NCBI GenBank assembly: GCA_947464185.1
Contig: CANHVY010000010.1
Location: 1 to 64,000, forward strand
Source of the DNA: Burkholderiales bacterium
GTDB lineage: Bacteria > Pseudomonadota > Gammaproteobacteria > Burkholderiales > Burkholderiaceae_C
Direction of reading: 5' to 3'
Length of the DNA: 64,000 bases
Shown: one piece after another, positions 1 through 64,000 of the stretch
Layout: each line of letters starts with the position of its first letter
Position numbering within the stretch: the first letter of the stretch is position 1
Translations under genes and position numbers: made by a program
The notes under the pieces: generated by a model
Databases searched by the model: none
The model's input: the letters and a program-made list of their open reading frames with translations, nothing else
What the model was told of the DNA's origin: nothing

Positions 1-1
1 C

Positions 2-952
2 GAGATCGACGACATCATCCTGGTGGGCGGCATGTCGCGCATGCCCAAGGTGCAGGACAAGGTCAAGGAGTTCTTCGGCAAGGAGCCGCGCAAGGACGTC
101 AACCCCGACGAAGCCGTGGCTGTGGGCGCGGCCATTCAGGGACAGGTGCTGGGCGGCGAGCGCAAGGACGTGCTGCTGCTGGACGTCACCCCGCTGTCAC
201 TGGGCATCGAGACCCTGGGCGGGGTGATGACCAAGATGATCAAGAAGAACACCACCATCCCGACCAAGTTCAGCCAGGTGTTCTCCACCGCCGACGACAG
301 CCAGCCGGCCGTCACCATCAAGGTCTACCAGGGCGAGCGCGAAATGGCCACGGGCAACAAGAGCCTGGGCGAGTTCAACCTGGAAGGCATCCCGCCTGCG
401 CCGCGCGGCCTGCCCCAGATCGAGGTCACGTTCGACATCGACGCCAACGGCATCCTGCACGTCAGCGCCAAGGACAAGGGCACGGGCAAGGAGAACAAGA
501 TCACCATCAAGGCGAATTCCGGTCTGAGCGAGGCCGAGATCCAGAAGATGGTCAAGGATGCGGAACTCAACGCGGCCGAAGACCAGAAGAAGCTGGAACT
601 GGTGCAGGCCCGGAATCAGGCCGACGGCATGATCCACTCGGTGAAGAAGAGCCTGTCCGAACACGGTGACAAGCTCGATTCGAGCGAGAAGGAGAAGATC
701 GAAGCCGCGATCAAGGAAGCCGAGGAGTCGCTCAAGAGCGACGACAAGGCGGTGATCGACGCCAAGACCGAGGCCTTGATGGCCTCCAGCCAGAAGCTGG
801 GAGAAAAGCTGTACGCCGACCAGGCGGCGTCCGCGTCCGCGGCGGGGGCCGCGTCTGGCGCTGATGCGTCCGGCCCCTCGCCGTCCGGGGCGTCGTCGCG
901 GCCCGCAGACGACAACGTGGTCGACGCGGAGTTCAAGGAAGTCAAGAAGTGA
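2..952 (+). CDS. dnaK: Chaperone protein DnaK (Hsp70), 3' part
   Basis: The reading frame is open at the left edge, so only the last 316 codons are present. It encodes the end of the Hsp70 ATPase domain (the [11 protein letters not shown] segment and the [11 protein letters not shown] motif), the linker [14 protein letters not shown], the substrate-binding beta-sandwich, the helical lid, and a low-complexity Ala/Ser/Gly tail ending in an acidic EFKEVKK-like terminus typical of DnaK. DnaK is the cytosolic ATP-driven chaperone that works with DnaJ and GrpE. dnaJ follows 109 bp downstream on the same strand, the usual order in proteobacteria. The promoter lies outside the window, so regulation cannot be judged here. 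Confidence 0.98.
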
Positions 953-958
953 CCTGAT

Positions 959-1041
959 GGCGGCCTGTTCGAGCCGCCTGTCCGAGGCGCCGCGCCGAAG
1001 TGGCAGACCCTGTCTGCTACTCGTCGCGGCGAGCGTTTTTT
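959..1041 (+). terminator. Structured dnaK-dnaJ intergenic region, possible attenuator
   Basis: Just after the dnaK stop there is a perfect 6-bp hairpin (GGCGGC 959-964 with GCCGCC 973-978). A second, nested structure follows. Its outer arms are CGCCGCG 988-994 and CGCGGCG 1025-1031, and its inner arms are GCAGA 1003-1007 and TCTGC 1013-1017. It is followed four bases later by six T (1036-1041). A stem followed by a T run looks like a partial Rho-independent terminator, which would lower dnaJ output relative to dnaK. The arms were found by eye and no folding energy was computed. Confidence 0.4.
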
Positions 1042-1061
1042 AAAGAGACCGAGATTCACCA

Positions 1062-2210
1062 ATGGCCAAGCGCGATTACTACGAGGTCCTGGGCGTTGCC
1101 AAGAACGCCACTGATGAGGACATCAAGAAGGCCTACCGCAAGCTGGCCATGAAACACCACCCTGACCGCAACCAGGGTGAAGGTGCCAAGAAGGCCGAAG
1201 AGAGCTTCAAGGAAGTTAAGGAAGCTTACGAGATGCTGTCCGATTCACAGAAACGGGCAGCTTATGACCAGTACGGTCACGCAGGTGTGGACCCAAGCAT
1301 GGGAGGCGGACGAGGTGGTGCCGGTCCCGAGGGTTTCGGCGGTTTTGCGGAAGCCTTCGGCGACATTTTTGGTGATATTTTCAGCGGCGGTGGCGGCGGG
1401 CGGCGCGGAGGGGGTGGGCAGCAGGTCTATCGTGGCAACGACCTGAACTTCGCCATGGAGATTTCGCTGGAAGAAGCGGCCCACGGCAAGGAAACGCAGA
1501 TCCGCATCCCTACGTGGGACACCTGCGACACCTGCAAGGGCAGCGGCGCCAAGCCAGGTACCAGCCCCAAGACCTGCAGCACGTGCAGCGGTAGCGGCAC
1601 AGTGCACATGCGCCAGGGCTTTTTCAGCATCCAGCAGACATGCCCACATTGCAAGGGCAGTGGCAAGATCATTCCCGAGCCCTGCGCGGCCTGCAATGGC
1701 GCGGGGAGAATCAAGCGACAGAAGACGCTGGAGGTCAAGATCCCGGCAGGCATCAATGAGGGCATGCGGATTCGTTCCGCCGGCAACGGCGAGCCCGGTA
1801 CCAACGGCGGGCCAACCGGTGATCTCTACATCGAGATCCGCATCAAGGCCCACGACATCTTTGAGCGTGACGGTGACGACCTGCACTGCACGGTACCGGT
1901 GGGGATGACCACCGCCGCGCTGGGTGGCGCCATCGAGGTGCCCACCCTGGGCAGCAAGGCCGAGATCGAACTGCCTGAAGGCACCCAGCACGGAAAGACC
2001 TTCCGCTTGCGTGGCAAGGGCATCAAAGGGCTGCGCTCCGCGTATCCTGGCGATCTGTACTGCCACATCAACGTGGAGACTCCCGTCAAGCTGACCGAGT
2101 ACCAGCGCAAACTGATGCGCGAACTGGAGGAGTCTTTCAAGGGTGCAGGCGGCAGGCACTCGCCGAACGCCAAGAGCTGGACGGACCGTGTGAGAGACCT
2201 TTTCAGGTAA
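1062..2210 (+). CDS. dnaJ: Chaperone protein DnaJ (Hsp40)
   Basis: This 382-residue protein is the co-chaperone that delivers unfolded clients to DnaK and stimulates its ATPase. It has the full type I layout. The N-terminal J domain carries HPD (in [10 protein letters not shown], about residues 33-35). A Gly/Phe-rich linker follows (about 75-125). The zinc-binding region has four CxxCxGxG-type repeats ([32 protein letters not shown]), and two C-terminal substrate-binding domains end the protein. Length is normal for the family. It lies downstream of dnaK on the same strand, and the two are probably co-transcribed. Confidence 0.98.
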
Positions 2211-2221
2211 CCTATCTCTCC

Positions 2222-3853
2222 ATGATGGATTCTGATCTGCACCTCGCCAGGACGCTGGTGATAGAACCAAACGCGATGTTGCGCAGCGTTACAGCCAGTC
2301 AGTTACGCAGCGGCGGTGTGGGTGACGTGGTCACCTGCGGAAAGATGCAGCAGGCCCGCGAGTTACTGGAGCGCCATACCTTCGACATCGTGATCTGCAA
2401 CCTGGAGCCCAGTGCATCCGGTGAGTTGTCGGCGCATGACTTGTTGAACGAACTGCGTCGTGTGCAGCTTCTGCCTTTCAGCACCGTGTTCCTCATGGTG
2501 ACCTCACAGGTCACCTACGCGCAGGCCATGGAAGCTGCGGAGACTGCCCTGGACGGCTTCCTGGTGCGTCCGTTCACCTCCGCCGTTCTGATCGATCGGG
2601 TACTGGAGGCGCGGCGCCGAAAGCGTGAACTGGCAAGCGTGATGACAGCCCTGGAATCGGGAAAACTGGAGGTGGCCGTACAGCGAGCCATTGAGCGGTT
2701 CCAAGAGCGGCAGCCATACTGGTTTTTTTGCGGCCGCGTGGCGGCTGAGGTGATGCTTCGCCTGCAAAGGCCACAGGACGCCCTGCTGCTGTTTGAGCGG
2801 CTGCACGAGGCCCAGCCTTCTACTTGGGCGAGAGTAGGCATGGCCCGCTGCGAATGGGCAGCAGGGCAACTTGGGAAGGCGCAGAAGGTGATCGATGCGC
2901 TGCTGCTGGACGAGCCGCAGTGCGCCGACGCCCTGGACCTTCAAGGACGAATGATGCTGGATCGATTGGACTTTGCGAGTGCGCTCGAGTCATACCGAGC
3001 GGCCTCGCTGGCCACTCCCGGGTGCCTGCTGCGGGCCCAGCATGCGGGCGCCCTGGCCTTCTACCTGGGTGAGTCCGACGAGGCTGGGCAGTTCCTGGAA
3101 CGCGCACGCAGCATGGGGGCGGGCACCCGGCTGTTCGACGCCTTGAGCCTTTTCCTTCTCGCCCTCATCCACCACGACTCCAAGGACCTGGGCTCCCTAG
3201 ACGGCTGCGTCAAGGAATTGGTGTATTTTTCAACCCGGTTTCCAGAGTCGCCCCGGCTGGCCCGCATCGCGAGTGCGGCGCGCGCCTTGTGGCTCTCTCG
3301 CACAGACAAGGACGCCGAGGCGGCCGCTGCCGCACACCAACTCGCCCGCGCATCTGAGGCGGACGGGTTCGACCTTGAGGCTGCCCAGGTGGTGGTGTCA
3401 CTTTGGGTGCGGGTGTCGCAGGCAAACGCGGATGCCTGTGCGGCATCCGCCTTCGCCAAAACCGTGGCCCTGCGATTCTGCAGTTCGCGTACGGTGACCG
3501 AGTTCCTCGTCATCGCCAGCCTCAAGCAGACGCCGTTCATTGAAACCTTCCGGCAGGGGCTGGTTGAGATTAACGCCACGGTGGAGCAGGCCGTACAGTC
3601 CGCTTCGCGGGGTGCAGCCGCAAAGGCCATAGTGGACCTGCTGGCGAAGTCGGAACAGTACCGCAACAGCCGCTTCGTCGACATAGCCTCGATGCTTATC
3701 AAACGCTACTCGCCTGAACTGGGGCCCACCACATCGGGTGCGCTTGCGAAGAAAGTCTCTGAGTTGCTTCGTCGCTTCGGCTCAGGAGAGGCCCAGATCG
3801 CTGGCCTGCAACGAGCCACCCGCTCGCTGGGAGCCCTTGCGCTGACAGCCTGA
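2222..3853 (+). CDS. Receiver-domain/TPR protein with degenerate phosphoacceptor
   Basis: This 543-residue soluble protein has an N-terminal CheY-like receiver domain (about residues 10-130) and a long helical C-terminal part made of TPR-like repeats. There is no DNA-binding or enzymatic output domain. The receiver is degenerate. The expected phosphoacceptor Asp of strand 3 is Asn60 (in IVICN), the conserved Lys of the LxKPF motif is Arg116 (LVRPF), and the acidic pair reads Glu15-Pro16. It is therefore probably not phosphorylated and may act as a protein-interaction module. It starts 11 bp after dnaJ, so it is probably in that transcription unit. The next gene is a paralogue of the same architecture. 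Target and pathway are unknown. Confidence 0.85.
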   Translation: MMDSDLHLARTLVIEPNAMLRSVTASQLRSGGVGDVVTCGKMQQARELLERHTFDIVICNLEPSASGELSAHDLLNELRRVQLLPFSTVFLMVTSQVTYAQAMEAAETALDGFLVRPFTSAVLIDRVLEARRRKRELASVMTALESGKLEVAVQRAIERFQERQPYWFFCGRVAAEVMLRLQRPQDALLLFERLHEAQPSTWARVGMARCEWAAGQLGKAQKVIDALLLDEPQCADALDLQGRMMLDRLDFASALESYRAASLATPGCLLRAQHAGALAFYLGESDEAGQFLERARSMGAGTRLFDALSLFLLALIHHDSKDLGSLDGCVKELVYFSTRFPESPRLARIASAARALWLSRTDKDAEAAAAAHQLARASEADGFDLEAAQVVVSLWVRVSQANADACAASAFAKTVALRFCSSRTVTEFLVIASLKQTPFIETFRQGLVEINATVEQAVQSASRGAAAKAIVDLLAKSEQYRNSRFVDIASMLIKRYSPELGPTTSGALAKKVSELLRRFGSGEAQIAGLQRATRSLGALALTA

Positions 3854-4102
3854 TTCAGTTCTTCGTTTCTACTGAAACAGTGGAAAGCCCATCTCTTGGC
3901 GACAAACGTGGGCCTCACCATGAGGATTAGTTGGGGTTTGGCCTGAATAGTCGGCTCGAAAAGGGACGATGTAGGCTGCGAAACTTCCAGTGACGCGTTA
4001 TCCTCTTCGGCCAAAAAACACATTTCCACGTGCATCCAGCAATTCCATGAACTGCACTTGGGTGCGGCTAGCACCTGACTGCGGAAGGTCCGACTGAACG
4101 AT
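3854..4102. other. 249-bp gap between the two receiver-TPR genes
   Basis: This is the longest non-coding stretch in the window and looks less GC-rich than its surroundings. It contains a small hairpin (GTTTC 3865-3869 with GAAAC 3874-3878) just after the upstream stop, and a purine-rich GGAAGG-type element about 20 bp before the next start. I see no convincing -35/-10 pair, no open frame with coding character and no RNA gene. It probably holds the promoter of the second gene. Confidence 0.5.
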
Positions 4103-5752
4103 ATGTTTGACGGTTTTGAAGGCAATCTGAAGCTGGACGATGAGGTCGAGAGCGACAGCGCTCTCGTGATCGACAGCAATTCGGCCTCTCGCAGCATCAC
4201 GACGCAAAACCTGCGCACTTTCGGCTTCGGCACCGTCAGGCAGGTGTCACGCCTGATCGAAGGCCGCAACATGCTGGAAAGTCAGCGGTTCAACCTGGTG
4301 GTATGCGACTACAACTTCGACGCTGAAGCGGCCTCGGGCTTGCAGCTTCTGGAGGAGTTGCGGCGCGAGAACATGCTGCCCTACTCCACGGTGTTCGTCA
4401 TGATTGCCAGCGAGGCCACCTATGCGCAGGTGGCCGAGGCTGCGGAATCCGCGTTGGACGGATACCTCATCAAGCCGTTTTCGGCCAACTCCCTGGGCGA
4501 GCGCATCAAGGAGGCCAGGCAGCGAAAGCGCGTCCTGAGCCCAATCTTCGAAGCCCTGGAGCAGCGCGAGTACGACCTCGCAGCGCAGCTTTGCGTCGAG
4601 CGTTTTGAATCACGGGGTATGTACTGGCTGTACGCCGCGCGCATCGGGGCTGAACTGCTGCTGCGGCAGAAGCGCAATGAGGAAGCCGCTGCACTGTTCA
4701 AGGCAGTGGTGGAAGCCAAGACAGTACCCTGGGCCCGCCTCGGCGTAGCGCGTGCTCATTTCGCAGACGGCGAGATCGCCAAGGCCCGTCGTGCGGTGGA
4801 AGACCTGCTGGAGGAAGACCCGCAGAACGCCGACGCCCACGATGTCATGGGCCGTGTGAGGATGGAAATGGGCCAGGTGGATGAGGCCCGCAAGTCCTAC
4901 GAGGCAGCCACAAATCTGACTCCTGAGTGCATCTTGCGCCTGCAGCACACGGGCACGCTGAGTTTCTATAGCTGCGAGTACGACAAGGCATCTGAGCTGC
5001 TGCAGCAGGCCTGGAACATCGGCAAACGCTCACGGCTGTTCGATGTGCTGTCGATGCTTCTGATCGCCTTCGTCCGATACGAAAAGAAACAGACGGGGGC
5101 CTTGCAGATTGCTTTGGAGAACATCAGCCGGTTTGCTGAGATGCATCCTCAATCCTATCGCCTGCAGCACTTCAAGGGTATCGCCGAGGTGCTGGTCACG
5201 GCTGCGCAAGGCCACACCAAGCTGGCCTTCAAGATGATCCGCGAGGTGCATGCGGACGTCCTGAAGCCGGCCTTCGATCTTGAAGCCGCGATGAATGTCA
5301 TGTCCCTGATGGCGCGACTTCTCAACGTCGGCTTTCCCCAGGATGAGTTCGAGACCGTAGGCCGTAAGATTGCCCGTCGGTTTGCGGTGTCCCGTGCGGC
5401 CAATCACGTGATGCTAGGCGCCGCCCTGAACCGGTCAGATGTAGGGTTGTGGTTGAACGAGGCGCTCAACGACACGACACGTGCAGCAGAGAATGCCGTA
5501 GACCTGACACTCAAGGAAGACTACAAGGGTGCCGTGGAGTCACTTCTGAGCTACGGCGAACAGACCTGCAATGCCCGCGTCATTGAGCTCGCTGGCAGCC
5601 TGCTCAAGCGACATAGAAGCAAGATTGAAGGCGTCAAGGCGATGATCGACACACAGGGGGTGCTGTCTCGCCGCTATTGCGTACCGTCCACGCACATCGC
5701 CGGGATCAGGCGCAGCGCGCGCTCTTCAGGTGGAGTGGTGATCAAGGCATGA
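4103..5752 (+). CDS. Receiver-domain/TPR protein, paralogue of the preceding gene
   Basis: This 549-residue protein has the same receiver-plus-TPR architecture as its upstream neighbour and aligns with it along its whole length, so the two are a tandem duplication. Here the receiver keeps a candidate phosphoacceptor Asp69 (LVVCDYNF) and the Lys124 of LIKPF. Only one acidic residue remains at the metal site (Asp24-Ser25), and the usual Thr/Ser switch position is Ala102. It could thus be the phosphorylatable partner of the pair. It is separated from the first copy by 249 bp and may have its own promoter. The output is unknown; TPR arrays usually bind other proteins. Confidence 0.85.
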   Translation: MFDGFEGNLKLDDEVESDSALVIDSNSASRSITTQNLRTFGFGTVRQVSRLIEGRNMLESQRFNLVVCDYNFDAEAASGLQLLEELRRENMLPYSTVFVMIASEATYAQVAEAAESALDGYLIKPFSANSLGERIKEARQRKRVLSPIFEALEQREYDLAAQLCVERFESRGMYWLYAARIGAELLLRQKRNEEAAALFKAVVEAKTVPWARLGVARAHFADGEIAKARRAVEDLLEEDPQNADAHDVMGRVRMEMGQVDEARKSYEAATNLTPECILRLQHTGTLSFYSCEYDKASELLQQAWNIGKRSRLFDVLSMLLIAFVRYEKKQTGALQIALENISRFAEMHPQSYRLQHFKGIAEVLVTAAQGHTKLAFKMIREVHADVLKPAFDLEAAMNVMSLMARLLNVGFPQDEFETVGRKIARRFAVSRAANHVMLGAALNRSDVGLWLNEALNDTTRAAENAVDLTLKEDYKGAVESLLSYGEQTCNARVIELAGSLLKRHRSKIEGVKAMIDTQGVLSRRYCVPSTHIAGIRRSARSSGGVVIKA

Positions 5753-5803
5753 GACGCAGGCCTCCGTCAACGGCCTGGGCCTTGGGGGAGAAACTGCCTG
5801 AAT

Positions 5804-7213
5804 TCAGTCAGCGTCCATGGCCAAATTGTCAAACCTGGTCAAGGGCTTCAAGAAGGTGAGTTTGACGGTCCCAACAGGGCCGTTGCGCTGCTTGGCCAGG
5901 ACGATCTCGGCCACCCCGGGTTCCTTGGAATCCTTGTTGTAGTAGTCGTCCCGGTAGATGAACATGATGACGTCGGCGTCCTGCTCGATGGCGCCGGACT
6001 CTCTCAGGTCACTCATCATGGGCCGCTTGTCCGGCCGCGTCTCGACGCTGCGGTTGAGCTGGGACAGGGCGATGACGGGGCATTGCAGTTCCTTGGCCAG
6101 CCCCTTCATGCCCCGCGAGATCTCGCCCAGCACCGTGGCACGGTTCTCGTCGCTGCTGTTGCTGCTGCCGCTCATCAACTGCAGGTAGTCGATCACGATC
6201 AGGCCCAGCGTGCCACCGTACTGGCGCGCCAGGCGGCGTGCGCGGGCGCGCAGTTCGGCCGGGTTCAGCCCCGGTGATTCGTCGATGAACATCGGCGCTT
6301 CGCTGAGCTTGCTGGCGGCCTCGGGCAGTCGTTCCCACTCGTCGTCACGCAGGCGACCCGTCCGAAGATGCTGCTGGTCGATACGCCCGAGTGAACCCAC
6401 CACCCGCAAGGCCAACTGCGAGGCTCCCATCTCCATGGAGAACACCGCCACCGGCAGCCCCTCTTGCACCGCCACATGCTCGGCGATGTTCAGCGCAAAG
6501 GCGGTCTTGCCCATGGAGGGGCGGGCCGCCAGCACGATCAGGTCGCCCTTCTGCAGCCCGGCGGTCATGCGGTCCAGGTCGTAGAAGCCGGTGCGGATGC
6601 CCGTGACGTCCTCGCTGCCGTTGGCCTCCAGTTCCTGCACCCGGTCGATCAGGGCCTGCACCAGCTTGTCCATGGGCTGGAAGCCGACGCCGCCGCGTGA
6701 GCCCTCCTCACCAATGCGGAAAATGCGAGATTCCGCCTCGTCCAAGATCTGGGACACAGGCTGACCCTGCGGATTGAAAGCCGTGGTGGCGATCTCGTCG
6801 CTGGCCGCAATCAGCTTTCGCAAGACCGAACGCTCGCGGATGATCTCGGCATAACGGCGCACGTTCGAAGCGCTGGGAACGCTCTGTGCCAGGGCATTCA
6901 AGTAAGCAAGTCCGCCGCAGTCCTCGGCCTTGCCCAAGCTTTGAAGCGCCTCGAACACAGTGATGACGTCAGCCGGCTTGCTGGAGGCGATCAGGCTGCC
7001 GATTGCAGCATAGATGTGGCGGTGCTCGTGGCGGTAGAAGTCACTGTCGGTCAGCAGGTCCGAGCACTTGTCCCAGGCCAAGTTCTCCAGCAGCAAGCCA
7101 CCCAGCACGCTCTGCTCGGCTTCGGTGGAGTGCGGAGGAACGCGCAGGCGAGCAACTTCTTCGTCGCGTGCTGCACCACCGGCAAGAGGTCTTGATTCGA
7201 AGACGGAAGACAT
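5804..7213 (-). CDS. dnaB: Replicative DNA helicase DnaB
   Basis: This hexameric 5'-3' helicase unwinds the chromosome at the fork and recruits primase. With the ATG at 7213 it is 469 residues; an in-frame TTG at 7255 would add 14 residues that do not look like DnaB. The N-terminal domain begins with LRVPPHSTEAEQSVLGGLLLE. The RecA-like ATPase domain shows Walker A AARPSMGKTAFALN, Walker B VIDYLQLM and the C-terminal FLKPLTRFDNLA segment. No Shine-Dalgarno precedes the ATG. A TATCAT hexamer ends six bases upstream (7220-7225 on the complement), suggesting a leaderless message. The gene is convergent with the receiver-TPR gene. Confidence 0.97.
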   Translation of the reverse strand: MSSVFESRPLAGGAARDEEVARLRVPPHSTEAEQSVLGGLLLENLAWDKCSDLLTDSDFYRHEHRHIYAAIGSLIASSKPADVITVFEALQSLGKAEDCGGLAYLNALAQSVPSASNVRRYAEIIRERSVLRKLIAASDEIATTAFNPQGQPVSQILDEAESRIFRIGEEGSRGGVGFQPMDKLVQALIDRVQELEANGSEDVTGIRTGFYDLDRMTAGLQKGDLIVLAARPSMGKTAFALNIAEHVAVQEGLPVAVFSMEMGASQLALRVVGSLGRIDQQHLRTGRLRDDEWERLPEAASKLSEAPMFIDESPGLNPAELRARARRLARQYGGTLGLIVIDYLQLMSGSSNSSDENRATVLGEISRGMKGLAKELQCPVIALSQLNRSVETRPDKRPMMSDLRESGAIEQDADVIMFIYRDDYYNKDSKEPGVAEIVLAKQRNGPVGTVKLTFLKPLTRFDNLAMDAD

Positions 7214-7303
7214 CGGCCGATGATAAGAGTGCAGCGAAGGAGGGCCTGTGTACAACGTTGTGGAAATTCGGTTGACCAGTCGCTTGCTGTGTCGGATCGA
7301 ATG

Positions 7304-7331
7304 AAAAAAAGGGCGCCCCAGGGGCGCCCTT
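7304..7331 (-). terminator. Rho-independent terminator of the livJ-like gene
   Basis: A perfect inverted repeat (AAGGGCGCCCC at 7309-7319 with its complement at 7321-7331) is followed, in minus-strand sense, by a run of seven T (the A run 7304-7310 on the plus strand). It lies 27 bp past the stop of the substrate-binding protein gene and upstream of dnaB, so it should separate the two units. Confidence 0.88.
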
Positions 7332-7357
7332 GTGGCTGGCTGCTTGAAGCAAGCAGG

Positions 7358-8500
7358 TCAGCGCACCACTGCGATCTGATCGCGCTTGCCACCCTTGTAG
7401 GTGTAGAGCGTCAAGGCGCCGTTCTTGATGTCGCCCTTGCTGTCAAAGCCGATCGTGCCAGTGACACCCTTGTAGCCTTCAGTCTTGGCCAGCACCGGCA
7501 GGTACTTGGCTGGGTCCGCAGAGCCAGCCTTGACCATCGCCGCCACCATCACGTTGACGGCGTCGTACACGTAGGGGGAGTACACTTGCACGTCGGTGTT
7601 GAACTTCTTCTTGAAGGCGGCGTAGAAGTCATCCATGGACTTCTTAGCAGCTCCCTCGACACCACCGGCCTCGGCGCACACCACCTGGCCATCGGCCATG
7701 GTGCCGGCGGCCAGCTTGGGCAACTCGCCCGAGCAGATGCCGTCACCACCGACGAACTTGGCCTCGATGCCCAACTGCTTCATCTGGCGCAGCATCGGGC
7801 CCGCGACAGCGTCCATGCCACCAAAGAAGACCACGTCAGGCTTCTTTGCCTTCAGGCTGGTCAAGATGGCGGTGAAGTCGGTGGCCTTGTCGTTGGTGAA
7901 CTCGCGTGCGACGGTCTTGCCGCCCGCAGCCTTCACGCCCTTCTCGAACTCGTCGGCCACGCCCTGACCGTAAGCGGTACGGTCATCGATGACGGCAATG
8001 CTCTTGCCCTTGAGCTGCTGGACGGCGTACTTGCCCAGAGTGCCGCCCAGATGCACGTCGTCAGCCACCACGCGGAAGGTGGTCTTGTAGCCGTTGCGGG
8101 TGAACTTGGGGTTAGTGGCGGAGGGTGAAATCTGCGGAATGCCAGCGTCGCTGTAGATCTTGGAGGCGGGGATGGAGGTTCCCGAGTTCAGGTGACCGAT
8201 CACACCGTTGACCTTGGCATCCACCAATTTCTGTGCTGCCGCAGTGCCCTGCTTCGGATCAGCTGCATCGTCCTCTGCCAGCAGTTCGAACTTGGCTTTC
8301 TTGCCGCCAATGGTCACGCCCTTGGCGTTGAGTTCGTCGATGGCCATGCGCGCGCCCATCTCATTGTCCTTGCCCAGGTGGGCGATGCCGCCACTGGTGG
8401 GGGCCACATGGCCGATCTTGACTACGAGGTCCTGCGCGAATGCTGAACCGGCCACCAGCATGGCCACGGCCCCGCCGAGAAGGGTGTACTTGATCTGCAT
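7358..8500 (-). CDS. livJ: Branched-chain amino acid ABC transporter substrate-binding protein
   Basis: This is a periplasmic type I solute-binding protein of the LivJ/LivK family. The ATG at 8500 gives 380 residues starting MQIKYTLLGGAVAML, with a cleavable signal peptide ending AFA-QDL. An AGGAG element lies 8 bp upstream; the in-frame start at 8527 lacks this and is less likely. The mature protein shows the family's start (VVKIGHVAPTSGGIAHLGKDNE), the central SPSATNP motif and the DRTAYGQG segment. No liv permease or ATPase genes are adjacent, so it must serve a transporter encoded elsewhere. The ligand is inferred only from the family. A strong terminator follows. Confidence 0.9.
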   Translation of the reverse strand: MQIKYTLLGGAVAMLVAGSAFAQDLVVKIGHVAPTSGGIAHLGKDNEMGARMAIDELNAKGVTIGGKKAKFELLAEDDAADPKQGTAAAQKLVDAKVNGVIGHLNSGTSIPASKIYSDAGIPQISPSATNPKFTRNGYKTTFRVVADDVHLGGTLGKYAVQQLKGKSIAVIDDRTAYGQGVADEFEKGVKAAGGKTVAREFTNDKATDFTAILTSLKAKKPDVVFFGGMDAVAGPMLRQMKQLGIEAKFVGGDGICSGELPKLAAGTMADGQVVCAEAGGVEGAAKKSMDDFYAAFKKKFNTDVQVYSPYVYDAVNVMVAAMVKAGSADPAKYLPVLAKTEGYKGVTGTIGFDSKGDIKNGALTLYTYKGGKRDQIAVVR

Positions 8501-8571
8501 GAAAAGACTCCTGATGAGGTTGGACATCTGAGAGATATTGCTCAGCGGTCACGACGTTAGCGCGAAGATTG

Positions 8572-8952
8572 TCACATATCCTTCAGGGAATCCGTCGGTC
8601 GCGGGCGTGGATGCACGTGACCGAGGGTTTCAGGAACCTCAGCGGCTTTGCGAGCCAGTTCCTGTTCGAGGATCTCCCGCAGCCTGCGGGCCAAGGCTTC
8701 GATCAAAGGCCCGCGGCAGCGCTCCACGGCGTCTTGCACAGCGTCTTGAACCGCCGGCGCCAGCATGTCGCGCAACTGGCTGCTCACCAAGGCGTTGACC
8801 TGAGGCGCCATCCGGTCCATGACCTCATCGACCCACCGCTGCGTGCGTTCATCCGCTGCGGGGCTCGGCAAGGCTGTCGGGGCCTGTGCGACGTCGGCCA
8901 CTTCGGTCAGGGTCGGCACCTTGGCCAGAAAGTCCTGGCGCGTCGGGGTCAC
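8572..8952 (-). CDS. Hypothetical protein coupled to holC
   Basis: This is a small 126-residue protein of unknown function. Its GTG start overlaps the TGA stop of holC by four bases (GTGA), so it is probably translationally coupled. The sequence is largely helical, with charged amphipathic stretches (for example DAVQDAVERCRGPLIEAL) and no signal peptide, membrane segment or known motif. Short uncharacterised proteins at this place behind holC are, from memory, common in Burkholderiales. Coupling to a clamp-loader subunit could hint at a replication role, but nothing in the sequence shows that. Confidence 0.65.
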   Translation of the reverse strand: MTPTRQDFLAKVPTLTEVADVAQAPTALPSPAADERTQRWVDEVMDRMAPQVNALVSSQLRDMLAPAVQDAVQDAVERCRGPLIEALARRLREILEQELARKAAEVPETLGHVHPRPRPTDSLKDM

Positions 8953-9398
8953 AACGTTACCCCGACGTTCAGCGCCTGCGGCGCCCAGCCGCGGGCCTCG
9001 TACGCCCGCCAGCGCTGGCGGGCCTGTCGCCGGTCTTCAGACTCCATGGTTACCAGCTCGATCATCCGGTCCCAGGTGTCGCCGTCATCGGCCGGTTGCT
9101 GACCCAGATGCAACAGCACACGGCCACACTGCAGTTCACGAGGCCAAGTGTCGCCCTCCCACATGAGCCAGACCGAGGTGCGGTGCAACCGTGCAGGCAG
9201 TGGCTGACCGGCGCGCAAGCGGTGGTGCGGAAGAAACTCCTGCGGCTCGAAGGTCCACAACGCCTTGTCCAGCAGGTCCATCTCGGCACCCTCGCCGCGA
9301 ACCAGCACCCTGGAGCCCTGGCGCACCGCCTTGCGCAGCAAGCGGCAGACGTACAACGTGCGGTCCTCCACGCCGAAATGGAAGCAGATGTCAGTCAC
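8949..9398 (-). CDS. holC: DNA polymerase III chi subunit
   Basis: HolC links the clamp loader to single-stranded DNA-binding protein. I prefer the GTG at 9398, giving 149 residues beginning (V)TDICFHFGVEDRTLYVCRLL, because an AAGG-type element precedes it and the chi family starts with this strand. The ATG at 9425 would add nine unrelated residues. Family signatures include the Leu-Asp-x-x-Leu-Trp segment (LLDKALWTFEPQEFLPHH) and the terminal RWRAYEARGW region. It follows pepA on the same strand, the common proteobacterial pepA-holC arrangement, and overlaps the next small gene. Confidence 0.9.
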   Translation of the reverse strand: MTDICFHFGVEDRTLYVCRLLRKAVRQGSRVLVRGEGAEMDLLDKALWTFEPQEFLPHHRLRAGQPLPARLHRTSVWLMWEGDTWPRELQCGRVLLHLGQQPADDGDTWDRMIELVTMESEDRRQARQRWRAYEARGWAPQALNVGVTL

Positions 9399-9475
9399 GA
9401 TACCTTCGCCTGGGCATGAGGTCATGCGGTCACAAGGTTATTGGTAGATCACCAATCCAGCCACCGGCCCTTGGC

Positions 9476-10936
9476 TCATACGGCCCGGCCCAGGATGAAG
9501 TGGGTCAGCAGTGGCACGGGGCGGCCCGTGCCGCCCTTGGCCGGGCCAGACTTCCAGGCCGTACCGGCAATGTCCAGGTGCGCCCAGGGGTACTTGCCAG
9601 CGAAGCGCTTGAGGAACATGGCAGCCGTGATGGCGCCACCCGCGCGCGGGCCCACGTTGGCCATGTCCGCGAAAGAACTCTTCAGCGCCTCGTCGTACTC
9701 CTCGTCCACCGGCATGCGCCAGCAGGGGTCCAGGGCGGTGTCGCCGGCCCGCAGCAATTCCTCGGCCAAGGCGTCGTCGGGGCTGAACAGGCCGCTGCGC
9801 TGGTGGCCCAGGGCGATGACGCAGGCGCCGGTCAGGGTGGCGATATCGATCACGGCCGCGGGCTTGAAGCGCTCAGCGTAGGTCAAGGCATCGCACAGGA
9901 TCAGCCGACCTTCGGCGTCAGTGTTGAGGATCTCGATGGTCTGGCCCGACAAGCTGGTGACGACATCGCCTGGCTTTACCGCTCTGCCGCCCGGCATGTT
10001 CTCGGTGGCGGCGATCAGCCCGACGACATTGACCTTGGCCTTCAACTGTGCCAACGCCCGCAGGGTGCCCAGCACGCTGGCCGCACCCCCCATGTCGAAC
10101 TTCATTTCGTCCATTTCCGCAGCAGGCTTCAGCGAGATGCCCCCAGTGTCGAAGGTGACGCCCTTGCCCACCAGCACGATAGGGGCCTGCTTCTTCGAGG
10201 CCCCCTGCCACTGCGCCACGATGAACTTTGGCGGCTCGGCAGAGCCCCTGGCAACGGCCAGGAAGGAGCCCATGCCCAGCTTCTCGATCTCCTTGCGCTC
10301 CAGCACCTGCACCTTCAAGCCATGGCTCTTGCCCAGGCGGCGGGCCTCTTCGGCCAGAAAGGTCGGCGTGCAGTGGTTGCCCGGGCGGTTGGCGCACTCG
10401 CGCGCAAAGGTGACCCCCTGGCCAATGGCCGCCCCGCGTGCCAGTGCGGCATCAAGTGCCGCCTGATCAGCGGCGGCGCACAGCAAGCGCACCGTGCCGA
10501 GCGCAGGAGCCGCCGGTGCGCTGGGCTTGGTGTGTCGGTACAGGTAGACCGCGTCGAGGGCCGCAACCGCAAGAGCTTCGGCTTGGGCCGTCGTAGGCCC
10601 GTCTTTGGCCACTACGCCAACATTCAAGGTCTTGCTGCCTCCGGCCTTGAGCAGGCCCAGCCCTGAAGTGAAGGCCTTCGCCATGGCTTTGGCCGAGGCG
10701 TTGGAGGCCACACAAAATGCCACCCGTGGGGCCAACACCTTGGCAGGCTGGTGCACAAGCACCGACTTGCCGCCCTTGAGTTCCACTTCGCCGGCGGCAC
10801 AGAGGTCACGCCACAAGGTGGCCAGCGGCTTGTCCAGCACTACCGGGTCGGCATCGGCGGCCAGCACGACCAGCAAGGCGTCGGCGTCGGTCTTCGACCA
10901 TGACGAAGGGGGAAGACTCAGGGTGTGGAAGTCCAT
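9476..10936 (-). CDS. pepA: Leucyl aminopeptidase (M17 family)
   Basis: This cytosolic di-metal aminopeptidase removes N-terminal residues from peptides; in some bacteria it also binds DNA. It has 486 residues from the ATG at 10936 (a GTG two codons upstream is also possible). The M17 signature NTDAEGRL is intact, as are the metal-binding [14 protein letters not shown] and the C-terminal [19 protein letters not shown] segment. It is divergent from lptF with a very short gap (10937-10963), and holC lies downstream. This layout is conserved across proteobacteria. Confidence 0.96.
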
Positions 10937-10963
10937 AATCACTCGGGGGATGAAAGACTGACG

Positions 10964-12082
10964 ATGTTATTTCAAGGAGCGCTCAGAAAAGAGCTCGGCC
11001 GCAGCTTCGCCGCCACCTTGGTGGTGGTGCTGACGATCGTGCTCACGATGATGCTCATCCGCACCCTGGGACAGGCGGCGCGGGGCACGGCCTCGCCCCA
11101 GGACGTGGTGCTGCTGCTGGGCTTCGCAACCATGGCGCATCTGCCCACGATGATCACCTTGTCCCTGTTCGTCGCGGTGGTGCTGACGCTGGGCCGCATG
11201 TACCGCGACAGCGAGATGGCGGTCTGGTTCACCAGCGGCCTGTCGCTGGCCCGCACGGTGCGGCCCGTGCTGTGGACGGCCGCACCGGGACTGGCGCTGG
11301 TGGCGGTGATGGTCATGCTGGCCTGGCCCTGGGTGAACCAGCAGACGATGGAGGTGCGCGATCGCTACAGCCAGCGCTCGGACGTGGCACGGGTGGCGCC
11401 GGGTCTGTTCCAGACGTCCTCGGATGGGCAGAGGGTGTTCTTCATCGATCGTGACAGCGCAGAGTCACGCCAGGCCCGCAACGTGTTCATCCTGGCTCAG
11501 GAACGTGGCAAGGAGAGCGTCACGACGGCGCTGTCCGGCACCGTGCTCACGCAGGGGCCGGACCGCTTCGCAGTGCTGGACCGCGGGCAACGCAACGAGT
11601 TCGACGCGGCCACGGGGGAACGGGCCTTGGCGAGGTTCGAGTCCTACCGCGTGCTGATTGACCAGACTCAAAACGTCACATCGGCCGCCCTGCCCCCCAA
11701 GGCCTTGCCCACTCTGGATCTGCTGGACAAGCGAAGCGCCTTGAATGACGGTGAGCTTTGCTGGCGCCTGGGCCTGTTCCTGGGCGCCTGCAATCTGACG
11801 CTTCTGGGCATTGGCCTTTCGTCCGTGAACCCCCGGCGGGGTGGCAACTGGAATCTGGTTCTGGCCCTGCTGAGCTTCGTCGTTTACTTCAACCTAATCA
11901 ACCTGACGCAATCGTGGGTTGCAGGGCGCCGCCTGTCACTGGAGGCAGCGCTGGGTGGGCTGCACGGCCTGGCGTTCCTGTGTGCGCTGGCCTTGATCTG
12001 GTGGCGCGATCACGCCACCTCGTGGTCCTGGCCGGGGCTCAGGCCCAAACCTGCCGGGGCCGCGACCCAGGGGCGCACATGA
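10964..12082 (+). CDS. lptF: LPS export ABC transporter permease LptF
   Basis: This is an inner-membrane subunit of the LptB2FGC complex that extracts lipopolysaccharide from the membrane for transport to the outer membrane. The ATG at 10964 gives 372 residues starting [15 protein letters not shown]. The in-frame start at 10925 lies within the divergent pepA start and is unlikely. There is an N-terminal membrane helix (about residues 15-33), two more before the periplasmic beta-jellyroll, and a C-terminal helix set. The stop overlaps the lptG start by four bases (ATGA), indicating coupled translation and equal stoichiometry. Confidence 0.95.
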
Positions 12083-13242
12083 AAACGGTCCGACGACTGT
12101 TGTACCGTGACATTGCGGGTTCGGTCTTCTTCGTGGCACTTGCCTTTCTGTCGCTGTTCTTCTTTATAGACTTCGTGGATGAGTTATCTGCCAGCGCAAG
12201 AGTGCCCGGTTCGTTGCGCTATTCCGTGCTGTCCGCCGCACTTCAGGTGCCCGGACACCTCTACGACCTGTCCGCGATTTCGGTGCTGATAGGCACCATC
12301 TATGCGCTTTCCCGCATGGCCCAGGCTTCGGAGTTCACCATCCTGCGCACGGCGGGGCTTGGCCCGGGCCGTGCACTGGCCATGCTGCTGCTGCCGGGCG
12401 TGCTGTTCGGTGCCGGTGCCTTTGCCCTTGGCGAGTGGGTGGTGCCCTGGGCCGAGCGTCAGGTGGTGCTGCAGGAAAGCCGCAGGGACGGTGCGGGCGT
12501 GCCTCTGGGACAGGCAGGCGCGTGGCTGAAGGACGAAGTAGGCTCGGCTACGGCAGCCCACCATGCCGCCATCAATGTGGGGGCCGCGGAGGTGAGCGGA
12601 CGACTGCTGCGGGTGCGGATCTTCGAGTTCGACCGGGACAACCGACTTTTGCGCCGCATCGAAGCCCGACAGGCCCAGGTGGATCCCTCAGGCCTGTGGA
12701 CCTTGACTCAGGTGCGGCTGGCCGACTGGCCGTCGTCCGACCCCCCAGCCAGCCCCGCCATGACTGCAGCCCAGCACGCACCACCCGGCGGCCCACCCGG
12801 ACTCGCCGTGGTGACCCAACAGCTTGACAGCCTGAAATGGCGCAGCACCCTCACCCCCGACGTGGTGGCCGCCGCAGTCATGCCCTTGCAGACCATGTCT
12901 ACCGTGGAGCTCTGGCGCTACAGCCGGCACCTCTCCAAGCAGGAACAGGCGGCACAGCGCTATGAGATCCAGTTCTGGAAACGTGCCCTGTATCCCTTAG
13001 CCTGCATCGTCATGGCGGCGCTGGCCCTGCCTTTCGCTTACCTGCACGCCCGCGCGGGCGGCGTCAGCCTCAAGGTGTTTGGCGGCATCATGCTGGGCAT
13101 CAGCTTCGTCCTGCTGAACAACCTCGCGAGCCACATCGGCGTGCTGCGTGACTGGAGCCCCTGGTGGGCAGCAGCCAGTCCCAGCCTGGTTTACCTGGCG
13201 CTGTCCCTGGTGGCCTTCCAGTGGCTGGTCAGGCACCGTTGA
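12079..13242 (+). CDS. lptG: LPS export ABC transporter permease LptG
   Basis: This is the partner permease of LptF, with 387 residues. The start ATG at 12079 overlaps the lptF stop (ATGA). A longer open frame upstream is just read-through inside lptF. The protein begins [19 protein letters not shown], has N-terminal membrane helices, a periplasmic beta-jellyroll domain (about residues 125-285, including a Pro-rich insertion PSSDPPASPAMTAA) and C-terminal helices with the conserved ALPFAYLHARAGGVSLKVF region. It acts in the inner membrane to pass LPS to LptC/LptA. Confidence 0.95.
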   Translation: MKTVRRLLYRDIAGSVFFVALAFLSLFFFIDFVDELSASARVPGSLRYSVLSAALQVPGHLYDLSAISVLIGTIYALSRMAQASEFTILRTAGLGPGRALAMLLLPGVLFGAGAFALGEWVVPWAERQVVLQESRRDGAGVPLGQAGAWLKDEVGSATAAHHAAINVGAAEVSGRLLRVRIFEFDRDNRLLRRIEARQAQVDPSGLWTLTQVRLADWPSSDPPASPAMTAAQHAPPGGPPGLAVVTQQLDSLKWRSTLTPDVVAAAVMPLQTMSTVELWRYSRHLSKQEQAAQRYEIQFWKRALYPLACIVMAALALPFAYLHARAGGVSLKVFGGIMLGISFVLLNNLASHIGVLRDWSPWWAAASPSLVYLALSLVAFQWLVRHR

Positions 13243-13298
13243 TCGAGCGGCGGCCCTTCTCGAGATCCTTGCCGCTTCAAGCTGTATAGGTTGCCCTC

Positions 13299-13673
13299 AT
13301 GCCCCAGGCCATCATCCTTTTTGCCCACGGCGCCCGCGATCCCGCGTGGAGCCGCCCGTTTGAGGCGGTGGCCGAACGCCTGCGCGTCTTGCAGCCTGAT
13401 GCCGAAGTCCGTTTGGCCTACCTGGAATTCATGAGCCCGTCTCTCCTTGAGGCCGGGCATGAGCTCGTTCAACGCGGGACGACCGACATAAGCATCGTGC
13501 CCATGTTCCTCGGCTCCGGCGGCCACGTGCGCAAGGATCTTCCACGACTGCTTGCGGCCCTGCAACAGCAGCACCGGCAAGTGACCTGGACCCTGCAGGG
13601 GACCATTGGGGAAGCGCAGGGCGTCATTGAAGCCCTGGCGCGGGAGGCTGCAGGGATGGGGCGAACGCCATGA
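13299..13673 (+). CDS. cbiX: Short CbiX/SirB-type chelatase family protein
   Basis: This 124-residue single-domain member of the CbiX family inserts cobalt, nickel or iron into sirohydrochlorin-type tetrapyrroles. Two histidines expected at the metal site are visible: His10 (LFAHGARDP) and His76 (FLGSGGHVRKDLP). The length matches half-size chelatases that act as homodimers. Linkage to cysB (4-bp overlap, ATGA) suggests siroheme for sulfite reductase, so iron would be the likely metal; that is inference. A TATAGG hexamer lies 8 bp before the start and there is no clear ribosome-binding site. Confidence 0.85.
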   Translation: MPQAIILFAHGARDPAWSRPFEAVAERLRVLQPDAEVRLAYLEFMSPSLLEAGHELVQRGTTDISIVPMFLGSGGHVRKDLPRLLAALQQQHRQVTWTLQGTIGEAQGVIEALAREAAGMGRTP

Positions 13674-14614
13674 ACCTGCACCAGTTTCGGTTCCTCCAGG
13701 AAGCGGTGCGGCGCAACCTGAACCTTACCGAGACCGCCAAGGCCCTGCACACTTCTCAACCGGGCATCAGCAAGGCCATCCTGGAACTGGAGGAGGAGCT
13801 GGGCGTGGACATCTTCGCCCGCCACGGCAAGCGGCTGCGCCGTGTCACCGAGCCCGGCGAACAGGTGCTGAAGTCGGTGGAGATCATCATGCGCGAGGTC
13901 CACAACCTCAAGCGCATCGGCAGCGAGTTCAGCGCCCAGGACGCGGGCACGCTGTCCATCGCCACCACCCACACCCAGGCGCGCTACGTGTTGCCGCAGC
14001 CGGTGGCGCTGTTGCGACAACGCCACCCGAAGGTGCAGGTAGAACTGCACCAGGGCACGCCCGACCAGGTGGCGCGCATGCTGATCGACGAGACGGCTGT
14101 CATAGGCCTGGCCACCGAGGCGCTGGATCAGCACGACGAACTCCTCACATTGCCCTGCTACGAGTGGCAGCACGTGGTGGTGGTGCCGGCCGACCATCCC
14201 TTGGCGAGCAGCGAGCGCCTGACGCTGGAGTTGCTGGCCCGCCACCCCCTGGTGTCCTACCACCCTTCTGTTGCGGGTCGCAGTCGCATTGATGCGGCCT
14301 TTGCGCGCGCCGGTCTTCGGCCCACGTTGGCGCTGGAGGCCCTGGACTCCGACGTCATCAAGACCTACACCCGCGTGGGCCTGGGGGTGGGCATCGTGGC
14401 CGAGATGGCGGTGCGCGAGGATCCGCCCGACAACGGCCTTGTCGCCCTGCCCGCCGGTCACCTGTTCGGCACCAATGTGTCGAGAATCGCGTTCCGCAAA
14501 GGCGTCTACCTGCGCCACTTCGTCCTGACCTTCGCCTCACTGCTGTCAGATCGCCTGTCACCTGAACTGCTCAGGCGCCTGACGGCCGGCGGCATACCGG
14601 CTTCCGACCTCTGA
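13670..14614 (+). CDS. cysB: LysR-type regulator CysB
   Basis: This 314-residue LysR-family regulator activates sulfate assimilation and cysteine synthesis genes in response to N-acetylserine and sulfur limitation. The N-terminal winged helix-turn-helix (about residues 1-60, with TETAKALHTSQPGISKAI) is followed by a periplasmic-binding-like effector domain. The opening MNLHQFRFLQEAVRRNLNLT is characteristic of the CysB/Cbl branch, and TTHTQARYVLP in the effector domain is the CysB effector-site region. It overlaps the chelatase gene by four bases, consistent with joint control of siroheme and sulfur metabolism. Confidence 0.92.
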   Translation: MNLHQFRFLQEAVRRNLNLTETAKALHTSQPGISKAILELEEELGVDIFARHGKRLRRVTEPGEQVLKSVEIIMREVHNLKRIGSEFSAQDAGTLSIATTHTQARYVLPQPVALLRQRHPKVQVELHQGTPDQVARMLIDETAVIGLATEALDQHDELLTLPCYEWQHVVVVPADHPLASSERLTLELLARHPLVSYHPSVAGRSRIDAAFARAGLRPTLALEALDSDVIKTYTRVGLGVGIVAEMAVREDPPDNGLVALPAGHLFGTNVSRIAFRKGVYLRHFVLTFASLLSDRLSPELLRRLTAGGIPASDL

Positions 14615-14618
14615 AAAC

Positions 14619-15782
14619 ATGACCACCATCCATCACCCCGTGGCTCTCCAAACCCGCCTGCCCAAGGTGGGCACCAACATCTTCACCGTCATGTCCGCGT
14701 TGGCCACTGAGCACCAGGCGGTCAATCTGGGTCAGGGCTTCCCGGACTTCGACTGCGACCCTGCCCTGGTGGAGGACGTGGCAGGCGCCATGCGCGGCGG
14801 TCTCAACCAATACCCGCCCATGCCCGGCGCCCTGCCCTTGCGCGAGGCCGTGGCGCGCAAGATCGAGACGCTCTACGGCCGCCGCTACGACCCGGGAACC
14901 GAGATCACCATCACCGCCGGCGCCACCCAGGCCATCCTCACGGCGGTGCTGTGCTGCGTGCACCCCGGCGACGAGGTGATCGTGCTGGAGCCCTGCTACG
15001 ACAGCTACATCCCCAACATCGAACTGGCGGGCGGCACCGTGGTCAGGGTGCCCTTGACACCGCGCACCTTCCGGCCGGATTTCGGGCTCATCTCGGCGGC
15101 GATCTCGCCGCGCACGCGCGCGATGATCGTCAATTCGCCGCACAACCCCAGCGCCACGGTATGGACGCGCGAGGAGATGCTGCAGCTGGAGGCCCTGCTG
15201 GCCCCCACCAACATCCTGCTGATCGCCGATGAAGTCTACGAGCACATGGTGTTCGACGAACAGGCGCACGTCAGCGCCGCCGCCATTCCCGGCCTCGCCG
15301 AGCGGGCCTTCGTGGTCTCCAGTTTCGGCAAGACCTACCACGTGACCGGCTGGAAGGTGGGCTACGTGGCCGCGCCAAGGGCGCTGACCGCCGAGTTCCG
15401 CAAGGTGCACCAGTTCAATGTGTTCACGGTCAACACGCCTGTGCAGCACGCCCTGGCTGCCTACATGCAGGATCCCGCGCCCTACCTGGGCTTGCCGGCG
15501 TTCTATCAGCGCAAGCGCGACCTGTTCCTGGATGGGTTGCGTCAGACGCGCCTGCGGCCGCTGCACACTGCCGGCACCTACTTCCAGTGCGTGGACTACA
15601 GCGCCGTCAGCGACCTGCCCGAAGCCGATTTCTGCCAGTGGCTCACGAAGGAGGTGGGCGTCGCAGCCATTCCACTCTCCGCCTTCTACGAGGGGGGGTT
15701 CGAGCAGGGCATCGCACGGCTTTGCTTTGCCAAGAAGGATGAGACGCTGCAACTCGCTCTGGAACGCCTGCAGGCCCTTTGA
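14619..15782 (+). CDS. ybdL: PLP-dependent aminotransferase (methionine aminotransferase type)
   Basis: This 387-residue fold-type I aminotransferase is close to E. coli YbdL, which prefers methionine and aromatic amino acids. It shows the N-terminal VNLGQGFPDF motif, the PLP-binding AGATQAI segment, NSPHNPSA, the Asp/Tyr of IADEVYE and the catalytic lysine in SSFGKTYHVTGWKVGY. The start is 4 bp after the cysB stop, so it is probably in the same operon. Together with cysB this suggests sulfur amino acid turnover. The substrate is inferred from family resemblance only. Confidence 0.85.
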   Translation: MTTIHHPVALQTRLPKVGTNIFTVMSALATEHQAVNLGQGFPDFDCDPALVEDVAGAMRGGLNQYPPMPGALPLREAVARKIETLYGRRYDPGTEITITAGATQAILTAVLCCVHPGDEVIVLEPCYDSYIPNIELAGGTVVRVPLTPRTFRPDFGLISAAISPRTRAMIVNSPHNPSATVWTREEMLQLEALLAPTNILLIADEVYEHMVFDEQAHVSAAAIPGLAERAFVVSSFGKTYHVTGWKVGYVAAPRALTAEFRKVHQFNVFTVNTPVQHALAAYMQDPAPYLGLPAFYQRKRDLFLDGLRQTRLRPLHTAGTYFQCVDYSAVSDLPEADFCQWLTKEVGVAAIPLSAFYEGGFEQGIARLCFAKKDETLQLALERLQAL

Positions 15783-15844
15783 GGCGCTGACAAGCGCGTT
15801 GAAGGTTCGCGAAGGCCATTGAAGGGCTCAGCGCGTTGGGGGAC

Positions 15845-18247
15845 TCAGCGCTTGTCCACTTGATCGAACTCTACGCTGAACAGACCGAACCGGCTGGCCG
15901 CACGCTCCTCATCAACGCTCAGCGGCGGGGGCAGTGCTGCGAGGTCTGGTGTGTCGAGGGTGAGATCCAGATCCACCGCAGCGCCCTGAGCGACGGCGAG
16001 TTCCTCTGCACCCGGCAGGTCCAGCTCGGGAAACTGAAGCGATAGAGTCTGCGCGCCGGGCTTTGGCTCCTGACCCTGAGGTGATACAGCAGGGTTTGGG
16101 TTCCAAGTCTCGTCCAGCTTCAGGTCGACGGCTGCTTCTTTTGAAGGCCCGCCTGTGACATGTCTGGCCGCGGCAAGGGCGGAAGCGGGGGTACGGGAGC
16201 CCTCATCTGAAAGAGGAAGATCGATGTCAGACAGCGCTCGAAGCGGCTCGGCGGGCAAGGCTGTGATCGAAAGCTCAGGCGTGCCCGACACGGCTGACCC
16301 GGGCTTCGCAGCCTGCACGCCTTGGGATACCGCGGCCAAGCCTGCTGGCGTCGAAGGAGTTGGCAGGTCGAACTCGAGCGTCAGGTCCAGGCCCGCCGAC
16401 GATGCAGATGCCTGATCCATGCCCAGGTCAAAATCGATGTCCAAGGCATCCGATGCCGCCGCCACGGAGGCAGTCATCGGCACCGGGTCAGGGGTTCGTA
16501 CTGGTCGATTCCGCAGGTCCCGTGCCAGGGTGTAGAGGAACAAGAGTTCGGACTGCACCGTGGGTTCGAGGCAGTCCACCCGGTTGCCGGCGCGAAGCAA
16601 GTCTTCCAGAGACTCCATCACCTTTGCAGGGTCCTTCCACACCAGTTCGATCTCGAACAGCAGGTCTGAGCAGTCCTCCAGGCGGCGCTGGTCCTGAGAT
16701 TGCTCATGCCAGCCCGGCCAACTGATACCGAAACGCTGCTGGAGTCGCGACCGGATCCGTTCGAAGCCTGCCTTATCGGAGCGGCGTCGGCAGATATCCA
16801 TCACCTGCAGATAGGGAAGCGGGTAGTCGCCACGGGTCTGCGTCAAATGGTCCGCCAACAGCTTGAGCGCCGCATCGTCCTGCCCCAGGACAGAGAAGAA
16901 CTCCGCTTGCTGCTGCAGGTCCAGCAATTCTTCAACCGACACCGCCGGCAAAGAATCCCAGTCAGGTTCACTCTCCACCTGCGGCAGGTGAGACACGGGC
17001 TGCTCCGCCCTAGCCACCGGCGCACTGTCCGCTGCGCCGGGCTGCCGTTTGGCCACGAATGACAGGCTTGGCAGGGGGGGGGCAGTTGATGGGGTGTCGG
17101 ATCCCATGGACCCCGCCGGGGCGGGCGCCGCGGTCACAGGTCTTGATGACATCTCATCCGGACCGTGCCCGGGCGGCTCTGCGACCGATGCGGCGTTCGC
17201 CGACCACCACGGTGTTGCAGACCCACCCAGCTGTAAGCGCCGCATGCGCACAAACATAAGCGCACTCAGCCCCCCCAGGGCGGCCAAGGCTGCCCAAAGC
17301 CACCCAGGTGTGCGGCCTTGAGCCTCCTCCAATGCACGGGTCAGGCGGGCGACGGCCTCGCGATTGGCCTGCGCTTCCTGCCGCAGCGCTTCGATGCTCT
17401 TCTGCATCTCCGCAGCGCGGGCCTGCGCCGCCGATGCGGAGGCCCGCGCGGCGCTGGCGGCATTCTGAGCGGCCTGCACGGCCGCGGCAAATGCCCCACT
17501 CTGGGAAGCACCCACAGGCGACGTCATCAAGGTGGGCGCGTCCAACTGCAGCTTCGCACGCGCTACGCTGGCCGCACCGCGCTGTGTCGCCTGCGCAGAG
17601 ACACCGGCCAACGGGGAGGCGCCGTCTGGCAACCGGGTTCGATTATTGGCACCAACTCCACCAGGTGATGATGCGGCTGCGGCCGGCGCAGCAGCACTTA
17701 TGGGAGTCATCGGTGTCGTGGCGCCTGCCGGGCGAGTTGTATCGAACTGCCCGGGAGTCACTGTCGGGGCAGGCGAAACCATGGCAGGTGCCGCAGGTGC
17801 GGGAACAGCAGCCCGCAAGACATCAGCGGGGGCGATTGCAGCCGCCGCAAGGTGCCCCGGCGGATCGGCAAACAGCGTGAACCTGCGGGCAATGCTGGAG
17901 CCGCATCCCGCGCTGAGCCTGATAGTGACCAAAGGTTCGTCAATGGCCAAACTCGTCCGTACCCGCAGCACCGGGCCACCAGAGGCGCTGTCCATAGTGA
18001 CGAACACCGCTGAACGGGGCACCGGAATGTCACCGGCCGAAACTTCGGCAGCCAGACACTCGGGGGGAGATTCCGACGCATCCAGGCGCAGGGCCACGCT
18101 GAAGTCCAGCGGCATACCCAGAACGGCACTGGACTGCGCCCTGCCGAAACCCCAGGCCTGCGCCTCGCCGCCCATCATCAGGGCTACCGCTGACAGGATG
18201 CACAGTGTGGCTGGACTTGGTGAAGGAGATACCGAGGAACTTGGCAT
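15845..18247 (-). CDS. FimV/HubP-like membrane protein
   Basis: This is an 800-residue protein from the ATG at 18247 (other in-frame starts at 18280 and 18307). It has a signal peptide ending GEAQA, then a FimV N-terminal-like domain (to about residue 130: FGRAQSSAVLGMPLDFSVAL ... FADPPG). An Ala/Pro-rich periplasmic linker follows, then a short coiled coil (about 255-310) and one membrane helix (about 312-335, WLWAALAALGGLSALMF). The cytoplasmic part has a TPR-like region (about 430-560) and a long acidic Leu/Asp-rich tail. FimV/HubP proteins organise cell poles and type IV pili. No LysM domain is apparent, unlike classical FimV. No pilus genes are nearby. Confidence 0.75.
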   Translation of the reverse strand: MPSSSVSPSPSPATLCILSAVALMMGGEAQAWGFGRAQSSAVLGMPLDFSVALRLDASESPPECLAAEVSAGDIPVPRSAVFVTMDSASGGPVLRVRTSLAIDEPLVTIRLSAGCGSSIARRFTLFADPPGHLAAAAIAPADVLRAAVPAPAAPAMVSPAPTVTPGQFDTTRPAGATTPMTPISAAAPAAAASSPGGVGANNRTRLPDGASPLAGVSAQATQRGAASVARAKLQLDAPTLMTSPVGASQSGAFAAAVQAAQNAASAARASASAAQARAAEMQKSIEALRQEAQANREAVARLTRALEEAQGRTPGWLWAALAALGGLSALMFVRMRRLQLGGSATPWWSANAASVAEPPGHGPDEMSSRPVTAAPAPAGSMGSDTPSTAPPLPSLSFVAKRQPGAADSAPVARAEQPVSHLPQVESEPDWDSLPAVSVEELLDLQQQAEFFSVLGQDDAALKLLADHLTQTRGDYPLPYLQVMDICRRRSDKAGFERIRSRLQQRFGISWPGWHEQSQDQRRLEDCSDLLFEIELVWKDPAKVMESLEDLLRAGNRVDCLEPTVQSELLFLYTLARDLRNRPVRTPDPVPMTASVAAASDALDIDFDLGMDQASASSAGLDLTLEFDLPTPSTPAGLAAVSQGVQAAKPGSAVSGTPELSITALPAEPLRALSDIDLPLSDEGSRTPASALAAARHVTGGPSKEAAVDLKLDETWNPNPAVSPQGQEPKPGAQTLSLQFPELDLPGAEELAVAQGAAVDLDLTLDTPDLAALPPPLSVDEERAASRFGLFSVEFDQVDKR

Positions 18248-18366
18248 GACGGGTGTTATGAGCCCGGGGAACTCTAGCATGGTGGTGCGCGCCGGATGCC
18301 CCCACAATGAGCCCTCCGCAGGAGCCAGCCACGAGATGCCGGCGCCGCTCAGACCAAGAATTCAAG

Positions 18367-19443
18367 ATGGATCACTTCACCGGCACTCGCCCGCCATCGG
18401 CCAGCCACGCTTTCGAACCTGAGGCACTGGACCGGTGGCTGCTCGAACACCTGCCGGGCTACGCCGGGCCGCTGCAGGTGCTGCAGTTCAAGGGGGGGCA
18501 ATCCAACCCCACCTACCTCCTGACGACGCCGGGTGCGTCCTACGTGATGCGCACCAAACCCGGCCCCGTGGCCAGGCTGCTGCCTTCTGCCCACGCCATT
18601 GAGCGGGAGTTCCGGGTCATGCAGGCCCTGCACGGCACGGAAGTGCCTGTGGCCAGGATGTTGCTGCTGTGCGATGACGAGGCGGTGATCGGACGGGCGT
18701 TCTACCTCATGGAGTATGTGCAAGGACGCGTCCTGTGGGACCAGGCCTTGCCGGGCATGGATCCTGCCGGGCGCAGCGCCGTGTACGACGAGATGAACCG
18801 GGTCATCTCCAACCTGCACCGGCTGCAACCCCAGGCCCTGGGCCTTGGAGATTTCGGCAAGCCGGGCAACTATTTCGAGCGACAGATCGCCCGCTGGTCG
18901 CGCCAGTACGCGGCCTCCGTCACCGAGCCCATTCCCGAGATGGATCGGTTGATCGAGTGGCTGCCGGCTCACATGCCTGACAGCGCGCGGGACGAGCAGG
19001 AAGTGTCCATCGTCCACGGAGACTTCCGTCTGGACAACATGATCTTCCACCCGACCGAGCCGCGCGTCCTGGCCGTGCTGGACTGGGAACTCTCGACGCT
19101 CGGGCACCCCCTGGCGGACTTCAGCTACCACTGCATGGCCTGGCACATTCCGTATGCCATGGGCCGGGGCATCGGTGGCCTGGACACGGTGGCGCTGGGC
19201 ATTCCCACAGAGTCCGCCTACCTGCAGCGCTACTGCGAGCGCACCGGCCGTGCCGACACCGCCGCCCTGACCCAGGACTGGAACTTCTACCTGGCCTACA
19301 ACCTGTTCCGCATCGCGGCCATCCTGCAGGGCATCGCCAAGCGCGTGGTGGACGGTACAGCCGCCAGCGCACAGGCGCGCGAGGCCGGCGCGTCCGCCAA
19401 GCCGCTGGCAGCACTGGGCTGGTCGTTCGCTGCTCGAAGCTGA
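18367..19443 (+). CDS. APH-fold phosphotransferase, ACAD10/11- and LvaA-like
   Basis: This 358-residue kinase-like protein of the aminoglycoside-phosphotransferase fold is of the branch partnered with acyl-CoA dehydrogenases. The catalytic loop reads HGDFRLDNMIF and the metal-binding Asp lies in VLDWELSTLGHPLADFSY, the wording of the ACAD10/11 kinase domain. In that branch the enzyme phosphorylates the 4-hydroxyl of 4-hydroxyacyl-CoA esters (LvaA in levulinate use), not antibiotics. I chose the ATG at 18367 because homologues start near DHFTG; a longer frame begins at 18307. An ACAD gene follows 37 bp later. The exact substrate is inferred. Confidence 0.85.
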   Translation: MDHFTGTRPPSASHAFEPEALDRWLLEHLPGYAGPLQVLQFKGGQSNPTYLLTTPGASYVMRTKPGPVARLLPSAHAIEREFRVMQALHGTEVPVARMLLLCDDEAVIGRAFYLMEYVQGRVLWDQALPGMDPAGRSAVYDEMNRVISNLHRLQPQALGLGDFGKPGNYFERQIARWSRQYAASVTEPIPEMDRLIEWLPAHMPDSARDEQEVSIVHGDFRLDNMIFHPTEPRVLAVLDWELSTLGHPLADFSYHCMAWHIPYAMGRGIGGLDTVALGIPTESAYLQRYCERTGRADTAALTQDWNFYLAYNLFRIAAILQGIAKRVVDGTAASAQAREAGASAKPLAALGWSFAARS

Positions 19444-19480
19444 TTTCACTGAAGAGAACCCGAAAAGAGAAAGGTGACCG

Positions 19481-20698
<1,218 letters not shown>

Positions 20699-20742
20699 TC
20701 GGGTGCACGGTTGGTCGCAGAGAAACTGCGGCCAGCCTGGCG

Positions 20743-23568
20743 CTACTTGAAGTCGCCGCCCACCCCGATGACGAAGGTCTCGGGCTTCAGGTGGCGGCGC
20801 AGCGCCGAGTTCGCCTGTTCCAGCGTCACCTCGGCGATGGCCTTGTCCACTTCAGCCGACCAGGCCATGGTGCGCCCCAGGTTCAAGTCGGTGACCAGAC
20901 GGTTGGCCAGTGCACCGTCCTGCGCCCGCGACAAGCGCCGGAAGTTCAGCAGCCCGGCACGGGCGTCCCGCAACTCGGCTTCGGTAAAGCCTGCCGCCAG
21001 GGCCTTGGTCACTTCGTCTCTGAAGGCCTCTTCCGCAGCCTTCAGGTTGCCTGGAGCGAAGATCGCGCTGGCCGACCATACCGAGTGGGGCTCGCGCGGG
21101 TTCCAGTCGATCCAGGACCGCACGTCGTAGGACAGCCCGCCCTTCTCGCGCAGCCGCACCCACAGACGGGAACTGCCACCGCCCCCCAGCATCATGTTGG
21201 CCACCATGAGCGCGGCCGTGTCGGCGTGGGTGTCGGCCATCGGCAAAGGCTGCCGGACCTGCAGCACGGCGTTCTGCTTGTCCGGGGTGGCGAACACCAA
21301 CCGTGCAGGCGGTGCGGTCCACAAGGGATCTTCCACGCGCTGGTAGGGCGTCGGTGACGTCCACGCCGCCAGCCCGCGCTCCAGCACCGGACGCAGCGCT
21401 GCCGCGTCGAAATCACCCACCGCAGCGAACTCTGCCGTGCCGGCACCGACGAGCCGGGCGTGGAAGCGCTGCAAGTCCTCCAGCGTGACAGCGCGCATCG
21501 CCTGCGCTTCTTCCTCAAAGTTCGGCACGGCTCGTGGGTCACCAGGGGCGTGCGGGTTGCCATGCCGCGCCACGGCCTTTGCCACGATGTCGCCCGGCTC
21601 CTGGCGCGCCTGCTCAATGGCGCTGAGCGCCTGACGTTGCAACTCCGCCAGGGTGGCCGCGTCGAACGCTGGCTCGCGCAACAGCCTCGCCAGCAGTTCC
21701 ACCGCCGCCGGAAAATGTTCGCGCCGGCTCTGCAGGTTTACCGTGAGCACCCCGCGGGCGTAGCCGAACGCCATCTCGGTGCGCCAGGTGTCCAGGCGGT
21801 CCTGGACCTGCTGGCGCGTCAGTCCTGCGCCGCCCTTGTCAATCAACGCCGCCCACAGCGCGCCTGTCTGCGCCAGGCCCTTCAGGCTCTGAACGTCCCC
21901 CAGGCGCAGGCGCAGCACCGCGCTGACCACTTGCCCCCGCGTCGTCTTGGGCAGCAGCGCCACCTGCAGCCCTCCCAGGCGCAGGCGCTGGGTTCGACGG
22001 TCGATGTTCATGGGGGAGACATCGAAGGACTCGGCCTGCGCCAGCCCGGCCTGCGGCCGGAAGGACTGCATCTGCTGCGCCACGTCCACTCCAGCGGGTA
22101 CGGGTGCCCGCGCGGCCTTCTCGGTGGGCACGAAGGTGCCCAGCGTGCGGTTGGCGGGCAGCAGGCGCTGCGCAGCCACGCGCTGCCAGTCGGCCAGCGT
22201 CAGATCGCGTACCCGGTCGCGCAGCAGGAAGGTCAGGCGCCAGTCGCCCATGGAAATCGAGTCCGACAGCGCCACACCCACCTGCTCGGGATCGTTGAAC
22301 GCCTGCTCCCAGGCCTTGAGCCAGCGCAGCTTGGCACGGTCCAGTTCGGCCTGGGTCAAGGGCTCGGTGGCAACCGACTCCAGCGTGGCCAGCAGGGCCG
22401 CCCGCGTGGGCGCCGGGTCCTGCCCCGGGGCTAGATCCACGCCGAAGGCGATGAAACCCGGGTCATGCAGGGCCGGTGTCCAGCCCCAGGTCGACGCCGC
22501 CAGACCCTTCTCGGTCAGGCGCTGGTGCAAGCGGCCCGCGGGCGCGTCCCCCAGGGCCGGCGCCAGCAACTCCACGGCGGCCTGGTCCGGATGGGCGCCC
22601 GGCACGCTGTGGTACGCCACCACCATCGAGGCGGCGCCGCCCACACGGCGGATCGTCAGCTCGCGCTCGCCGTCCTGCACAGGATCCAGCGTGTACAGGC
22701 GGGGCACGGGCGCAGCCGGGTTCGCAATGGGGCCGAAGAACTGTCGAACCTGCGCCTTGACCTTGTCCGCGTCGAAACGCCCGCTGATGACCAGCGTGGC
22801 GTTGTCCGGGCGGTACCAGGTGCGGTAGAAGGCCTGCAAGCGTGTGATGTCCACGCCTTCCACGTCGCTGCGGGCGCCGATCGTGGACTTGCCGTAGTTG
22901 TGCCACTGGTACATGGCCGACAGGGTCTTCTCGAACAGGATGCGTCCGGGGTTGTTCTCCCCCATCTCCATCTCGTTGCGCACCACCGTCATCTCGGTGT
23001 CCAGGTCTTTGCGGGCGATGAAACTGTTCACCATGGCATCGGCCAGCCAGTCGATCATCCAGGCCAGGTTGTCGTCGTTGGCGGCGAAGCTGGCAAAGTA
23101 ATTGGTGCGGTCCAGCCAGGTGGTGCCGTTGGCACGCAGGCCACGCCGCGTGAACTCCGCCCAGGCCATGGGATGGCGCGTGGATCCCTTGAACAGCAGG
23201 TGCTCCAGCAGGTGGGCCATGCCCGTCTCGCCATAGTTCTCGTGCCGGCTGCCCACCTTCACCGTCAGGTTGACCGTGGTGGTGGGCTTGGAGTCGTCGG
23301 GCACCAGCAGCAGTTGCAGGCCGTTGGGCAGACGGTATTCGGTGATGCCTTCCACGGCGTGAACGGGTGCCCAGGCAGCGACGGCGTCGTGCCCCCGGGC
23401 CGGGGTGGCTGGGGCCGCGGCATTCTGGGAAGCGCTCTGCGCCGCCGCAGGCATGTGCAGCAGGACCGCCGAACCCAGCACCAGCAACAGCGGGCACATG
23501 GACATCAAACTGCGGATACAAGAATCCAGCGGAAGCGGCTGCCGGGCCTGCACAAGCCAACTGACCAT
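20743..23568 (-). CDS. Periplasmic M16 (pitrilysin/insulinase) family zinc peptidase
   Basis: This 941-residue protein has an N-terminal hydrophobic signal segment (about residues 20-44, ending PAAAQS), so it is likely exported. The catalytic half carries the inverted zinc motif HxxEH as H119-L-L-E122-H123. The third ligand is Glu199, 76 residues after the last His, exactly the pitrilysin spacing. The C-terminal half is a second M16 domain without the motif, as in single-chain clam-shell peptidases. Members degrade peptides of up to a few tens of residues. It stands alone between the ACAD gene and the tRNA pair; the physiological substrate is unknown. Confidence 0.9.
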   Translation of the reverse strand: MVSWLVQARQPLPLDSCIRSLMSMCPLLLVLGSAVLLHMPAAAQSASQNAAAPATPARGHDAVAAWAPVHAVEGITEYRLPNGLQLLLVPDDSKPTTTVNLTVKVGSRHENYGETGMAHLLEHLLFKGSTRHPMAWAEFTRRGLRANGTTWLDRTNYFASFAANDDNLAWMIDWLADAMVNSFIARKDLDTEMTVVRNEMEMGENNPGRILFEKTLSAMYQWHNYGKSTIGARSDVEGVDITRLQAFYRTWYRPDNATLVISGRFDADKVKAQVRQFFGPIANPAAPVPRLYTLDPVQDGERELTIRRVGGAASMVVAYHSVPGAHPDQAAVELLAPALGDAPAGRLHQRLTEKGLAASTWGWTPALHDPGFIAFGVDLAPGQDPAPTRAALLATLESVATEPLTQAELDRAKLRWLKAWEQAFNDPEQVGVALSDSISMGDWRLTFLLRDRVRDLTLADWQRVAAQRLLPANRTLGTFVPTEKAARAPVPAGVDVAQQMQSFRPQAGLAQAESFDVSPMNIDRRTQRLRLGGLQVALLPKTTRGQVVSAVLRLRLGDVQSLKGLAQTGALWAALIDKGGAGLTRQQVQDRLDTWRTEMAFGYARGVLTVNLQSRREHFPAAVELLARLLREPAFDAATLAELQRQALSAIEQARQEPGDIVAKAVARHGNPHAPGDPRAVPNFEEEAQAMRAVTLEDLQRFHARLVGAGTAEFAAVGDFDAAALRPVLERGLAAWTSPTPYQRVEDPLWTAPPARLVFATPDKQNAVLQVRQPLPMADTHADTAALMVANMMLGGGGSSRLWVRLREKGGLSYDVRSWIDWNPREPHSVWSASAIFAPGNLKAAEEAFRDEVTKALAAGFTEAELRDARAGLLNFRRLSRAQDGALANRLVTDLNLGRTMAWSAEVDKAIAEVTLEQANSALRRHLKPETFVIGVGGDFK

Positions 23569-23598
23569 CGGTTAGATCTTCCTGCAACGGTGGAGGAC

Positions 23599-23675
23599 TG
23601 GCCTGCCCGGAGGGACTCGAACCCCCGACCTGCTGCTTAGAAGGCAGCTGCTCTATCCAGTTGAGCTACGGGCAG
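23599..23675 (-). tRNA. tRNA-Arg (anticodon TCT)
   Basis: On the minus strand the sequence folds as a complete 77-nt tRNA. The acceptor stem is CTGCCCG/CGGGCAG, the D loop lies in AGCTCAACTGGATAGAGC, and the anticodon loop CTTCTAA carries TCT. The T arm contains GGTTCGAGTCC, the discriminator is G, and CCA is encoded. TCT reads AGA codons (arginine). Confidence 0.97.
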
Positions 23676-23702
23676 AGCGTGGCTTGCGTGCCAGGCTGGA
23701 GA

Positions 23703-23779
23703 TGGTCGGGGTGAGATGATTCGAACATCCGACCCACTGCTCCCAAAGCAGTTGCGCTACCAGGCTGCGCTACACCCCG
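23703..23779 (-). tRNA. tRNA-Pro (anticodon TGG)
   Basis: This is a complete 77-nt minus-strand tRNA. The acceptor stem is CGGGGTG/CACCCCG, the D arm lies in TAGCGCAGCCTGGTAGCGCA, and the anticodon loop TTTGGGA carries TGG. The T loop is TTCGAAT, the discriminator is A, and CCA is encoded. It lies 27 bp from tRNA-Arg on the same strand, so one precursor is likely. Confidence 0.97.
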
Positions 23780-23880
23780 ACGTGAAGCTCAGATTGTAGC
23801 CAGCGCCTGCAGTGTCAGCTTGCGCCGCCCGACGGCGATGGCGGCTGGCCCTGCGCAGCGAGAGGGCGATGCCGTCCGGT

Positions 23881-25659
23881 TCATCGACCCTGGGCCTGCG
23901 CGGCTTGTCGAATGGCCGTGAGGGTGGTGCGGCTGGTGATGACATCGGCATCGAGTTTCAGGTGCAGCAGGGTGGGCTGGTCTGACGCCAGGGCGCGGGC
24001 GAAGGCGGGTTCGAATGCTGCCGTATGGTCCACCCGCTCGGCCTGCCAGCCGTAGGCCCGGGCCAGGGCCACGAAGTCGGGGTTGAAGAGGTCGCTGCCG
24101 CTCACGCGGCCGGGGTACTCGCGCTCCTGGTGCATGCGGATGGTGCCGTAGGTCCCGTTGTCCACCACGATGCTGATCAGGCGCCTGGCGCCGTAGCCTG
24201 TGGCCGTGGCCATCTCCTGGCCGGTCATCAGCAGGTCGCCGTCACCGGCCACGTTCACCACGGTTCTCTGCGGGTGCAACAAGGCTGCGGCCACGGCCGC
24301 GGGCAGGCCGTAGCCCATGGCACCGGAGGTGCAGGCCAGTTGCGATCGCCCATGGTGCTGCAGGCCGGGGTAGGCCACAAAGCGGTGCAGCCAGCCGCTG
24401 AAATTCCCCGCGCCGTTGGTGTAGACCGTGTCAGCCGGGGCCAGGCGCTGCACTGTTTTCATGACCTGAGCAAGGTCCAGGGGCTCCACCACCAGGGCTT
24501 GCTGATTGGCAACGTACTCGGCATGGGCCTGCCGCGCCTCGTCGGCCCAGGGCACGGTGGGCGGGGCAGCCAGCGCCTCCAGCGCCTTGCCGGCGGCGGC
24601 CATGGACGATTGCAGCATCAGGTCAGCGGCATACACGCGGCCCAGTTCCTCCGGGCCGGCGTGAATGTGCACCAGGCGCTGCGCGGGCCGGGGCGCTTGC
24701 AGCAGGCTGTAGCCCCCCGTGGTCATCTCACCCAGCCGCACGCCGACGGCCAGCACCAGATCGGCCTCACGGATGCGCCGAGCGAGTGCCGGGTTGATGC
24801 CGATGCCCACATCGCCGGCGTACAGCGGGTGGTTGTTGTCAAAGGTGTCCTGAAAGCGGAAACCGCAGCCCACGGGCAGCTGCCAGTTCTCGGCGAATCG
24901 CTGGAAGGCCTGCGCCGCTTCCGCAGTCCACCCTCCGCCACCGGCGATGACAAAGGGGCGCTTCGCGGCCACCAGCAGGGCCCGCAGGTCTCGCAAGGCG
25001 CCAGGCGCGGGCCAGGCGTGCGCGGCCTGTGCGCGGGGCAGCACGGGCGCGTCGGTCAGCGTGGTCAGCATGTCCTCCGGCAAAGACAACACCACCGGGC
25101 CGGGCCGGCCCTGCATCGCGGTGTGGAAGGCGCGGGCCACGTACTCGGGCAAACGATCGGCATCCTGGACTTCGGCCACCCACTTGGCCAGCCCCAGCGT
25201 GCCCGGGCCGAACATCTGGCGGTAGTCCATCTCCTGGAAGGCCTCGCGGTCGCGCTGGTCGCTCGCCACCTGGCCGACGAACAGGATCATGGGCGTGGAG
25301 TCCTGCAAGGCGGTGTGCACGCCGATGCTGGCGTTGGTGGCGCCCGGCCCGCGGGTGACGAAGCAGATGCCAGGACGCCCGCTGAGCTTGCCCTGCGCCT
25401 CGGCCATGAAGGCGGCGCCGCCCTCTTGCCGGCAGGCGATGAAGCGGATGTGGTCACGGTGCTCATGAAAACCATCCAGCACCGCCAGGTAGCTCTCGCC
25501 GGGCACACCGAAGCAGGTGTCCACGCCCTGTGCCACCAAGGCCTCCACCAGGGCGTGACCCGCCATGCGGGGCGTTCGCGCGCTCGGTTCCGGGGCTGTG
25601 GATCCAGGCGATGTGACGGATGAACCAGAGGTGGGCGTTGTGGAAGCGTTCATCTTCAT
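23881..25659 (-). CDS. Thiamine-diphosphate enzyme, acetolactate-synthase-like
   Basis: This 592-residue enzyme of the ThDP-dependent IlvB-like family starts from the ATG at 25659 (a second ATG two codons later is possible). The N-terminal Pyr domain has the catalytic Glu in RQEGGAAFMAEA and the GPGATNAS segment. The central domain has FVIAGGGGW. The C-terminal PP domain has the GDG...N cofactor motif (GDGDLLMTGQE to VVDNGTYG). There is no separate regulatory subunit, and it is not next to ilvN or ilvC, so anabolic acetolactate synthesis is unlikely. The MFS gene upstream, 25 bp away on the same strand, suggests catabolism of an imported acid. Substrate unknown. Confidence 0.85.
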   Translation of the reverse strand: MKMNASTTPTSGSSVTSPGSTAPEPSARTPRMAGHALVEALVAQGVDTCFGVPGESYLAVLDGFHEHRDHIRFIACRQEGGAAFMAEAQGKLSGRPGICFVTRGPGATNASIGVHTALQDSTPMILFVGQVASDQRDREAFQEMDYRQMFGPGTLGLAKWVAEVQDADRLPEYVARAFHTAMQGRPGPVVLSLPEDMLTTLTDAPVLPRAQAAHAWPAPGALRDLRALLVAAKRPFVIAGGGGWTAEAAQAFQRFAENWQLPVGCGFRFQDTFDNNHPLYAGDVGIGINPALARRIREADLVLAVGVRLGEMTTGGYSLLQAPRPAQRLVHIHAGPEELGRVYAADLMLQSSMAAAGKALEALAAPPTVPWADEARQAHAEYVANQQALVVEPLDLAQVMKTVQRLAPADTVYTNGAGNFSGWLHRFVAYPGLQHHGRSQLACTSGAMGYGLPAAVAAALLHPQRTVVNVAGDGDLLMTGQEMATATGYGARRLISIVVDNGTYGTIRMHQEREYPGRVSGSDLFNPDFVALARAYGWQAERVDHTAAFEPAFARALASDQPTLLHLKLDADVITSRTTLTAIRQAAQAQGR

Positions 25660-25684
25660 TGCAGGTGTTGAGGGGGAAGAGCGT

Positions 25685-26977
25685 TCATGCGCGCTGACGG
25701 GCCAGACGTCGGCTGACCAACGCGGCAGCGGCCACGCCCAGCAGCCAGGCCACGGCGGCCCCGAGAAATACGCCAGCGGATTGGCCGCGGTCCAACAACC
25801 AGCCGAACAGCGGTGCTGCCACGGCAAACCCGGCGTCCAGTCCGGAGTAGACAGTGCCGTAGACCCGGCCGGTGGCACCCGGTGGCGTGGCGCGGCGGAT
25901 GAGCATGTCGCGCGACGGGCCTGCCAGGCCGGAGCCCAGCCCCGCCAGGATGCACAAGGCCACGGCCACCGAGCCCGAGACCGCCCCCGAGGCCACTACC
26001 ATCATCAGCAGGGCGGACATGGTCATGGCCACCCCGATGGTGAGCTCCAGCCGCGCCACCTTGGCTGACAGAAAGCCCCCCAGCACCATGCCCAGCGCGC
26101 CCAGCAGCGTGAAGCCGGTCACCACCGTGGCTGACACGGTCAAAGGAAGCCCGTACAAGGCCTGCAGGGCCGGGCCGGAAAAGGTCTGGATGGCCGCCAG
26201 CGCCGCCGTCACCACAAAAAAGAAGGCGAAGCACATCCACAGGACGGGCAACTTCAGGAAGTCCAGCGGATGAACCTGCGCTGCAACCGATGCCGGATCC
26301 GCCAACCGGTTGGGCACGCCGGGCGCCTGAGCCGCCACTGGGACTGCAGGTGCTGGTGACGAGGGCGCCAGGTCTGGCACATCTTCCAGGGCATGCCGCT
26401 GCAGCAGCACGAGCAACCACACGGCTGCCGCGAGCAAGGCCGCCCCGATATAGGCCACGCGCCAGGAACCACCCAAGGCCGACAGCCCGATCAGGAACAC
26501 CGGGGCCGCCGCCCAGCCCAGATTGCCGCTGATGCCATGTGCGGAGAACGCGTGCCCCAGGCGGGCGGGTGACACGCGCTTGTTCAGGATGGTGAAGTCC
26601 GCAGGGTGGAAAGGCGCGTTGCCCAGCCCCAGGAGCACCGCCGCCACGGCGAGGCTGGCGTAGCCCTGCGCGCTGGCCACCACCAGCGCTGCCGCCACGA
26701 AGCAAGCCAGCGCCGCGTGCAGCACCGGCCGCGCGCCCACACGGTCCACCAGGAACCCGGCCAGCGCCTGCCCCAACCCCGACACCACAAAGAACACCGA
26801 CATCAGCAAGCCGAGCTGCGAGTAGCTCAGGCCGAACTCCTGGATGAAGGCTGGAAACAGCGGCGGCAACAGCAGGTGGAAGAAGTGCGAGGTGGCATGT
26901 GCCACCCCCACCACGCCGATGGTGCGGGCGTCCTGCTGCCAGGGAACAGCGATGAGCGCGGAAGCGGCAGCAGACAC
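25685..26977 (-). CDS. Major facilitator superfamily transporter
   Basis: This 430-residue membrane protein has about twelve hydrophobic segments in two halves joined by a cytoplasmic Pro/Ala-rich loop (about residues 190-230). The start is GTG at 26977; no ATG lies nearby. MFS landmarks include the GLGQALAGFLVDRVGARP motif (loop 2-3, G-x-x-x-D-R-x-G-x-R type) and the related SAKVARLELTIG stretch in the second half. It probably forms an operon with the ThDP enzyme downstream (25 bp gap) and could supply that enzyme's substrate. The cargo cannot be read from the sequence. Confidence 0.85.
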   Translation of the reverse strand: MSAAASALIAVPWQQDARTIGVVGVAHATSHFFHLLLPPLFPAFIQEFGLSYSQLGLLMSVFFVVSGLGQALAGFLVDRVGARPVLHAALACFVAAALVVASAQGYASLAVAAVLLGLGNAPFHPADFTILNKRVSPARLGHAFSAHGISGNLGWAAAPVFLIGLSALGGSWRVAYIGAALLAAAVWLLVLLQRHALEDVPDLAPSSPAPAVPVAAQAPGVPNRLADPASVAAQVHPLDFLKLPVLWMCFAFFFVVTAALAAIQTFSGPALQALYGLPLTVSATVVTGFTLLGALGMVLGGFLSAKVARLELTIGVAMTMSALLMMVVASGAVSGSVAVALCILAGLGSGLAGPSRDMLIRRATPPGATGRVYGTVYSGLDAGFAVAAPLFGWLLDRGQSAGVFLGAAVAWLLGVAAAALVSRRLARQRA

Positions 26978-27008
26978 GGCGGCAGCAGAAGTGGGCGGGT
27001 GGCGCTGA

Positions 27009-27036
27009 CCCGGCGCCGAGAGTTCTCAGCGCCGGG
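27009..27036. terminator. Perfect inverted repeat downstream of clpB
   Basis: Arms CCCGGCGC (27009-27016) and GCGCCGGG (27029-27036) enclose GAGA/TCTC arms, with one C-A mismatch between the two helices. The hairpin lies past the clpB stop and upstream of the MFS gene start. No T run follows on the minus strand, so it is either a weak terminator or an mRNA-stabilising hairpin. Confidence 0.4.
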
Positions 27037-27097
27037 TGGCCCCGCATTCTCCGCCAGGGCCGGCTTTGTCGCTGGCCCGGCTCTGCTGTGCCACGCT

Positions 27098-29689
<2,592 letters not shown>

Positions 29690-29726
29690 CGGATGCTCCT
29701 GCGTGATCTTCTAAGTGATGTGCCGC

Positions 29727-29755
29727 ACTTGAGGGACGGTACGGCCTTTTTCAAG
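29727..29755 (-). promoter_or_regulatory. Sigma-32 (heat-shock) promoter of clpB
   Basis: Read on the minus strand, CTTGAAA (complement of 29749-29755) is separated by 13 bp from CCCTCAAGT (complement of 29727-29735). This resembles the RpoH consensus CTTGAAA-N13-17-CCCCATNT. It lies about 38 bp from the clpB start codon, leaving a short leader with AGGAG. The identity of the gene it precedes supports the call. Confidence 0.75.
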
Positions 29756-29793
29756 TCGAGCGTCCCCTGGACCTGCCTTTCTAGAATGCATCC

Positions 29794-30327
29794 ATGGACA
29801 TTCATCAGATTCAGGTCAAGTACGACCCCTTGGCCGATCGCCTGCTGCTGCAGATTCGCACCCGAGACGATTCGCTGTTCCCGATCTGGCTGACCCGGCG
29901 CATGGTGATGCGCTTGTGGCCGCACTTTCGGGGCATGGTGTCCGGGCTGGCCGTGACGCGATCAGCGCCGTCTGCGATGGCCGTGCCCGAGGCCCGGGAC
30001 ATGCTGGCCGACGCCGCCAGGGAACGCGCCCTCCAGTCCGCCGACTTCAAGACCCAGTTCGACGCGTCCAGCGCCAAGCAGCCCCTGGGGCCCGAGCCCG
30101 TGCTGCCTGCCGCCATCGATTTGCGCCCTGCCAAGGGCCAGGCCGTGGTGCTGGTGATCCGTGACGCCGACGGGCGCAGCCTGGAGTTGGCCTTTGGGGA
30201 GGACCTGGCACACGGCCTGTCAAGGCTGGTGGAAAGCGCATTGGTCGCCTCGGAGTGGGGCCTGGTGCCTGCAGCGGTGGAGCCGCAGGCCGAACCGGGC
30301 ACGCCACCGTCGCGGGTGTTGAACTAG
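29794..30327 (+). CDS. Conserved-looking hypothetical protein divergent from clpB
   Basis: This 177-residue soluble protein of unknown function begins MDIHQIQVKYDPLADRLLLQ. The strand pattern suggests a small alpha/beta protein: an N-terminal beta hairpin (VKYDPLADRLLLQIRT), a basic helix (WLTRRMVMRLWPHF) and a second beta segment near residue 115 (AVVLVIRDADGRSLELAF). There is no signal peptide, cysteine cluster or enzymatic motif. A TAGAAT hexamer ends 6 bp before the ATG and no ribosome-binding site is visible, so the message may be leaderless. It shares a 104-bp divergent region with clpB but has no obvious heat-shock promoter in its own direction. Confidence 0.7.
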   Translation: MDIHQIQVKYDPLADRLLLQIRTRDDSLFPIWLTRRMVMRLWPHFRGMVSGLAVTRSAPSAMAVPEARDMLADAARERALQSADFKTQFDASSAKQPLGPEPVLPAAIDLRPAKGQAVVLVIRDADGRSLELAFGEDLAHGLSRLVESALVASEWGLVPAAVEPQAEPGTPPSRVLN

Positions 30328-30393
30328 GCGCCGGCGCACTGCGAGCCACCATGTCACCCAGGCGCCACAGCGCGGCGCTGGTTCAGCCCATAT

Positions 30394-31911
30394 TCAGCCC
30401 TGGCTGAGTTGCTGCGCGAGCAAGGCCTTTTGCACCTTGCCCAGTGCTGTGCGCGGAAGGTCCTGGCGGATCACGATGCGCCGGGGGTGCTTGTAGCGGG
30501 CCAGCCGCGCAGCGAAAAGAGCTTGCAATCCCTGCAGGTTCACATCCTGCCCAGGGCGCGCCACCAGGGCCAGCGCGGGCACCTCGCCCCACTGAGGGTC
30601 CGGCAAGCCCACCACCGCACACTCGGCCACGCCCGGAAAGGCCTCCACCAGCGACTCGATCTCCGCCGGAAACACTTTCTCGCCCCCGGAATTGATCATG
30701 TCCTTGGAGCGCCCCACCACCTCGTAAGCACCGTCAGGGCGCTGTCGCGCGAGGTCACCTGTGCAGAACCAGCCGTCCACGAAGCCACTGCCCCGGGGCT
30801 CGCCCAGATAGCCTCTCATCACGTTGGGGCCGCGCAGCTGAATCTCGCCCACGGCGCCTGGATCCACGACGGTGCCATCCGGATCGGCCAGCCGCACCTG
30901 CACGCCCGGAGCGGGCCAGCCCGCAAGGCCTGGGTACTGCAGCGCCTGGGCCGGGCGGGTGGCGATGCTGAAGGGCCCGGTCTCGGTGGCGCCGTAGACC
31001 TGCGCCACCGGCACGCCGCGATCATGAAAGCGGTCGATGAGCGCCATCGGCACCACAGAAGAGCCGCTGTTGATGAACCGCAACGACGACAAGTCGGTCT
31101 TTGGCCAGGCCGGATGCTCCAGCAGCGCGCGCATCGTGGCCGGCACCAGCAAAGAGGTGTCCGGGCGCCACGCGGCGACGTCCTTCAGCCAAAGCCCGGG
31201 GTCGAACCGCGCGTGCAGGCACACGGCCCCACCGGCCAGCAGGGCTGGAAGCACCTGGATGCACAGCCCGCCCACGTGGAACATCGGCAGCAGGCTCAGC
31301 ACGCGGGTGTTCGACGTGAAGCCTTGCACCGCTGCGGCGGCCCGTGCATTGGCCAGCACCTGGGCTTGCGTGTGCACCGCGCCCTTGGGCAGCCCCGTGG
31401 TGCCGGAGGTGTAGACCAGCAGCAGGTCAGCCAGCTCGGTGGCGGGATGGCGAACGCTGCCCTGCGCGGCCCCTGCGAGATCCGCCACGCTTGGCCCCGC
31501 CCTGCCCTCGCGGGCCCCGAGCTCCGGTGCGAGCAGGGCCACCCGTTCTGCCATCTCTGGCGTGCCCCTCACCTGCCGCGCGCCTGAATGGCGCAGCAGC
31601 TGGCGCAGTTCCTCGTCGGTCAGGCGCCAGTTCAGCGGCAGGAACACGGCGCCCACGCGTCCACAGGCGAACAGTGTCGCCAACATCTGGGCGCTGTTCA
31701 GGCCCAGCCAGGCCAGCACGTCGCCGGCGGCCACACCCTCGGTGGACAGCGCTGCCACCTGCGCCCGGATCTCCTGCTCGAAGTCGCACCGGCTCCATTC
31801 CTGCGCGCCCCCCGCCACACACAGGGCCAGCGGGTCTGCAGCCAGCAAGCGCTGCCAGACCGCGTCCAGCGAAGTCTCGCCGGGCAACGGGTCGGGCGAG
31901 ACTTCGGTCAC
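30394..31911 (-). CDS. AMP-forming acyl-CoA synthetase
   Basis: This 505-residue ligase of the ANL superfamily activates a carboxylic acid through acyl-adenylate to a CoA thioester. It shows the phosphate loop LLVYTSGTTGLPKGAVH, the YGATETGP motif, the hinge region GWFCTGDL...VVGRSKDMINSGGEKVFP and the C-terminal catalytic lysine in RTALGKVQ. The GTG start overlaps the TGA stop of the upstream acyl-CoA dehydrogenase gene (GTGA), so the two are translationally coupled. It is about the size of the cyclohexanecarboxylate/benzoate-CoA type ligases. The substrate is unknown; the neighbourhood suggests a catabolic role. Confidence 0.88.
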   Translation of the reverse strand: MTEVSPDPLPGETSLDAVWQRLLAADPLALCVAGGAQEWSRCDFEQEIRAQVAALSTEGVAAGDVLAWLGLNSAQMLATLFACGRVGAVFLPLNWRLTDEELRQLLRHSGARQVRGTPEMAERVALLAPELGAREGRAGPSVADLAGAAQGSVRHPATELADLLLVYTSGTTGLPKGAVHTQAQVLANARAAAAVQGFTSNTRVLSLLPMFHVGGLCIQVLPALLAGGAVCLHARFDPGLWLKDVAAWRPDTSLLVPATMRALLEHPAWPKTDLSSLRFINSGSSVVPMALIDRFHDRGVPVAQVYGATETGPFSIATRPAQALQYPGLAGWPAPGVQVRLADPDGTVVDPGAVGEIQLRGPNVMRGYLGEPRGSGFVDGWFCTGDLARQRPDGAYEVVGRSKDMINSGGEKVFPAEIESLVEAFPGVAECAVVGLPDPQWGEVPALALVARPGQDVNLQGLQALFAARLARYKHPRRIVIRQDLPRTALGKVQKALLAQQLSQG

Positions 31912-33155
31912 TCACTCACCTCATCGCGCTCGCCCGGCTCGTACAGGCATTCCCTGCCCAGCCGGTCCACGCACAGCTCGGCCGTCCACGGCAGCATCAG
32001 CGAGCCGCAGCGGGAATCGCGGTAAATGCGCTCCAGCGGCAGGGACTTGAGCATGGACTGGCCGCCGCAGGTGCGGATGGCCAGGCGGGCGATGTCGTTG
32101 GCGCTTTCCATGATGGTGTGGTGGGCGGCATACAAGCGCATGCGGGTGTCGCGGTCGGGGTCGATGCGGGCATCGCGGGCGTTCTGCAGGAACAACGCGC
32201 GGGTCTGCTCGAGCTGGATGCGCATCTGCGCCACCGCCACCTGCTTGGTGGCGTACATGCGGCGCTTGACCGGCGGCATGCCCGGCACTTCGCCGCGCAG
32301 GTACTGCACGGTGAAGTCGTAAGCCGCCTGCGCCAGGCCCATGTAGGTGGGCGACAGCGTGGCGAACATGTGCGGGTAGCGCATGGCCGCCTGGAAGTAC
32401 AGGCCCTCGGGCATCATCCGCGCTTCCTCTGGCACGAAGACGTCCGTGAACTCCAGGTTGCGAGACACCGTGCCGCGCATGCCCAGGGGGTCCCACTCGC
32501 CAAATACACGCACGCCTGGCGCGTCAGCGGGCACGGCAAGGTACAGGGAGTCTCGCTGGGTGGCGCCTGGACGGTCCAGCGTGCACAGCGCACCGTAGTA
32601 GTCGGCCGCGCCCGAGAGCGACGCAAAGATCTTGCGGCCGTTGACGACGTAGCCCCCTTCCACCTTGCGCGCCAGCGTGCCGAACGGCACCTTGCCCGAG
32701 GCGGCCGCACCGCCTTCAGAGAAAGGCTGGGCGTAGACCTTGCCCTGGTTCACCACCCGGTCGAAGTGCAGGGCGCGGATGCGCTCGTGGTCGGCCCGTT
32801 GCTCGGGCGTCATGTCCAGGTCGTCAGCGATGAAACCGGCCCACATGGTGGAGCACACGTGCATGTTCCAGGTCAGGGCGGTGGCCCCGCAGTGGCGGCC
32901 GATCTCGGCGGCCACCATCACATAGGTGCTGAAGTCGGCCCCCAGACCGCCAGCCGCCTTGGGCACGCAGATGCCCAGCAAGCCGGCCGCCCGCAGGTCG
33001 GCATAGTTCTCGAAGGGGAAGACGGCGTCCCGGTCGATGGCCGCCGCCCGGGGGGCGAAGCGCTCCCGGCCCAGTGTGGCTGCCAGATCGATGAGTTCGC
33101 GCTGCTGTGGCGTCAAGCGGTCCGGGGAACCGGCGATGTGGGCGGCTGCGGACAT
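31908..33155 (-). CDS. Acyl-CoA dehydrogenase
   Basis: This 415-residue FAD-dependent acyl-CoA dehydrogenase-fold protein is preceded by GAGGAG, 10 bp upstream. It has the N-terminal helical domain (RERFAPRAAAIDRDAVFPFE), the beta domain with VVNGRKIFASLSGAADYYG, and the C-terminal helix bundle (DFTVQYLRGEV, RTCGGQSMLKSLPLERIYRD). The central TEPxxGSD-type segment is poorly conserved here (SEGGAAASGKVPFG), as in some specialised members. It is coupled by overlap to the acyl-CoA ligase downstream. The gene upstream is an alpha/beta hydrolase, 92 bp away. Confidence 0.85.
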   Translation of the reverse strand: MSAAAHIAGSPDRLTPQQRELIDLAATLGRERFAPRAAAIDRDAVFPFENYADLRAAGLLGICVPKAAGGLGADFSTYVMVAAEIGRHCGATALTWNMHVCSTMWAGFIADDLDMTPEQRADHERIRALHFDRVVNQGKVYAQPFSEGGAAASGKVPFGTLARKVEGGYVVNGRKIFASLSGAADYYGALCTLDRPGATQRDSLYLAVPADAPGVRVFGEWDPLGMRGTVSRNLEFTDVFVPEEARMMPEGLYFQAAMRYPHMFATLSPTYMGLAQAAYDFTVQYLRGEVPGMPPVKRRMYATKQVAVAQMRIQLEQTRALFLQNARDARIDPDRDTRMRLYAAHHTIMESANDIARLAIRTCGGQSMLKSLPLERIYRDSRCGSLMLPWTAELCVDRLGRECLYEPGERDEVSE

Positions 33156-33195
33156 GGGGTGAATCTCCTCGTTGTGTCTTCTTCAGGCTGGATCG

Positions 33196-33215
33196 GGAGG
33201 CCTCAAGCGGCCTCC
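33196..33215. other. Intergenic 7-bp hairpin
   Basis: A perfect stem (GGAGGCC 33196-33202, loop TCAAGC, GGCCTCC 33209-33215) sits in the 92-bp gap between the hydrolase stop and the acyl-CoA dehydrogenase start, both on the minus strand. There is no adjacent T run. It could be an mRNA processing or stabilising element; its function is not demonstrable from sequence. Confidence 0.35.
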
Positions 33216-33247
33216 GAGGTATCCCGCACGATGCGCCTGCCCGTGCT

Positions 33248-34060
33248 CTACGGCATCTGGAAGTGCCGGCCGAGGAATTGCACCACGGCGCGGTTGAAGG
33301 CCTCAGGCTGCTCCACGTTGGCGATGTGGCCGGCATCCGGCAGGCAAACGTACTCGGCGCCCGGAATGTGTGCGGACATGCGCTGCATCACCTCTGGCGG
33401 GGCGGTGCGGTCGTGCGCGGCGGCCAGGCACAGGGTGGGCATGCGCAGCGCGGGCAGCGCCGCGCGGCGGTCGAAGTGAACCAGCGCCCCAAGCGCCGCC
33501 CGGTAAGTGGCCGGCGACACGGCCGACATGATGCGCCGGGCTGCCTCCTGGGCCGCCTCGGGCACCCCAGGCGCCACCATGGCTGGCACCAGGCGCGCGG
33601 CCACCGCCGCCATGCCCTGCCCGGCGTCCAGCGGCGCCAGACGGTCACGCAAGAAGGCCTGCTGCCAGTCGCCCCCTGGGCGGCCGAAGGCGGGCGACGT
33701 GCAGGCCAGGACCAGGGCGCGGGCGCGCTGGGGCCAGGTGGCGGCGAACTCCTGCGCCACCATGCCCCCCATGCTGTGGCCCAGCAACACCGCCTGCTCG
33801 AATCCCAGGGCCTGCAGCGTATCGGCCACCGCCTGCGCCATGGAGGCCATGCTCAAGTCCTCAGGCAAGGCGGAGTCTCCGTAGCCTGGCAGGTCCAGGG
33901 CCAAGGCCGAGAATCCGGCCTGGGCCAGAGCGCGGGCCGTGCCGGAAACCTCATCAGCCCAGATGCGGCGAGACCCCCCCACCCCGTGCAGCAAGGCCAC
34001 GGCCACCGGGCCGTCACCGTGGCGTTCGTGGGCCAGCATGCGATCGGCCGCGCCCGTCAC
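33248..34060 (-). CDS. Alpha/beta hydrolase, NicD-like context
   Basis: This 270-residue alpha/beta-fold hydrolase has the nucleophile elbow LLGHSMGGM (GxSxG), a catalytic His in LPDAGHIANVEQP, and the oxyanion segment LLHGVGGS. I chose the GTG at 34060 because it overlaps the upstream stop as GTGA; the ATG at 34039 is an alternative. The gene directly follows a NicX-like dioxygenase. In nicotinate degradation the enzyme after NicX is NicD, an alpha/beta hydrolase that deformylates N-formylmaleamate. That role is possible here, but the nicE/nicF partners are absent, so other esters or enol-lactones remain possible. Confidence 0.8.
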   Translation of the reverse strand: MTGAADRMLAHERHGDGPVAVALLHGVGGSRRIWADEVSGTARALAQAGFSALALDLPGYGDSALPEDLSMASMAQAVADTLQALGFEQAVLLGHSMGGMVAQEFAATWPQRARALVLACTSPAFGRPGGDWQQAFLRDRLAPLDAGQGMAAVAARLVPAMVAPGVPEAAQEAARRIMSAVSPATYRAALGALVHFDRRAALPALRMPTLCLAAAHDRTAPPEVMQRMSAHIPGAEYVCLPDAGHIANVEQPEAFNRAVVQFLGRHFQMP

Positions 34061-35088
34061 AGCAACCGACCCTGGTCCACCACCGGCTCGCCATCCAGCG
34101 CCACGGTGCACCCGCGCAGCGGCAGGTCGAAGTGGCCTGCGGTATGTCGCCCTGCCACCTCGTTGGCGCCCGTGGAGTACAGGAAGTTGCCGGCGAAGGC
34201 ACGGAGCTCGGTGCCGTTGAAGTCGGCCTTGTCGTAGAAGGTCATCGCATCCCAGCGGGCGCGGCGGTTCAAGCCCCAGCCCACATGGGACACGGCGTAG
34301 GCCTGCGGGTCGTTCCAGGCTTCGAAATAACCGCGCATCAGGTCGCCATCCACGTGTCGCCCCTCCACCTGCACGACGCGGTCGTCTTCGATGTGCAGGG
34401 TGACCGGGTCTTGCAGGTAACGCTTGAAGGTGAGGTTGACATCGCCCCGGTCAAGCACCAGATGCCCCCGCACCTGGTGCGCTGCGGGAAAGGCCAGGAC
34501 CAGACCCGCCGGCCAGTGCGACAGCGTGCCAAGCTTGGCGGTGAAGCCCCAGACCCCGCCCACGCGGGCGCCCGCCAGGCCGATCAGCAACTCGGTGCCA
34601 GCGGCCGAGGTCACCTTCATTTCGCGCGCTGACTTCAAACGCCGCATGGCCTCCCGTACCGGTGCCTCGTCTTCCGCCCGGGGTTCACAGCGCAGCAGGA
34701 TCTCCGGGTGCTCGTGACTGATGGCCAGGACCCGCGCACCGCCCTTGAGGATGGCGGGCAACTCAGCGGCATGCTGCAGGCCCTCCACCGTGCAGTCGGC
34801 GACGAAGACGCTGCCAGCCAGGGCCGACACCACGGGCGACAGGCCGCCAATCGCCTCGGAAGCGCCTGTGGAGCGAACAGGTACGGGGGCGCTCAAGGGC
34901 CGAGCCGGCATCACCAGATGAAAAGGCCGGGCGCCGATGCGGGCGAGGGCCATTTCACTGATCAAGGGCAGTTCCGGTCGGGTCTGGGTCTCGGCCAGCA
35001 CGGCGCAGGCATCGCCAGCCTGCACGCCGCACAGCCGGAACACACGTTCGAAGCAGTCCACCCAGGTCGATTCGATTCGGCACGTCAT
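34057..35088 (-). CDS. NicX-like 2,5-dihydroxypyridine 5,6-dioxygenase family protein
   Basis: This 343-residue protein starts from the ATG at 35088, with GGAG 9 bp upstream. Its C-terminal half matches, as I recall it, Pseudomonas putida NicX, an iron dioxygenase that opens the 2,5-dihydroxypyridine ring. Matching segments are HLVLDRGDVNLTFKRY, AYAVSHVGWGLNRRARWDAM, LRAFAGNFLYSTG and GHFDLPLRGC. The NicX iron ligands (two His, one Asp) correspond to His268, His319 and Asp321 here. The fold is related to M29 aminopeptidases, an older annotation for this family. It sits 16 bp after moaE and overlaps the hydrolase. Substrate unproven. Confidence 0.78.
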   Translation of the reverse strand: MTCRIESTWVDCFERVFRLCGVQAGDACAVLAETQTRPELPLISEMALARIGARPFHLVMPARPLSAPVPVRSTGASEAIGGLSPVVSALAGSVFVADCTVEGLQHAAELPAILKGGARVLAISHEHPEILLRCEPRAEDEAPVREAMRRLKSAREMKVTSAAGTELLIGLAGARVGGVWGFTAKLGTLSHWPAGLVLAFPAAHQVRGHLVLDRGDVNLTFKRYLQDPVTLHIEDDRVVQVEGRHVDGDLMRGYFEAWNDPQAYAVSHVGWGLNRRARWDAMTFYDKADFNGTELRAFAGNFLYSTGANEVAGRHTAGHFDLPLRGCTVALDGEPVVDQGRLL

Positions 35089-35104
35089 GGGCGTGACTCC
35101 GGTG

Positions 35105-35614
35105 TCAGGTACTGGGGGATGAAGGGGCTGGGCTGATGTCCGAGGCATTGGCTGCCTGGATGCCCCAGCGCTGCAGCGCCTGGTCGTCGCTGACGCGCGC
35201 ATCCACCCAGCGTGCGCCCTCGGCGGTGGTTTCCTTCTTCCAGAACGGCGCCTGCGTCTTCAGATAGTCCATCAGGAATTCACAGGCCTGGAAAGCCTCG
35301 CCGCGGTGGGCGGAGGTGACGGCCACCAGGACGATCTGGTCCAGGGGTTGCAGCACGCCCACGCGGTGCACGACACGCGCACCACGGATGTCGAAGCGCT
35401 GGAACGCCTGGTCGATCATGGCCTCGATGGAGGCCTCTGTCATGCCCGGATAGTGCTCGAGCTCGAGGCTGGAGATGCCCTGCAGGGCGCCATGGCGATC
35501 CCGCACGGTGCCCAGGAAGGACACCACCGCCCCCACGCCACCATCTCCGGCACGCAGTTGGCTCACCTCGGCAGCCAGATCGAAATCCTGCTCACAGATC
35601 AGCACGCGCGCCAT
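35105..35614 (-). CDS. moaE: Molybdopterin synthase catalytic subunit
   Basis: MoaE, with thiocarboxylated MoaD, puts two sulfurs into cyclic pyranopterin phosphate to make molybdopterin. The protein is 169 residues. It shows the conserved GAVVSFLGTVRD opening, LELEHYPGM, the IHRVG-type segment VVHRVGVLQP, VTSAHRGEAF and the active-site lysines in APFWKKE. A 20-residue tail after the core (AANASDISPAPSSPST) is extra. It lies 4 bp after moaD, and the NicX-like gene follows 16 bp later on the same strand. Confidence 0.95.
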   Translation of the reverse strand: MARVLICEQDFDLAAEVSQLRAGDGGVGAVVSFLGTVRDRHGALQGISSLELEHYPGMTEASIEAMIDQAFQRFDIRGARVVHRVGVLQPLDQIVLVAVTSAHRGEAFQACEFLMDYLKTQAPFWKKETTAEGARWVDARVSDDQALQRWGIQAANASDISPAPSSPST

Positions 35615-35618
35615 CGTC

Positions 35619-35870
35619 TCAACCTCCTGTCACGGGCGGAAAGAAGGCCACCTCCGCACCATCGGCCAAGGCTTCATCCTCTGCGCACATGCGCTGGTTG
35701 ACGGCGCAGCGGACCGCCCGTTCACGAGACAGCACCCGGGCATGCGGTTCGCTCAAGCGCAACAGATGGTCGCGCAACTCGGCGACGGTAGCCCCCTCGC
35801 CCACTTCGGCCCGCTCCCCGGCACCCAACGCCTCGCGCAGCGAGGCAAAGTAACGCACGCTGATCTTCAT
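35619..35870 (-). CDS. moaD: Molybdopterin synthase sulfur carrier subunit
   Basis: This is an 83-residue ubiquitin-like protein from the ATG at 35870 (MKISVRYFASLREAL). An upstream in-frame start at 35888 adds six unrelated residues. It ends in the diagnostic PPVTGG; the terminal Gly-Gly is adenylated and thiocarboxylated before sulfur transfer in MoaE. It lies between moeA and moaE in the same orientation. Confidence 0.95.
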   Translation of the reverse strand: MKISVRYFASLREALGAGERAEVGEGATVAELRDHLLRLSEPHARVLSRERAVRCAVNQRMCAEDEALADGAEVAFFPPVTGG

Positions 35871-35924
35871 GGACGGATGATGCCGCAAGGTTGCGCTGCT
35901 GCGGGCCCTTCACGCTCGGCGCTC

Positions 35925-35960
35925 GTGCCGCCCATGCCGCCCATGCCGCTCATGCCGCTC
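35925..35960. repeat. Four tandem copies of a 9-bp unit between moeA and moaD
   Basis: The units are GTGCCGCCC (35925-35933), ATGCCGCCC (35934-35942) and ATGCCGCTC twice (35943-35960). The array fills part of the gap between the moaD start and the moeA stop codon, and its last bases enter the moeA stop. It is imperfect but in register, probably from replication slippage. Confidence 0.85.
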
Positions 35961-37209
35961 ATCCCAGCAAGGCGTTCAGGGGAAGGAAGCGCACCGAATC
36001 TCCCCGTGCGATGGGCTGCAGCGCTGGCACGTCCACCAGCCCGTCCGCCCACACCGTGGAGGTGAGCACGCCCGAGCTCTGGTTGGGGAAAAGATCCAGC
36101 CCGCCCTGGCCGTTCAGCCGCACGCGCAGGAACTCGCGCCGACGGTCCGGGCGGGGCCAATCGAAATCGGCCCGCAGAGCGTAGGCTGCGGGCGGGCGGG
36201 CCGTTCGGCCTTGCAGGGCCCGCAACAACGGGGCCACGGTCAGAAGGTAGGTCACGAAACTCGACACCGGATTGCCCGGCATGCCGACGAACAGTGCTTC
36301 GCTGCCATCTTCGCGGCGCACGGCGCCAAAGGCCAGCGGCTTGCCGGGCTTCATCGCCACCTGCCAAAGGTCCAGTCGCCCTTCGAGCCGCATGGCGGGC
36401 TTCAGGTGGTCCTCTTCCCCGACCGACACGCCGCCCGATGTGAGGATCAAGTCCACCCCTTCAGCCGCCACACGCAAGGCCTGCCGGGTGGCCTCCAGAC
36501 GGTCCGGGACGATGCCCAAATCTTTCACATCGCAGCCACTGGCCTGCAGCAGCCCGGTGAGGGTGAAGCGGTTGGAGTTGTAGATGCCCCCAGGCTTCAG
36601 CGGCTCGCCCGGCATCGCCAGTTCGTCGCCCGTGGAGAACAGCGCCACCCTCGGCCGGCGCAGCACGCGCACGGTGGCCCGGCCCACGGAAGCCGCCAGC
36701 CCCATGGCTTGCGGCGTGAGCACGGTGCCGTGGGCCAGCACGGTGGCGCCGGCAGCGATGTCTTCACCTCGCCTTCGGATCCATTGACCGGCCGCCGGCA
36801 CGGTGTCGACGCGCACCGACTGGGGGTCCACTGGGGCGCATTGCTCCTGCATCACCACGGCGTCTGCGCCCGACGGAATCTGTGCTCCGGTGAAGATGCG
36901 GGCTGCAGTGCCGGCAGCCAAGGCACCTCCCACCACGCCAGCCGGGATCCGTTGAGATACGGGCAGGACCACGCCTGCGGCGGGCACATCCGCCAGGCGC
37001 AGGGCATAACCGTCCATCGAACTGTTGTCGGCAGGTGGCACGTCCAGGCCCGAGCGCACATCCTCGGCCAGCACCCGGCCCAAGGCCTGCAGTGTGGCCA
37101 CGTCATCGGCCTGCTGGATCACGCACTGGGCGCCCGCAGCCAGCAGCCGCGACAGCGCTTCGTCCAGGCTGAGCAGGCCGGGCGCTGGTGCGGAAGGTGA
37201 ATCGGACAT
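35959..37209 (-). CDS. moeA: Molybdopterin molybdenumtransferase
   Basis: MoeA inserts molybdate into adenylylated molybdopterin, the last step of molybdenum-cofactor synthesis. The protein is 416 residues. It has the N-terminal domain (LGRVLAEDVRSGLDVPPADNSSMDGYAL), the flexible domain with IFTGAQIPSGADAVVMQE and the MogA-like fold with LFSTGDEL, TSGGVSVGEEDHL and GMPGNPVSS. The C-terminal beta barrel follows. It begins 30 bp after thrC in a continuous minus-strand run and is followed by moaD and moaE. Confidence 0.96.
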   Translation of the reverse strand: MSDSPSAPAPGLLSLDEALSRLLAAGAQCVIQQADDVATLQALGRVLAEDVRSGLDVPPADNSSMDGYALRLADVPAAGVVLPVSQRIPAGVVGGALAAGTAARIFTGAQIPSGADAVVMQEQCAPVDPQSVRVDTVPAAGQWIRRRGEDIAAGATVLAHGTVLTPQAMGLAASVGRATVRVLRRPRVALFSTGDELAMPGEPLKPGGIYNSNRFTLTGLLQASGCDVKDLGIVPDRLEATRQALRVAAEGVDLILTSGGVSVGEEDHLKPAMRLEGRLDLWQVAMKPGKPLAFGAVRREDGSEALFVGMPGNPVSSFVTYLLTVAPLLRALQGRTARPPAAYALRADFDWPRPDRRREFLRVRLNGQGGLDLFPNQSSGVLTSTVWADGLVDVPALQPIARGDSVRFLPLNALLG

Positions 37210-37239
37210 CAGCCTCGAGTCTCTCTGCAGGCGGGGCCG

Positions 37240-38652
37240 TCAGGCCGTCACGTGACGCACGATGTAGTCCTTGACCCGCGGCGCATCCACCGGCATCACC
37301 GTGAAGCGCTTGGGCAGCGACTCGATGTCGCGCAGCGCGGCTGGGCGATCAGGTTCGAGGCCCAGCGCCTCCTGGAGGGTGGCGGCGAACTTGGCGGGCA
37401 GCGCGGTCTCCAGCACCAGCATGGGCACGCCGGGCTGCAGGTGCTCGCGGGCGACCTTCAGGCCGTCAGCGGTGTGGGTGTCGATCATGGTGCCAAAGCG
37501 CGTCCAGGCGTCGCGGATGGTGGCCAACCGGTCGGCGTGCGTGCTGCGGCCGGACACGAAACCAAAGCCGGCGATCTGCGCGTGCTCCTGCGGCGTCACG
37601 GCGAAGCCCCCGGTGCGTGCCATCGCCGGGCCGAAGAGCTCGGCCGTGCGGGCACCGTCGCGCCCCAGCAGATCGAACACGAAGCGCTCGAAGTTGCTGG
37701 CCTTGCTGATGTCCATCGACGGGCTGGAGGTCTCGAAGGTCTCGGCACTGCGACGCACGCGGTAGGTGCCGGTGCGGAAGAACTCGTCGAGCACATCGTT
37801 CTCGTTGGTGGCCAGCACCAGCCGCTCGATGGGCAGGCCCATCATGCGGGCCACATGGCCGGCGCATATGTTGCCGAAGTTGCCCGACGGCACGGCGAAC
37901 GAGACCTTCTGAGCGTTGTGCGTGGTGGCCTGGAAGTAGCCGGCGAAGTAGTACACCACCTGTGCCAGCATGCGTGCCCAGTTGATGGAGTTGACGGTGC
38001 CGATGCGGTAGCTGCGCTTGAACTCGAGGTCGGCGCTGACGGCCTTGACGATGTCCTGGCAGTCGTCGAACACACCTTCGATGGCGATGTTGTGAATGTT
38101 GGCGTCCTGCAGGCTGAACATCTGCGCCTGCTGGAACGGACTCATGCGCCCCTGCGGCGAGAGCATGAAGACGTTGACACCGCGCTTGCCGCGCATGGCG
38201 TACTCCGCCGCGCTGCCCGTGTCGCCTGAGGTGGCCCCCAGGATGTTCAGCGTCTGCCCGCGCCGCGCCAGTTCGTACTCGAACAGCGCCCCCAGCAACT
38301 GCATGGCCATGTCCTTGAAGGCCAGGGTGGGGCCGTTGGACAGGGCTTCCAGCCAGACGCCCGGCTCCAGGGGCCGGATGGGCACGATCTGCGGCGTGCC
38401 GAACACGGCCTCGGTGTAGGTGCTGCTCACCAAACGTTTGAGATCGGCCGCCGGGATGTCGTCGATGTACAACGACAGGATCTCGAACGCGAGGTCGGCG
38501 TAGCTCAGGGCACGCCAACGGTCCAGCGTGGGGGCATCGATCTTCGGATACGAGACCGGCAGGTACAAGCCACCGTCCGGCGCCAGCCCTTCAAGCAGGA
38601 TCTCGCTGAAGCCGCGTTCGGTGCGGTCACCCCGTGTGCTGATGTACTTCAT
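37240..38652 (-). CDS. thrC: Threonine synthase
   Basis: This PLP enzyme converts O-phosphohomoserine to threonine. Its 470 residues fit the longer (yeast/E. coli-type) class. Visible features are the N-terminal MKYISTRGDRTERGFSEILLEGLAPDGGLYLP, the PLP lysine in PTLAFKDMAMQLLG, the GATSGDTGSAAEYA phosphate loop and VPSGNFGNICAGHVA. It lies 38 bp after hom, and together they form the last steps to threonine. Confidence 0.97.
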   Translation of the reverse strand: MKYISTRGDRTERGFSEILLEGLAPDGGLYLPVSYPKIDAPTLDRWRALSYADLAFEILSLYIDDIPAADLKRLVSSTYTEAVFGTPQIVPIRPLEPGVWLEALSNGPTLAFKDMAMQLLGALFEYELARRGQTLNILGATSGDTGSAAEYAMRGKRGVNVFMLSPQGRMSPFQQAQMFSLQDANIHNIAIEGVFDDCQDIVKAVSADLEFKRSYRIGTVNSINWARMLAQVVYYFAGYFQATTHNAQKVSFAVPSGNFGNICAGHVARMMGLPIERLVLATNENDVLDEFFRTGTYRVRRSAETFETSSPSMDISKASNFERFVFDLLGRDGARTAELFGPAMARTGGFAVTPQEHAQIAGFGFVSGRSTHADRLATIRDAWTRFGTMIDTHTADGLKVAREHLQPGVPMLVLETALPAKFAATLQEALGLEPDRPAALRDIESLPKRFTVMPVDAPRVKDYIVRHVTA

Positions 38653-38690
38653 GAAACGCCCTGGCGCTGATCTCGATGTGCTGCAGGCCC

Positions 38691-40019
38691 TCAGGCCAGT
38701 TCTTCCTTGCGCAGGCTCACGATGGGTGCCAGCACCGTGGGCAGCGCCTGCATGGCAGCAATCGCCTCGCGCATGCGGCCTTCCACCGTGCTGTGGGTCA
38801 GGATGATCACGTCGGTCTGGCTCTCGCCTTCGCCACTCTCACGCTGCAGCAGGGCATCGATGGAGATACCACGCTCGGCCAGGAGCGCTGTCACCTTGGC
38901 CAGCACGCCAGCCTCATCGGCCACCCGCAGGCGCAGGTAGAACGAGGTCACCACCTCGGCGATGGGCAGCACGGGCGTATCGGCCAGCGAGCCGTGCTGG
39001 AAGGCCAGCGAGGGCACGCGGTGCCCGGGGTCGGCCGTGTGCAGCCGGGCGATGTCGACCAGATCGGCGATCACGGCGCTGGCCGTCGGTTCCGCGCCCG
39101 CGCCCTTGCCGTAGTAGAGCGTCGTGCCCACAGCATCACCCTGCACCATGACCGCGTTCATGGCGCCCTCGACGTTGGCAATCAGCCTGGAGGACGGCAC
39201 CAGCGTGGGATGAACCCGCAGCTCGATGGCGCCTGCGCCCTGCCCTGCATCACTGCGGCGGCGCGTGATGCCCAGCAGCTTGATGCGGTAGCCCAGTTGC
39301 TCTGCATAGCGGATGTCAGCCGCCTGCAGGTTCGTGATGCCTTCCACGTGCGCCTTGTCAAACTGCACGGGCGTGCCGAAGGCGATGGCGCTCATGATCG
39401 TGGCCTTGTGCGCCGCGTCCACGCCCTCGATGTCGAAGGTGGGGTCGGCCTCGGCGTAACCCAGGCGCTGCGCTTCCTTCAGCACGACGTCGAAGTCCAG
39501 CCCCTTGCTGCGCATCTCCGACAGGATGAAGTTGGTGGTGCCGTTGATGATGCCGGCGATCCATTCAATGCGGTTCGCCGTCAGGCCTTCGCGAAGGGCC
39601 TTGATGATGGGGATGCCCCCGGCCACCGCGGCTTCGAAGGCCACCACCACGCCTTTGGCGCGCGCGGCGGAGAAGATTTCCGTGCCGTGCACCGCCAGCA
39701 GCGCCTTGTTGGCCGTGACCACATGCTTGCCTGCGGCAATGGCCTCGAGCACCAGGGCCTTGGCGATGCCGTAGCCGCCAATGAGTTCCACCACGACGTC
39801 GATGGAAGGGTCGGCAATCACCTGCCGGGCATCGGCCACCACCTGCACCCCGTCACCGACGATTGAGCGCGCGCGCGCAACGTCCAGATCGGCCACCATC
39901 GAAATCTCGATGGCCCGGCCCGCACGGCGCTGGATCTCCTGCTGGTTGCGCTGCAGCACCTTGAAGGTGCCGCTGCCGACGGTACCGATGCCCAGGAGGC
40001 CGACCTGTATGGGTTTCAT
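38691..40019 (-). CDS. hom: Homoserine dehydrogenase
   Basis: This enzyme reduces aspartate semialdehyde to homoserine with NAD(P)H. The 442-residue monofunctional type has an N-terminal Rossmann fold (VGLLGIGTVGSGTFKVLQRN), the catalytic region with NGTTNFILSEM and LGYAEADPTFDIEGVDAAHK, and a C-terminal ACT domain (about residues 360-442) that normally gives feedback inhibition by threonine. It is transcribed between alaA and thrC in a hom-thrC arrangement usual for betaproteobacteria. Confidence 0.97.
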   Translation of the reverse strand: MKPIQVGLLGIGTVGSGTFKVLQRNQQEIQRRAGRAIEISMVADLDVARARSIVGDGVQVVADARQVIADPSIDVVVELIGGYGIAKALVLEAIAAGKHVVTANKALLAVHGTEIFSAARAKGVVVAFEAAVAGGIPIIKALREGLTANRIEWIAGIINGTTNFILSEMRSKGLDFDVVLKEAQRLGYAEADPTFDIEGVDAAHKATIMSAIAFGTPVQFDKAHVEGITNLQAADIRYAEQLGYRIKLLGITRRRSDAGQGAGAIELRVHPTLVPSSRLIANVEGAMNAVMVQGDAVGTTLYYGKGAGAEPTASAVIADLVDIARLHTADPGHRVPSLAFQHGSLADTPVLPIAEVVTSFYLRLRVADEAGVLAKVTALLAERGISIDALLQRESGEGESQTDVIILTHSTVEGRMREAIAAMQALPTVLAPIVSLRKEELA

Positions 40020-40069
40020 GGAAGTCTCTTGCTGTCGTGCCAGCGCCGGGGGCGCTGTCGGGTGTGGGT

Positions 40070-41329
40070 TCAGTGCGCGTGGCGCCGGCGGTAGTGCGCC
40101 AGAAACCGCTCGATACGGCCGAAGGCTTCGTGCAGGTCGTCGGAGTTGGGCAGGAACACCACCCGGAAATGGTCAGGCTCGGCCCAGTTGAAGCCCGTGC
40201 CCTGGACGATCAGCACCTTCTCCTCGGCCAGCAGTTCGTAGGCGAAATCCTGATCGTTGGTGATGGGGTACATCTTCGGGTCCAGGCGCGGAAACATGTA
40301 CAGCGCCCCCTTGGGCTTGACCACGCTGACACCGGGGATGGCCGACAACAGGTCGTAGGCCAGGTCGCGTTGACGGCACAGGCGCCCGGTGGGCGCCACC
40401 AGGTCCTTGATGCTCTGGTACCCCCCCAGAGCCGTCTGGATGGCCAGCTGGCCCGGCGTGTTGGCGCACAGGCGCATGGAGGCCAGCATGTTCAGGCCCT
40501 CGATGTAGTCACGGGCATGGCGCTTGTCCCCCGACACCACCATCCAACCGGCCCGATAGCCGCAAGACCGGTAGTTCTTGGACAGACCGTTGAAGGTGAC
40601 GAACAGGACGTCGTCCGCCAAGGAAGCGATGCTGGTGTGCGTGGCGCCGTCGTACAGCGTCTTGTCGTAGATCTCGTCGGCAAACACGATCAACTGATGG
40701 CGGCGTGCGATCTCCACGATACCCCGCAACAGGTCATCCGGGTAGAGCGCGCCGGTCGGGTTGTTCGGGTTAATCACCACCACGGCCTTGGTACGCGGCG
40801 TCACCTTGGAGGCCAGGTCCTGCAGATCGGGCAACCAGCCCGAGCCCTCGTCGCAGCGGTAGTGCACCGGCGTGCCGCCAGAGAGCGACACCACGGCCGT
40901 GTGCAGCGGGTAATCAGGGGACGGAATCAGCACCTCGTCCCCCGCGTCCAGCAGGGCGTTCATGCTCATCGCGATGAGTTCCGAAGCCCCGTTGCCAAGG
41001 TAGACATCGTCCACCGTGACGCCGGCGATATGCTTTTCCTGGGTGTAGTGAACCACCGACTTGCGAGGTGCGAACAAGCCCTTGCTGTCGGTGTAGCCTG
41101 CGGCCACCTGGGACGGCAGGTTGCGGATCATGTCCTGCACGATCTCGTCGGGCGGCATCAAACCGAAGGCGGCCACGTTCCCGATGTTCAGCTTGATGAT
41201 CTTGTGGCCCTCTTCTTCCATCTGCCGGGCCTTGTCGAGCACAGGCCCACGGATGTCGTACCCGACGTTGGCGAGCTTCGAGGACTTGACGATGGGCTTC
41301 AAGGCAGACTCCAGGGCGCTGCAGGCCAT
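40070..41329 (-). CDS. alaA: Alanine aminotransferase AlaA-like
   Basis: This 419-residue PLP aminotransferase is closely similar over its full length to E. coli AlaA (YfbQ), which makes alanine from pyruvate and glutamate. Landmarks are SSKLANVGYDIRGPVLDKA, GNGASELI, INPNNPTGALY, FADEIYDKTLYD, the PLP lysine in TFNGLSKNYR and LCANTPGQLAIQTALGGYQS. The ATG at 41329 is preferred over a TTG at 41341. It is divergent from the Mth938-domain gene with a 30-bp gap, and upstream of hom. Confidence 0.93.
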   Translation of the reverse strand: MACSALESALKPIVKSSKLANVGYDIRGPVLDKARQMEEEGHKIIKLNIGNVAAFGLMPPDEIVQDMIRNLPSQVAAGYTDSKGLFAPRKSVVHYTQEKHIAGVTVDDVYLGNGASELIAMSMNALLDAGDEVLIPSPDYPLHTAVVSLSGGTPVHYRCDEGSGWLPDLQDLASKVTPRTKAVVVINPNNPTGALYPDDLLRGIVEIARRHQLIVFADEIYDKTLYDGATHTSIASLADDVLFVTFNGLSKNYRSCGYRAGWMVVSGDKRHARDYIEGLNMLASMRLCANTPGQLAIQTALGGYQSIKDLVAPTGRLCRQRDLAYDLLSAIPGVSVVKPKGALYMFPRLDPKMYPITNDQDFAYELLAEEKVLIVQGTGFNWAEPDHFRVVFLPNSDDLHEAFGRIERFLAHYRRRHAH

Positions 41330-41359
41330 GCTGCACTGCAAAACCTAGAATTTGACCAC

Positions 41360-41734
41360 ATGAAGTTCCAACCAGATCTTGCCGAAGGCGTCAACGTCAT
41401 CACCCGTCACGAGCCCGGACGGGTGTGGGTGGGCACCGTCTGCTTCGAGGGCAGCGTGATCGTGCCGTGGAAGGGCGACCCCGTGCCTTGGTCAGCCAGC
41501 AGCCTGGAGGCGCTGGATGAAGCCAGCTTCTCGGCGCTGCTGGAGTTCAAGCCCGAACTTGTGATCTTCGGCAGCGGCAACCGCATCCGCTTTCCAAGGC
41601 CCCAGTGGCTGCGCGCGTTGATCCAGGCCCGAGTGGGTCTGGAGACCATGGACACGGCCGCAGCCTGTCGCACCTACAACGTGCTGGCCTCGGAGCGGCG
41701 CAGCGTGGTGGCAGCGCTCATTCCGCAGGCCTAG
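41360..41734 (+). CDS. Mth938-domain (DUF498) protein
   Basis: This 124-residue protein starts MKFQPDLAEGVNVITRHEPG. It has the Mth938-like alpha/beta fold, the same domain as human NDUFAF3: a segment ending LVIFGSGNRIRFPRPQWL followed by GLETMDTAAACRTYNVLASERR. Bacterial function is undefined. Most of the long open frame covering it extends into antisense of alaA and is not real. A TAGAAT hexamer ends 8 bp before the ATG and no ribosome-binding site is seen, which suggests a leaderless message. Confidence 0.85.
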   Translation: MKFQPDLAEGVNVITRHEPGRVWVGTVCFEGSVIVPWKGDPVPWSASSLEALDEASFSALLEFKPELVIFGSGNRIRFPRPQWLRALIQARVGLETMDTAAACRTYNVLASERRSVVAALIPQA

Positions 41735-41811
41735 CGCTTTCGCACAAGCGGAGGGGTCGACCGTGAAACGGCAGCCCCTGGGCGGCGGGGAGCGTCGGGT
41801 GGCGATGTCCT

Positions 41812-41817
41812 TATAAT
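41812..41817 (+). promoter_or_regulatory. -10 element (TATAAT) upstream of bcp
   Basis: A perfect TATAAT lies in the 164-bp gap before bcp, 81 bp from the chosen start. No good -35 hexamer is visible at 16-18 bp, so it may depend on an activator. The implied leader of about 75 nt has no riboswitch-like pattern that I recognise. Confidence 0.5.
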
Positions 41818-41898
41818 CCTCGGGTTTTGCCGCCCAGAGCGTCACCCTGGTGGGGGATAGAAGCCATCGGCGGCGTCAGCTTCGAGACCAGCACGCCC

Positions 41899-42372
41899 AT
41901 GACACCTTCCGTCAACAAAGCCCTTCCTGATTTCGAAGCACCCGCCACTGGCGGCGTCAAGTTCACACCCCATGCCTTCCTGGGCAAGACCGTGGTGCTG
42001 TACTTCTATCCCAAGGATGCCACTCCAGGCTGTACCACGGAAGCGATGCAGTTCCGCGACAAGCACAAGGAGTTCGTGAAGGCAGGTGCTGTGGTTTTCG
42101 GCGTCTCCCGGGACAACATGAGCTCGCACGACAAGTTCAAGCAGAACCTGGAGTTGCCTTTCGAACTGGTGGCCGACACCGAAGAGAAGCTGTGCCACAT
42201 GTTTGGCGTGGTCAAGAACAAGATCATGTATGGCAAGAAGGTCAAGGGCATCGAGCGCAGCACGTTCCTGATCGATGCACAGGGCGTCTTGCGCGAAGAA
42301 TGGCGCGGGATCAAGGTAGCCGGCCACGTCGACGAGGTTCTGAAGGCGGTCAAGGCACTCAAGCAGGCTTGA
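41899..42372 (+). CDS. bcp: Thiol peroxidase of the BCP/PrxQ family
   Basis: This 157-residue peroxiredoxin reduces hydrogen peroxide and organic hydroperoxides. I use the ATG at 41899 (MTPSVNKALPDFEAPATGG); an upstream non-ATG frame is not family-like. The peroxidatic cysteine is Cys45 in KDATPGCTTEAMQF. The resolving cysteine found five residues later in E. coli BCP is replaced by Ala50, leaving Cys98 (EEKLCHMFG) as the only other candidate. It thus belongs to the single- or atypical-Cys subtype. A likely terminator follows, then phoH. Confidence 0.93.
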   Translation: MTPSVNKALPDFEAPATGGVKFTPHAFLGKTVVLYFYPKDATPGCTTEAMQFRDKHKEFVKAGAVVFGVSRDNMSSHDKFKQNLELPFELVADTEEKLCHMFGVVKNKIMYGKKVKGIERSTFLIDAQGVLREEWRGIKVAGHVDEVLKAVKALKQA

Positions 42373-42389
42373 GCTGGCCGAGCATTGAG

Positions 42390-42422
42390 GGGGCGTCCTC
42401 CGCCGGGGGGTCGCCCCTTGTT
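42390..42422 (+). terminator. Probable Rho-independent terminator after bcp
   Basis: GGGGCG (42390-42395) pairs with CGCCCC (42412-42417), and between them CCTCC can pair with GGGGG. The stem is followed by TTGTT. It sits 18 bp past the bcp stop and would separate bcp from phoH. The U tract is weak. Confidence 0.5.
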
Positions 42423-42534
42423 CATTTGAGGGGCCGCCAGGTGATCAGCGCACCTCACGTTATGCTGCCCTGACGGACGTCCGCTGACCCCGTCCCCGAC
42501 CTCGACCCCGACTTCGACCCTCACCTCGCACACC

Positions 42535-44316
42535 ATGCCCCTGCCCACCCCCCCCGCCAGGAAGGCCGCAATCCTGGACTTGGCGGCGTATGCCACGCAG
42601 ACCACGTCCGACCCGTCACCACGGGTGCCCCAGAGGGATGCGGCTGTGCAGGCCGACGCTGCGGCTTCATCGGCATTGCCAGGGTCATTGCTCTCGTCCG
42701 GGCCAGCCGGCTCCAGCTCACGCAAGGCTTCCCGACCAACGACCGGCGCGTCCATCCGGCCCGCGAAGGCTCGTTCCGGCGAAGGATTTGCCGTCGAGGC
42801 CACGCGGCCGGCCGGGGCCGCACAGCCGACGCAGCCCTCCAAGACGGTGAACGCCCAGCCAACACCCGGCGCTGTGGCGCCGCGGGGCCAGCGGGGCCCT
42901 GCCAGGGCCAAGCCGCGCAAGCCCGCCGGGCCGCCAAAGCTGTTCGTGCTGGACACCAATGTCCTGATGCACGACCCGATGAGCCTGTTCCGCTTCGAAG
43001 AACACGACGTCTTCCTGCCGATGATCACGCTGGAAGAGCTGGACGACCACAAGAAGGGCATGAGCGAGGTGGCGCGCAATGCGCGTCAGGTCAGCCGTGA
43101 ACTGGACGCGCTGGCCACGGACGGCTCGCTGGACCCCAAGGAGGGCATCGCGCTGGCGAAGTCTGGCCATCGGGAAGCTTCGGGCCGCCTGTTCTTCCAG
43201 ACCACCTTGCTCGATATCCGCCTGCCTGCGGGCCTGCCTCAAGGCAAGGCCGACAACCAGATTCTGGGGGTGGTGCAGGCGCTGCGTGACGCTCAGCCTG
43301 GCCGTGAGGTGGTGCTGGTGTCCAAGGACATCAACATGCGGGTGAAGGCCCGCGCGCTGGGACTTCCCGCCGAGGACTATTTCAACGACAAGACGCTGGA
43401 AGACGGTGACCTGCTCTACACCGGCGTGCTGCACCTTCCCGCAGATTTCTGGGAAAAGCATGGCAAGACCATGGAGAGCTGGCAGCAGGGCGGGCACACG
43501 CTCTACCGCATCAGCGGCCCCTTGGTGCCCTCGCTGCTGATCAACCAGTTCGTCTACTTCGAGGCCCCCGGCGCCATACCCCTGCACGCCAGAGTGATCG
43601 AGATCACGGGCAAGACGGCGGTGCTCAAGACCTTGCGCGACTACACCCACGCCAAGAACGCCGTGTGGGGCGTGAACGCCCGCAACCGCGAGCAGAACTT
43701 CGCGCTGAACCTGCTGATGGACCCGGACTGCGACTTCATCACGCTCACGGGCACGGCCGGCACCGGCAAGACGCTAATGACCCTGGCGGCCGCGCTGAGC
43801 CAGGTGCTGGATGAGCGCCGCTACACCGAGATCATCGTGACCCGCGTCACCGTGCCGGTGGGCGAGGACATCGGTTTCCTGCCTGGCACCGAGGAAGAAA
43901 AGATGAGCCCCTGGATGGGCGCCCTGGATGACAACCTGGAAGTGCTGGCGCGCAGCGACGGTGCTGCCGGCGAATGGGGCCGGGCCGCCACCAACGATCT
44001 GGTGCGCAGCAAGATCCGCATCAAGAGCCTGAACTTCATGCGCGGGCGCACTTTCCTGAACAAGTTCGTCCTCATCGACGAGGCGCAGAACCTCACGCCC
44101 AAGCAGATGAAGACGCTCATCACGCGTGCCGGCCCGGGCACCAAGATCGTGTGCCTGGGCAACCTGGCCCAGATCGACACGCCCTATCTCACCGAAGGGT
44201 CCTCAGGCTTGACCTACGCGGTGGACCGCTTCAAGGGCTGGCCGCACTCGGGGCATGTCACCCTGGCACGGGGCGAGCGTTCCCGCTTGGCGGACTTTGC
44301 CTCCGAGGTGCTCTGA
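42535..44316 (+). CDS. phoH: PIN-PhoH family ATPase (PhoH2-like)
   Basis: This 593-residue protein has an N-terminal Pro/Ala-rich low-complexity region (about 1-135), a PIN ribonuclease domain (LFVLDTNVLMHDPMSLFRF with the catalytic Asp set) and a PhoH ATPase domain. The ATPase shows Walker A LTGTAGTGKTLM, Walker B VLIDEAQNLTP and the GPGTKIVCLGNLAQID sensor region. PIN-PhoH fusions are thought to couple RNA unwinding and cleavage. The start is the only reasonable ATG but has no visible ribosome-binding site; a TATGCT hexamer lies about 70 bp upstream. It is convergent with the DNA ligase gene. Confidence 0.9.
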   Translation: MPLPTPPARKAAILDLAAYATQTTSDPSPRVPQRDAAVQADAAASSALPGSLLSSGPAGSSSRKASRPTTGASIRPAKARSGEGFAVEATRPAGAAQPTQPSKTVNAQPTPGAVAPRGQRGPARAKPRKPAGPPKLFVLDTNVLMHDPMSLFRFEEHDVFLPMITLEELDDHKKGMSEVARNARQVSRELDALATDGSLDPKEGIALAKSGHREASGRLFFQTTLLDIRLPAGLPQGKADNQILGVVQALRDAQPGREVVLVSKDINMRVKARALGLPAEDYFNDKTLEDGDLLYTGVLHLPADFWEKHGKTMESWQQGGHTLYRISGPLVPSLLINQFVYFEAPGAIPLHARVIEITGKTAVLKTLRDYTHAKNAVWGVNARNREQNFALNLLMDPDCDFITLTGTAGTGKTLMTLAAALSQVLDERRYTEIIVTRVTVPVGEDIGFLPGTEEEKMSPWMGALDDNLEVLARSDGAAGEWGRAATNDLVRSKIRIKSLNFMRGRTFLNKFVLIDEAQNLTPKQMKTLITRAGPGTKIVCLGNLAQIDTPYLTEGSSGLTYAVDRFKGWPHSGHVTLARGERSRLADFASEVL

Positions 44317-44344
44317 GCAGGATCGCTGGCCTCGCACCAGATCA

Positions 44345-45232
44345 CTACACGGTGCGCACCCGCATGAAACTGGCGAACCGCGGGATGCCCTGCGCGGTGG
44401 TGCCCTGGTAGGTGAAAGTCACCACCGTGCCGATGGGCGGTGGCCTGTCCCGGTGTTCGTCGCGCAGTCCTGTCCCGAGAAGAAACTCCCGGCCGTCTGA
44501 CATGCGGACCTTCAACGCGCCCAATCGTCCCGCATGGCGCCCCTGGCCGCCGACGTAGCCGATGACAACCGCCTCGGCGTCCTGCAGCGGCTTGAGCTTG
44601 AGCAGGCTGCCGCTGCGGCCGGTTTCAACAGGCGCATCGGCGCGGCGCAGCATCAGGCCCTCGCCACCCGCACGAACCACCGCGTCCAGCCGGGCCTGCA
44701 GCGCCGCACGACTGGAGACTTCCGTGTGCTCCACGGCCTGCCAGACGGCTCCCGCAGGCTGTTGACGCGCCAGGCGCTCGATGCGTGCCACCCGATTGGC
44801 GAAGGTGCCGCCCGCACCGGGCAACTCGAAGACCATGAAGCGAACGCGACGCCAATCGGCGTCCACGGGATGAGAGCGCCTGACGATGCCTGACAGGGAC
44901 TCGAAGGTGCCCCGCCCCGCCCAGAGTTCGCCGTCCAGTGCCAGGGCCGGCAGGGACGCAAGAAACCAGGCGGGAGCGGCAATGTGCAGGCCGCTTCGAA
45001 AGCGCAGCCGGCTGCCATCCCACCAGGCCCGCGCGCCGTCCAGCTTCTCGCTCACCAGCCAGCCATGCGGGTCCATCTCCACGGGCGCTTCGGTGGCCAG
45101 CACCACCGGGGCAGCGTCGCGCGCAGGGCGTGCGAGCACACCCATGGAGGCGATGCCGAGGGCGGCACCGAGGCAGGCCCGACGGCTCAGGCCGAGGCCG
45201 CAGGCAGGCTGGGGAAAGACAAGGCTTGACAT
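44345..45232 (-). CDS. Exported ATP-dependent DNA ligase, LigE type
   Basis: This 295-residue minimal ATP-dependent ligase seals nicks. The adenylation motif K-x-D-G is SEKLDGARAWW with Lys63; later motifs are ALDGELWAGRG, EGLMLRR (motif IV region) and LLKLKPLQDAE (motif V). A compact OB domain ends the protein. The N-terminus is a leader with a twin-arginine-like patch (SRRACLG, Arg17-Arg18) and a hydrophobic stretch, so it is probably exported, as proposed for LigE enzymes. GGGAG precedes the ATG at 45232. It would act on periplasmic or incoming DNA. Confidence 0.87.
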   Translation of the reverse strand: MSSLVFPQPACGLGLSRRACLGAALGIASMGVLARPARDAAPVVLATEAPVEMDPHGWLVSEKLDGARAWWDGSRLRFRSGLHIAAPAWFLASLPALALDGELWAGRGTFESLSGIVRRSHPVDADWRRVRFMVFELPGAGGTFANRVARIERLARQQPAGAVWQAVEHTEVSSRAALQARLDAVVRAGGEGLMLRRADAPVETGRSGSLLKLKPLQDAEAVVIGYVGGQGRHAGRLGALKVRMSDGREFLLGTGLRDEHRDRPPPIGTVVTFTYQGTTAQGIPRFASFMRVRTV

Positions 45233-45333
45233 GAGGAACTCCCTGGCGAATCAAGGACCTCAGTGTGTTCAAGCTCGACCAGTCGCACCACCCCCTAGGT
45301 GGGGGACCTGCACCCCCCGATCAGAGTGCCGTA

Positions 45334-45369
45334 TCGGACGGTTCGAACGGCTCGGACGGTTCGGACGGT
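45334..45369. repeat. Four tandem copies of a 9-bp unit (TCGGACGGT)
   Basis: The units are TCGGACGGT (45334-45342), TCGAACGGC (45343-45351), TCGGACGGT (45352-45360) and TCGGACGGT (45361-45369). They lie in the 206-bp gap between the DNA ligase start and the prpE stop. The rest of the gap shows a C/G-rich palindromic patch near 45291-45318 and no gene. Confidence 0.9.
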
Positions 45370-45438
45370 TGGCGCACTCCCGTGCCTGGCGGTGCAGGTA
45401 CGCTTAGAAGCGCACCTGCGCACCTGCGCAGCGGGCGC

Positions 45439-47334
45439 TCAGCGTGGCGTCACCAGATCCTTGATCTGCTGAAGCGCGGTCGGGTCCTCGATGGTGGTGA
45501 GGTCCCCCGGGTCGCGCTGCTCGCACACCGCCTGGATGGCGCGGCGAAGCAGTTTGCCTGATCTCGTCTTGGGCAGCGCGGTGACGAAGCGCACGCGCGC
45601 CGGGCGCGCCACGGCGCCCAGCTGCTCGTCCACCACCTTCATGATCTCGCCCTCCAGCTTCAGCGCAGAAGCCTCGTCGGCGGCGCGGCTCACATCCTTC
45701 AGGATGGCAAAGGCCATCGCCACCTGGCCCTTGAGCTGATCGGCCACGCCCACCACCGCCACTTCGGCCACGTTCGGGTGGCTGGAGATGCTCTCCTCGA
45801 TCTCACGCGTGCCCAGACGGTGCCCGGCCACGTTGATGACGTCGTCCGTGCGGCCGAGGATGAAGAAGTAGCCGTCCTTGTCGCGGATTCCCCAATCGAA
45901 GGTGCTGTAAACCTGACGGCCGGGAATGCTGGACCAGTAGGTCTTGATGAAGCGCTCGTCATCGCGCCAGACCGTCTGCATGCAACCCGGGGGCAGCGGC
46001 CCTTCGATGACCACGACACCCTTCTGGTCCGGGCCCACCAGGTCTTGCCCAGTGTTCTCGTCCACCAGCTTGACGTCGTAGCCGTACACCGCCTTTCCGG
46101 GCGAACCAAACTTGCTGTCGGCGGCCTCCACCCCGTTGCAAAGCGACAGGATGGGCCAGCCGGTTTCGGTCTGCCAATAGTTGTCGATGATGGGCTTGCC
46201 CAGGGCCTCGGCAATCCACTTGGCCGTGGGCTCGTCCAGCGGCTCACCGGCGAGGAACAAGGCGCGCAGCGAACTCAAATCATGCCGGCTCAACGCCGCG
46301 GGATCCTGCTTCTTGAGCACGCGCACCGCGGTGGGGGCGCTGAACATGGAGGTCACCTTGTACTTCTCCACCAGGCTCCACCACACGGCCGCATCCGGCC
46401 GCGTGGGCAGGCCTTCATACATGATGGTGGCCATGCCGGCAATCAGCGGGCCGTAGATGATGTAGCTGTGGCCCACCACCCAGCCAATGTCGCTGGTGGA
46501 GAAATACGTCTCCCCTGGCTGGCCCAGGAAGATGTGCTTCATGCTCGCGGCCAGGGCCACGGCGTAGCCGCCGGTGTCACGCTGCACGCCCTTAGGCTTG
46601 CCGGTGGTGCCGCTGGTGTAGAGCGTGTAGCTGGGGTGCGTGGAATCGACCCAGACACAAGGCACCCGGGCGTTCAGGTGGGCCTGGCGCAGGCTGGCGT
46701 AGTCCACATCGCGGCCGCCCTGCATGGGCATGTCGCTCAGGCCGCGATTGACCATCAGCACATGCGCCGGCTTGTGGGTGGACAGGCGGATCGCCTCGTC
46801 CAGCAGGCCCTTGTAGGGCACCACCTTGCCGCCGCGGCTGCCGGCGTCGGCACTCACCACCACCGTGGGCTGCGCGTCGTCGATGCGGCTGGCCAGGCTG
46901 ACGCTGGCAAAGCCGCCGAAGACCACCGAGTGAAGCGCGCCAATACGGGCGCAGGCCAGCATGGCAAAAGCTGCCTCCGGGATCATGGGCATGTAGACCA
47001 GCACCCGATCGCCCTGCTGGACGCCCAGCGACAGCAGGATCGCGGACATGCGCTCCACTTCGGCCTGCAATTCAGCAAAGGTATAGACGATCTCCTGGCC
47101 CACTTCGGTGGACACCCAGATCAGGGCCTGGCGGTCAGGATGGGTGGCCGCGTGGCGGTCCACCGCGTTGTGGCACAGGTTGGTGGTGCCACCGACGAAC
47201 CAGCGGGCGAAGGGCGGGTTGCTGTGGTCGCAGACCTGGGTGAAGGGGGTCTGCCAGTCGATCAGGTCCGCCTGCTCGGTCCAGAAAGCGTCACGATCCT
47301 GCAGCGAACGGCGATGAAAGTCCTCGAATCCCAT
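45439..47334 (-). CDS. prpE: Propionate--CoA ligase PrpE
   Basis: This 631-residue acyl-CoA synthetase of the acetyl/propionyl type activates propionate through propionyl-AMP. It shows the N-terminal acetyl-CoA-synthetase domain (FARWFVGGTTNLCHNAVDRH), the phosphate loop TLYTSGTTGKPKGVQRD, TSDIGWVVGHSYIIYGPL, the YWQTETGWP motif and the catalytic lysine in KTRSGKLLRR. The wording around GGFASVSLASRIDD and the short C-terminus fit PrpE rather than Acs. AAGGAG lies 6 bp before the ATG. The gene upstream (acuI) makes propionyl-CoA from acryloyl-CoA, so both feed the same pool. Confidence 0.92.
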   Translation of the reverse strand: MGFEDFHRRSLQDRDAFWTEQADLIDWQTPFTQVCDHSNPPFARWFVGGTTNLCHNAVDRHAATHPDRQALIWVSTEVGQEIVYTFAELQAEVERMSAILLSLGVQQGDRVLVYMPMIPEAAFAMLACARIGALHSVVFGGFASVSLASRIDDAQPTVVVSADAGSRGGKVVPYKGLLDEAIRLSTHKPAHVLMVNRGLSDMPMQGGRDVDYASLRQAHLNARVPCVWVDSTHPSYTLYTSGTTGKPKGVQRDTGGYAVALAASMKHIFLGQPGETYFSTSDIGWVVGHSYIIYGPLIAGMATIMYEGLPTRPDAAVWWSLVEKYKVTSMFSAPTAVRVLKKQDPAALSRHDLSSLRALFLAGEPLDEPTAKWIAEALGKPIIDNYWQTETGWPILSLCNGVEAADSKFGSPGKAVYGYDVKLVDENTGQDLVGPDQKGVVVIEGPLPPGCMQTVWRDDERFIKTYWSSIPGRQVYSTFDWGIRDKDGYFFILGRTDDVINVAGHRLGTREIEESISSHPNVAEVAVVGVADQLKGQVAMAFAILKDVSRAADEASALKLEGEIMKVVDEQLGAVARPARVRFVTALPKTRSGKLLRRAIQAVCEQRDPGDLTTIEDPTALQQIKDLVTPR

Positions 47335-47432
47335 GCTTGTCTCCTTGGCGGCCTGAACGGTCGATCTGCCACGGGATTGTCGATGCCGGACTTGCTATGC
47401 CCTGACGTCAGCCTCCCCCCCAGCAGCCGCCA

Positions 47433-48425
47433 TCAGTCAGGGATGCGCACCACGAGACGGCCCACCACCTCCGCGGCCATGAGGCGGCGGGCACCGTCCA
47501 AGGCTTCTTCCAGGCCGATCTCGGTGGTCATGCGTTCCAGGGCCGACAGGTCCACGTCTTGTGCCAGCCGCTGCCAGGCCTGGCGTCGCAGCGCCTGCGG
47601 GGCCATGACGCTGTCCACGCCCAGCAGACTGACACCGCGCAGGATAAAGGGCATGACAGTGACCGGCAGATCATGCCCCTGCGCCAGGCCGCAGGCCGCC
47701 ACCGCGCCCCCGTAGCGCACCTGCGCGCAGGCGTTGGCCAAGGTATGGCTGCCGACGGCGTCGACCACCCCCGCCCAGCGTTCCTTCTGCAAGGGCTTGC
47801 CCGGCGCGGCGAGTTCAGCCCGGTCCATCACCGCATGCGCGCCCAGTGCGGTGAGGTAAGCCGCTTGAGAGGCCTTGCCGGTGGCTGCCACCACGCGGTA
47901 GCCCAGGCGGGACAGCAACAGCACGGCCACCGAGCCCACGCCGCCCGTGGCACCGGTGACCAGCACCTCGCCGTCACCCGGCTTCAGGCCGTGCCGCTCC
48001 AGGGCCATCACGCACAGCATCGCGGTGTAGCCCGCCGTGCCAATGGCCATGGCCTGGCGTGGGGACAGCGGCGGCGGCAGCGGCACCAGCCATTCGCCCT
48101 TGAGCCGAGCCCGCTGCGCCAGGCAGCCCCAGTGCGTCTCACCCACCCCATACCCGTTCAGGATGAACGCATCACCGGCCTTCCAGTCGGGATGGTCGCT
48201 TTCCAGCACCTCGCCCGCGCCGTCGATGCCGGGCACCATGGGCCACAGACGAACCACTGGCGAACGGTGGGTCAAGGCCAGGCCGTCCTTGTAGTTCAGC
48301 GTCGAGTAGCGAGGCCGCACCAGCACGCCACCCGAAGGTATCGCAGGCAAGCGCTCCTCGTCCAGTTCGGTCAGCCCCGCGCGGAAGCCCGCTTCATCCT
48401 TCTCAAGCCACAATGCCTTGAACAT
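47433..48425 (-). CDS. acuI: Acrylyl-CoA reductase AcuI/YhdH family
   Basis: This 329-residue zinc-independent medium-chain reductase starts from the ATG at 48425 (AAGGAA 8 bp upstream; the frame start at 48467 is too far upstream). It shows the opening FKALWLEKDEAGFRAGLTEL, YSTLNYKDGLALT, GIDGAGEVLES and the NADPH-binding VTGATGGVGSVAVLLL, all matching AcuI/YhdH. AcuI reduces the toxic acryloyl-CoA to propionyl-CoA with NADPH. prpE lies 98 bp downstream on the same strand, a sensible functional pair. It is divergent from the NlpC/P60 gene. Confidence 0.9.
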   Translation of the reverse strand: MFKALWLEKDEAGFRAGLTELDEERLPAIPSGGVLVRPRYSTLNYKDGLALTHRSPVVRLWPMVPGIDGAGEVLESDHPDWKAGDAFILNGYGVGETHWGCLAQRARLKGEWLVPLPPPLSPRQAMAIGTAGYTAMLCVMALERHGLKPGDGEVLVTGATGGVGSVAVLLLSRLGYRVVAATGKASQAAYLTALGAHAVMDRAELAAPGKPLQKERWAGVVDAVGSHTLANACAQVRYGGAVAACGLAQGHDLPVTVMPFILRGVSLLGVDSVMAPQALRRQAWQRLAQDVDLSALERMTTEIGLEEALDGARRLMAAEVVGRLVVRIPD

Positions 48426-48499
48426 TCGAGTTCCTTTCAGGTGGATGCAGGTTGATCCATGGTGCATGGCGCCACCCGGTCGATGCGCTGCCGGGTCTG

Positions 48500-48528
48500 T
48501 TGACAGCTTTCACCTGCCTTCCTATTCT
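48500..48528 (+). promoter_or_regulatory. Sigma-70 promoter of the NlpC/P60 gene
   Basis: A perfect -35 TTGACA (48500-48505) is spaced by 17 bp from the -10 TATTCT (48523-48528). The start codon of the NlpC/P60 gene is 10 bp further on, so transcription should begin within a few bases of the ATG. This is the clearest vegetative promoter in the window. Confidence 0.85.
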
Positions 48529-48538
48529 GCCGCCCTTG

Positions 48539-49231
48539 ATGCCCAGCACCCTCGCTCGCGCCTCTCGCCTGAAAGTCGTGGCCACCCTGCTGGTGGCCGC
48601 TTGGGCCTGGACGGGTCACGAGGCGTGGGCGTCGCCAGCCGATCCACCGGCCACCGACCCGGTGCTGCAATTGCTGCAGGACAGGGGCTTCGTGAGCAAG
48701 GAGTCAGCGGCCGAAGGCAGCCTCCTGGTTCGTCAGGTGCGGGACGTGGCCTCTGACCTGGTGCTGGCGGCCATGAACTTCCTGGGGGTGCCGTACAAGC
48801 GCGGCGGCAGCTCGGCCGATGAGGGCTTCGATTGCAGCGGCTTCACCCGCCACATCTTCGAGATGAGTCTGGGGCTGGTGCTGCCCCGCCGCGTGGATGA
48901 CCAGGCCAGCGCGTCAGGTCTGGTGCGCATACGCCGCGAGGAGCTGCGTCCCGGTGACCTGGTTTTCTTCAACACCCTGAGGCGCACCTTCTCGCATGTG
49001 GGCATCTACATTGGCGACGGAAAATTCATACACGCGCCGCGTACCGGCTCAGAGGTCAGGATCGAGGACATGCGCCAGGCCTACTGGGATCGCCGCTTCA
49101 CGGGCGCCCGGCGCGCCGAGAGCACCAGCCCCGCCACGCAAGGGGTGCAGGCCGTGCAGGCGCTGCAGTCCGTGCAAGGGGCAACCCCGGGTCCGGAAAA
49201 GGCAGAGCGCAGGGCTCAACCTCCGCGGTAG
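48539..49231 (+). CDS. NlpC/P60 family cell-wall peptidase
   Basis: This 230-residue exported C40 peptidase starts from the ATG at 48539; an upstream frame start would lie inside the promoter. A signal peptide (about 1-31, ending EAWA-SPAD) is followed by the catalytic domain. Cys99 lies in GFDCSGFTRHIF, His153 in FSHVGIYIG and the third polar position is His165 in FIHAPRTG. Such enzymes cleave D-Glu-gamma-mDAP bonds in peptidoglycan stems. The C-terminal 40 residues are low complexity (Ala/Gln/Val repeats such as GVQAVQALQSVQG). It has a strong vegetative promoter. Confidence 0.9.
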   Translation: MPSTLARASRLKVVATLLVAAWAWTGHEAWASPADPPATDPVLQLLQDRGFVSKESAAEGSLLVRQVRDVASDLVLAAMNFLGVPYKRGGSSADEGFDCSGFTRHIFEMSLGLVLPRRVDDQASASGLVRIRREELRPGDLVFFNTLRRTFSHVGIYIGDGKFIHAPRTGSEVRIEDMRQAYWDRRFTGARRAESTSPATQGVQAVQALQSVQGATPGPEKAERRAQPPR

Positions 49232-49307
49232 GACGCCGTCGCCGGGGCTGAGGCAGGCCTGATGCCCTCGGACCCGCAGGCCGAAGACGGCGGGGCACAA
49301 TTCGAGG

Positions 49308-50450
49308 ATGGGCGACAACGTCATTCCTCTGGCCGATCTGCGCTATGCCGCGGCCATACCTGAGGTGCCTGCGCATTTCGCCGCACCTAGCGGGCTGCTG
49401 TCTGACCGCCTGGGCAGGCCGCTGCGAGACCTGCGCATCTCGGTCACCGACCGCTGCAATTTTCGCTGCAGCTACTGCATGCCCAAGGAAGTGTTCGATC
49501 GGGACTATCGCTTCCTGCCCCAGACTTCTTTGCTGACCTTCGAGGAGATCGAGCGGCTGTCCCGCGCATTCATCCGGCACGGTGTGCGCAAGTTGCGACT
49601 GACCGGGGGTGAGCCCCTGCTCAGAAAGCACCTGGAGGTGCTGGTGGCCAAGCTGTCCGCCCTGCGTACGCCAGAGGGCGATCCGCTGGACCTCACGCTG
49701 ACCACCAACGGCTCGCTTCTCGAACGCAAGGCGCAGGCTCTGGTTCAAGCCGGGTTGCGACGCGTGACCGTGAGCCTGGACGCCCTGGACGACGCGGTGT
49801 TCCGCCGCATGAACGATGTCGACTTTCCCGTGGTCGACGTCCTGCGCGGCATTGACGCGGCACTCGCAGCCGGCCTTGGGCCCGTCAAGGTGAACATGGT
49901 GGTCAAGCGAGGCACCAACGACCAGGAAATCGTCCCCATGGCGCGGTACTTCCGCGATGCCCATGGCCCCCAGGTCATCTTGCGCTTCATCGAGTACATG
50001 GACGTGGGCGCCACGAACGGCTGGCGCATGAACGAAGTCTTGCCTTCGTCCGAAGTGGTCCGGCGGATTGCTGAAGTGTTCCCGCTGGATCCGCTGGCCG
50101 CGAGCACGCCCGGTGAGACCGCACAGCGTTGGCGCTACCGGGACGGCGCGGGCGAGGTGGGCGTGATTTCCTCGGTGACGCAGGCGTTCTGCGGGGAGTG
50201 CAACCGCGCCCGCCTGTCCACCGAGGGCAAGCTGTTCCTCTGCCTGTTCGCCAGCCAGGGCCATGATCTGCGCGCCTTGCTGCGTGGCACGGGCGCCGAC
50301 ATTCCTGGACGCACCGACGACGAGATTGCCGCAGCCATCGCAGCCCTGTGGCAATCGCGGGAAGACCGCTACTCTGAACTGCGCAGTGCCCAAGCGGGAC
50401 CTGCTGGCAGCGGGCAGCGCCGCATCGAGATGCACTACATCGGGGGCTGA
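49308..50450 (+). CDS. moaA: GTP 3',8-cyclase MoaA
   Basis: This 380-residue radical SAM enzyme starts molybdopterin synthesis by cyclising GTP. The N-terminal cluster motif is CNFRCSYC (CxxxCxxC). The second 4Fe-4S cluster is bound by the C-terminal [10 protein letters not shown] and the later LFLCLF cysteine. The protein ends HYIGG, the conserved Gly-Gly tail needed for activity. MoaC is not in the window, while moaD, moaE and moeA lie 12-14 kb away. A CACAAT hexamer ends 6 bp before the ATG. Confidence 0.96.
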
Positions 50451-50483
50451 GGCAGTCCCCGCCGCTCTTTCAGGCGCCAGCAG

Positions 50484-51788
50484 TCAGTCCGGCAGATCTT
50501 CCAACAGGCGGCTGCGGGCTCGACGCATCGCCCAGTAGAACAGCAGCACCACCACCGGCACCGACACGGCCACGGCGATGTCGGGGTCCAGCTTGATGCC
50601 TGCGGAATTCAAGCCCTTGGCGGCATAGCCCACCAATCCCGCCACATAGTACGAGATGGCGGCCACGGAGAGCCCTTCCACGGTCTGCTGCAGTCGCAGT
50701 TGCAAACGTGCGCGACGGTCCATCGAGGCCAGCAGTTGTTGATTCTGGCGCTCGCGTGCAATCTCCACCCGGGTGCGCAGCAGGCCGCTGGCCTGGGCCA
50801 CGCGCTCGGACAGGTCGTGCAGACGCTGGCTGACGGTCTGACAGGTGGCCACGGCCGGTCGGAACCGCCGCGACATGAATTCCTCGAGGGTCTGCAATCC
50901 TGGCGCCCGCTGCTCGCGCAACTCCTGAATACGGCGGGTCACCAGATCGGCATAAGCACGGCAGGCGCCGAAGCGGAACTGGCTGGCTGACAAGCCGCTC
51001 TCGATCTCCGCGGCAAGTCGGGTCAATTCCTGAAGCAAGGTCTCATCGCTGGCGGCATCATGCTCACCAGTGGCGATGCCATCCGTGAGCGCGGCGAGTG
51101 AACGTTCGATATCCAGGATCCGGGGTGACTGACGCCTGGCAATGGGCAGAGCCAGCAGCGCCATCATCCGGTACGCCTCGATCTCGAACAGGCGCTGCAG
51201 GATCCGGCCTGTCTGGTAGGGGGTGAGGCTGCGGTCCAGCAGGACAACGCGGGTGAAGCCGTCTTCCTGCGTGCGGAAATCGGTGCAGGCAAAGGCTGCA
51301 CCCTCGGCCACCTCGGAGCCCGCCACGGCGCTGTCGCCAAACCAGCCTGCCAGGTCGGCTGGGGACGGCACCGTCGGGATCTCCTGCTTCCAGACCACCG
51401 CACACAGCGCGGCCACCGTGCGGCCAGGCAGCGCAGGCAGCCATCCGGGCGGCAGGTCTTCCAAGGCGGTCTGTCCCGTCTCATTGCCAGCCCCATGGCC
51501 ATAGAAGGTATAGCTCGAGAACTCGCCGTGCCGCTCCCACTTCACCCGCAAGCCCTGCCGCAATTCCCCGCTGAAGTGGGTGGCGCCCTCAGCCGGCGCA
51601 GGCACCCCAAAGTGCCCGCAAAGCGCACGAAGATGCGCGTTCTCCTGCGCGCGCTGGCCGGGATCGAGCAGCATGGCCACATAGGTGGCCCGGGCCGGGC
51701 CTTCCACGGGCATGGGAGGCCTCGCATGGACCTCGGCGGCCAGAATCTCCCGGTCCGGGTGGTCTGGCGGCAACGATTGCTGGTTCAT
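50484..51788 (-). CDS. DUF3422 family membrane protein
   Basis: This 434-residue protein of the DUF3422 family starts MNQQSLPPDHPDREILAAEVHARPPMP, with the family's HARP-type motif near the N-terminus. The soluble part has the FSSYTFYGHGAG and FTRVVLLDRSLTPYQTGR segments, then a helical region (about 230-370). Two C-terminal membrane helices end it (GLSVAAISYYVAGLVGYAAKG and VAVSVPVVVLLFYWAM). Function is unknown. It lies 20 bp after the RND pump gene on the same strand and may be co-transcribed with the efflux operon. Confidence 0.85.
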   Translation of the reverse strand: MNQQSLPPDHPDREILAAEVHARPPMPVEGPARATYVAMLLDPGQRAQENAHLRALCGHFGVPAPAEGATHFSGELRQGLRVKWERHGEFSSYTFYGHGAGNETGQTALEDLPPGWLPALPGRTVAALCAVVWKQEIPTVPSPADLAGWFGDSAVAGSEVAEGAAFACTDFRTQEDGFTRVVLLDRSLTPYQTGRILQRLFEIEAYRMMALLALPIARRQSPRILDIERSLAALTDGIATGEHDAASDETLLQELTRLAAEIESGLSASQFRFGACRAYADLVTRRIQELREQRAPGLQTLEEFMSRRFRPAVATCQTVSQRLHDLSERVAQASGLLRTRVEIARERQNQQLLASMDRRARLQLRLQQTVEGLSVAAISYYVAGLVGYAAKGLNSAGIKLDPDIAVAVSVPVVVLLFYWAMRRARSRLLEDLPD

Positions 51789-51808
51789 GACGGCCCGCCG
51801 TGAAGAGG

Positions 51809-54800
51809 TCAGTCAGCGCCCGGTTGCGGGGCGAGCCTGGGCTGCGCGGCGGGCGCCTCATGCGCACCGGGTGCTGCAGCAACCTGTTCGTCAGGGGCCC
51901 GAACCTCGCCGGGCACAGCCTTGCGGGCGAACAGGGTGTACACCGTAGGCACCACGAAGATGGTCAGCAGCGTGCCCAGGGACATGCCACCCACGATGAC
52001 CCAGCCGATCTGCTGGCGGCTCTCGGCCCCCGCGCCCGTGGCCCACGCCAAGGGCAGCGCCCCCAGCACCATGGCCCCGGTGGTCATCAGGATGGGGCGC
52101 AGTCGCAGGCTGGCCGCTTCGATGGTGGCCTCCTTCAGCGCCTTGCCCTCTTGCCGCAACTGGTTGGAGAACTCCACGATCAGGATGCCGTGCTTGGTGA
52201 TCAGGCCCACCAGCGTGACCAGACCGATCTGGGAGTACACGTTCAGCGTACCGCCGGCCCACTGCAAGGCCCCCAGGGCCCCCACCATCGACAGAGGCAC
52301 CGACAGCAGGATGACAAACGGGTCCACAAAGCTCTCGAACTGGGCCGCGAGCACCAAAAAAATGAACAGCAGGGCCAGCACGAACACTACAGCAAGTGCG
52401 CCACTGGAGGCCTTGAACTCGCGGCTGACCCCGTTCAGTTCCGTGGTGTAACCGGGCTTGAGCACCTTGCCGGCCGTGGCCTCCATGAAGGCCAAGGCCT
52501 CGCCGAGCGAATAATCCGCAGACAGGTTGGCCGTGATCGTGACCGAACGCCGCTGGTTGAAGTGGTTGAGTTCTCGCGGACTGACGGATTCCTTGAGCTT
52601 GACCAGCGACGACAGCGGCACCATCACATCACCTCGGCCGCGCACGAACAGCCTCTCGATGTCGTCGGGCGTGGCACGTCCACTGGGCGCGATCTGCACC
52701 AGCACGTCGTACTGCTCCGCGTCGCGCTTGTACCGCGTCACGGCGCGTCCGCCTAGCATGGTCTCCACCATCCGGGCCACCTGGTCCACATTCACGCCCG
52801 CATCCGCCGCGCGTTCGCGGTCCACCTCCAGGAAGATCTCCGGTTTGTTCAGGCGCAAGTCGATGTCTGGCGCCACGAGGCCCGGGTTCTTCGCCATCTC
52901 GGCCAGGAAGGCCTGGGCCACGCGGGACAAGTTCTCGTAGCTGTCGTTGGTCACCACGACAAAGTTCACCGGTCGCTCACGGAAGCCCTGACCCAGACTC
53001 GGGGGCGTGATCGGGAAGGCCATCACCCCCGGCAAACCGCCCACCTTGCCCTGCAGTTCCCGGGCAATCTGCAGGGTGGTCTTGTCCCGCTGGTCCCAAT
53101 CGATGGCCCGCAGGATGGCTGAACCCTGTGCCACGGTGGGGTTGCCCGCCACGATGAAGGTGCGGTCGAACTCCTTGTACTCGCTGGTGATGCGTTCGAT
53201 GGCACGCAGGTAGCGTCCCGTGTACTCCAGGGTCGAACCGTCTGGGGCAGTGACGCTCGTGATGATGACGCCCCGGTCCTCCATGGGCGAAAGCTCGCTC
53301 TTGGCATTCGTGAACAGCCACCAGCTGCCCGCACCTGATGCCAGCATCACCAGCACCACGATCCAGCGCTGGCCCAGCACCCAGCGCAGCGTGCGGGCGT
53401 AGCCATTCGTCATGCCCACCAGGACCCGCTCCATGCCCCGGTCGAACCACGAGGGATTCGGCTGGTGCTTCAGCAACTTGCTGCACATCATGGGCGTGAG
53501 CGTCAGGGCCACGAAGCCCGAAACGATCACCGCACCGGCCAAGGTCAGGGCGAACTCCACGAACAGCCGGCCGGTGCGTCCTGGCGTGAACGCCAGGGGC
53601 GCGAACACGGCCGCCAGGGTGAGCGTCATCGCCACCACGGCAAACGAGATCTCCCGAGCCCCTTTGAGGGCGGCCTTGAAAGGCGTCAGGCCCTCCTCGA
53701 TGTGCCGGAAGATGTTCTCCAGCACCACGATGGAGTCGTCCACCACCAGGCCGATGGCCAGCACCAGCGACAGCAGCGTGAGGGTGTTGACGCTGAAGCC
53801 CGCAAGGGCCATGAGCGAAAACACGCCAATCAAGCTGACGGGAATCGTGATCAGCGGGATGATCGAAGCCCGCAGTGTGCGCAGGAACAAGAACACCACC
53901 AGGGCCACCAGCGCGACGGCTTCGGCCGTGGTCTTGTAGACCGACTTGATGGAGCGGTCGATGAACACCGAGTTGTCGTTGGCGATCAAGAAGGTGACGC
54001 CCGGTGGCAGATCCTGCTGGATCAGCGGCATCGCTTCGCGAACCCCGGCCGAGATGCTCAGTGGGTTGGCCGTGGCATTGCGGATCACGCCAGCGGACAC
54101 CGCCGACAAACCGTTCAAGCGGACGATGGAACGCTCGTCCGCCGGGCCCTGCTCGATCTTGGCCACGTCGCGCAGGCGCACCGTATGGCCCGCGGCCACC
54201 TTCAGCGCGATCTCGCCGAACTGCCGCTCGGTGTTCAGGTCCGTACGCGCCGTGACGTTGAACTCCCGCTGCTGGCTCTCGATACGCCCGGCTGGTACCT
54301 CCAGATTTTGGCGGCGCAGCGCATCCTCGACATCCTGCACGGTCAGGCGGTAGGCGGCCAGGCGGTCCTGGTCCAGCCAGATGCGCATCGCGAACTTGCG
54401 CTCGCCATTGATCTGCACGTCGGCCACGCCAGGAATGGTCTGCAGCCTGGGCTTGACGACGCGGTTGATCAGGTCGGTGATCTCCAGCGGCGTACGGTTC
54501 TCGCTGGTGAAGGCCAGCCAGATCACCGGGAAGGCGTCGGCCTCGACCTTGGCGATGATGGGTTCCTCGATGCTGGCGGGCAATCGGCCCCGTACCCGGG
54601 AGACCCGGTCACGGACGTCTGCAGCCGCCGAGTCTGGATCCTTGCTCAACTTGAAGCGTGCCGTGATCTGGCTTCGCTCCGCTCTTGAGATGGAGGTCAG
54701 GATGTCGATGCCATCGATGCCGGCGATGGAGTCTTCCAGCGGCTTGGTGACCTGGGACTCGATGACCTCGGACGATGCGCCCAGCAGACGCGTGTTGACG

Positions 54801-54937
54801 GTGACCACGGGCTCGTCGATCCGCGGGTACTCCCGGACCGACAGCTTGGAAAACGACACGACGCCCAGCAGCACCAGCATCATCGACATCACCGTCGCAA
54901 AGACGGGACGGCGGATCGAGATCTCGGACAAGGTCAT
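51809..54937 (-). CDS. RND multidrug efflux permease (HAE1 type)
   Basis: This 1042-residue inner-membrane proton/drug antiporter of the AcrB/MexB class begins MTLSEISIRRPVFATVMSMM. It should have twelve membrane helices and two large periplasmic loops. The proton-relay Asp pair is present in LAIGLVVDDSIVVLENI, and the matching Lys is in VGLITKHGILIVEFSNQL. It would form a trimer with the adaptor encoded just upstream (27 bp gap). No TolC-type outer-membrane channel gene is adjacent, so a shared channel is likely. Substrate range cannot be inferred. GAGAGG precedes the start. Confidence 0.95.
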   Translation of the reverse strand: MTLSEISIRRPVFATVMSMMLVLLGVVSFSKLSVREYPRIDEPVVTVNTRLLGASSEVIESQVTKPLEDSIAGIDGIDILTSISRAERSQITARFKLSKDPDSAAADVRDRVSRVRGRLPASIEEPIIAKVEADAFPVIWLAFTSENRTPLEITDLINRVVKPRLQTIPGVADVQINGERKFAMRIWLDQDRLAAYRLTVQDVEDALRRQNLEVPAGRIESQQREFNVTARTDLNTERQFGEIALKVAAGHTVRLRDVAKIEQGPADERSIVRLNGLSAVSAGVIRNATANPLSISAGVREAMPLIQQDLPPGVTFLIANDNSVFIDRSIKSVYKTTAEAVALVALVVFLFLRTLRASIIPLITIPVSLIGVFSLMALAGFSVNTLTLLSLVLAIGLVVDDSIVVLENIFRHIEEGLTPFKAALKGAREISFAVVAMTLTLAAVFAPLAFTPGRTGRLFVEFALTLAGAVIVSGFVALTLTPMMCSKLLKHQPNPSWFDRGMERVLVGMTNGYARTLRWVLGQRWIVVLVMLASGAGSWWLFTNAKSELSPMEDRGVIITSVTAPDGSTLEYTGRYLRAIERITSEYKEFDRTFIVAGNPTVAQGSAILRAIDWDQRDKTTLQIARELQGKVGGLPGVMAFPITPPSLGQGFRERPVNFVVVTNDSYENLSRVAQAFLAEMAKNPGLVAPDIDLRLNKPEIFLEVDRERAADAGVNVDQVARMVETMLGGRAVTRYKRDAEQYDVLVQIAPSGRATPDDIERLFVRGRGDVMVPLSSLVKLKESVSPRELNHFNQRRSVTITANLSADYSLGEALAFMEATAGKVLKPGYTTELNGVSREFKASSGALAVVFVLALLFIFLVLAAQFESFVDPFVILLSVPLSMVGALGALQWAGGTLNVYSQIGLVTLVGLITKHGILIVEFSNQLRQEGKALKEATIEAASLRLRPILMTTGAMVLGALPLAWATGAGAESRQQIGWVIVGGMSLGTLLTIFVVPTVYTLFARKAVPGEVRAPDEQVAAAPGAHEAPAAQPRLAPQPGAD

Positions 54938-54964
54938 GGCAAGGGCCTCTCCAGGGCTGAGAGC

Positions 54965-56266
54965 TCAGGGCTTGCTGGGCGGGCCAGCGGGACGGGACGC
55001 AGCAGCCCCAGGCGGCATGCTGGCCGCTGCCCCTGGGCGCCCTGCCCCCGCTGCACCAGGACCGCCCGGCCCACCGGGGCCGCGAGGACGGTTCAGGTCC
55101 ACCACCCGCACGGCGAGGTTCTCGCCGCGCATCAACCGAGCCTGTCCTGCGATGACCAGCACCTCGCCTGCCGTGACACCATCCAGGATCTCCACGCGAC
55201 CGGGCACCCGCATGCCGATCTTCACCTCGGCCCGCTGTGCCACCTTGCCACCGCCGGGGGCATCGGTCACCTTGAAGACCACCTGACGGTTGCCCAGGGG
55301 CACCAGGGCCTCCTCGGGCACCACGAGTGCCTTGTCCCTGACGTCGAACACCGCCCGCACCCGGGCGAACATGCCGCCACGAAGCCGACCGTCGACATTG
55401 GCCATGCGTGCCCGCACCAGCACCGAGCGACCGTTGGCGTCCAGTTGCGCATCAATGGCATCCACTTGCGCCTTGAACTTTCGGTCCGGGATGGCGTCCA
55501 GCACCACCTCGACGCTCTGCCCCGTCTTCAGACGGCTCAGGTAACGCTCCGGCAGCCGGAAGTCCACCCACAAGGACGACACATCCTCGATCATCACCAG
55601 ATCGGCGCCGTCCTTGACGTAATCCCCGACGCTGACCGAGCGGATGCCCGTGATGCCATCGAACGGCGCCAGAATCTTCATGCGGCCGATCTGGGCCTGC
55701 GCCAGGGCCACCTGGGCCTGCGCCACCTCCAAGGCCGCGGCGTTCTGGTCGACCGCGCTCTGGCTGACGAAGTTCTGGGCGGCCAGTTCGCGACTGCGTT
55801 GCAGGTTGGTTCGGGCGATGGCAGCCGAGGCTTCAGCCTGCTTCAGCTGCGCCTGCTGCAAGGTGTCATCCAGCTGGACCATCAGCTGGCCCTTCTGGAT
55901 GCGCTGGCCATCACCGAAGCTCAGCGTCTGGATCCGGCCACTGACCTCCGGCTTGAGCACGACCCCCTGGCGAGCTCTGAGCGAACCGACGGCCTGTGAG
56001 TCGTCCTCCAGCCGGACAACGTCCACCTTGGCCACTTCCACAGCGGGCGGCCCCCCTGCCCCACCCGGGCCCCGCGAACCCCCTGGCCCTCCCGCACCCG
56101 GACCTGGACCGCCCGCGCCGGGCTTGGCCGCCGTGTCAGACCCCCCAGGAGGCTTGGCATCGCCACTGCCCGCCTTGTTCTGGTACCACCAGGCACCTCC
56201 GCTGATCAAGGCCAAACCGAGGACGGCGACCGCGAGGTGAATCTTCTTGCCTGCCATGTGCTGCAT
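54965..56266 (-). CDS. RND efflux periplasmic adaptor subunit
   Basis: This 433-residue membrane fusion protein has an N-terminal membrane anchor (HLAVAVLGLALISGGAWWY, about residues 10-29), a Gly/Pro-rich spacer, a lipoyl/hairpin domain (VVLKPEVSGRIQTLSFGDGQ ... coiled-coil ANLxRS segment), a beta barrel and a Gly/Pro/Ala-rich tail (about 390-433). It bridges the RND pump to an outer-membrane channel. An in-frame ATG three codons later (56257) is an equally possible start. Both termini are unusually glycine- and proline-rich. It is the first gene of the efflux operon; no repressor gene is adjacent. Confidence 0.93.
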   Translation of the reverse strand: MQHMAGKKIHLAVAVLGLALISGGAWWYQNKAGSGDAKPPGGSDTAAKPGAGGPGPGAGGPGGSRGPGGAGGPPAVEVAKVDVVRLEDDSQAVGSLRARQGVVLKPEVSGRIQTLSFGDGQRIQKGQLMVQLDDTLQQAQLKQAEASAAIARTNLQRSRELAAQNFVSQSAVDQNAAALEVAQAQVALAQAQIGRMKILAPFDGITGIRSVSVGDYVKDGADLVMIEDVSSLWVDFRLPERYLSRLKTGQSVEVVLDAIPDRKFKAQVDAIDAQLDANGRSVLVRARMANVDGRLRGGMFARVRAVFDVRDKALVVPEEALVPLGNRQVVFKVTDAPGGGKVAQRAEVKIGMRVPGRVEILDGVTAGEVLVIAGQARLMRGENLAVRVVDLNRPRGPGGPGGPGAAGAGRPGAAASMPPGAAASRPAGPPSKP

Positions 56267-56351
56267 TGCCCCTTGTATGCATCCGGGAATGTAACGCCCG
56301 GACCGCGCCTTGCAGGCCGTTTGTTGAATGACCGATCAACGCGCTCGCCCC

Positions 56352-56792
56352 TCACCTGCTGCGAACTTCCTCCACGCCGCGATTGGCCAGGGCATCTGCG
56401 CGCTCGTTGCCCTCGTCACCCGCGTGACCACGCACCCAGCGCCAGTCAATCTGATGCGATTGCGTCAAGTCATCCAGGCGTTGCCACAGGTCGACGTTCT
56501 TCACGGCCTGGTTGCTGGCCGTTCGCCAACCTCGCCGCTTCCAGTTGTGTATCCATGAGGTGATCCCGTTGCGCACGTACTCGCTGTCCAGGTGCAGCGT
56601 CACCCGGCTGGGAGCTTTCAGGGCCGCGAGCGACTCGATCACGGCGGTCAACTCCATGCGGTTGTTGGTGGTCTGGGCCTCGCCGCCCCAGATTTCGCGC
56701 TCATGTCCTCCGCTGCGCAGCCAGGCTCCCCAGCCACCGGGGCCGGGGTTGCCCTTGCAGGCGCCGTCGGTGTAGATCACCACGTCCTTCAA
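56352..56792 (-). CDS. rnhA: Ribonuclease HI
   Basis: This 146-residue enzyme cleaves RNA in RNA-DNA hybrids. The four catalytic carboxylates are visible: the Asp of [16 protein letters not shown], the Glu of [10 protein letters not shown], the Asp of LHLDSEYV and the Asp of [10 protein letters not shown]. The basic protrusion (INNWKRRGW-like, here [11 protein letters not shown]) is present, as in E. coli RNase HI. It begins 3 bp after the methyltransferase gene; the same pair occurs in E. coli (yafS-rnhA). Confidence 0.97.
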
Positions 56793-56795
56793 TGC

Positions 56796-57617
56796 TCAAC
56801 TCCTTCGGGAGCCTCGGCGGCTCGGTTCTTGGTGGGTGCTGACCAGCGCAGGCCGTGGCGCACTGGCGTAGCGCGCCTGCCGCTTGGCCAACCCCACCAG
56901 CCGCATGCCCCTCACCCGCTTGACCGCCGTGAGACCGTAGACGGCGCCCAGAACGGGCCACCAGCGCTGCCCGACAGGTTCAATGAAGGACCAGCGCTGC
57001 TGCCACGCTGCCGTGTCCACCCGCGGGCCGAAACAACCAAAGCGCGCCGCCTCGACCTCAAAGCTCAACAGACGCAGCCAATCCCGCAGCCTTCGAAATC
57101 CGATCATCTGCGCCCGCTGCGGCCAAGGACCCAGGCGCGCGTTGGCATCCCTACCAGGCCCCCGACGCTGCCGCGTGCCCAGGGCCCACAGGCTGGCGGG
57201 ATTGAAGGCCGTGATCATCAGGCGCCCCTCGGGCACCAGCACACGCTCCACCTCACGCAAGGTCAAGTGGGCGTCGCGGGCCATTTCCAGCGCATGCGGC
57301 ATCACCACCAGGTCCAGGCTCTGGCTGGCGAAGGGCAAGGCATCGAACTCGCACTGCAGATGGACTGCCCGGACCTGCTCGGGCACGCCAGGTCCGGCAT
57401 CACCGCCCAGAGCCTGCGCAGCGCATGCCAGCCAGCGATGCGGCATGCGGTTCGTCTGCAGGGCGTCCATGGCCGGCAGCCCCATCTGCAGGGCGTGAAA
57501 GCCGAAGACATCGGCCACCCCCGCGTCGAACCACTCACGCTCCCACGTCAGCAGATGCTGACCGGCCGTGGTGATCCACCAGGGCGTCGAGCCGATAAAC
57601 TCAGGGGTTGTGGTCAT
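56796..57617 (-). CDS. Class I SAM-dependent methyltransferase, YafS-like by context
   Basis: This 273-residue protein starts from the ATG at 57617 (MTTTPEFIGSTPWWITTAG). It has a compact methyltransferase fold: VFGFHALQMGLP near the N-terminus (the SAM loop is degenerate), LPFASQSLDLVVMPHALEMARDAHLTLREVERVLVPEGRLMITAFNPASLW, and a variable basic C-terminal region. The LPF...D.V....LE pattern is typical of methyltransferase_11 proteins. The same gene position between gloB and rnhA is taken by yafS in E. coli. Its substrate is unknown. The start codon shares the palindrome CATG with the gloB start on the other strand. Confidence 0.82.
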   Translation of the reverse strand: MTTTPEFIGSTPWWITTAGQHLLTWEREWFDAGVADVFGFHALQMGLPAMDALQTNRMPHRWLACAAQALGGDAGPGVPEQVRAVHLQCEFDALPFASQSLDLVVMPHALEMARDAHLTLREVERVLVPEGRLMITAFNPASLWALGTRQRRGPGRDANARLGPWPQRAQMIGFRRLRDWLRLLSFEVEAARFGCFGPRVDTAAWQQRWSFIEPVGQRWWPVLGAVYGLTAVKRVRGMRLVGLAKRQARYASAPRPALVSTHQEPSRRGSRRS

Positions 57618-58410
57618 GACACTCCATCCCATACCCGCCTTCGCGGACAACTACATCTGGATGGTTCACGATGGGCAGAACGCCCTGGTCGTGGACCCAG
57701 GGGATGAGGGCCCCGTGATCGAGGCGCTGGACCGGCTGGGTCTGGCGCTTCAATCCATTCTAGTGACGCATCACCATGCAGACCATGTGGGTGGCATCCA
57801 GGGGCTGCGCGGACGCCTGCAAGGCCCCGTGCTGGGCCCGGCCGCGGAGAACATTCCACAGCCCTTCGTGCCGCTGGCGGGCGGCGATGAAGTGCGGGTG
57901 CTGGGCCTTCTGTTTCGGGTGATGGATGTGCCGGGCCACACTGCGGGGCACATTGCCCTCTTCTGTGAGAGCCTGGCTGACGATCGTGTTGACGAGCAAC
58001 ACGGTTCACCCGTGCTCTTCTGTGGCGACACGCTGTTCTCGGGCGGCTGCGGCCGGTTATTCGAAGGCAGCGCCGAGCAGATGCACACCTCGCTGCAGGC
58101 TCTGGCGGCCCTGCCACAAGCCACCAGGGTGTGCTGCGCGCACGAGTACACCTTGTCCAACCTTCGCTTCGCCGCAGCGGTCGAGCCAGGTAACGCCGCT
58201 TTGCTGGCCTACACCCAGCAGTGCCTGGAGAAACGGGCCCAAGGCCTGCCGACCCTGCCGTCCACCATCGGCACGGAATCGGCCATCAACCCGTTTCTTC
58301 GTTGTGCGCAGGCGGAGGTGATCGAATCCGCCAGGCGCCATGGGTGCATGGTTCCAGGGCCCGTGGAGGTCTTCGCCACCCTGCGGGCCTGGAAGAACGA
58401 GTTCCGATGA
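57616..58410 (+). CDS. gloB: Hydroxyacylglutathione hydrolase (glyoxalase II)
   Basis: This 264-residue metallo-beta-lactamase-fold enzyme hydrolyses S-lactoylglutathione to lactate and glutathione, the second step of methylglyoxal removal. It starts MTLHPIPAFADNYIWMVHDG, has the metal motif THHHADHVGG, the later ligands in PGHTAGHIA and CGDTLFSGGCGRLFEG, and the substrate-binding C-terminal helices (CAHEYTLSNLRFA; final NPFLRC region). It is divergent from the methyltransferase, with overlapping start codons, and its stop overlaps the mltD start (ATGA), so the two downstream genes are coupled. Confidence 0.97.
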   Translation: MTLHPIPAFADNYIWMVHDGQNALVVDPGDEGPVIEALDRLGLALQSILVTHHHADHVGGIQGLRGRLQGPVLGPAAENIPQPFVPLAGGDEVRVLGLLFRVMDVPGHTAGHIALFCESLADDRVDEQHGSPVLFCGDTLFSGGCGRLFEGSAEQMHTSLQALAALPQATRVCCAHEYTLSNLRFAAAVEPGNAALLAYTQQCLEKRAQGLPTLPSTIGTESAINPFLRCAQAEVIESARRHGCMVPGPVEVFATLRAWKNEFR

Positions 58411-60176
58411 ACGTGAGGATTCATGTGAGCCCCAGCGTGAGCACCCGTGCAAGCACCCAGGCAAGCGCCTGGGCCGCGCGAACTGCAACCCTGAGCCTGT
58501 TGCTGGCAACTGTCGTGGGCCTGGGCGCTTGCACGTCGATGCCTGCAGGCCCCGCAGCGGTCGATCAGGCTGTCGAAACACGCACGTTGGGCGCCGTGGG
58601 CCACAGCGATCCCCGCAGCGTTGCAGCAGAGGCGGCAGGACGAGACGCCTCTGTGGCTGTGGGCATCACGCCCGCTGTGGTCGCAGTTCCTTCTCCGGGC
58701 GTTGGCACGGCAGCGACCCCGCCAAGCCACAGTTTGGAACGTTCCGCTGACACGCAGTCAGGCCCAACGTCAGAACCCATTCGAGCCACCGCCGCCGCCA
58801 CCGTCGCGCTGCGCACCTTGCCCGGCATGGAGGAGGACAACCCCGGAGACCGGTCCGATCTCTGGGAACGGGTACGCCGCGGTTTCGCCATGTCCGACCT
58901 GGAGTCAGACCTGGTGCGCAAATGGGAGCAGTGGTATGCCACGCGCCCGGATTACGTGCAGCGCATGACAGAGCGGGGGGGGCGGTATCTGTTCCACGTG
59001 GTGGAAGAGGTGCACAAGCGCGGACTGCCCATGGAACTTGCGTTGCTACCCTTCATCGAGAGCGCCTTCAATCCGCAGGCCCTGTCGGTCGCCAGTGCGT
59101 CGGGCATGTGGCAATTCATGCCCGCCACGGGCCGGCAATTCGAACTGAAGCAGAACCTGTTCCGGGATGACAGGCGCAACGTCCTGGCCTCCACGCGGGC
59201 CGCGCTCGACTACCTGCAGATGCTGCACCAGAAGTTCGGCGATTGGCATCTGGCACTGGCTGCCTACAACTGGGGGCAGGGCAACGTGCAGCGAGCCCTG
59301 GAGCGCAACCGCAGGGCGCGCGAGGACACCGTCTACACGGCCTTAAGGATGCCGGATGAGACGCGCAATTACGTGCCCAAACTGCTGGCTGTCAAGAACA
59401 TCATTTCCTCTCCCGGCAACTTCGGCCTGGTGTTGCCGCCCCTGGAGAACCACCCCTTCTTCCTTACTGTCAGCATCGAGCGCGACATGGACGTCGAACT
59501 CGTGGCCCGGTTGGCAGGAATGCCCCTGGATGACTTCCAGGCCCTGAACCCGCAGTTGAACAAGCCCGTGCTGCTGGCTGCGGGCACACCCCAGGTGCTG
59601 CTGCCCTATGACAACGCGAACCGCTTCTTGAGGGAGCTGCCCCGCCACACGGGACCCCTGGCCTCGTTGACGGCGTGGGTCACGCCGCGCACTTTGCGTC
59701 CGGCCGAAGCGGCCAAGCTCGCAGGCGTGCCGGAATCCCGCCTGCGAGAGTTGAACCGCATCCCCGACGGCATGCTGATCAAGACCGGTTCAACGCTCAT
59801 CGTGCCGCGTCGCGCGGACCATGCGCTGGACGTGACCGAGCAGGTGGCCGACGAGGCCGCCATGCAACTCACCCCTGACGGCCCGAAGCTGGTACGACGT
59901 ACTGTGAAGGCCCTCCCCAAGGGTGAGTCACTTGTGAGCTTCGCACGCCGTCACCGCGTGGAAGCTGCGGACCTGGCCCGCTGGAACCAACTGCCTGTGC
60001 AGGCGGCCTTGCGTCCCGGTCAGGCCATGACGTTGATGACCCCTGCGCGCGCAGGCGCTTCCAAGGGCCCGGCAGCCAAGGCAAGCGCCAAGAGGAGTGT
60101 GCAGGCTGTGAAGGGTGGCAAGGCTGCCGACACCAAGCCGCAAGCGCGTAAGGCCGCTTCCGCGCAGAAACGGTGA
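58407..60176 (+). CDS. mltD: Membrane-bound lytic transglycosylase D with LysM repeats
   Basis: This 589-residue lipoprotein cleaves peptidoglycan glycan strands to 1,6-anhydro products. A long leader ends in the lipobox LGAC with lipidated Cys42. After a disordered linker comes the SLT domain: catalytic Glu in LLPFIESAFNPQALS, then ASGMWQFMPATGR and LALAAYNWGQGNV. The C-terminal part has LysM-like modules (around DVELVARLAGMPLDDFQALNP, TLRPAEAAKLAGV, and VSFARRHRVEAADLARWNQLP) and a lysine/alanine-rich tail. The start overlaps the gloB stop (ATGA), as in the E. coli gloB-mltD neighbourhood. Confidence 0.94.
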   Translation: MNVRIHVSPSVSTRASTQASAWAARTATLSLLLATVVGLGACTSMPAGPAAVDQAVETRTLGAVGHSDPRSVAAEAAGRDASVAVGITPAVVAVPSPGVGTAATPPSHSLERSADTQSGPTSEPIRATAAATVALRTLPGMEEDNPGDRSDLWERVRRGFAMSDLESDLVRKWEQWYATRPDYVQRMTERGGRYLFHVVEEVHKRGLPMELALLPFIESAFNPQALSVASASGMWQFMPATGRQFELKQNLFRDDRRNVLASTRAALDYLQMLHQKFGDWHLALAAYNWGQGNVQRALERNRRAREDTVYTALRMPDETRNYVPKLLAVKNIISSPGNFGLVLPPLENHPFFLTVSIERDMDVELVARLAGMPLDDFQALNPQLNKPVLLAAGTPQVLLPYDNANRFLRELPRHTGPLASLTAWVTPRTLRPAEAAKLAGVPESRLRELNRIPDGMLIKTGSTLIVPRRADHALDVTEQVADEAAMQLTPDGPKLVRRTVKALPKGESLVSFARRHRVEAADLARWNQLPVQAALRPGQAMTLMTPARAGASKGPAAKASAKRSVQAVKGGKAADTKPQARKAASAQKR

Positions 60177-60222
60177 AACGCCACCAGCGACCGAACGGCC
60201 CGCACGGCCGACTGGGCCACGA

Positions 60223-60624
60223 TCAGGCCCACATGGGCGACACCATCAGAGCGATGGACACCGCCAGCCCCGCTGACCACACCAGCGTGCGCGCGGCAGC
60301 GCGGTTGGTCACGTAGAGCAGGATGTAGACCACCCGCAACAGCACGAAGGCCAGAGCCAGGCTATCGATAAGTTCCTGTTGCACTTGCAGTTGCTGGGCT
60401 GTGAGCACTGCGGCGATGAACAAGGGCAGCGCCTCGAAACTGTTCGCCTGAGCGGCATTCGCGCGAGCCCTGCGTCCACTCTGGCGAGCCAGCCAGGCAC
60501 GCGGATCTTCGTTGTCGAAACCGCCTTCGCGTACGGACCGCGAAAACGTTCCCCACTTGGCCACGCCGGCCGCCACGATGGGCAGCAGGCAGGCCAGCAA
60601 CACACACCAGTAGCTCAATGCCAT
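60223..60624 (-). CDS. MAPEG family membrane protein
   Basis: This is a 133-residue four-helix membrane protein from the ATG at 60624 (GGGAGG 6 bp upstream; the frame start at 60693 lies in recR). The MAPEG signature is present: RANAAQANSFEALPLFIAAV in the second helix and RVVYILLYVTNRAAARTLVW further on. In animals the family makes eicosanoids with glutathione; bacterial members are mostly uncharacterised. It follows recR closely on the same strand. Confidence 0.88.
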   Translation of the reverse strand: MALSYWCVLLACLLPIVAAGVAKWGTFSRSVREGGFDNEDPRAWLARQSGRRARANAAQANSFEALPLFIAAVLTAQQLQVQQELIDSLALAFVLLRVVYILLYVTNRAAARTLVWSAGLAVSIALMVSPMWA

Positions 60625-60646
60625 GCAATCCTCCCGTCGGGCGGCA

Positions 60647-61234
60647 TCAGCGCCGATCGGCCAGCGCGTGCGCGATGGTGCCCAAATCCACAAACTCGAT
60701 GTCGCTGCCCACGGGCACGCCGCGGGCGAGCCGCGTCACCTTCAGGCCGCGGTGCTTCAGGGCCTCGGACAACGCATGCGCCGTCACCTCCCCTTCCGCC
60801 GTGAAGCCCGTGGCCAGGATCACCTCACCCACCTGACCATCACAGGCCCTGAGCAGCAGGGCTTGCGCGCCGATGGATTCAATGCCCACCCCGTCCAACG
60901 GGCTGAGACGGCCCTGCAGCACGAAGTACAGGCCTCGGTAGCTGCCTGAGCGCTCCATGGCGGCCTGATCGGCCGGCGTTTCCACGACGCACAGCGCAGT
61001 CGCATCGCGCGCGGGGTCGCTGCACAGCGAGCAGATGCGCTCCTCGCTGAAGGTGTGACAGCGCTCGCAATGGCCCACACGCTCCACCGCGGCGTCCAGC
61101 GCACGGGCCAGCAGCGTGGCGCCCGGCCGGTCGTGTTGCAACAGGTGATGGGCCATGCGTTGCGCCGAGCGCGTCCCCACGCCGGGCAATCGCTTCAGCG
61201 CCTCGGTCAGGGCCTGCAGGCTCTTGCCGGACAC
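60647..61234 (-). CDS. recR: Recombination mediator RecR
   Basis: This 195-residue protein, with RecF/RecO, loads RecA on gapped DNA. It shows the helix-hairpin-helix ([20 protein letters not shown]), the C4 zinc finger ([16 protein letters not shown]), the Toprim domain ([17 protein letters not shown] ... [15 protein letters not shown]) and the C-terminal [16 protein letters not shown]. It is the third gene of the conserved dnaX-ybaB-recR unit, 14 bp after ybaB. Confidence 0.97.
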
Positions 61235-61248
61235 TGCTTCGATACCGT

Positions 61249-61575
61249 TCAGAACGGGAACTTCATCCCAGGCGGCAAAGGCATCCCGGCGGTGACCTTG
61301 GACATCTTCTCGGCCGAGGTCTGCTCCACCCGCCGCACCGCGTCGTTGAACGCGGCAGCCACCAGGTCTTCCAGCATGTCCCGGTCTTCACCCAGCAGGC
61401 TGGGGTCGATGGCCACGCGGCGCACATCATGCTTGCAGGTCATCGTCACCTTGACCAGACCCGCGCCCGATTGGCCTTCCACCTCCAGCGACGCCAACTC
61501 GTCCTGCACGCGCTTGAGGTTGTCCTGCATGGCCTGGGCCTGTTTCATCAAGCCCGCCAACTGACCTTTCATCAT
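61249..61575 (-). CDS. ybaB: YbaB/EbfC nucleoid-associated protein
   Basis: This 108-residue DNA-binding protein of the YbaB/EbfC family forms dimers that bind DNA with little sequence preference. It starts [20 protein letters not shown] and carries the typical [30 protein letters not shown] and [18 protein letters not shown] segments, ending [11 protein letters not shown]. It sits between dnaX and recR, the standard arrangement. Confidence 0.96.
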
Positions 61576-61630
61576 GAATGTGATTCCTTTGGGATTGCCT
61601 TGTGGATGAAGATGGATCCAGCGCGACCGC

Positions 61631-63310
61631 TCAGGCCGGCTTGACCGAACCCGGCACCAGCCGGGCCGTGGAGAACTGCTGGAGCAGGGACTGCACCAAG
61701 GAGTCTTCGCGGATCAGCGCCTCGGCCTGCGCCTGTAGGCGGGCCTTCTGCGCGGCGTCACGGCGGGCCGGCGTGTCACCGCCGTCTCCGGCCTGCACCT
61801 CAATGGAAAGCTGCATGCCCAGCGAAACGCACAGCGCCTCAGTGAGCTTGTCCTTCAGCGCTGCGCCGCGAAGAGACTCATGCGGAATGCGCAAGTGCCA
61901 CACGGCAGGCGGTCCGTCATCCCTGGCCACCAGTCCGCCCTGCCAGGCCAGTTCCTTGACCAGGCCCGTCAACCGCCCCTCATCGACCAATTGCCTGACG
62001 ACTGCGTCCCACCGATCCGCCAACGCCTCGCGCTCTTCCGCTGGCGTTGCCGCTGCCGCTTCCGCAGGAACGCTCGGGGGCAGGGGTTCGGACTCAACAG
62101 CAGGTGCTGCTGGAACGACGGGCGCCGCATCCACCGCCCGCGTCGGCACGCTCAGAGAGGGCGGTGCGGGAGCGCGAAGGGGCGCGGAGCGGGAAGCAGG
62201 CGCCACGGCCGGTCGATCAAAAAACGCCAGGATGCGCAGCAGAATCATCACCAGCGCAGCATGCTCGTCAGACATCAGGGCCAGTTCACCCTTGCCATGC
62301 ACCGCGATGCTGTAGGCCAATTGCAGTTCATCAGGGGCCAGGATCTGAGCCAGCTCGGCCACATCAGCCAGTGAAGGCGAGTCGTCCGACAAGGCACCAG
62401 GCACCACCTGCTCCACGGCGGCGCGCTGCAGCAGCCCGGCCATGGCATCCAACGCCGCGGCCGCAGAGGCTCCAGCCATTTGCAGCGCCGCGGCCGCTTG
62501 CATCACCGCCGGACCATCGCCGCGCGCCAAGGCCTGCAAGATGGCGGCGCACGACTGCGTGTGACTGGCGCCGAGCATGCTCGCCACGCCCTCTTCCGTC
62601 AATTGCCCACCACCGTACGCAATGGCCTGGTCCGTCAGGGACAGGGCATCGCGCATCGAGCCTCGTGCGGCCTCGGACAACAGACGCAAGGCGCCGGGCT
62701 GCGCCGGGATGCCTTCGCTAACCAGCACTTGCGCCAGATGCTCCTTCACCACCTCCGGCACCATGGGCCGCAGGTTGAACTGCAGACAGCGGCTCAGCAC
62801 CGTGGGCAACATCCGCTCTGGATCGGTGGTGGCCAGCACGAACTTCAGGTAATCGGGAGGCTCTTCCAGCGTCTTCAGCAACGCATTGAAGGCATCCTTG
62901 GTGAGCTGGTGCGCCTCATCGATCATGAACACCTTGTAGCGACCCAGGGCCGGCTTGTAGGCAGCACGTTCGATCAGATCGCGTATCTCGTCAATGCTGC
63001 GATTGGACGCTGCATCCAGCTCGATGTAGTCCACATACCGGTCGGCATCGATGTCGGTGCAAGCTGCACACTGGCCGCAGGGGTTCGACGTGACATCGCC
63101 TCGGCCGTCGGACCCGGTGCAGTTCAGGCTCTTGGCCAGGATGCGCGAGATGGTGGTCTTGCCGATGCCGCGGGTGCCGGTGAACAGGTAGGCGTGGTGA
63201 AGCCGCCGCTGGTCCAGCGCGTTCGTCAGCGCGCGCACGACATGATCCTGCCCCGCCATCTGCGAGAAGTTTCTCGGACGATACTTCCGCGCCAGGACGA
63301 CGTAGCTCAT
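61631..63310 (-). CDS. dnaX: DNA polymerase III subunit tau/gamma
   Basis: This 559-residue clamp-loader ATPase has Walker [18 protein letters not shown], the four-Cys zinc module (CTGSDG..CGQCAAC), [10 protein letters not shown], the SRC motif TVLSRCLQF and the collar domain to about residue 365. An Ala/Pro-rich linker and tau-specific C-terminal domains follow. Six consecutive T on the coding strand (62219-62224) encode Phe363-Phe364 exactly where domain III ends; an extra T would produce an immediate TGA. A TAGAAT hexamer ends 6 bp before the ATG, with no ribosome-binding site. Confidence 0.97.
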
Positions 63311-63381
63311 GTTCTGATTCTAGGTGGAGGCCGCGGACGAAACGTTGGCGTGGTCCAGGTCGCGACACCGATAATTCACCT
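63311..63381. promoter_or_regulatory. Divergent promoter region dnaX / PurM-like gene
   Basis: This 71-bp gap holds two -10-like elements, one for each direction. TAGAAT (complement of 63317-63322) ends 6 bp before the dnaX ATG. GATAAT (63370-63375) ends 6 bp before the plus-strand ATG. Both imply transcription start at or next to the first codon. -35 hexamers are weak (TTGGCG at 63345-63350 for the plus strand, 19-bp spacing). Confidence 0.55.
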
Positions 63382-64000
63382 ATGAAGTCCACCAATCCCA
63401 ATGCCCTGACCTACGAGAAGTCGGGGGTGTTGTACGACCTGATCGACCCCGTGAAGGTCAGCGCCCAGCAAGCCGCCGCCAGCACGGCGATCCAACTGGC
63501 CGGGCACGGCTTCTCTGAGGTGGCCGCCTCTCGCGGGGAGTCGGCCTACGTCGTGGACGTCGGACCGTTCTTCCTGGCCAGCATCGTGGAGTGCCTGGGC
63601 AGCAAATCGCTGGTGGCCGACGAGATGTTGCGCCTGACGGGCCGCAGCCACTACGACGCCATCGCTCAAGACACGATCGCCATGGCGGTCAACGACTTGA
63701 TCACCGTCGGGGCCACGCCCCTGGTGGTGCAGGCGTACTGGGCCGCTGGCGGCAGCGACTGGTTCGCCAACCGTACGCGTGCCGATGCGCTGATCCAGGG
63801 CTGGAAGCGGGCCTGCGAGGCGTGCGGCGTGGCCTGGGGGGGCGGAGAGACTCCGGCGCTGGGCGGCATCGTGGAGGAAGGTCGCATCGACCTCGCGGCC
63901 AGTTGCACGGGCATCATCCAGCCCAAGTCGCGCCTGTCAACCGGGGAAGCGTTGGCCGCGGGTGACGCGGTCGTGGTGCTCCCCTCCAGCGGCATCCACG
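63382..64000 (+). CDS. PurM-like (AIR synthase-related) protein, 5' part
   Basis: The first 206 codons are present and the frame runs off the right edge. The sequence resembles phosphoribosylaminoimidazole synthetase (PurM): YEKSGVLYDLIDPVK at the start, DTIAMAVNDLITVGATPLV, GWKRACEACGVAWGGGETPALGGIV and VVVLPSSGIH. The ATP-loop normally reading DGVGTK is altered to ECLGSK. It is therefore either a divergent PurM or an AIRS-family paralogue (SelD, ThiL and HypE share the fold). No purine gene is adjacent. Function cannot be fixed without the C-terminal half. Confidence 0.75.
   Translation, partial: MKSTNPNALTYEKSGVLYDLIDPVKVSAQQAAASTAIQLAGHGFSEVAASRGESAYVVDVGPFFLASIVECLGSKSLVADEMLRLTGRSHYDAIAQDTIAMAVNDLITVGATPLVVQAYWAAGGSDWFANRTRADALIQGWKRACEACGVAWGGGETPALGGIVEEGRIDLAASCTGIIQPKSRLSTGEALAAGDAVVVLPSSGIH

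Follow-up and report, generated by a model that had tools for sequence, protein, structure and literature searches.

In the hsaABCD steroid-ring genes, a hydroxylase with the acyl-CoA dehydrogenase (ACAD) fold and a reductase are grouped with a ring-cleaving dioxygenase and an alpha/beta hydrolase; the dioxygenase, HsaC, is a classical extradiol enzyme. In the nic and pic clusters, a NicX-type enzyme is found beside an alpha/beta hydrolase, together with an amidase and an isomerase. Homologs of NicX have reportedly been mentioned for the human microbiota. According to the NicX report, 2,5-dihydroxypyridine is the only substrate reported for this enzyme, and the E177A variant retains 2.7% of the activity (PMC7910607). 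The ipp cluster of Rhodococcus sp. D-6, which acts on 2-isopropylphenol, is described as using a group D monooxygenase and a reductase to form a hydroquinone, followed by ring cleavage (PMC12442392).

The DNA analyzed here, referred to as the window, is a stretch of 64,000 nucleotides from a Burkholderiales bacterium, in which four ORFs on the minus strand span exactly positions 30394-35088. They encode a 343-aa NicX-like protein (34057..35088), which its PDB match, residue table and tree indicate to be a putative ring-cleaving Fe(II) dioxygenase from a clade of its own; a 270-aa alpha/beta hydrolase of the esterase or enol-lactonase type with a GTG start (33248..34060; Pfam, alignments and structure model); a 415-aa ACAD-fold flavoprotein (31908..33155) that lacks the dehydrogenase Glu and is the probable oxygenase component of a two-component flavin monooxygenase; and a 505-aa AMP-dependent acyl-CoA ligase with a GTG start (30394..31911; Pfam PF00501 and PDB matches). 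The genes overlap by 4 bp at the NicX/hydrolase and ACAD/ligase junctions, while the hydrolase/ACAD junction has no overlap because 92 bp separate both genes. Coordinates and sequence thus agree with the original prediction of four same-strand genes with 4-bp overlaps at two junctions. Upstream of the NicX-like gene, and separated from it by 16 bp (35089..35104), lies an ORF on the minus strand that was read by eye as a putative molybdopterin synthase MoaE (35105..35614); it flanks the module and is not thought to be part of it. In L001, the closest relative of the window, the ORF upstream of NicX belongs to an ORF cluster (c5) present in 31 of the 81 clustered sequences.

The order and strand of all four genes are kept at 41 of 80 loci, and NicX, the hydrolase and the ACAD gene occur together at 58 of the 80, which bears out the earlier view of a linked gene set. 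Named carriers of the module are Azohydromonas sediminis SYSU G00088 (L032) and Rubrivivax albus ICH-3 (L035). Among 398 Pseudomonadota genomes, the ACAD ortholog was found in 18, all of which (18/18) also possess a member of the NicX clade, and the NicX clade was found in 19, 18 of them with the ACAD ortholog. The ACAD gene lies on another contig in G346, whose NicX locus has none, and likewise in 4/4 tested Acidimicrobiia with an ACAD-less NicX locus; three genomes carry NicX and a hydrolase without a module-type ACAD. The pairwise distances of NicX and ACAD are correlated across 75 loci (r 0.91). This gene grouping is far beyond chance, and the genomes are related and hence are not independent samples. 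The four genes belong to a widespread, conserved and apparently unnamed bacterial module, no description of which, or of its NicX-like enzymes, was found in the titles or abstract openings of open-licence PMC papers. The near-perfect co-occurrence also makes its function testable with few purified proteins.

NicX (PDB 7cn3) was the sole solved structure to match the NicX-like protein by sequence at a limit of E 0.1 (E 2e-52, residues 11-340), and neither NCBIfam nor Pfam gave this protein a family name. In the alignment, His268, Ser305, His319 and Asp321 of the window protein correspond to the NicX iron ligands His265, Ser302, His318 and Asp320, so that the three conserved ligands predicted earlier (His268, His319 and Asp321) are joined by a fourth, Ser305. 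These four ligands and the supporting Arg293 (Arg296 in the window) are kept in 83 of 83 rows. His105 of NicX is also kept in all 83 and His189 in 81, both being present in the window protein. This intact NicX-type iron site and the conservation of the genes are in keeping with the original idea of an unassigned catabolic module. A reading of the protein as an M29 peptidase (PF02073) was rejected, as it gave no match at E 0.001 or at E 1; a PF02073 profile search of the genome gave no match either, while 4 of 14 control genomes did. The placement against M29 aminopeptidases that had been proposed as a check therefore shows no M29 signal and a NicX relative in its own clade.

The shared iron ligands, together with His105 and His189, would suit an ordinary NicX that sits among unusual genes and acts on 2,5-dihydroxypyridine or a similar pyridine-diol. 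Three observations make this very unlikely. First, the NicX residue Glu177, which binds the pyridine through N1 and O1, is replaced by Val179 in the window protein, and its column holds no Glu in any of the 83 clade rows (V 50, S 20, G 8, N 2, T 2, I 1), whereas the six rows shown from outside the clade have Glu in four and Gln in two. Glu308 is also replaced. Second, the NicX-like protein falls in a separate clade, with 100 rows split from 9 on the side of the characterized NicX at a support of 100/99, in an unrooted tree for which the program warns that long branches meet. Third, the gene company is different: neither an isochorismatase-type amidase nor a maleate isomerase is encoded by the four genes according to Pfam and NCBIfam, in line with the original prediction. 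A genome-wide profile search for maleate isomerase (PF17645) had no match but carries no information, since the control genomes were likewise without one. An alpha/beta hydrolase does lie beside the NicX-type gene in the plasmid clusters L104 and L105, as it does here; both clusters are annotated, contain isochorismatase-family genes and have the hydrolase ahead of NicX, which is at odds with the NicX-NicD order that had been proposed. The loss of Glu177 in all 83 rows weakens the pyridine-type substrate first suggested as far as pyridine-diols are concerned. A large sister clade of NicX that retains the iron site and lacks the Glu used in pyridine binding provides a set of proteins from which the substrate choice of this fold could be learned.

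According to the original prediction, the ring is cleaved first, the ligase converts the product into a CoA thioester and the ACAD-like protein dehydrogenates it. The protein indeed has the ACAD fold and Pfam domains, its best NCBIfam model is the ACAD FadE16 (E 1e-41; HsaA, E 1e-15), the ligase gene is adjacent, and genes for a 3-hydroxyacyl-CoA dehydrogenase and an enoyl-CoA hydratase lie near the module in L138. Its highest-scoring profile match, at 183 bits against 131 or less for the next, is to 5z8t/5gj7, two entries that appear to be the same protein, titled a flavin-containing monooxygenase (5z8t) and a putative acyl-CoA dehydrogenase (5gj7); neither code is mentioned in the open-licence PMC papers searched. 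Other monooxygenases rank below true ACADs (KijD3 115 bits, DszC 57 bits), and several true ACADs fit the structure model, which is of moderate quality (pLDDT 83.6), better than 5z8t does by TM-score (up to 0.81 vs 0.75). The columns of the catalytic Glu point the other way. In the columns taken to be these, which were placed by an ungapped reading, the short-chain position is Leu in 75 of 75 rows, and the isovaleryl-type position is Met in 66 and Phe in 8, with one gap. A possible point against an oxygenase concerns the His that XiaF-type enzymes place over the flavin (His371 of XiaF): no His occurs in any of the 75 rows across the 12 C-terminal columns RDSRCGSLMLPW, the presumed place of its counterpart.

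A flavin reductase gene adjoins NicX at 45 of the 80 loci, at 43 of them just upstream on the same strand and at 2 more divergently, and PF01613 was confirmed for two of the 45. The Ensifer operon contains one such gene and the Aminobacter operon two, and the Rubrivivax-type relatives L003 and L012 have kept theirs. By tblastn (E 1e-10) within the sequence stretch around each locus, 21 of 61 ACAD loci have no reductase; neither the window locus nor L001 has one. The missing dehydrogenase Glu and the flavin reductase next to NicX in many relatives make it more likely that the ACAD-fold protein is an oxygenase, paired with a reductase in a two-component flavin monooxygenase, although the fold evidence is mixed. 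The dehydrogenation of a CoA thioester is accordingly less supported than first thought and, as a route, appears improbable. Pathway predictions would change for the carrier genomes if a protein annotated as an acyl-CoA dehydrogenase were an oxygenase.

The evidence on the ligase also bears on that route. ACAD, NicX and the hydrolase persist in the loci of Ensifer, Aminobacter and Acidimicrobiia, and no ligase of at least 40% identity lies beside these core genes there; distant AMP-ligases (28-31%) occur within 10 kb in some loci (L072, L074-L076, L078). The nearest solved structures of the window ligase are 8wev, annotated as a feruloyl-CoA synthetase (E 1.5e-93), and, nearly equal in score, 8weu, a fatty-acyl-CoA synthase (E 1.7e-93). 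The former would fit a scheme in which the ligase first couples an aromatic acid to CoA, the flavoprotein adds oxygen to the ring while it is held as the thioester, the NicX-like enzyme cleaves it and the hydrolase serves as a thioesterase or lactonase. Transporter genes of the acid type lie near the module (TRAP in L137, TctC in L136 and a branched-chain-type ABC system in L056), and a MarR-type gene lies near NicX at 15 of 80 loci, with a weak case at one; both are consistent with this order. Against it, a glutamine-synthetase-like gene takes the place of the ligase beside the core genes in four Acidimicrobiia genomes as well as in the operons of Ensifer and Aminobacter; therefore, CoA may be dispensable for the core chemistry, and we regard the scheme as unlikely. 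Besides the glutamine-synthetase-like gene, the Aminobacter operon and its relatives carry genes for a gentisate-dioxygenase-like cupin, a fumarylacetoacetate-hydrolase-family protein, a nitrilase-like protein (not found in the relative L145) and an APC permease, and in L054 of the Acidimicrobiia the NicX gene is flanked by an arginase-family gene on one side and an aminotransferase gene on the other. Deducing the substrate from neighboring genes was tried and abandoned, as the neighbors across loci disagree on any one substrate.

Ser96, Asp217 and His245 of the hydrolase are invariant in the alignments and probably form its catalytic triad. In fold comparisons with its model (pLDDT 96), a Thermogutta esterase came out on top and the enol-lactonase 2xua ranked 10th. 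No BphD-type enzyme was among the best 50 of 1,950 fold matches, and an assignment as a BphD-type C-C hydrolase was discarded, as was one as NicD, since the identity to the NicX-adjacent hydrolases of L104 and L105 is just 25-26%.

We consider, with a probability of about 0.5, that the module catabolizes an aromatic, possibly heteroaromatic, compound through hydroxylation, cleavage and hydrolysis, presumably in this order, with an exchangeable ligase. A PF01613 reductase would feed reduced flavin to the ACAD-fold protein, which would hydroxylate a phenol- or pyridone-like ring. By analogy, the NicX-like Fe(II) enzyme may then open the ring beside a hydroxyl para to another hydroxyl, and the hydrolase would split an ester, lactone or amide bond of the cleavage product. 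The ligase could turn either the starting acid or a product acid into a CoA thioester. A more specific proposal, possible but tentative, is an undescribed route for aromatic degradation. In it, an iron enzyme of the NicX fold, which almost always comes with a single ACAD-fold flavin oxygenase, would have shifted its specificity away from pyridines towards another para-diol ring that is perhaps purely carbocyclic. The entry enzymes would be interchangeable: Burkholderiales and some other Pseudomonadota would use a CoA ligase, and Acidimicrobiia and operons of the Ensifer and Aminobacter type a glutamine-synthetase-like ligase. The layout is like that of hsaABCD, with a weak match to the HsaA model. 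The ipp cluster is similar in its group D oxygenase and reductase followed by ring cleavage and in a CoA-synthetase-type gene, holds a fumarylacetoacetate-hydrolase-type gene, and differs in that its ring-cleaving enzyme is related to BphC2 and not to NicX (PMC12442392).

In the lineage of the window, the reductase is no longer at the locus, and the proposed hydroxylation would depend on a different reductase of the genome. A flavin reductase of this genome on contig C26 was considered as a relocated partner of the module. It matches a module reductase at 57%, and its gene adjoins one for a luciferase-like monooxygenase.

The module comprises four open reading frames on the minus strand at the places originally predicted: a NicX-like gene (34057-35088), an alpha/beta hydrolase gene (33248-34060), a gene for an acyl-CoA dehydrogenase (ACAD)-fold protein (31908-33155) and an acyl-CoA ligase gene (30394-31911). 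The hydrolase and ACAD genes are 92 bp apart, and the predicted 4-bp overlaps at the other two junctions were borne out by the coordinates and sequence. By eye, a putative MoaE reading frame lies 16 bp upstream of the module. On the plus strand, a 177-aa reading frame (29794-30327) between the module and a by-eye ClpB frame had no Pfam match at E 1e-5. No description of such a module was found in the parts of the open-licence PMC literature covered. Every module protein falls in a known superfamily; what is new is the NicX-like clade, the pairing and, probably, the substrate.

In a PDB sequence search (limit E 0.1), the only solved structure matching the NicX-like protein was NicX itself, the Fe(II) 2,5-dihydroxypyridine dioxygenase (7cn3, E 2e-52). 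No Pfam or NCBIfam model matched at E 0.001; relaxing the limit to E 1 gave one sub-threshold DUF match and no M29 signal, which argues against an aminopeptidase. We aligned 83 relatives with NicX (80 loci kept out of 102 found, plus L097, L101 from Ensifer and L102 from Aminobacter). As predicted for the metal site, all four iron ligands were kept in 83/83, as were Arg293 and His105, and His189 was kept in 81; L067 has Ser at this position and L071 has Thr. Neither Glu177 nor Glu308 was kept in any relative, residue 177 being V in 50, S in 20, G in 8, N in 2, T in 2 and I in 1. In the six rows printed from outside the clade, residue 177 is Glu in four and Gln in two, and residue 105 is Phe in four, so His105 is not diagnostic of NicX as such. 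In NicX, Glu177 contacts pyridine N1 and O1, and the E177A mutant retains 2.7% activity (PMC7910607). An unrooted tree of 109 rows separated 100, including the window's protein, from 9, including NicX (support 100/99), a split across which the program warned of long branches meeting. In a sample of 398 Pseudomonadota genomes, identities of matches to the NicX-like protein were either at least 50% or at most 41%.

Linkage was assessed at the 80 loci, a set that had been selected on NicX-like protein similarity. Of these, 62 had the hydrolase (at least 30% identity), 61 the ACAD and 44 the ligase (at least 40% each). NicX, hydrolase and ACAD occurred together in 58/80, and all four genes, with order and strand preserved, in 41/80; the module is thus linked elsewhere, as the original prediction implied. 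Among the 19 loci without the ACAD, the contig stops no more than 650 bases downstream of NicX in six and is short on both sides in one; in the remaining 12, the gene is missing although 8.9-10 kb of downstream sequence is available.

Co-occurrence was tested independently of linkage in the 398 genomes, the window's own included. A NicX-clade match of at least 50% identity was found in 19 and an ACAD match with an E-value of 1e-90 or lower in 18, all 18 falling within the 19; the sole exception was genome G102, and single absences are uncertain because only the best five NicX and four ACAD candidates were scored per genome. The hypergeometric values, 2.9e-30 by genome and 1.5e-17 by genus (11/11 within 12 of 213), are both too small because the genomes are related. 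Pairwise distances of NicX and ACAD were correlated over 75 loci (r 0.91), in part because of shared ancestry. Unlinked module genes also co-occur within a genome: G346 carries NicX on one contig and hydrolase-ACAD-ligase on another, and all four tested Acidimicrobiia genomes whose NicX locus lacks the ACAD (those of L052, L054, L055 and L065) have it on another contig, grouped with the hydrolase and a glutamine-synthetase-like gene. At L054:7810-12329, arginase-family and aminotransferase genes flank the NicX-like gene. No ACAD match at E 1e-40 was obtained in three genomes, namely G102 and the ones carrying L067 and L071; L067, L071 and L140 form a subclade having the NicX-like gene and hydrolase in genomes without an ACAD orthologue at that threshold, and the L067 locus carries GMC oxidoreductase and TonB receptor genes. 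An orphan ACAD-like orthologue (57% identical; L166:14989-16236) lies on a Dolichospermum MAG plasmid typed as conjugative, with no NicX, hydrolase or ligase annotated nearby. Distribution is patchy even close to the window: in its genus, 16/37 genomes carry a NicX-clade match spanning most of the protein length, and another carries a fragment.

The original prediction had the ACAD-like protein dehydrogenating a CoA-activated product, a role that its residues speak against; it is probably not a dehydrogenase. In 75/75 relatives, the short-chain ACAD catalytic-Glu column is Leu, within R-D-x-R-C-G-x-x-M-L-P, and the isovaleryl-type position holds Met (66), Phe (8) or a gap (1), the two columns being those that we take to be catalytic. 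The family profile gave 183 bits to 5z8t and 5gj7, which seem to be the same protein; true ACADs came next, at no more than 131 bits. By E-value, 5z8t, titled flavin-containing monooxygenase, was also the top Foldseek match of the predicted structure (moderate confidence), but several true ACADs exceeded it by TM-score (up to 0.81 vs 0.75), 5gj7 is titled putative acyl-CoA dehydrogenase, and the best NCBIfam model, FadE16, is an ACAD. Within an invariant N-M-H, His99 lines up with a His in 5z8t. A point against a flavin oxygenase is that the C-terminal segment has no His where the XiaF-type one was expected. Such a C-terminal His is described for XiaF and its homologues (PMC5481743).

The strongest pointer away from a dehydrogenase is the neighbourhood: in 45/80 loci, NicX has a flavin reductase gene next to it (43 on the same strand, 2 divergent; tblastn, E 1e-10), and the PF01613 domain was verified in L003 and L012. 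One PF01613 gene is present in the Ensifer operon; of the two in the Aminobacter operon, one (L102:17689-18864) is fused to a LysR substrate-binding domain. Running counter to this, no flavin reductase was found at the window's locus or in its closest relative, L001. This looks like a derived loss, because the gene is present in the loci that come next in the tree (L026, L003, L002), the forks joining them being supported at only 100/48 and 99/75. Four PF01613 places occur in the window's genome, all of them away from the module; a cluster on another of its contigs (L154:2243-14318, contig C26), encoding a molybdenum-cofactor-binding protein, a luciferase-like monooxygenase, a flavin reductase and an FAD-binding protein, is possibly another heteroaromatic route.

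We therefore consider dehydrogenation unlikely and favour, at a probability of about one half given the TM-scores and conflicting PDB titles, a route in which the flavoprotein acts as an oxygenase. The ACAD-fold protein would hydroxylate the ring, the NicX-like enzyme would open it beside a hydroxyl, the hydrolase would cut the cleavage product, and a ligase would activate either the starting compound or a product. The ipp cluster follows closely analogous logic: a group D oxygenase and a reductase yield a hydroquinone, which is cleaved by a dioxygenase of another type (PMC12442392). Genes neighbouring the module disagree on the substrate between lineages.

The ligase, whose nearest structures are annotated as feruloyl-CoA synthetase and fatty-acyl-CoA synthase, is outside the constant core: a glutamine-synthetase-like gene is present in the Ensifer and Aminobacter operons, where no ligase was seen, in the four Acidimicrobiia clusters and in L072. 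These proteins are of two kinds (about 27% identity between L101 and L072). Distant AMP-ligases (28-31% identity) lie within 10 kb in L072, L074-L076 and L078. In the hydrolase, Ser96, Asp217 and His245 are invariant (alignments of 39 and 36 rows), and its model (pLDDT 96) is nearest in fold to an esterase, with the enol-lactonase 2xua tenth. In Ensifer (L101:14375-15664), the hydrolase is fused to a polyketide-cyclase-like domain.
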